The position numbers were made by a program, and so were the translations under genes. A model generated the notes under the pieces. That model was given only the letters and a program-made list of their open reading frames with translations, had not been told where the DNA came from and searched no databases. Shown here in pieces: positions 1-20,080 of a DNA stretch of 20,080 bases. Source of the DNA: a virus; the IMG/VR virus record IMGVR_UViG_3300045918_000200, positions 1 to 20,080 of that record; one strand, 5' to 3'. Position 1 is the stretch's first letter. Each line of letters begins with the position of its first letter.

Positions 1-47
1 CCGAGATTCAACGACCACACCCCCGCGGCCGAGTAGTCGTTCCAACC
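1..47 (-). other. Start of putative DGR variable region (VR), cut by window edge
   Basis: The gene's last visible bases encode GWNDYSAAGVWSLNL. The codons AAC GAC TAC stand side by side, as expected if AAC codons of a template repeat had been changed only at adenines. The final 60 bases hold 39 G/C, higher than the surrounding gene. Known variable regions end in a W/F-x-L-x-L stretch followed by a GFR-like motif, and that part lies outside the window. No template repeat is visible, so this is an inference from protein pattern and composition. Confidence 0.6.
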
Positions 48-1775
48 CGAGCCGGAGATCGGGCACAGCTCGTTCACCAGCGCCTGATAGAGCTGGTCCT
101 GCCCGAACTGGGTAGTGCCAGATGCGCCCCAACCGCCCGCTACAGGTAGCCCTGCTCCTGCTTTTGCCCACTCTGTGCCAGATGTAGCTGCGCTGAGAAC
201 TGGGTTCGAACCGCTACCGAATCGCTCATAATTCGCGTTGTTTGGATAGGTTGTGAGGAATGGGAAGGTGATGGCATCAAATTGCGCTGCGACACCAGTA
301 GCTCCCCAGTGGTCAGTAGACAATGTATTGCCACTGGTCACGTTCTTCATCGCCACACTGGTCTTTAATGCGTACAGCGTACCGTAGCGTGATGTCCCGC
401 CAGAGGTGTAAGCAGCGAATGCGGTTGAGTTAACCCCATCCAGTGTGAAGTTGTCGGCATCAACAACGGTGGCTGTGAATAATTTACCATTCAGCTCCAC
501 CATGCCGACGATGTTGAATATCTCGACTACAGCACCCGTGACCAACCCATGGCCAACTGAGGTGATCTTGCACGGGCTTGCCTGTGTCGCTGCGGTGATG
601 GTTTTGGATACGCCGATGCAGTTCAGGCCAGGGGTGATCTCCCATATATTCCCGTTCAGATCGGCGATGCCAGAGTTCTGACCGTTGTGGGTGGTCTTGG
701 CAAATGGTAGACCGCTGCCTGTCTGCCCGCAGTTAGGGTAGCCATCAGTGGTATAGACAACAGTTACATCACTAGCGTCGTGCAGAGCATTATTGTTGTT
801 GCCTTTGGGGAAGTTCGCCCCCACTTGATACCACGCGCAGTAGGTCGTTGCTGTTGAGGCGTTAGCATGTGCCAGCGCCAGCAATGCCAGTGCGGAATAG
901 ATGAATCGGCTACTTGGGAAGAACGATGCGCCGCGTGTCTTGCAGGCCGCAAAGGCGCTGGCGTAGATATTGGATGGAGCGCCAGTCAGCCCGCTGAATG
1001 GGTTGTGCGCTGCATTGGATGAAAGCGGGTTGCCATTCTTGAGTGACGACGCGGTACCTGCGTTGTTGCTAACCTGGTACTTGTCTACCATTACCCCGCG
1101 CTGTACCACACCACCATCATAGAACGCACGGTGCAAGGCATAACCCTCTGCCACTGCATGAGCAGCGGATGCATAGGCCGACTCTGGCTTGATGTCTACC
1201 AGGTTGGCGGCTAGGCCGTTCGTTCCATCGCCGTATTTGTAGAAGAACGCTGGCACCCATACCATCACCGAGCCGTCGCTGTAAGTATAGTTTCCGTAAT
1301 TGTCAGTTGTTGGGTCTGATGTGCCTGCCATTGGTGTAAATCCAGCAGGTAGTGCCGGACAGATACCAATACCAAAACCTTGAGTGCCAACCCTTCCGAT
1401 GTCATTTACGGCAAGCCTTATCCAGCGTGGATCGATGAATCCATTAGCATCTGCAAGCGGAATTTTTCCGGCAGAGGGTGTGAGTGATGCTGTTCCACCC
1501 GTCACTACGGCCGCTGCTGAGGCTGCTGATGCAGCCGCCTCGGCGGCCTTCTGAGTTGATACAGCTGCGCTGGCGGTAGAGGTAGATTGTGCAACCTGTG
1601 CCGAAACTGCACTTGCAGCAGCATTCACTGCTATTTGCTGGTTGTACTCCGCATCCGCCTTTTCGGCAACACGGTTCACTTCTGCCTCTAGCGTGACCGC
1701 ATCTGCCATTAGGGTAGTCCTGAGAGTAGCTCCGGAGGGTGCAGATGGAAGTGTTTTTGTTTGTAATGTGATCAT
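1..1775 (-). CDS. Tail fibre with C-type-lectin-like fold, probable DGR target (partial, C-terminus off window)
   Basis: This frame is open from an ATG at 1775 to the window edge: 591 complete codons with no stop. An AAAAGGAAA ribosome site lies 7 bases upstream. Residues 1-92 are Ala/Ser-rich with a likely coiled stalk, and a fibre-like segment with IPLADANGFIDPRW follows near 104-117. From about residue 120 the protein resembles phage variable-lectin proteins: SDGSVMVWVPAFFYK, VDKYQVSN (230-237), then GIADLNGNIWE (369-379), the G-x-x-D-x-x-G-N-x-W-E signature of the FGE/C-type lectin fold. Residues 392-460 form an inserted E1_FCCH-like domain. The last visible residues (574-591) read SGSGWNDYSAAGVWSLNL, typical of the start of a DGR variable region. 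The likely role is receptor binding at the tail tip. It is the last structural gene seen, 15 bases after the hub gene. The fold is well supported; the DGR link is inferred from family resemblance. Confidence 0.85.
   Translation of the reverse strand, partial: MITLQTKTLPSAPSGATLRTTLMADAVTLEAEVNRVAEKADAEYNQQIAVNAAASAVSAQVAQSTSTASAAVSTQKAAEAAASAASAAAVVTGGTASLTPSAGKIPLADANGFIDPRWIRLAVNDIGRVGTQGFGIGICPALPAGFTPMAGTSDPTTDNYGNYTYSDGSVMVWVPAFFYKYGDGTNGLAANLVDIKPESAYASAAHAVAEGYALHRAFYDGGVVQRGVMVDKYQVSNNAGTASSLKNGNPLSSNAAHNPFSGLTGAPSNIYASAFAACKTRGASFFPSSRFIYSALALLALAHANASTATTYCAWYQVGANFPKGNNNNALHDASDVTVVYTTDGYPNCGQTGSGLPFAKTTHNGQNSGIADLNGNIWEITPGLNCIGVSKTITAATQASPCKITSVGHGLVTGAVVEIFNIVGMVELNGKLFTATVVDADNFTLDGVNSTAFAAYTSGGTSRYGTLYALKTSVAMKNVTSGNTLSTDHWGATGVAAQFDAITFPFLTTYPNNANYERFGSGSNPVLSAATSGTEWAKAGAGLPVAGGWGASGTTQFGQDQLYQALVNELCPISGSGWNDYSAAGVWSLNL
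396..602 (-). other. E1_FCCH-like domain inserted in the fibre's lectin fold
   Basis: Residues 392-460 of the fibre begin TITAATQASPCKITSVGHGL and continue with a V-V-E-I-F-N-I-V-G-M-V-E-L-N-G stretch. They end in F-T-L-D-G-V-N-S-T-A-F-A-A-Y-T-S-G-G. This order (GHGL, then G-M-x-x-L-N-G, then D-x-x-x-F-x-L-x-G-V, then Y-T-S-G-G) matches the small beta domain usually labelled E1_FCCH in phage tail proteins. It sits between the GNIWE signature and the variable region. Its role is unknown; an extra surface module or ligand contact is plausible. Confidence 0.6.
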
Positions 1776-1790
1776 TGTATTTTCCTTTTG

Positions 1791-4784
1791 TTATCCGATT
1801 ACTTGAGAAATGAAGCAACCCTTTCCGCCATTGGTTGATATGCCTATTGCGCTTGAATAATTAGCGCCTGGCAGACCGCCAGATATATTTACATTCGCTT
1901 CAAGTACCGCCATCACTGATAGGCCATTGCTATTTTTTTCCGCTAATGCAATAAAACTCCCGCCGCCGCCGCCACCGTTATGAATTGATCCGTCGCTACC
2001 TGATAAATTTACAAATCCCTGCGTCAAATAAATTCCGCGACCAACCAACATTAGTCCAGCACCTGAATCGCCGCCACGAAAATACATATAAATATTAAGG
2101 TCTGTCCTCCATAATCCCCCAGCTGCCTGCCCGCCAGTCAGAACGGTCGGAAGACCAATCATATTGATCATAGACCCCCCAGATTGGGTGCCTCCAACGC
2201 TGATGATTGGAGTCGCATCAAATATTGGTGGCGCTCCAAATAGAGTTTTATTAACGGGTGCAAGAAATGGGTTGTTTGAAAGTCCATTCCCGCCGTATCC
2301 GCAAAAACCTTTTGTGCTTCCAATATATTCTGAAATATTGCGAGCTGTAGATTGTGAAATTGTAGTTCCTGCACCTACTACCCCACGACCTGCACCATCT
2401 ACTATCCCATTGATGGTAATTACCCCAAGCGAAAAGATTCGCACCGTTCCATTAATAGTGCAGGTACTTCCTAGTGGTAGGGTGACGTTTCCGTCATACC
2501 AGTAATCGCCTGCTACAAAGTTATACCCGTTTGGGATGGTATGGGGTCCACCTACCGCTCCATGAGTGGTTATTTTTGTGCCGACCTGGTATGCGCTATC
2601 TGCAACTGCTGGGGGTTGATATGTTGGTGTTACAGGGGTTGCTACCACAACTGTTGTTGGGGATGATGCAATAGCACTTATAGTCTCAGTCGCAGTGATA
2701 TTAGTCGTACCGTTGGCTACAGCGGTGATTACTGCCGCCGCGCTAGGGCCGGCAGGAACGGTAGCGACCGCAGGATTACTCGATGCCCAATTGAATGTTT
2801 TTCCGTTCAGTTGGTCACCTGCCACATTGCGCGCTAGTGCAGTGGCTTGTTGGGTTTGGGTGGCTGAAATACTTATGGCGGATGGGCTTATCGTCACGCT
2901 TGCTGTGGTGCCGCTGACAGCTGCTGCAGTCACGGTGACCGCAACGGTATTAGATACTTTAGATCCTGCCACTGCGGATACAGTGCCTGTACCAACTGCT
3001 CCTGCGGTCACCAACCCTGTTGTATTAACGCTTACATTACCTGTAGAGATCCATGAGATCGCTGGGGTGGGCACCTGCATTCCTGTGGCATCAAAACTAC
3101 GCGCTACTAATTGCTGCGTTCCTGTTGTTTGGATGCTGACAATGTTAGGTGATACCGCGATGCTAGCCACCGAGCCAACTCCTTGAAACCAGAAGTTTGC
3201 CAGCTCGGGTTGGGCGATGCATTGGATAGTGACTTCACCAGTTGTAGGGACTAGCTGGGTAGATAGAATCTCAAAAGCGCGGTCCAGAGGTGAGCTTGTA
3301 AATATATCTCTAATTGGTAGTGTGACACGCACCAAATCGCCAATCTCCATTTCACCCATCTTTGGTAGCAAGGTGAGGCTGATCTGCATTGGTGGGCGTG
3401 AATAGCGCGCCAGTACCCGTTGGAAGCGTTGGTAAAGTTGGTCTACGTATTGAGAGCCTGACGGTACGCCTTGCGCCACATATTTAAGTTGCTGCGCATC
3501 TCCCCATTTTTTAACGCTGGCAGAGTCAATAAATAGAGTTGATCTAATATATTTTCCGCTTAGTTTTGGATATTCATCGTAATCGATCCATAGCTGATTG
3601 GCCAGCGTTTGGTAGTTGTAGTTCAGATCACCCCACTTCACCACATTGTTACGGTCAAGCGTCACTGCGCAATTCTCTTTGATTGCATTCCCGATGTCGT
3701 TATAAGCGCGGATGCTGTACTTTCCGTCGCCGCGCACAAATCCAAACGATCCAATGATTTTATGGATGCTATCTTCAATGAATTTTTTCCCGCTCACGCC
3801 CTTATTGAGAATGAATTCAAACTGTAGGCCATCTCCAGGTGCCGGGGTGGTGGCGCTCAATCCCGTAAGTAGTTGTCCTACTTGTAGCCAGTCAGCCTCG
3901 GCGACATCGTTAATGCTATCCATACCGCATCCCCAGTGCGCTGGGTAGGCATCATAAGCACCGTTGGCGCCTGCTACCCCAGATGACTCCATGATCTTCA
4001 GCATCATGGTGATTGGGTTTTCATAAAGGTAGATTATTTCATCTACTTTTGTACCTATGGAATGCGCTGCGGCAGTAGTGCCAAATCTCCCGCGATCAGG
4101 TGCGGCCACGGTGAAGCTATTAGCGGCGGCTACCGTCCAGCGCATGATTTCATCGTCGATCTTGATAAATCCACTGGCGCCATAATTGGTTGATGTTGAT
4201 AGCTTGAAATTGCGCGCATCCTGTACTGCAAACGTCACTGCACCACTCGCAGAAATCGTTGCATTTGTTGTAGTCTGAAATGGGTTGAAGATGGTCTTTT
4301 TCAACTGCGTCTGCACATCCGCAGCGGTAAGTGTGTATTCATTCAGGGCAGATAGCTTAAGGTCTTGCACCTGCATGGTTCGTACCAAAACACGATCTAC
4401 CCAGCTCATCCCCTTGAACATCTTAAAGATGCTCACGCGCTGACGGCGTAGCCCATGCCCAACTGTATCAGCGGCTTTGATAATGTCTGACACCATGCCA
4501 TCATAGTCGGTCACTACCATGCTGATATTACCGATGGTGCTAACACCATTGATTGGGTCAACCTGTTGTGACATCGATCCGATGCTGTTGGCTTTCAAGA
4601 CTGGAAACCATTTTGCAGGGTATGGAAAATCTGAAATATCACTCACGTCGCATGTAGAGAAGTAGATGTCATTGGTCCCATCTACACCCGATGCGCCGCT
4701 ATTAAAAAACAACTCAGCCACATAGACTGGCTGTTTTGAAAGCGCTGTATTTTTTGCAAGGTAGGCTGAATTAGTGGCAAGCAT
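1791..4784 (-). CDS. Tail tip/central hub protein with Ig-like domains and glycine-rich adhesin
   Basis: This 997-residue protein sits where lambda J sits, after the tape measure and one small tip gene. Residues 1-530 look like a tail hub, with segments such as VYVAELFF, SIFKMFKGMSWVDRVLVRTM and EMEIGDLVRVTLPIR. Residues 540-620 and 628-716 are two bacterial Ig-like (Big_2-type) domains: each opens with V-x-x-x-x-I-S/V-I and carries a W-x-S/T core (SWISTGNVSV; NWASSNPAVATV). Residues 730-997 are a beta-rich, glycine-rich tip containing six consecutive glycines (937-942), like adhesin ends of other phage fibres. The ATG at 4784 directly follows the previous stop and has only a weak Shine-Dalgarno site, suggesting coupled translation. 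The hub role rests on position and general pattern; the Ig domains are clearer. Confidence 0.75.
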   Translation of the reverse strand: MLATNSAYLAKNTALSKQPVYVAELFFNSGASGVDGTNDIYFSTCDVSDISDFPYPAKWFPVLKANSIGSMSQQVDPINGVSTIGNISMVVTDYDGMVSDIIKAADTVGHGLRRQRVSIFKMFKGMSWVDRVLVRTMQVQDLKLSALNEYTLTAADVQTQLKKTIFNPFQTTTNATISASGAVTFAVQDARNFKLSTSTNYGASGFIKIDDEIMRWTVAAANSFTVAAPDRGRFGTTAAAHSIGTKVDEIIYLYENPITMMLKIMESSGVAGANGAYDAYPAHWGCGMDSINDVAEADWLQVGQLLTGLSATTPAPGDGLQFEFILNKGVSGKKFIEDSIHKIIGSFGFVRGDGKYSIRAYNDIGNAIKENCAVTLDRNNVVKWGDLNYNYQTLANQLWIDYDEYPKLSGKYIRSTLFIDSASVKKWGDAQQLKYVAQGVPSGSQYVDQLYQRFQRVLARYSRPPMQISLTLLPKMGEMEIGDLVRVTLPIRDIFTSSPLDRAFEILSTQLVPTTGEVTIQCIAQPELANFWFQGVGSVASIAVSPNIVSIQTTGTQQLVARSFDATGMQVPTPAISWISTGNVSVNTTGLVTAGAVGTGTVSAVAGSKVSNTVAVTVTAAAVSGTTASVTISPSAISISATQTQQATALARNVAGDQLNGKTFNWASSNPAVATVPAGPSAAAVITAVANGTTNITATETISAIASSPTTVVVATPVTPTYQPPAVADSAYQVGTKITTHGAVGGPHTIPNGYNFVAGDYWYDGNVTLPLGSTCTINGTVRIFSLGVITINGIVDGAGRGVVGAGTTISQSTARNISEYIGSTKGFCGYGGNGLSNNPFLAPVNKTLFGAPPIFDATPIISVGGTQSGGSMINMIGLPTVLTGGQAAGGLWRTDLNIYMYFRGGDSGAGLMLVGRGIYLTQGFVNLSGSDGSIHNGGGGGGSFIALAEKNSNGLSVMAVLEANVNISGGLPGANYSSAIGISTNGGKGCFISQVIG

Positions 4785-4785
4785 A

Positions 4786-5307
4786 TTAATTCAGCGCGAA
4801 GGTTGGCACAGTGGATGGAAATTGCACCGTAGGCAATTGCATCAGGTCGAAATCGAACTGCCATAAATATTGAGAACCCATACGCTTTGGGTCGATGCGT
4901 TGCGAAGCAACACAGCTGAAATATTCAGTTGGGTATAGATCGAAATCTGGATACCAATACATAAGCGTACCCGCCATCAGCTCTTCATTCAGTGCGGCCA
5001 TGATGGCGTATTCATTTACTTGTGCATTGCGGTTTTCAACTACGTTTTGAATCGAAAACCTAAATCCTTTAGTCGAACCAAAGTTTGTCACCTCAACTAC
5101 GCCAGCTGCACTGCGCGATACATTGCGTTCATCTTTGTAGTATGGATCACGTGATGAATATCCCCAGTACAAAAACAAATCTTGCTGCTCTCCCAGCGTC
5201 ACCAGTGGATCGACAATGTTAGGGATCGCGCTGAAATCTGCCACCGTCAAAGGTGACTGGCGGGGCGTACTCGCTTGAGTGGTGAGGTAGGTTAGGCGGC
5301 CTCTCAT
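4786..5307 (-). CDS. Tail tip/distal tail protein (hypothetical)
   Basis: This 173-residue protein starts at an ATG that overlaps the tape-measure stop in an ATGA (5304-5307), so its translation is probably coupled. It holds the place of lambda M/L, between tape measure and hub. It is soluble, with no signal peptide or membrane segment, and is rich in aromatics in its second half (LMYWYPDFDLYPTEYFSC, then YLWQFDFDLMQLP), which suggests a beta-rich tail protein. I do not recognise a specific family. It is the only gene between tape measure and hub, where lambda has four, so it may combine roles of a distal tail and adaptor protein. The gene is certain; the function is inferred from position. 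Confidence 0.7.
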   Translation of the reverse strand: MRGRLTYLTTQASTPRQSPLTVADFSAIPNIVDPLVTLGEQQDLFLYWGYSSRDPYYKDERNVSRSAAGVVEVTNFGSTKGFRFSIQNVVENRNAQVNEYAIMAALNEELMAGTLMYWYPDFDLYPTEYFSCVASQRIDPKRMGSQYLWQFDFDLMQLPTVQFPSTVPTFALN

Positions 5308-7439
5308 GCTGGCACCGCCAACATCTGCGCCTGACGGCTGCGCGGGTCGATGATGGTGACATCTGCATTCGTAATCTGGTTCTTGATCTCTGGGATGACG
5401 GTGTTAGCCACAAAATCTTCGGTCATCACATTGCCACTGATATATACATTCACCGGTTGTGCGACAGGCTGTTGCACTTGAGCCTGTGCGCTCACTTGGT
5501 TTGGATTGGCAGTTTGCCCAGGTACAGCTGAAGATGAAACGCCGCCTGCGCTGGGCGCCGATCCTGCGCTGGCACCGCCGCCAAAGCTAGCTGAATTGAT
5601 CGCGTTGATCTGCACAAGTTGTGAGGCCAGTGCAATCGCGGCATAAGCTGCACCTACGGCAGGGCCTGCTGGGCCGCCCGCTTTCATCCCAGATTCATAC
5701 GCTGCCATCACCGTAGATGGCAGTGCGATCGCAGCTTCTGCCAATTTAGCTACTTTCATAACCTCGAATGACGCACGAGAATGTGAGGCTGATGCCATCA
5801 GGGTTTGTTGCAACATACCGGTGTAATATAAAAACTGCTGTTTTGCAGTCATTTTTTCAAACTCAGAACGTGAGAATCCGCCACGCTCTATGATGGCTTG
5901 CATCGATGCTTCATGCGCTTCTTGCGCAGAGGCTTCCATCGCCTTGGCGCGCCCGTCCTCATCGCCCTTCATGGATCGATAGTGCGCGGCCAGATTGAGG
6001 CGGTCTGTATAGGCTTTCTTTTCAATTTCCAGCGGAGACATAGAAGCCTTGTTGGCTTTGTTATCGTAAGCCGTCGCGCCACCTGCCTCATCCTGCGAAA
6101 TCTTGTTGCGGTCAAGCTTTCCTTGTATTTCAATTTCTTTCAGTTTTTCATTCTTGCTACGCGCCAGCGCTAGTTCGGCTTCAAGATAGCCACGCTCGGT
6201 TGCGAGGTCTTGCAGGGCGATTTCTTTTTTGGCTGAGTAGAATTCACGCTCACTGATCTGCATTGCAGCCAGTTGTGCATCAAGCTGCTTTACATGTTGC
6301 TTAGCATATTCGCCAGACGTTTTAAGTTCTGATTCGAGCATTGCCATCGCAGCGGAATATTGCTCATCTTTGGATTTTTTAATCGCTGCTTTGGCGGCAT
6401 CGCCATAGCCATCGAATGTTTTCTTGGCGGATTCTTGCGCAGCCTGTGTGACTTTTGGCGTGCTGTTTTCCCATACCTTGGCGATGCTATCCATATCGCC
6501 TGACATGTTGCTGACCATGGTATCGCCCATATCGCTGAGCGCATTTTTGGCGGCAGAGAAATCTCCTTGCAGGGCCAACATAATGGCAGCGGCAACGCCA
6601 CCAAATACGTTGCCCAATGCGCTAAATACACTCTTGACGATGACACCGCCTGTTACCAGTGATCTGAGTGTTACATCGAGCCCGTCTGATATTTTCTTTA
6701 GGTTGTCAGTATTGGTAGCACTATCCACCATTACCTTCGAGAGGCTGTCAAAGGTGGGAAGCATCTGCTGCATGATGGTATTGGCGATGCCTTTTCCAGC
6801 CAACCCCATTGTGGCGAATCTATCATTCACTGCTTCGGCGGCAGAGGCCGTGCTTTTGCTCAGGGTCAATCCTAGTTTATCAGCGAGATCAGCATTTTCT
6901 TTGAGGGCGGAAGAGCCCCCGTTCAACATTGGGATCATCGCCGCCCCTGATTTGCCGAAGATGTCCATCGCCAGGGCAGTCTTACCTGCCCCGTCGTTCA
7001 TCCCGGCGAAGCGGTCGGATACTTCGGCCATCACTTGGTCGTTACTTTTCAGGTGGCCGCTGGCATCTTTGATACTGATGCCCATCGCGTCAAAGGCTTT
7101 TTTACCTGTGCCGGTGCCGTCGGCAGCATCGATGATGTTTTTGGATAGCTTCCCCATACTCTTGGCCAGCGCTTCCATGTCTATATCAGACAGTTTTGCA
7201 GAGACTGACATGCGGGATAGGGCTTCGGTGCTAACGCCTGTTGATTGCGCCAGCTTGCCAATTTTGTCGGCGGCATCCAGTGAATCAACGATCATCTTGG
7301 CAAACATGCCGCCTGATAAAGCACCTGCCAGTGCAGTCACTTTGCCGTGCAGATTCTCTATGCCGACCTTGGCAGAATCAAAACCAGATTGCGTCTGGTC
7401 TTTGGCGGTGATGAGGATTTCAGCGACGTTGAGTGACAT
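5304..7439 (-). CDS. Tail tape measure protein
   Basis: This 711-residue protein sets tail length and is ejected with the DNA. The N-terminus (SLNVAEILITAKDQTQSGF, then KVGIENLHGK) is the usual start of tape measure proteins. The N-terminal third is the common domain with SLDAADKIGKLAQSTGVSTE and DIFGKSGAAMIPML. Hydrophobic segments lie at about 259-290 and 558-612. Residues 350-450 are charged and probably coiled coil. A low-complexity Gly/Ala/Ser/Gln stretch (617-662) precedes a C-terminal VYISGNVMTEDFV segment seen in other tape measures. At about 0.15 nm per residue the tail would be near 107 nm, an estimate only. It starts 1 base after the chaperone extension stop. Confidence 0.93.
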   Translation of the reverse strand: MSLNVAEILITAKDQTQSGFDSAKVGIENLHGKVTALAGALSGGMFAKMIVDSLDAADKIGKLAQSTGVSTEALSRMSVSAKLSDIDMEALAKSMGKLSKNIIDAADGTGTGKKAFDAMGISIKDASGHLKSNDQVMAEVSDRFAGMNDGAGKTALAMDIFGKSGAAMIPMLNGGSSALKENADLADKLGLTLSKSTASAAEAVNDRFATMGLAGKGIANTIMQQMLPTFDSLSKVMVDSATNTDNLKKISDGLDVTLRSLVTGGVIVKSVFSALGNVFGGVAAAIMLALQGDFSAAKNALSDMGDTMVSNMSGDMDSIAKVWENSTPKVTQAAQESAKKTFDGYGDAAKAAIKKSKDEQYSAAMAMLESELKTSGEYAKQHVKQLDAQLAAMQISEREFYSAKKEIALQDLATERGYLEAELALARSKNEKLKEIEIQGKLDRNKISQDEAGGATAYDNKANKASMSPLEIEKKAYTDRLNLAAHYRSMKGDEDGRAKAMEASAQEAHEASMQAIIERGGFSRSEFEKMTAKQQFLYYTGMLQQTLMASASHSRASFEVMKVAKLAEAAIALPSTVMAAYESGMKAGGPAGPAVGAAYAAIALASQLVQINAINSASFGGGASAGSAPSAGGVSSSAVPGQTANPNQVSAQAQVQQPVAQPVNVYISGNVMTEDFVANTVIPEIKNQITNADVTIIDPRSRQAQMLAVPA

Positions 7440-7440
7440 G

Positions 7441-7803
7441 TCAGTTCTCGTTTATTTTTTCCACAATCGCCAGTTCCATCGCGCGGATGTCTTCAAATAC
7501 TTCAGGCGCATTTTCAATACTGTGAATGCGCAGGATGCTTTCTAACGCGCTGTAGTCAATCCCGCATATCTGTTCGCGTTCGCCGTTTCTGCGATACCTA
7601 AATTGAGTTGTGCAACGTAAAAAAATACCCAGCGCAATGTTGTTCTCAGGCCAAATTTCAAATGATTCTTGTGGATTTCCTACCGCTTCCTGCAACAATT
7701 CCAAAGGGATTCCATAACGGGCTGCATCCTCTTCAATTTGTGTATTTTGCTCTGCTGCATTTGTTGCGCCGCCACTCAACCAATGGAGAGCGGCGGCAAT
7801 TAG
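7441..7803 (-). CDS. Tail assembly chaperone extension (gpT-like, DUF1799-type), made by -1 frameshift
   Basis: This is the 120-residue part read in the -1 frame after the slippery site, giving a fusion of 229 residues with the upstream chaperone. It starts LIAAALHWLSGG, and later has ESFEIWPENNIALGIFL, CGIDYSALESILR and FEDIRAMELAIVEKI, the pattern of DUF1799 phage proteins. A TTG at 7779 could in principle start it, but no Shine-Dalgarno site precedes it and the frame is open back to the slippery site. As with lambda GT, the extension should recruit tail tube protein onto the tape measure while the shorter G-like product coats it. It ends at a TGA one base before the tape measure start. Confidence 0.82.
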   Translation of the reverse strand, partial: LIAAALHWLSGGATNAAEQNTQIEEDAARYGIPLELLQEAVGNPQESFEIWPENNIALGIFLRCTTQFRYRRNGEREQICGIDYSALESILRIHSIENAPEVFEDIRAMELAIVEKINEN

Positions 7804-7809
7804 TTTTTT
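7764..7809 (-). promoter_or_regulatory. Programmed -1 frameshift site with downstream stem-loop
   Basis: The minus strand reads GTA AAA AAC TAA, so the heptamer A AAA AAC (plus 7803-7809) directly precedes the zero-frame stop. After the stop, CGCCGC can pair with GCGGCG, and an outer TTG can pair with CAA if one C is bulged (7764-7799, 17-base loop). The GC core starts 7 bases after the heptamer, a normal spacing for a stimulatory hairpin. A slip of -1 continues straight into the gpT-like frame without a stop. Confidence 0.85.
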
Positions 7810-8129
7810 ACGCGCGCCCCGTTGATGCTGGCAAAAAAAGCAGTGATGACGGCCGCTTCGACTGGGTGAATATTCAGCACAGCGTCGAGATTTCCAACCG
7901 TAAATTCGAGATCACCATCAGAGCCTTTGATACCAGCCCAACCCAAAACAAGATCGTGACAAATTTCACGATCCGATACTTTATTGGTGCGGATGCGTTC
8001 TTTCAAATCGTCAATTTCTGTTTTCGTGAGGCGCTTGAAATCAATATCAAAAGTCTGCTTGTTGGTATCGCCAGGCAGGGTGACTTCAACAGGTACGATG
8101 TAGCTGGGTGATGTGGTAACTTTGAACAT
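7800..8129 (-). CDS. Tail assembly chaperone (gpG-like)
   Basis: This 109-residue protein sits between the tail tube and tape measure genes, the position of lambda G. It is small, soluble and charged, with a beta-type N-terminus (VTTSPSYIVPVEVTLPG) and a helical middle (LTKTEIDDLKERIRT), as is common in this family. The frame ends in GTA AAA AAC TAA, so its last sense codons carry the -1 slippery heptamer that leads into the gpT-like frame. It follows the tail tube stop by 2 bases with a weak ribosome site. The identity rests on position plus the frameshift; sequence resemblance alone is modest. Confidence 0.82.
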   Translation of the reverse strand: MFKVTTSPSYIVPVEVTLPGDTNKQTFDIDFKRLTKTEIDDLKERIRTNKVSDREICHDLVLGWAGIKGSDGDLEFTVGNLDAVLNIHPVEAAVITAFFASINGARVKN

Positions 8130-8131
8130 GT

Positions 8132-9058
8132 TTACAGTACCGTTATGGTAAGTTCGTCGTTGCCAGTAGTAGGTATCAAATCGCCCGTCATGGTCATCGT
8201 CTCTACGCCGTTGGCGCTGCCCAAAGTCGGTGCACCCAACTGCACAGCAGGTGCGGAAACGCTGAATTTATTACCCCCAACCGTGCCGTGAGTCATCGTG
8301 AATGCGCCTGTAGTGCCAAGTGCCGCGATGCTGAAATAATCTTTCAGCGCCATCGTTGGGCGCTCCAAATCAAATGACGCTACAGGCTGGCGGTCGGTGA
8401 ATGTGACTTCTTCCAAACCAATAAGATTGCGATATGACATCGTATTGGCAAGATCAAGATTCGCGCTGATCAGAGCGGCCGCATAACCATGCAGACTGAC
8501 TGGCGTAGTGTTGGCTTGGGTGACCGCCACCGGCTTGGTCGCGCTGAATGTTGGTGTAGGTAGTACAGTGTCGGTAGGTAATGCATATAGGCCAGTGAAC
8601 TTGAAGGTAAGCATTGGCACAGCGCCTTGCGTGAATTTCAGCGATACCGAACCGCGTGCGCCTAAAATCTTATGTTGCACACCATCGACGCAGTAGTACA
8701 GCGTGACTGATTGTTCTGCGCTTGATATAGGCGCATACACTGCGGACACACCCGCATTGATGGTTTCACCCAGCGCGCAGCCCTTGAGTAGCACACCATA
8801 TTGCGGCGCGGTTCCCGCAGCACCAGCGCCAGCGATCTCTACATCAAAGGTGAGTTGTACATTTTTGCCGGCGATGATTTTCCCATCGTTGGAAAAATAT
8901 GGTTTGATCACATTGCGTGCCGCTGACAACAGCGCCATCGGTGTCAGTTTTGGATTGATACACAGGATGGCGTTGGCCGCTCCAGTGGGCAATGAGTCTG
9001 TGCCGTAGGTGCCTTCAATTTTTGCAAGCAATACTACTTTTTTCGATTTTAATGCCAT
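8132..9058 (-). CDS. Major tail (tail tube) protein
   Basis: This 308-residue protein opens ALKSKKVVLLAKIEGTYGTD, the typical tail tube start, followed by PTGAANAILC. It continues with an alternating beta-strand pattern: FDVEIAGAGAAGTAPQYGVLLKGCA, then GSVSLKFTQGAVPMLTFKFTGLY. It lies between a tail terminator gene and the assembly chaperones, the position of lambda V. The ATG at 9058 has a GAGGTG site 5 bases upstream. Subunits should stack as hexameric rings around the tape measure. The C-terminal part after about residue 170 has more strands and could include an exposed domain, but I see no clear Ig signature. Confidence 0.9.
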   Translation of the reverse strand: MALKSKKVVLLAKIEGTYGTDSLPTGAANAILCINPKLTPMALLSAARNVIKPYFSNDGKIIAGKNVQLTFDVEIAGAGAAGTAPQYGVLLKGCALGETINAGVSAVYAPISSAEQSVTLYYCVDGVQHKILGARGSVSLKFTQGAVPMLTFKFTGLYALPTDTVLPTPTFSATKPVAVTQANTTPVSLHGYAAALISANLDLANTMSYRNLIGLEEVTFTDRQPVASFDLERPTMALKDYFSIAALGTTGAFTMTHGTVGGNKFSVSAPAVQLGAPTLGSANGVETMTMTGDLIPTTGNDELTITVL

Positions 9059-9059
9059 C

Positions 9060-9242
9060 TCACACCTCGGCTGGTTGGGTTGTTGTTACGGGTGCGGACA
9101 AAGCCGCGAAAGGGTCTGGCTCAGCTTCACGTGCGCAATTGCCTTGTGGGTGATTGCGCGTCTCTTCGACGCGGATGCGCTTGCCATTTTTATCCACGAG
9201 GTAACTTCCGCCCTGCCCTGCAAATTCATCTTGATAATCCAT
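9060..9242 (-). CDS. Small hypothetical protein upstream of tail tube
   Basis: This 60-residue protein has a good GAGAGGT ribosome site and is separated from its neighbours by only 1 base on each side, so it is a real gene of the late operon. It contains YLVDKNGKRIRVEETRN, then an acidic and Ala/Thr/Pro-rich tail. Short proteins with a V-D-x-x-G-K-R-x-x-V-E-x-T pattern are often found next to tail tube genes, but their role is not known to me. It has no membrane segment or known motif. Confidence 0.75.
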   Translation of the reverse strand: MDYQDEFAGQGGSYLVDKNGKRIRVEETRNHPQGNCAREAEPDPFAALSAPVTTTQPAEV

Positions 9243-9243
9243 A

Positions 9244-9699
9244 TCAACCTCTCACATCGGGTGTGGTATCGAGTACCCAGTACTCAATCAGGTAACTCAT
9301 CGTTGCTTCGCCAGTTGGCTTTTCACCATCGCCTTTAAGTTGGATACGCGTATCGACCAATGTCACATTTACACTCAAGCCACCAAGAAATCGGTCTGCT
9401 GCCAGCGCTTTTTCTACTTCCAAACAAATCTGATCGAGCTGATCATCAATTGCATCACCACGCGCCAAGGCTTGCACGGTTAGGTGCGCCAGCCGATTGA
9501 TATTGCGCGGTGTATTGGCGGCCAAGCTGCCTTCGCTATAGCTGCTCACCGTATCGGCATCGGCCATCACCAAGATGCCTGGCAATTCTGCCTCGCTCAG
9601 TGGCCATACACGGTTCGGATATACCTTGGAACCTGTTGTCGCCAACCCAGTCAGGAGGGTGACAACCGCATCTCTAATTTGCTTGCGAATGTGCGCCAT
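9244..9699 (-). CDS. Tail terminator/completion protein (gpU/gpZ-like)
   Basis: This 151-residue protein begins with a helix (HIRKQIRDAVVTLLTGLATTG), followed by VYPNRVWPLSEAELPGILV and strands ending ATMSYLIEYWV. This layout, a first helix followed by a PGI-V-x-x-D strand pair and a final beta strand, is usual for phage tail terminators that cap the tube and join it to the head. It stands between the head-tail joining gene and the tail tube gene, as lambda Z/U do. The start at 9699 follows the previous stop by 2 bases. I cannot decide between U-like and Z-like. Confidence 0.78.
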   Translation of the reverse strand: MAHIRKQIRDAVVTLLTGLATTGSKVYPNRVWPLSEAELPGILVMADADTVSSYSEGSLAANTPRNINRLAHLTVQALARGDAIDDQLDQICLEVEKALAADRFLGGLSVNVTLVDTRIQLKGDGEKPTGEATMSYLIEYWVLDTTPDVRG

Positions 9700-9701
9700 C
9701 G

Positions 9702-9983
9702 TTAAATCGCCGACAGTTGCAACACTGTCATGCCGTTGCCATCCGGTTGAATCTCGCGCACTTTGAAAGTGCGTGCGCCAATCACTAACAACGATCCATG
9801 CACAGCTGCGCTTGCTGTTACGTCTGCTGTTTTAACATGCGCAAATGGGTTGAAATCTTCGACCATACCTAGTTGTTGCATGTACGCTTCATCAAAAATA
9901 ACGTTGGTTGCAAAACCATTGAGCGTGGCAGACTTGGCAAAGTCCGCAGGATTCATAAACACGTCCAATGGTTCGGCAAACAT
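9702..9983 (-). CDS. Head-tail joining protein (FII-like)
   Basis: This 93-residue protein has the FII-type pattern. Near the start is NPADFAKSATLNGF, then VIFDEAYMQQL, and at the end LLVIGARTFKVREIQPDGNGMTVLQL (the usual G-x-x-x-F-x-V-x-x-x-x-P-D-G-x-G-x-x-x-L). Lambda FII is 117 residues and forms the connector ring to which the tail binds. The gene order (after the FI-position gene, before the tail terminator) matches lambda. The ribosome site is weak and the ATG lies 3 bases after the upstream stop. Confidence 0.75.
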   Translation of the reverse strand: MFAEPLDVFMNPADFAKSATLNGFATNVIFDEAYMQQLGMVEDFNPFAHVKTADVTASAAVHGSLLVIGARTFKVREIQPDGNGMTVLQLSAI

Positions 9984-9986
9984 TAT

Positions 9987-10280
9987 TTATTTGCCTGGTG
10001 CGGGTGGCTGAGCGATTTGCGCTAAAGAAGCGGAAACGGCGGCAGCTACGGCAGCATTAAACTCAACTGTGCCAACGGCAGGAATAGAGGCGGCATTTGC
10101 AGCGATAGCGGCTGCTTGTTTTGCTGCTTTGGCTGCGGCGATAGCGATGTCTTTGTCTTGAGTGCCACGACCCGACGATAAGATCGCAGCTACATCATCT
10201 GGGGATGCATCAATAGCCTCGCCTACAGTGACTACTTGACCCTCATACATCAGGGCTTCTATTGCATAAATTCTTGGCAT
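9987..10280 (-). CDS. Small head protein at the FI position, alanine-rich
   Basis: This 97-residue protein is the first gene after the capsid terminator. A strong AGGAGA ribosome site lies 5 bases upstream of the ATG. Residues 1-40 form a compact segment (YAIEALMYEGQVVTVGEAI, then SPDDVAAILSSGRG). Residues 43-90 are mostly alanine and should be helical or coiled. The position fits lambda FI, a DNA-packaging accessory protein, but sequence resemblance is limited to the general N-terminal pattern. The function is therefore inferred from order only. Confidence 0.65.
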   Translation of the reverse strand: MPRIYAIEALMYEGQVVTVGEAIDASPDDVAAILSSGRGTQDKDIAIAAAKAAKQAAAIAANAASIPAVGTVEFNAAVAAAVSASLAQIAQPPAPGK

Positions 10281-10300
10281 GTCTTTCTCCTAAATTATTT

Positions 10301-10330
10301 AAAAAAAAGAGAGGGCGGGTTCGCCCTCTC
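10301..10330 (-). terminator. Intrinsic terminator after the capsid gene
   Basis: On the minus strand GAGAGGGCG, loop AACC and CGCCCTCTC form a perfect 9-bp GC-rich stem followed at once by eight T. It begins 6 bases after the capsid TAA stop (10337-10339). There is no T run on the plus side, so it acts only in the direction of the operon. The downstream gene's ribosome site lies only about 10 bases further on. Confidence 0.9.
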
Positions 10331-10336
10331 ATTTCA

Positions 10337-11626
10337 TTACACTGTCAGGCCATCGGTCATCACTGCGAAGCACGCTGGGTTGCGCACTGCGAAGTCGATG
10401 AACTGGTTAGCAGTTAAACGGTACTGACCGCTCGATGCCAAGGTGTACGGATCCACAACAATGTCCAAACCACCGAACAAAGCCAACAGCAGATTCGACC
10501 AGTCGCTTGAAAATGCCAACGAGCTAGTGACGCCAGCTGCTGTTCCTTTGGTGCCGTTGCTGACCATATTGTTGGTCACGCCAGCACGGTAGCCATTGAG
10601 CGGTTGTGCACCGTTGTCCCACAAGAAGTTAGGGAATGTGGTGCCGACCTTAGGTTGTGTCTTCGCCCAGCCGCGAGTCTTGGTGTTGATGATGTAGCCA
10701 GCCAATTCGTCAGGCTCGGCGTTGGCATTCGCGCAAGCGGATTCCAGACCAACCAAGTGCGACCAAGTAACCTGTGCGCCGTTGGTGCCGCCCACTACAG
10801 CGCCGATACCAGCCTGATTGATCAAGCCGCGTGGTTGTGGTGCAGTACCTGTACCATTGATACCGAAGTTGTCGATCATCACTGCCAAGCCAGCAGAGAG
10901 ATCGGCATACAACATCGCATCGACATCCAAGCTGGATTGGATCAGTGCCTGCTTAGAGTAAGGGATGGTGCCGCCGACGCGTTTTGGAGAGAGCGAGATT
11001 TGGGTGGTAGTTGGATTGGTGTCCGTGAAGGTCGCTAGTTCAGTTGCATTCTGCAAAACAGAAGCCGCAGATTTACGTGGAATAGCGATGTTGGATGTCA
11101 GGCCGCCCAAGATACGGATGCCCATCTTGTTCAACACAAGCGCATTACGCAATACATCTACGAATTCGCCACCCAGTACAGACGTTTGCACCAGATTGCC
11201 CGCATTGCCAGCTGTCGCCACATCAAACGCACGTTGTGCACGTTGCGCTTGAATACGGTTGGCGATTTCAGCGGGAACGAAGAAGCCTTCAGGCGACATT
11301 CCGGTGCGTTTAGAGACGGCTTCCGATGCAGCTAGCTCAAGACCTGCATTTTTCCAGTCTTTGTTTGCGGCAGCATGGATTGCACGTGCGAGTGAATATT
11401 CACGTGTCTCATCGCTGTTCATACCGATGTTGATGTCGTTTGTGTTGCTATGCTTGGTCGTGATCTTATCCATGATCGCATTCTGGAATTCAGAAACGGT
11501 CTTGCCGGATTTGATGTACTCGCCAACCAACTTGTCAGCACCATACTTGGTGTATGTTTCGGACAGCGCGAGCAAATCTGCTACGCGTTTTTGCTCGGCT
11601 TGCAAGCCTTGATTTTCTTCAGCCAT
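10337..11626 (-). CDS. Internal start product: major capsid protein alone (429 aa)
   Basis: This is the in-frame nested product of the protease-capsid gene, starting at Met227. Its ATG has AAAGGAAA centred about 10 bases upstream, a better site than many true gene starts in this operon. The product would contain the delta/scaffold region and the capsid, the usual size of an HK97-type precursor. It would let the phage make many capsid subunits for each protease-carrying one, as lambda does for Nu3 inside gene C. The start is inferred from sequence; the product has not been shown. Confidence 0.75.
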   Translation of the reverse strand: MAEENQGLQAEQKRVADLLALSETYTKYGADKLVGEYIKSGKTVSEFQNAIMDKITTKHSNTNDINIGMNSDETREYSLARAIHAAANKDWKNAGLELAASEAVSKRTGMSPEGFFVPAEIANRIQAQRAQRAFDVATAGNAGNLVQTSVLGGEFVDVLRNALVLNKMGIRILGGLTSNIAIPRKSAASVLQNATELATFTDTNPTTTQISLSPKRVGGTIPYSKQALIQSSLDVDAMLYADLSAGLAVMIDNFGINGTGTAPQPRGLINQAGIGAVVGGTNGAQVTWSHLVGLESACANANAEPDELAGYIINTKTRGWAKTQPKVGTTFPNFLWDNGAQPLNGYRAGVTNNMVSNGTKGTAAGVTSSLAFSSDWSNLLLALFGGLDIVVDPYTLASSGQYRLTANQFIDFAVRNPACFAVMTDGLTV

Positions 11627-12304
11627 GATAGCTTTCCTTTCGATGATTACGATGGGTTCGGGTTGTACTGCTGGGGTCGCCGGTTCCACCTGGCTGGGTG
11701 CGGCTGCTACTCCCGTAGCGGCTGCTCTGCCAACACCGACCGAGGTGTCAGCAGGGATAGATACGATGGAGATTTCAAACGGAGTCCACTTGGTGACGCG
11801 GAAAACAGGATCGCTATCAGCCGCTTCAGATTTGGCTGCGCGGGTGGCGAAGTTTTCGCCGTGCAATTCTTTTTGACGTGCTTCAAACTCTGCCCAAGAG
11901 AAGCGGCGCAGTTGGCGATCTTCGCCTTCGCCATCATCTGCTTCCAACTCATCGATCATGTAACCAACCGATACCAGTGAGCGAATACCATCTTGTACGT
12001 CTTGAAAAATCTCATTCGCTAGTTGGCCACGGCCAAAGCGCACTACAGCACGACCTACTTTGTCGGTGTCGATTTGGGCGGTATCAATAACGCCGATCTG
12101 ATCTTCAGTATCGTGATTGAGCAATAAAGGATGGCGGCCATCGGCAAGGCGCGATAGATCACATGATCCGGGTGCATGGTCCAGGATCTCGATGCCGAAC
12201 CAACGTTCGTAAGGGGCTTCGCTGCTGAATGCCAGAGGCACGGTACGGGTCGTCACATTAATTGTGCCGTCGCGGGTGATGTTGAATTGGCGTTGGAATT
12301 TCAT
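10337..12304 (-). CDS. Prohead protease-major capsid fusion protein (HK97-type)
   Basis: This 655-residue protein joins a prohead serine protease (about 1-195) to an HK97-fold major capsid protein. The protease part has VPLAFSSEAPYERWFGIEIL, the LLLNHD motif with probable catalytic H64, and SLVSVGY with probable catalytic S112. It closes with KWTPFEISIVSIPADTSVGVGR. A Pro/Ala linker (195-220) leads to residue 227 (AEENQ), a charged scaffold-like delta region, and then the capsid, which ends with FGGLDIVVDPYT and YRLTANQFIDFAVRNP. I chose the ATG at 12304 because an AAAGGATG site precedes it; the longer in-frame start at 12355 lacks one. A second start at 11626 can give capsid alone. In lambda and HK97 these functions are on separate genes. 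Confidence 0.93.
   Translation of the reverse strand: MKFQRQFNITRDGTINVTTRTVPLAFSSEAPYERWFGIEILDHAPGSCDLSRLADGRHPLLLNHDTEDQIGVIDTAQIDTDKVGRAVVRFGRGQLANEIFQDVQDGIRSLVSVGYMIDELEADDGEGEDRQLRRFSWAEFEARQKELHGENFATRAAKSEAADSDPVFRVTKWTPFEISIVSIPADTSVGVGRAAATGVAAAPSQVEPATPAVQPEPIVIIERKAIMAEENQGLQAEQKRVADLLALSETYTKYGADKLVGEYIKSGKTVSEFQNAIMDKITTKHSNTNDINIGMNSDETREYSLARAIHAAANKDWKNAGLELAASEAVSKRTGMSPEGFFVPAEIANRIQAQRAQRAFDVATAGNAGNLVQTSVLGGEFVDVLRNALVLNKMGIRILGGLTSNIAIPRKSAASVLQNATELATFTDTNPTTTQISLSPKRVGGTIPYSKQALIQSSLDVDAMLYADLSAGLAVMIDNFGINGTGTAPQPRGLINQAGIGAVVGGTNGAQVTWSHLVGLESACANANAEPDELAGYIINTKTRGWAKTQPKVGTTFPNFLWDNGAQPLNGYRAGVTNNMVSNGTKGTAAGVTSSLAFSSDWSNLLLALFGGLDIVVDPYTLASSGQYRLTANQFIDFAVRNPACFAVMTDGLTV
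11624..11640 (-). promoter_or_regulatory. Internal ribosome-binding site in the protease-capsid gene
   Basis: The minus strand reads AAAGGAAAGCTATCATG. The AGGA core is 8 bases from an ATG in the same frame as the fusion. It falls exactly at the junction between the Pro/Ala linker and the capsid precursor, which is where a separate capsid gene would start. Confidence 0.8.
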
Positions 12305-12361
12305 AGTTGAATCATCCTTTCTTAGGTGCAACATTTTCACGGGCGGAAGTTGCAATCTTTT

Positions 12362-13450
12362 TCAAGCTACTAAGAGCCACGCTTCTTCAGCTGCGCGGAT
12401 TTTTTGTGGCCTCACAAATCGTTTTATTTTTACGATACCTAATACGCCGACCGCATTACATTGCGCATCCTCAAGCTGTATGGATGCGGATGCATTGATT
12501 GTTTGGTAATAAGTGGGGCGTAGATAGATCGGGCTGAAATAGGTGTTTTTACTACTGCCGCCGGTCTTGGGTCGGTACACCAAGGCCGTCGCAAAACACT
12601 CGGCATCATCTAGCGTGATGTCTGCACTGGCATTGATCGCTGCATAGCCAGAGCCACTGGTGGCAAAAGCACCAGCCTGCGTATCATCCAGTGTGATGCT
12701 GGCAGTGGCGTTGATCGAGAGTGAGGAGGTGGATATGCACGCCAGATCGTCCAGCGGGATAGAGGCGCTGCCATCGAGTGCGAGTGAGGCTGATGATACG
12801 GTGGTGGCATCCTCAAACGTGATGGACGCTATCGCTGTGATGGCTGGCGTACTGCTGACCGTGCCAGATGCGCTGAGAGAAGCATCCCCCAGAGTGATAC
12901 TGGCAGTGGAATTAATCGAGAGTGATGCAGTGGATGCGCACGCTATATCATCCAGCGGAATAGAGGCGCTGCCATCGAGCGCGAGTGATGCAGATGATGC
13001 AGTTGTGGCATCCTCCAGCGTGATGGCCGCTGTCGCTGTGATGGCGGGTGTACTGCTGACAGTGCCTGATGCGCTGACAGTTTCATCCTCCAGCGTGATA
13101 CTAGAAGTGGCATTGATCGAGAGTGATGCGGTAGATACGCACGCCAGATCGGCTAGCGGAATAGAGGCGCTGCCATCGAGCGCAAGTGAGGCTGATGATA
13201 CGGTGGTGGCATCCTCTAGCGCGATAGCCGCTGTCGCTGTGATGGTAGATACACCGCCGCCGCTATCGGCAGCTTGTAACATGCCGCCGCCGCGCAACCA
13301 GTCCCATTGGGTCCATGGTGCGGGTGGTGCGTTAAAACTTACATCGTAGCTTCTGCCATCATTCAGTGACCAGGCATTGGTTGCGGGTGCGGCTTCAAAC
13401 GCGACCAGTATTGCCCGACCGTCGAGTAACGACCAGACGTTCTCTGCCAT
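12362..13450 (-). CDS. Repetitive beta-rich accessory virion protein
   Basis: This 362-residue protein lies between a small CxxC protein and the protease-capsid gene. Residues 1-45 hold two copies of a W-S-L-x-D-G-R-x-x-x-V-x-F-x-A-x-P-A unit. Residues 70-270 are three 67-residue repeats, each made of three about 21-residue motifs of the type I-x-A-x-A-S-I-x-L-x-D-A-x-x-x-S-x-A-S-L. Two looser copies follow (INASADITLDDAECFA; INASASIQLEDAQCNA). The C-terminus is basic (VKIKRFVRPQKIRAAEEAW). Similar A-S-I-T-L repeats occur in uncharacterised phage virion proteins. It starts 2 bases after the upstream stop with no clear ribosome site, so its translation is probably coupled. I do not know its function; a fibrous or surface decoration is a guess. 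Confidence 0.8.
   Translation of the reverse strand: MAENVWSLLDGRAILVAFEAAPATNAWSLNDGRSYDVSFNAPPAPWTQWDWLRGGGMLQAADSGGGVSTITATAAIALEDATTVSSASLALDGSASIPLADLACVSTASLSINATSSITLEDETVSASGTVSSTPAITATAAITLEDATTASSASLALDGSASIPLDDIACASTASLSINSTASITLGDASLSASGTVSSTPAITAIASITFEDATTVSSASLALDGSASIPLDDLACISTSSLSINATASITLDDTQAGAFATSGSGYAAINASADITLDDAECFATALVYRPKTGGSSKNTYFSPIYLRPTYYQTINASASIQLEDAQCNAVGVLGIVKIKRFVRPQKIRAAEEAWLLVA
12641..13243 (-). repeat. Three tandem 201-bp coding repeats
   Basis: The units are 13043-13243, 12842-13042 and 12641-12841, with no spacer. They are nearly the same at DNA level over most of their length; for example, all three carry the codons for SSASLALDGSASIPL in almost identical bases. 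The third diverges at its end. Each unit contains three shorter related motifs of about 63 bp, so the array grew in two steps. Confidence 0.9.
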
Positions 13451-13452
13451 GA

Positions 13453-13653
13453 TTAAGCGGCGATTGCCGCCTCAATGTCGATCGCTACTTGAGCGTTCAT
13501 CGTAGCGATACCTTGAGCGCGATGTGCAGGGCATAAGTCCATGCCTTGACTTGTGCCTACTGGTAATCCTGATAAGTTTATAGCACTTAATGCCACAACC
13601 ACCGTATCAGCACCAACCGACAAACAAACATCACAAATCTTTTCGGTAGCCAT
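13453..13653 (-). CDS. Small CxxC/CxxH protein, possible zinc binder
   Basis: This 66-residue protein has a good AAGGGG ribosome site. Cys7-x-x-Cys10 near the N-terminus (KICDVC) and Cys41-x-x-His44 (LCPAHR) are 30 residues apart and could bind one zinc ion. The C-terminus is a short Ala-rich helix. It belongs to the accessory group between portal and capsid. I do not recognise the family; a structural zinc-ribbon protein or a small virion part would fit equally well. Confidence 0.7.
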   Translation of the reverse strand: MATEKICDVCLSVGADTVVVALSAINLSGLPVGTSQGMDLCPAHRAQGIATMNAQVAIDIEAAIAA

Positions 13654-13663
13654 AAATTACCCC

Positions 13664-14338
13664 TTAAATTGCATCAGTAAATTCTTCTGTCATGCCGCTA
13701 ATAAGAACACGACGGTTAGCGGTAGTCACCGCAACTGAATTCCAAAACACAATTCCTTCGCCAGGCTCAAGAATAATTTGCCCTTCATCGCTTTCTGGCA
13801 TGAAATCCTTCTCGAAAGGATTCCAGTGGCCGCCGCCGCCAGTTACCAAATCCATAGTTTGTACAAATACGCTATACAGTCTTGCGCCAAGCGTGATTGT
13901 CATGCCTGTACTTGCTGTTCTAACGTTGGTTATTGGTGCGGCATCAATAGTTTTGCGTTTCGCTAGAGTGATAGCCGCTCCAGATGGCGTTCCTGTATAA
14001 GTGAACAGATTGACAGATACCGCGCCAGCTACAAGATCAACAGCAAGTGCAGTGAATTGGCTTTGAATAGTTACCCTATCAATGCCAACTTTTATTCCGC
14101 TTAGAAGTGGATTAAATACCCAAAGCAATCCAGTAGTAGTGCCGTTTGATACCGCAATCGGATAAGTAAGAATTCCTGATTCATATCTAGGCTTGCTCAA
14201 GTAGTCACGGTCACTCGATAAGACAACAAAGTCCTCGTGCACTACATTCGCACCTTTCGTGCGAGTGCGAGTGCGCTTTCTCTTTCCAGCATTGCCAGTA
14301 TCTACTGGAAGCTGTATATCCGATTCAACGATTGCCAT
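13664..14338 (-). CDS. Hypothetical accessory virion protein, low GC
   Basis: This 224-residue protein has a strong AAGGAG site 7 bases before the ATG. The N-terminus carries a basic stretch GKRKRTRTRTKG (18-29). The rest is beta-rich: GTTTGLLWVFNPLLSGIKVGI, then IDRVTIQSQF, and near the end GEGIVFWNSVAVTTANRRVLI. This resembles uncharacterised phage structural proteins with a jelly-roll-like strand pattern, but I cannot name a family. Four sampled 60-base lines within it hold 106 of 240 G/C (44%), against 60-65% in sampled lines of genes on both sides, which suggests separate acquisition. A capsid decoration or surface-binding role is speculative. Confidence 0.75.
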   Translation of the reverse strand: MAIVESDIQLPVDTGNAGKRKRTRTRTKGANVVHEDFVVLSSDRDYLSKPRYESGILTYPIAVSNGTTTGLLWVFNPLLSGIKVGIDRVTIQSQFTALAVDLVAGAVSVNLFTYTGTPSGAAITLAKRKTIDAAPITNVRTASTGMTITLGARLYSVFVQTMDLVTGGGGHWNPFEKDFMPESDEGQIILEPGEGIVFWNSVAVTTANRRVLISGMTEEFTDAI

Positions 14339-14349
14339 TATTTATCTCC

Positions 14350-14760
14350 TTACGCGTTGCCAGCGGTGATGCTGAAGCTGGTGACATTGAAGGGTTGATC
14401 GACTGCGAATACAACGTTGTCAACCGTCATAGATCCACCGCCGCCGGTGGTAGTGACTGAGCCTTGCGCTTTACAAGTTACCCCGTCGCTTGCATAGATG
14501 CGGAAGTGTCCAGCCGTACCAGCTGCATCAGCGAGCAGGTCTTGCCAGGTGCCGGCCATCGCTTTGGTGCCGCCGGATGAGGCCGCCATCCAATCTGCGG
14601 GGAGTGCGACGGTAGATAGCACCGTGCCACTATCTGCCGCTGCCACGTTGGCTGGTTTGGCGCCTGTGCGAATCTTTAAAACTGCAGATGCGCCGATGTT
14701 GGTTTCAAATGCATCGTTCATTGCGTCGCGCACGGCGACGGCTAGTTGGAAATCAGCCAT
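14350..14760 (-). CDS. Hypothetical phage virion-associated protein
   Basis: This 136-residue protein has a strong AAGGAG site and overlaps the portal gene's end by 8 bases. It starts with a helix (FQLAVAVRDAMNDAFETNIG) and then has VLKIRTGAKPANVAAADSGT, followed by LPADWMAASSGG and a beta-rich end, HFRIYASDGVTCKAQGSV. Proteins of this pattern (S-A-V-L-K-I-R-T-G-x-x-P then G-H-F-R-I-Y-A-S-D-G) are common near phage head and fibre genes, but no function is established that I know of. The place after the portal suggests a head component. Confidence 0.78.
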   Translation of the reverse strand: MADFQLAVAVRDAMNDAFETNIGASAVLKIRTGAKPANVAAADSGTVLSTVALPADWMAASSGGTKAMAGTWQDLLADAAGTAGHFRIYASDGVTCKAQGSVTTTGGGGSMTVDNVVFAVDQPFNVTSFSITAGNA

Positions 14761-16645
14761 TGTTTACTCCTTGCATTTCATAATTGATGATGGTGCGCGT
14801 GGCTTCCAAAGTATCTGGATCGCGCTCGATAGTTTGAGTAGCACGGGTTGGGTGTGCCACGACGACTTGTGCGGGTGCGCTGCTGACATGTACATCACCT
14901 GCGCGGACTTCTGGTGTGTTGATGGTGGCCTCAAGATTGATACATCCCTCGGGTAAAGAGACGTGCACATCACCCTGCTTGATGTCTACATTGGGCGGCA
15001 TCACAGTGATGTTTGGCTGGCGCTGTGCCAGCGTGTTGACTTGGTCGCGTAAGTTTTTTAATTCAGCATCCTGCGCGGGCGTACTGCCACTGTTATTTGC
15101 GGACAGTTGAGCGGCTGAAGGATTGGCTGCGGGCGGTCCTGCTAGGTTCAATTTCATCGCCTGCATTTCTTCCTCTTCGCGCGCGAGCTCTGCCCAGACT
15201 TGTTCGCGCTCCATACCCATCTCAGCGCAGATGCGTGAGCGTGATTTCAGGCCGTTGTTGATAGCCAGTACAGAGGCTTGCAAATCGCCAAGTGGATCTA
15301 CCCAACCCCAGCGGCGGCCTTGCCATTCATGCGCGGAGAATTTTACAAACTTGGTGGCAGGTAGAGGGAAGCCTGCAGGGCTAGTGATCGCGCCCATGCC
15401 GAGTGATAACTGTAGCCAGTCGTCATACAGCGGAATGAGGAAGGCTGATGTAAACCAGTCTTGCAGTTCCATCCAGAATTCACGCTCTTCCAATACGCCT
15501 GATCGGATGCTGGAATAGTTCACACCTTCAAGATCATTCGCCAGCCCGTTGTACGCTACCCCGAGAGCTGAAGCTACTGCACGCAGTGCACTCTTAATGA
15601 ACGCTGGGTAGACATCGTTTGGATACTTTGAATCGAAGTTTTTGATGTCATAACCTTCTGGTAGGGTATCGAATGTGCCAGGTACACTGACTTCGATGGG
15701 CGCGCTATTAGTACCTGATCCATCTGTATCTGGCGGCAGGCCGTTGGGACTGACAAAGAATCCTAATGTGTCTGCGCCTTTGCGCGCAGCGATGAGGGCT
15801 GATTGATCTAACTCCCCAATGTGGTACAGACGTTCGATGGCGGCATGCATCCACGGCACACCGCGCCGTTGCTCTGGACGCATGGGGATGAAGAAGTGGA
15901 ATATCTCATCTGCCGGAATGCGCTCTACAACAGGTGCACTTGATGATTGCATGAACGGATCGGCTGGGTGCGCACTGCGAACCCAATAGGCGACTGGTTT
16001 GCCGTAGCTGTTGATTTCAACGCCCATGCGCATCATGTTGCCGTTGTCGAATTTGCGCTGGTCTTGCACGAGTAGGCGATCGATGTCGAGTACTTGCAGT
16101 GAAAATCCAAACTTATTGATCGCACGTCCGCGTACTTTACGGATCAGCACTTCGCCATCACAGGCCACAGTGCGCATCACCAAGCGGCAAAGTTCGGCAA
16201 ATGAGAGTTGTCCTGTCACATCACATATGCCACGGCGTGACCATGCTGTGAATGCATCTTCAATAGCCTTTGCGTCGGCTGTGTCTGGCTTGCTGCCGTC
16301 CATGGCGCGGTTTTGCAGGGTGAAGCCCTGCCCCACTACGTTCGATGCCACCATACGCACGAATTTTTGGCCGTAGGGGTTGTTCTGTATCAGCTGGCGC
16401 GAACGCGCGCGCAGGGTATTGAGCGAGGTGTATAGATCGGTATCTAGACTGGTATTAAACGCATTGAATCCGCTAGTGAGGCGAGAGGGTAGGCCGCCTT
16501 GAAAGCTGCGTTGTTGCGCAGTGTGTTTGGCTACACGTTGTGCAAGGTTGCGCTGTGCTTGAATTTGTTCATTCCAATTTTTAAGGATGACGCTGCCAGG
16601 CTGTTTAACCCTCTCGGTGTTGTACCAGTTTGCTTGTTTCGCCAT
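14753..16645 (-). CDS. Portal protein, lambda family
   Basis: This 630-residue protein forms the dodecameric ring through which DNA enters the head. Lambda-family signs are RARSRQLIQNNPYGQKFVRM (80-99), the EVLIRK strand, and the loop IPMRPEQRRGVPWMHAAIERL (253-273). ALGVAYNGLANDLEGVNYSSIR follows near 360-381. The core ends near residue 500 in an acidic helix (ELAREEEEMQAM). A C-terminal extension of about 130 residues carries a short coiled coil (525-543) and a beta-rich stretch with GDVHVS twice (558-563 and 583-588). The ATG follows the upstream stop by 2 bases, with GAGG upstream. The extension would point into the head interior or crown; its role is unknown. Confidence 0.95.
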   Translation of the reverse strand: MAKQANWYNTERVKQPGSVILKNWNEQIQAQRNLAQRVAKHTAQQRSFQGGLPSRLTSGFNAFNTSLDTDLYTSLNTLRARSRQLIQNNPYGQKFVRMVASNVVGQGFTLQNRAMDGSKPDTADAKAIEDAFTAWSRRGICDVTGQLSFAELCRLVMRTVACDGEVLIRKVRGRAINKFGFSLQVLDIDRLLVQDQRKFDNGNMMRMGVEINSYGKPVAYWVRSAHPADPFMQSSSAPVVERIPADEIFHFFIPMRPEQRRGVPWMHAAIERLYHIGELDQSALIAARKGADTLGFFVSPNGLPPDTDGSGTNSAPIEVSVPGTFDTLPEGYDIKNFDSKYPNDVYPAFIKSALRAVASALGVAYNGLANDLEGVNYSSIRSGVLEEREFWMELQDWFTSAFLIPLYDDWLQLSLGMGAITSPAGFPLPATKFVKFSAHEWQGRRWGWVDPLGDLQASVLAINNGLKSRSRICAEMGMEREQVWAELAREEEEMQAMKLNLAGPPAANPSAAQLSANNSGSTPAQDAELKNLRDQVNTLAQRQPNITVMPPNVDIKQGDVHVSLPEGCINLEATINTPEVRAGDVHVSSAPAQVVVAHPTRATQTIERDPDTLEATRTIINYEMQGVNNG

Positions 16646-16647
16646 AG

Positions 16648-17211
16648 TTAGAACCTCAGGTAGACCGTGCGGCCACTAGGCAACCCGGCTTTGATACGTT
16701 CGGCGCGTTGTTCGCGTGCGACTTCACGCCGCCAGTAGTCGATCTCAGCGATCCATTCAGCACGGGTGGAAAAACGCATTTGACGATCTGCAATCTTGTA
16801 TTCAAATACGAAGGCGCGCGTGGCAGATGCGGTGACCCAAGCCGCTTCGAGGGCTTCAAGAATCTTGCTTGCGTTGCTACGGGTATCCAGACCACCGGCT
16901 TGTGTTGCCCAATTAGCCTTGACTTCGATGCTGCCGGTCTCAATGGTGTAGCGCTCGCCACCAACATTGGTGACAAAGGATTGCCAGGCATAGTTGCCTG
17001 CTACATAGTTGGCGCTGACGGAAGCGAGGACATTGATTAGGTGGTCGCTCCCGCTTGCCCCAGCAATGATGTCTAGGTGTCCGGCGGCATTGATCAGTCG
17101 ATAATTGAGCGTCCAGCCTGAACTAGCTGGGTAGTTTGGAAGGGTCTTTTGCCAGACGAGGGTATCGCCTGCAATGATGGAAGACGGTTCTTGGGTGGGG
17201 GGATTTACCAT
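16648..17211 (-). CDS. Hypothetical protein at the gpW position
   Basis: This 187-residue protein sits directly before the portal, where lambda W (68 aa) sits. Residues 1-100 are beta-rich: SIIAGDTLVWQKTLPNYPAS, then GWTLNYRLINAAG. The C-terminal third is helical and basic (EWIAEIDYWRREVAREQRAE), as in head-tail connector proteins of the gpW type. It could therefore be a W-like protein fused to an N-terminal beta domain, although I cannot prove homology. Proteins of this size and pattern recur at this place in other phages. The ribosome site (GCAGGC) is weak. Confidence 0.68.
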   Translation of the reverse strand: MVNPPTQEPSSIIAGDTLVWQKTLPNYPASSGWTLNYRLINAAGHLDIIAGASGSDHLINVLASVSANYVAGNYAWQSFVTNVGGERYTIETGSIEVKANWATQAGGLDTRSNASKILEALEAAWVTASATRAFVFEYKIADRQMRFSTRAEWIAEIDYWRREVAREQRAERIKAGLPSGRTVYLRF

Positions 17212-17223
17212 GCCTGCAATTTA

Positions 17224-17237
17224 TGCAGACATCTGCA
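17224..17237. repeat. 14-bp palindrome between Mor-like gene and W-position gene
   Basis: TGCAGA-CA-TCTGCA is a perfect inverted repeat with a 2-base centre in the 32-base gap between the two genes. It lacks a T run and is too short for a terminator. It could be a binding site for a dimeric regulator, possibly the Mor-like protein encoded just upstream. It may also be chance. Confidence 0.35.
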
Positions 17238-17243
17238 ACATTA

Positions 17244-17531
17244 TCAGGTGGGGATGTTGCGCTTTTTCAAAATTCGATAAACATGCTGGGTGGTAAGCCC
17301 AAACTTTTGGCTTAAAAAATGCACGTTGTTTCCTGTGAAACAGCTTCGAATTAGGGTGTCACGCTCTGCGCGTTCCTGTGCGCAGGTAGTTTTGCTTATA
17401 TAGATGCTTTCACCACCCGCTTCGGCGCGCAGTTGCCGCTCCATTTCCACGGCCACCAACTCTTCTAGCACATTTAAAAAACTATCTGAGCGCACCAAGC
17501 GGGCGGCAGCGGTGCGGATCATTCTGCTCAT
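17244..17531 (-). CDS. Mor-like transcription regulator (helix-turn-helix)
   Basis: This 95-residue protein is probably a DNA-binding regulator of the Mor/C activator type. The C-terminal helix-turn-helix reads NVHFLSQKFGLTTQHVYRIL (about 69-88), preceded by an acidic and basic helix (RAERDTLIRSCFTG). The start at 17531 overlaps the previous stop in an ATGA, and this reading agrees with a family length near 100-130; the longer frame to 17621 lies inside the upstream gene. Mor activates Mu middle genes, but here the gene sits inside the late packaging operon, so its target is unclear. It could be a remnant or a regulator of late transcription. Confidence 0.72.
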   Translation of the reverse strand: MSRMIRTAAARLVRSDSFLNVLEELVAVEMERQLRAEAGGESIYISKTTCAQERAERDTLIRSCFTGNNVHFLSQKFGLTTQHVYRILKKRNIPT

Positions 17532-17740
17532 CTTTTTTTGTCCTTGTTTGTTAAATTTTTTGAAATGAATGGCGTCCCTAGTTCGATGTCTCCTTGTTTG
17601 ACATAGAAACAATTTGGGCAACCTTGCATCCCTAGTTTTATTTGCTTGTCGATGCTTTCCTTACCAAAACCTGCTCGCAGTTGGTCTATCCACTCCGCTA
17701 TGTCTGGCATCACTTCGCGCATGGGTTTGTTTTTACTCAT
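17528..17740 (-). CDS. Small conserved hypothetical protein between terminase and portal
   Basis: This 70-residue protein overlaps the large terminase end (ATGA at 17737-17740) and the next gene (ATGA at 17528-17531), so it is translated as part of the operon. It reads KPMREVMPDIAEWIDQLRAG, then FGKESIDKQIKLGMQGCPNCFYVKQGDIELGTPF. The CPNC pair may be a partial zinc site with nothing else to match. Short proteins with this M-x-E-V-M-P and I-x-x-x-x-K/R-x-G-M-x-G pattern are known beside terminase genes, without a known function. Confidence 0.72.
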   Translation of the reverse strand: MSKNKPMREVMPDIAEWIDQLRAGFGKESIDKQIKLGMQGCPNCFYVKQGDIELGTPFISKNLTNKDKKR

Positions 17741-19686
17741 CGCGGAAATCTATCTTTTGACACTACCATTGGACGATTGCGCGTGCTGGGTTGGGCGGCA
17801 TGTGTGGTTTGTTTTTCAACTGTCAAGGTAGGCTTGATGGTTGGCGTTATTTCAATAGGCTCCAGCAGCTTTTCCAAGCGCTGCCAATATGCCGGATCAG
17901 GGCGGCCAGTACGCCCACGCCCGATGTTGATCTCGCGATGTTGCCCTACCGCCCAGGCATAGACCTTGGTGTCTAATGGCTCGTTGCGCTTAAACTTCGC
18001 GCCTAATTTTTGGATGTAGCGTTTTTTCTCTGGGTCATATGTTTCCGAAAGGAGGCCATTGAAATACTCATCGTTCAGCCCTTGCGGGAAATGGAACACG
18101 CGCTCGGATTCACTACGCTCTGAATCGGCAGCTAGGTGCGCATAGATAAAATCCTTGCAATGTTCGGTGCCAACGTTCCATACGCAATAGCCGCGCTTCA
18201 CTACCTGCCCACGATAGGTTTTGGTTGGATAGCTTCCAGTCTGTGCAATGGCGCGTCCCATGCGCGATGTTGATCCTTGTAGTGAGTAGACTGGAAGTGT
18301 CAGCGTGGTACGCATAACGAAGTTCTTGACCTGCTCGGTACGGTGTCCGCGTGAGTCAATTCCCGCAGCGCGATACTTCATCGTCATGCCATAGCTGTTC
18401 ACTAGCGGAGTATTTAGGAAGGCTTCAAGTTGGTTCCACACATCGATGTCGGTGGTATTGCCTTGTAGCTCAAACCAATTGATCACCCAATGTTTTCCAT
18501 CTGCGCCCCACCCTAGCACCTGCACAGCAAGCCAGCTATCTTGGGTATCAATTCCGACAGTGATGGCGAGACAGCCGGGTGGGATGGTGCCGAGTTCGTA
18601 TGGCTCCGCACGCTTGGCTAGTTCATGCGGTTTTAGCTTGTCGCTTTGGTCTTCCCAGCACTGTCCTAGGTTGCCGTTGATGAATGGTTTAAGGGTAGTT
18701 GGGTCTTTGCATACGCTCCTAAATTCGCGTACCAGGTCAAGCCATGAAGGGCCAAGCCCAATGGGCGCGTAGAGTGCGCTGATATGGTAGCCACGGCGCT
18801 CGACTTCCGGTGCTTGCGCAATCCATACACCAGCTGCCAACATCTTCGGCTTGTCATGCTCGCGGATAGTGGCAGAGCATTCTGTGCAGATGTACCAAGC
18901 CTCAGTGAGTTGTACATTTGCTTGCACATGCTTCCAGTCCAACACCAATAGTTCGCCACAATGAGGGCAGGCAACATGATATTGACGGCGATCACTGGCT
19001 TCATATTCTCGCTCGATCAGTGATGCGCCCTTGATGGTCGGGGTGCTGGCCAAGAGCAGTTTATATCGCGGGAATGCTTTGACGCGGCCACGTGCCAGGC
19101 CGACGGGATCACCTTCGTCTCCAATGCGGTGTGGGAAACGGTCTAGATCGTCAAGCATGAGGAAGCGCACCGACTTTTGCGCGTAGCTATTGGGTGAGTT
19201 ACCGCCTGCAAGAAATAATATCCCGCCGGGGAAGTCGATCATGTCTTTGCTATTCGCCGCATCACGCGAACGGATTCCGCCCAATATGTCGCGTACGGTG
19301 GGTGTGTCAGTCATTAGTGGGTTGAGCTTCTGTGCCTTCCACATGTCGCGCGCTTCGATGGTTGGCATCAATACCATCGCCGCTGAGGGTGCATGGTCGA
19401 TGATGTAGCCAAGCCAGTTAACCGACATTTCGGTCACGCCGACCTGCGAGGATTTCATGATCACCACCTCACGCACCGGTGAATGGATTGACAAGCAATC
19501 CATGATCTCGCGCAGCATTGGGTTGCGCGAGGTACGCCACTTGCCAGACTCGCCCGACTGCTTGCTGGAGAGGATGCGATGGCGGTCAGCCCATTGAGAT
19601 ACCAACAGGCGCTCACGCGGACGCACGGCGCGTGCCACGACTTCGGATATAACGGCGCGGGCGGAAAGGTTGAGGGTAGCGTTCAT
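17737..19686 (-). CDS. Terminase large subunit (GpA family)
   Basis: This 649-residue packaging motor and nuclease is of the lambda A type. The ATPase carries a Walker A-like KSSQVGVTE (78-86), Walker B VRFLMLDDLDRF (173-184) and a coupling motif LLASTPT (211-217). A four-cysteine zinc site lies at C240, C243, C267 and C270, as GpA terminases often have. The nuclease domain holds acidic residues in VGIDTQD (D380) and AGIDSRG (D444), with D572 in LDTKVYAWAV as a likely third. It translocates DNA into the prohead and cuts concatemers, working with the small subunit encoded just before it (ATGA overlap) and the portal. Lambda A is 641 residues, so the length is complete. Confidence 0.96.
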   Translation of the reverse strand: MNATLNLSARAVISEVVARAVRPRERLLVSQWADRHRILSSKQSGESGKWRTSRNPMLREIMDCLSIHSPVREVVIMKSSQVGVTEMSVNWLGYIIDHAPSAAMVLMPTIEARDMWKAQKLNPLMTDTPTVRDILGGIRSRDAANSKDMIDFPGGILFLAGGNSPNSYAQKSVRFLMLDDLDRFPHRIGDEGDPVGLARGRVKAFPRYKLLLASTPTIKGASLIEREYEASDRRQYHVACPHCGELLVLDWKHVQANVQLTEAWYICTECSATIREHDKPKMLAAGVWIAQAPEVERRGYHISALYAPIGLGPSWLDLVREFRSVCKDPTTLKPFINGNLGQCWEDQSDKLKPHELAKRAEPYELGTIPPGCLAITVGIDTQDSWLAVQVLGWGADGKHWVINWFELQGNTTDIDVWNQLEAFLNTPLVNSYGMTMKYRAAGIDSRGHRTEQVKNFVMRTTLTLPVYSLQGSTSRMGRAIAQTGSYPTKTYRGQVVKRGYCVWNVGTEHCKDFIYAHLAADSERSESERVFHFPQGLNDEYFNGLLSETYDPEKKRYIQKLGAKFKRNEPLDTKVYAWAVGQHREINIGRGRTGRPDPAYWQRLEKLLEPIEITPTIKPTLTVEKQTTHAAQPSTRNRPMVVSKDRFPR

Positions 19687-20080
19687 GCGCTCATCTTTCC
19701 AATCTTGAGCGATAGGTCACCCAGTAGTTGTTCGAAGGTATCCACCAGCACCGCGCGAATCTCATCCGCGTCAGTCAGTGGCACCAGTTCATGAGCTAGG
19801 CGATCAGGTAAGGATTCCAGCGCAGCGCGGAAGGTAGCGCCAAGGTCATTGGCGAATAGGCGTACCTCGGCAGCATCTAGCAGATTCTTGCGCATCGTGG
19901 CCAGCTCGATCTCAGCCATCTCAGCCTGTGCAATCTCCTTTCGTGTTTTAGCGTCGTTAAAGCTCTCGGATACTGTTGGTGTAGCTTGGGTATCGCCCAT
20001 ACCCATTGTGCGCTTCTGGACAGCCTCCTGACGCGTTGGGTCGGCTGTTTCTTTGATTCGTTGCAGCGACAACACGACAT
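19683..20080 (-). CDS. Terminase small subunit, Nu1-like (partial, 5' end off window)
   Basis: The frame is open to the right edge, so the N-terminus is missing; a GTG at 20075 is in frame but need not be the start. The visible part includes DPTRQEAVQKRTMGMG and then SFNDAKTRKEIAQAEMAEIE, the coiled segment that in Nu1-like proteins follows the helix-turn-helix and binds the large subunit. ESLPDRLAHELVPLTDADEI is near the end. The winged helix that recognises cos should lie beyond the edge. It overlaps the large terminase by 4 bases (ATGA). Confidence 0.82.
   Translation of the reverse strand, partial: VVLSLQRIKETADPTRQEAVQKRTMGMGDTQATPTVSESFNDAKTRKEIAQAEMAEIELATMRKNLLDAAEVRLFANDLGATFRAALESLPDRLAHELVPLTDADEIRAVLVDTFEQLLGDLSLKIGKMSA

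Follow-up and report, generated by a model that had tools for sequence, protein, structure and literature searches.

A phage contig that ends within the probable variable repeat of a tail-protein diversity-generating retroelement

The left edge of the window, the 20,080-nucleotide stretch of viral DNA analyzed here, lies with a probability of about 95% inside the variable repeat (VR) of a diversity-generating retroelement (DGR) of the Bordetella phage BPP-1 type. The target would be a tail lectin, with the accessory gene avd, the template repeat (TR), and the reverse transcriptase (RT) directly downstream, where they are found on a second contig, L008 (IMGVR_UViG_3300045918_000398, 12,969 bp). 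At the level of sequence, the target, the VR, the TR, Avd, the RT, the adenine-only differences, and two VRs in otherwise identical sequence are all in place. This confirms a sequence-only reading of the first 60 bases, which had proposed that a tail protein enters a DGR variable region at the edge; window positions 1 to 68 are the first ~68 bases of the VR. Other contigs can thus confirm an inference made on 60 raw bases. The tail DGR is of a well-known kind, and the added interest lies in a second DGR on L008.

The tail protein of the window, with its predicted FGE-type C-type-lectin fold, ends in a VR of ~115 nt, and avd, an invariant TR, and the RT follow directly downstream on L008. By analogy with BPP-1 and its relatives, copying of the template RNA would be error-prone at adenines, and the resulting cDNA would replace the VR (retrohoming). 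This replacement would change solvent-exposed residues of the lectin surface, so that a probable receptor-binding site would exist in numerous versions across the phage population, with the potential for a change of tropism. The arrangement resembles that of BPP-1 (mtd-avd-TR-brt) in the order of target with VR, avd, TR, and RT, in having a tail protein as the target, in the adenine-specific differences, and, within the target family, in a GRNA-loop hairpin just after the VR. Unlike in BPP-1, the target is longer and has an FCCH-like insert, and the hairpin stem of the window clade holds a GA/GA step within a covarying outer stem.

The window record and its target protein

The virus record is exactly 20,080 bases long and therefore holds no sequence to the left of the window edge, which is the end of the record and lies inside the VR. 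The window is a late-module fragment of a tailed phage. It starts with terminase gpA and a lambda-type portal, continues with a capsid gene with protease and the genes for the tail tube, the tape measure, and an Ig-domain tail protein, and reaches the DGR target gene last. No RT match was obtained anywhere in the 20,080-base record, and no further VR target was found when the window was searched for one. The head module also encodes a 362-aa protein (12362 to 13450, minus strand) with repeated units of ~40 residues (ASITLEDATT...SSASLALDGSASIPL) and without a family match.

The product of the target gene (3 to 1775, minus strand) is a tail protein with a length of 591 aa or more, an assignment based on the open reading frame, on DGR-bearing relatives, and on its place after the tape measure and the Ig-domain tail protein. 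The frame is open at its C-terminal end, at the window edge, where it reads ...NELCPISGSGWNDYSAAGVWSLNL (last residues, ...LCPISGSGWNDYSAAGVWSLNL). The motifs VDKYQVSN, GIADLNGNIWE, and CPISG, to which the sequence-only reading had pointed, are all found in this frame; its GC content of 39 of the first 60 bases was reproduced by counting, and the codons AAC GAC TAC stand at the edge as described.

Residues 121 to 591 (3 to 1415, minus strand) were assigned to an FGE-type C-type-lectin-like region from an AlphaFold2 model, a PDB match, and a profile match. The model, built on a 67-sequence alignment, has a mean pLDDT of 95.0 and a pTM of 0.93; an earlier model from seven sequences was discarded (pLDDT of 43). 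The top solved-structure match is TaqVP (PDB 5VF4; Foldseek E value of 2.4e-13), the variable protein of a DGR in a Thermus aquaticus prophage; TaqVP was also the only DGR match of the profile search (E value of 2.5e-5). The VR is thus located at the C-terminal end of a target with a C-type-lectin fold, as in known DGRs, and the earlier suggestion that the upstream region folds like a DGR target agrees with both the model and the TaqVP matches. The authors of the TaqVP structure describe an FGE-type C-type-lectin fold, and the variable residues of proteins of this type are solvent exposed and form ligand-binding sites (PMC6328139). TaqVP also shares the VR motif W-N/G-x-G-x-AG-x-x-x-L-x-L and the arrangement of avd, TR, and RT, whereas the identity is ~15% over the aligned length and TaqVP is devoid of the FCCH insert. 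The TaqVP-like fold and the position in the tail module suggest that the window protein binds a receptor.

Inside the lectin region, residues 408 to 461 (393 to 554, minus strand) match the E1_FCCH domain (Pfam PF16190, E value of 2.9e-7, over the cutoff), with Foldseek matches to E1 enzymes; the structure matches that rank after 5VF4 hit this inserted domain. Judged by length, the insert is present in most of 66 aligned relatives and absent in a minority.

Contig L008 carries the remainder of the tail DGR

The viral collection was searched with a pattern consisting of the last window bases, in which the suspected adenine positions were left open (GCGGGGGTGTGGNCGTTGNNTCTC). Six contigs matched, three of these twice at a distance of ~555 bases. 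An exact 20-base search across the window edge gave no match; this word is missing from L008 because its VR has a C where the window has an A. Against the phage collection, a DNA-level search with the window returned no match, and a protein search returned partial, distant matches only.

L008 starts with 117 bases that are identical, silent sites included, to the invariant stretch preceding the VR in the window (69 to 185, minus strand; 117/117) and then enters the VR, for a total overlap of ~183 bases. The contig presents the VR, Avd, the TR, and the RT in this order on one strand, within ~1.8 kb of the VR, so that the template, accessory protein, and RT predicted to lie left of the edge are all present. 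Avd (136 aa, 12300 to 12710) was identified as the expected avd-like gene by Pfam PF22296 (bAvd; 63.9 bits against a cutoff of 40) and PHROG 3206, “Avd protein of DGR”; with NCBIfam DivGenRetAVD it scores 72.9 bits, slightly below the cutoff of 80. The TR lies at ~12184 to 12298. The RT (327 aa, 11064 to 12047) matches PF00078 (60.5 bits, cutoff of 29.6) and the PHROG reverse transcriptase (E value of 8.9e-101) and carries the motifs IGNLLSQ and YVDD. An RT near the target, as in DGRs generally, and an Avd accessory protein, as in BPP-1-type elements, are therefore found on L008. This RT also matches models of antiviral RTs and of group II intron RTs; these matches, below the cutoffs where such exist, were taken as general RT homology.

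In L008, the TR lies inside an open frame (12044 to 12322, minus strand). Such a frame is frequent in the family: it opens at the repeat or slightly upstream of it, following a GGGAGGCNTCTTAAYATG-like stretch, and its end overlaps the start of the RT gene in ATGA. L001, L004, L006, L007, L073, L144, L145, L150, and others share this arrangement; the frame is fused to the RT in L087, L090, L091, and L129 and closes early in other loci. Translational coupling or constraints on the RNA may account for it.

Differences are confined to template adenines

Alignment with the TR and VR of L008 places the 5′ part of the VR (~68 of ~115 nt; residues 570 to 591 plus two bases) at window positions 1 to 68 on the minus strand, where it is cut by the record end. 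Base 68 also differs from the template and was excluded from the counts as a repeat-boundary base. Over the remaining 67 bases, seven positions (47, 46, 35, 29, 28, 2, and 1) distinguish the window VR from the L008 TR; all seven are template adenines, and none of the 53 non-A positions is mismatched. The hypergeometric chance that 7/7 differences fall on the 14 adenines is 4e-6. The window VR and the L008 VR differ at nine positions, again all at template adenines (chance of 5e-8), and over 112 nt the L008 VR is mismatched with its own TR at 14 of 29 adenines and at 0 of 83 other bases. Both the near-identity of TR and VR and the confinement of differences to template adenines that mark a DGR are therefore present in the window as well as in L008, and the near-copy differing only at adenines that the sequence-only reading had foreseen exists. 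The motif at the window edge is not a chance occurrence, judging from the recurrence of the same non-A letters in the TR. Variation of the VR in the population is seen on two contigs with two VRs, that is, as two versions.

At the codon level, TAC, GCC, GGT, and the last GG of the window VR derive from AAC or AAT template codons. The derivation of GCC from AAC proposed from the window alone was right, while that of GAC was wrong: the template reads AAC GAC AAC, and GAC is therefore templated.

Weighing against a DGR at the window edge are the location of the RT and TR on another contig, joined to the window by the ~183-base overlap alone, and the availability of only two VR versions of the window’s virus. 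We see a slim chance for the following alternative: the protein belongs to the DGR lectin family, but the retroelement was lost or is elsewhere in the window’s phage, and L008 is a recombinant or sister phage whose shared sequence is limited to the end of the tail gene. The RT-free window record and the short overlap would fit this, as would some relatives in which the target end is VR-like but the record contains no RT, such as the 63.9-kb L005. However, the bases preceding the VR are identical even at silent sites, when the next relatives after L008 have ~60% protein identity. Moreover, the adenine-only differences imply that the window VR was rewritten from the L008 template or from one equal over these bases. 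In addition, a single contig, G006, joins a terminase 69% identical to that of the window with an integrase region 92% identical to that of L008, which at the sequence level is an independent link between the two halves. Scarcely credible is an ordinary, non-diversified tail lectin that resembles DGR targets through shared ancestry and differs through normal divergence: although no RT was detected nearby in 43 of 89 family loci (many cut by contig ends), normal divergence would hit other bases too, silent sites first, and the exclusive location of the seven template and nine between-contig differences on template adenines already contradicts it, unless both contigs were misassembled alike.

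Contig ends at the variable repeat

With a DGR at the window edge, the ends of the two contigs may themselves be explained, since they lie where a hypervariable site would break assembly. Short-read assemblers often work with 127-base words. From the L008 start to the first disagreement with the window there are 126 shared bases, and if the assembly branched at the first adenine that varies, contigs would be cut at about this point. Among 68 distinct relatives (from the best 80 matches), 36 contigs end within 4 kb downstream. Eight of these 36 ends lie in the interval from 30 bases upstream to 210 bases downstream of the VR start, a density of ~3.3 per 100 bp in this interval versus ~0.7 elsewhere; selecting the best 80 matches disfavors contigs that stop ahead of the VR but not those that stop beyond it. 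In viral databases, the point at which a contig ends can be a marker of hypervariability.

Relatives of the target and the hairpin downstream of the VR

More distant relatives with complete DGRs include L001, L004, L006, L007, and L009. The A-favoring scan for TR/VR pairs was repeated with neutral scoring to avoid circularity. In 40 distinct family pairs, mismatches occur at 682 of 1,152 template adenines versus 61 of 3,435 other bases, which bears out the expected enrichment of A-site variation in relatives. The non-A mismatches are more common at template T (34/990) than at C (14/1,133) or G (13/1,312).

A first protein scan of bacterial genomes gave no relative. An alignment-based scan gave 66 loci with the target, 42 of them adjoined by an RT, and TR/VR-like pairs were obtained from 40, nearly all adenine biased (L156 is not). 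The target family, a lectin mostly with the FCCH-like insert, is widely distributed among phages and in proteobacterial genomes, and most of its members are linked to a DGR. Since the closest bacterial-genome relatives are mainly beta- and gammaproteobacterial, with the best match in a Thiobacillus metagenome-assembled genome (MAG), a betaproteobacterial host is a reasonable guess. In L005, a VR-like target end (~3506 to 3628) and a hairpin are present, but the entire record is without an RT match and the locus without an Avd; this is either an orphan VR or the target of a DGR acting from elsewhere.

Hairpins with GC-rich stems of 7 to 10 bp and GRNA loops have been found downstream of phage VRs (Guo et al. 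2011, PMC3240598). Such a hairpin just after the VR is found in relatives, and the window ends before that point. L001 (CCCCGCCC-GGTA-GGGCGGGG), L104, and L116 fit the published consensus. In L008, the post-VR hairpin (~12700 to 12735, minus strand) reads GAGC-GATA-GCGA, with GATA in an interrupted stem, in contrast to the perfect consensus stems, and clade relatives are alike. From its sequence, this element possibly contains sheared GA pairs. Read by eye, the outer stem covaries, being GTCC/GGAC in L008, GGCC/GGCC in L007, and GCCAT/ATGGC in L083.

A second DGR on L008

L008 carries a second DGR, likewise complete (4967 to 7491, plus strand), that adjoins an HTH protein and an integrase. It comprises two small targets (4967 to 5314 and 5347 to 5739) with VRs matching a template at 6291, an Avd (5771 to 6139), and an RT of 466 aa (6091 to 7491), all on the plus strand. 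Over 91 bases, the template differs from the two VRs at 14 and 15 of 33 adenines and at no other base.

It is possible, though by no means assured, that the phage is temperate and has two complete and independent DGRs: one for the tail lectin and one on the integrase side with its own RT, Avd, template, and two small, maybe prophage-expressed, targets. If true, the virion surface and a lysogen-expressed protein would be diversified by separate machines, and the phage would allow a study of whether diversification is under separate control on the virion side and on the lysogen side. The Quimbyviridae gut phages likewise combine a virion-linked and a probably nonstructural DGR target in one phage, with one RT described for two target loci (PMC8008677); in contrast, L008 has two RTs and two different templates for separate targets. 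In the papers searched, no phage with two separate RT systems was found, which is weak evidence of novelty.

Fifty-nine viral contigs carry the RT type of the second DGR, in most cases accompanied by Avd and small targets. Among 50 records with this type, only two have a second RT, L008 and G042. G006 combines the second-DGR type with its window-like terminase and has one RT only. G042 (L152, 2446 to 5206, and L052) has a tail DGR together with the second type, and its tail DGR is mismatched at 14 of 28 adenines and at 6 of 91 other bases.
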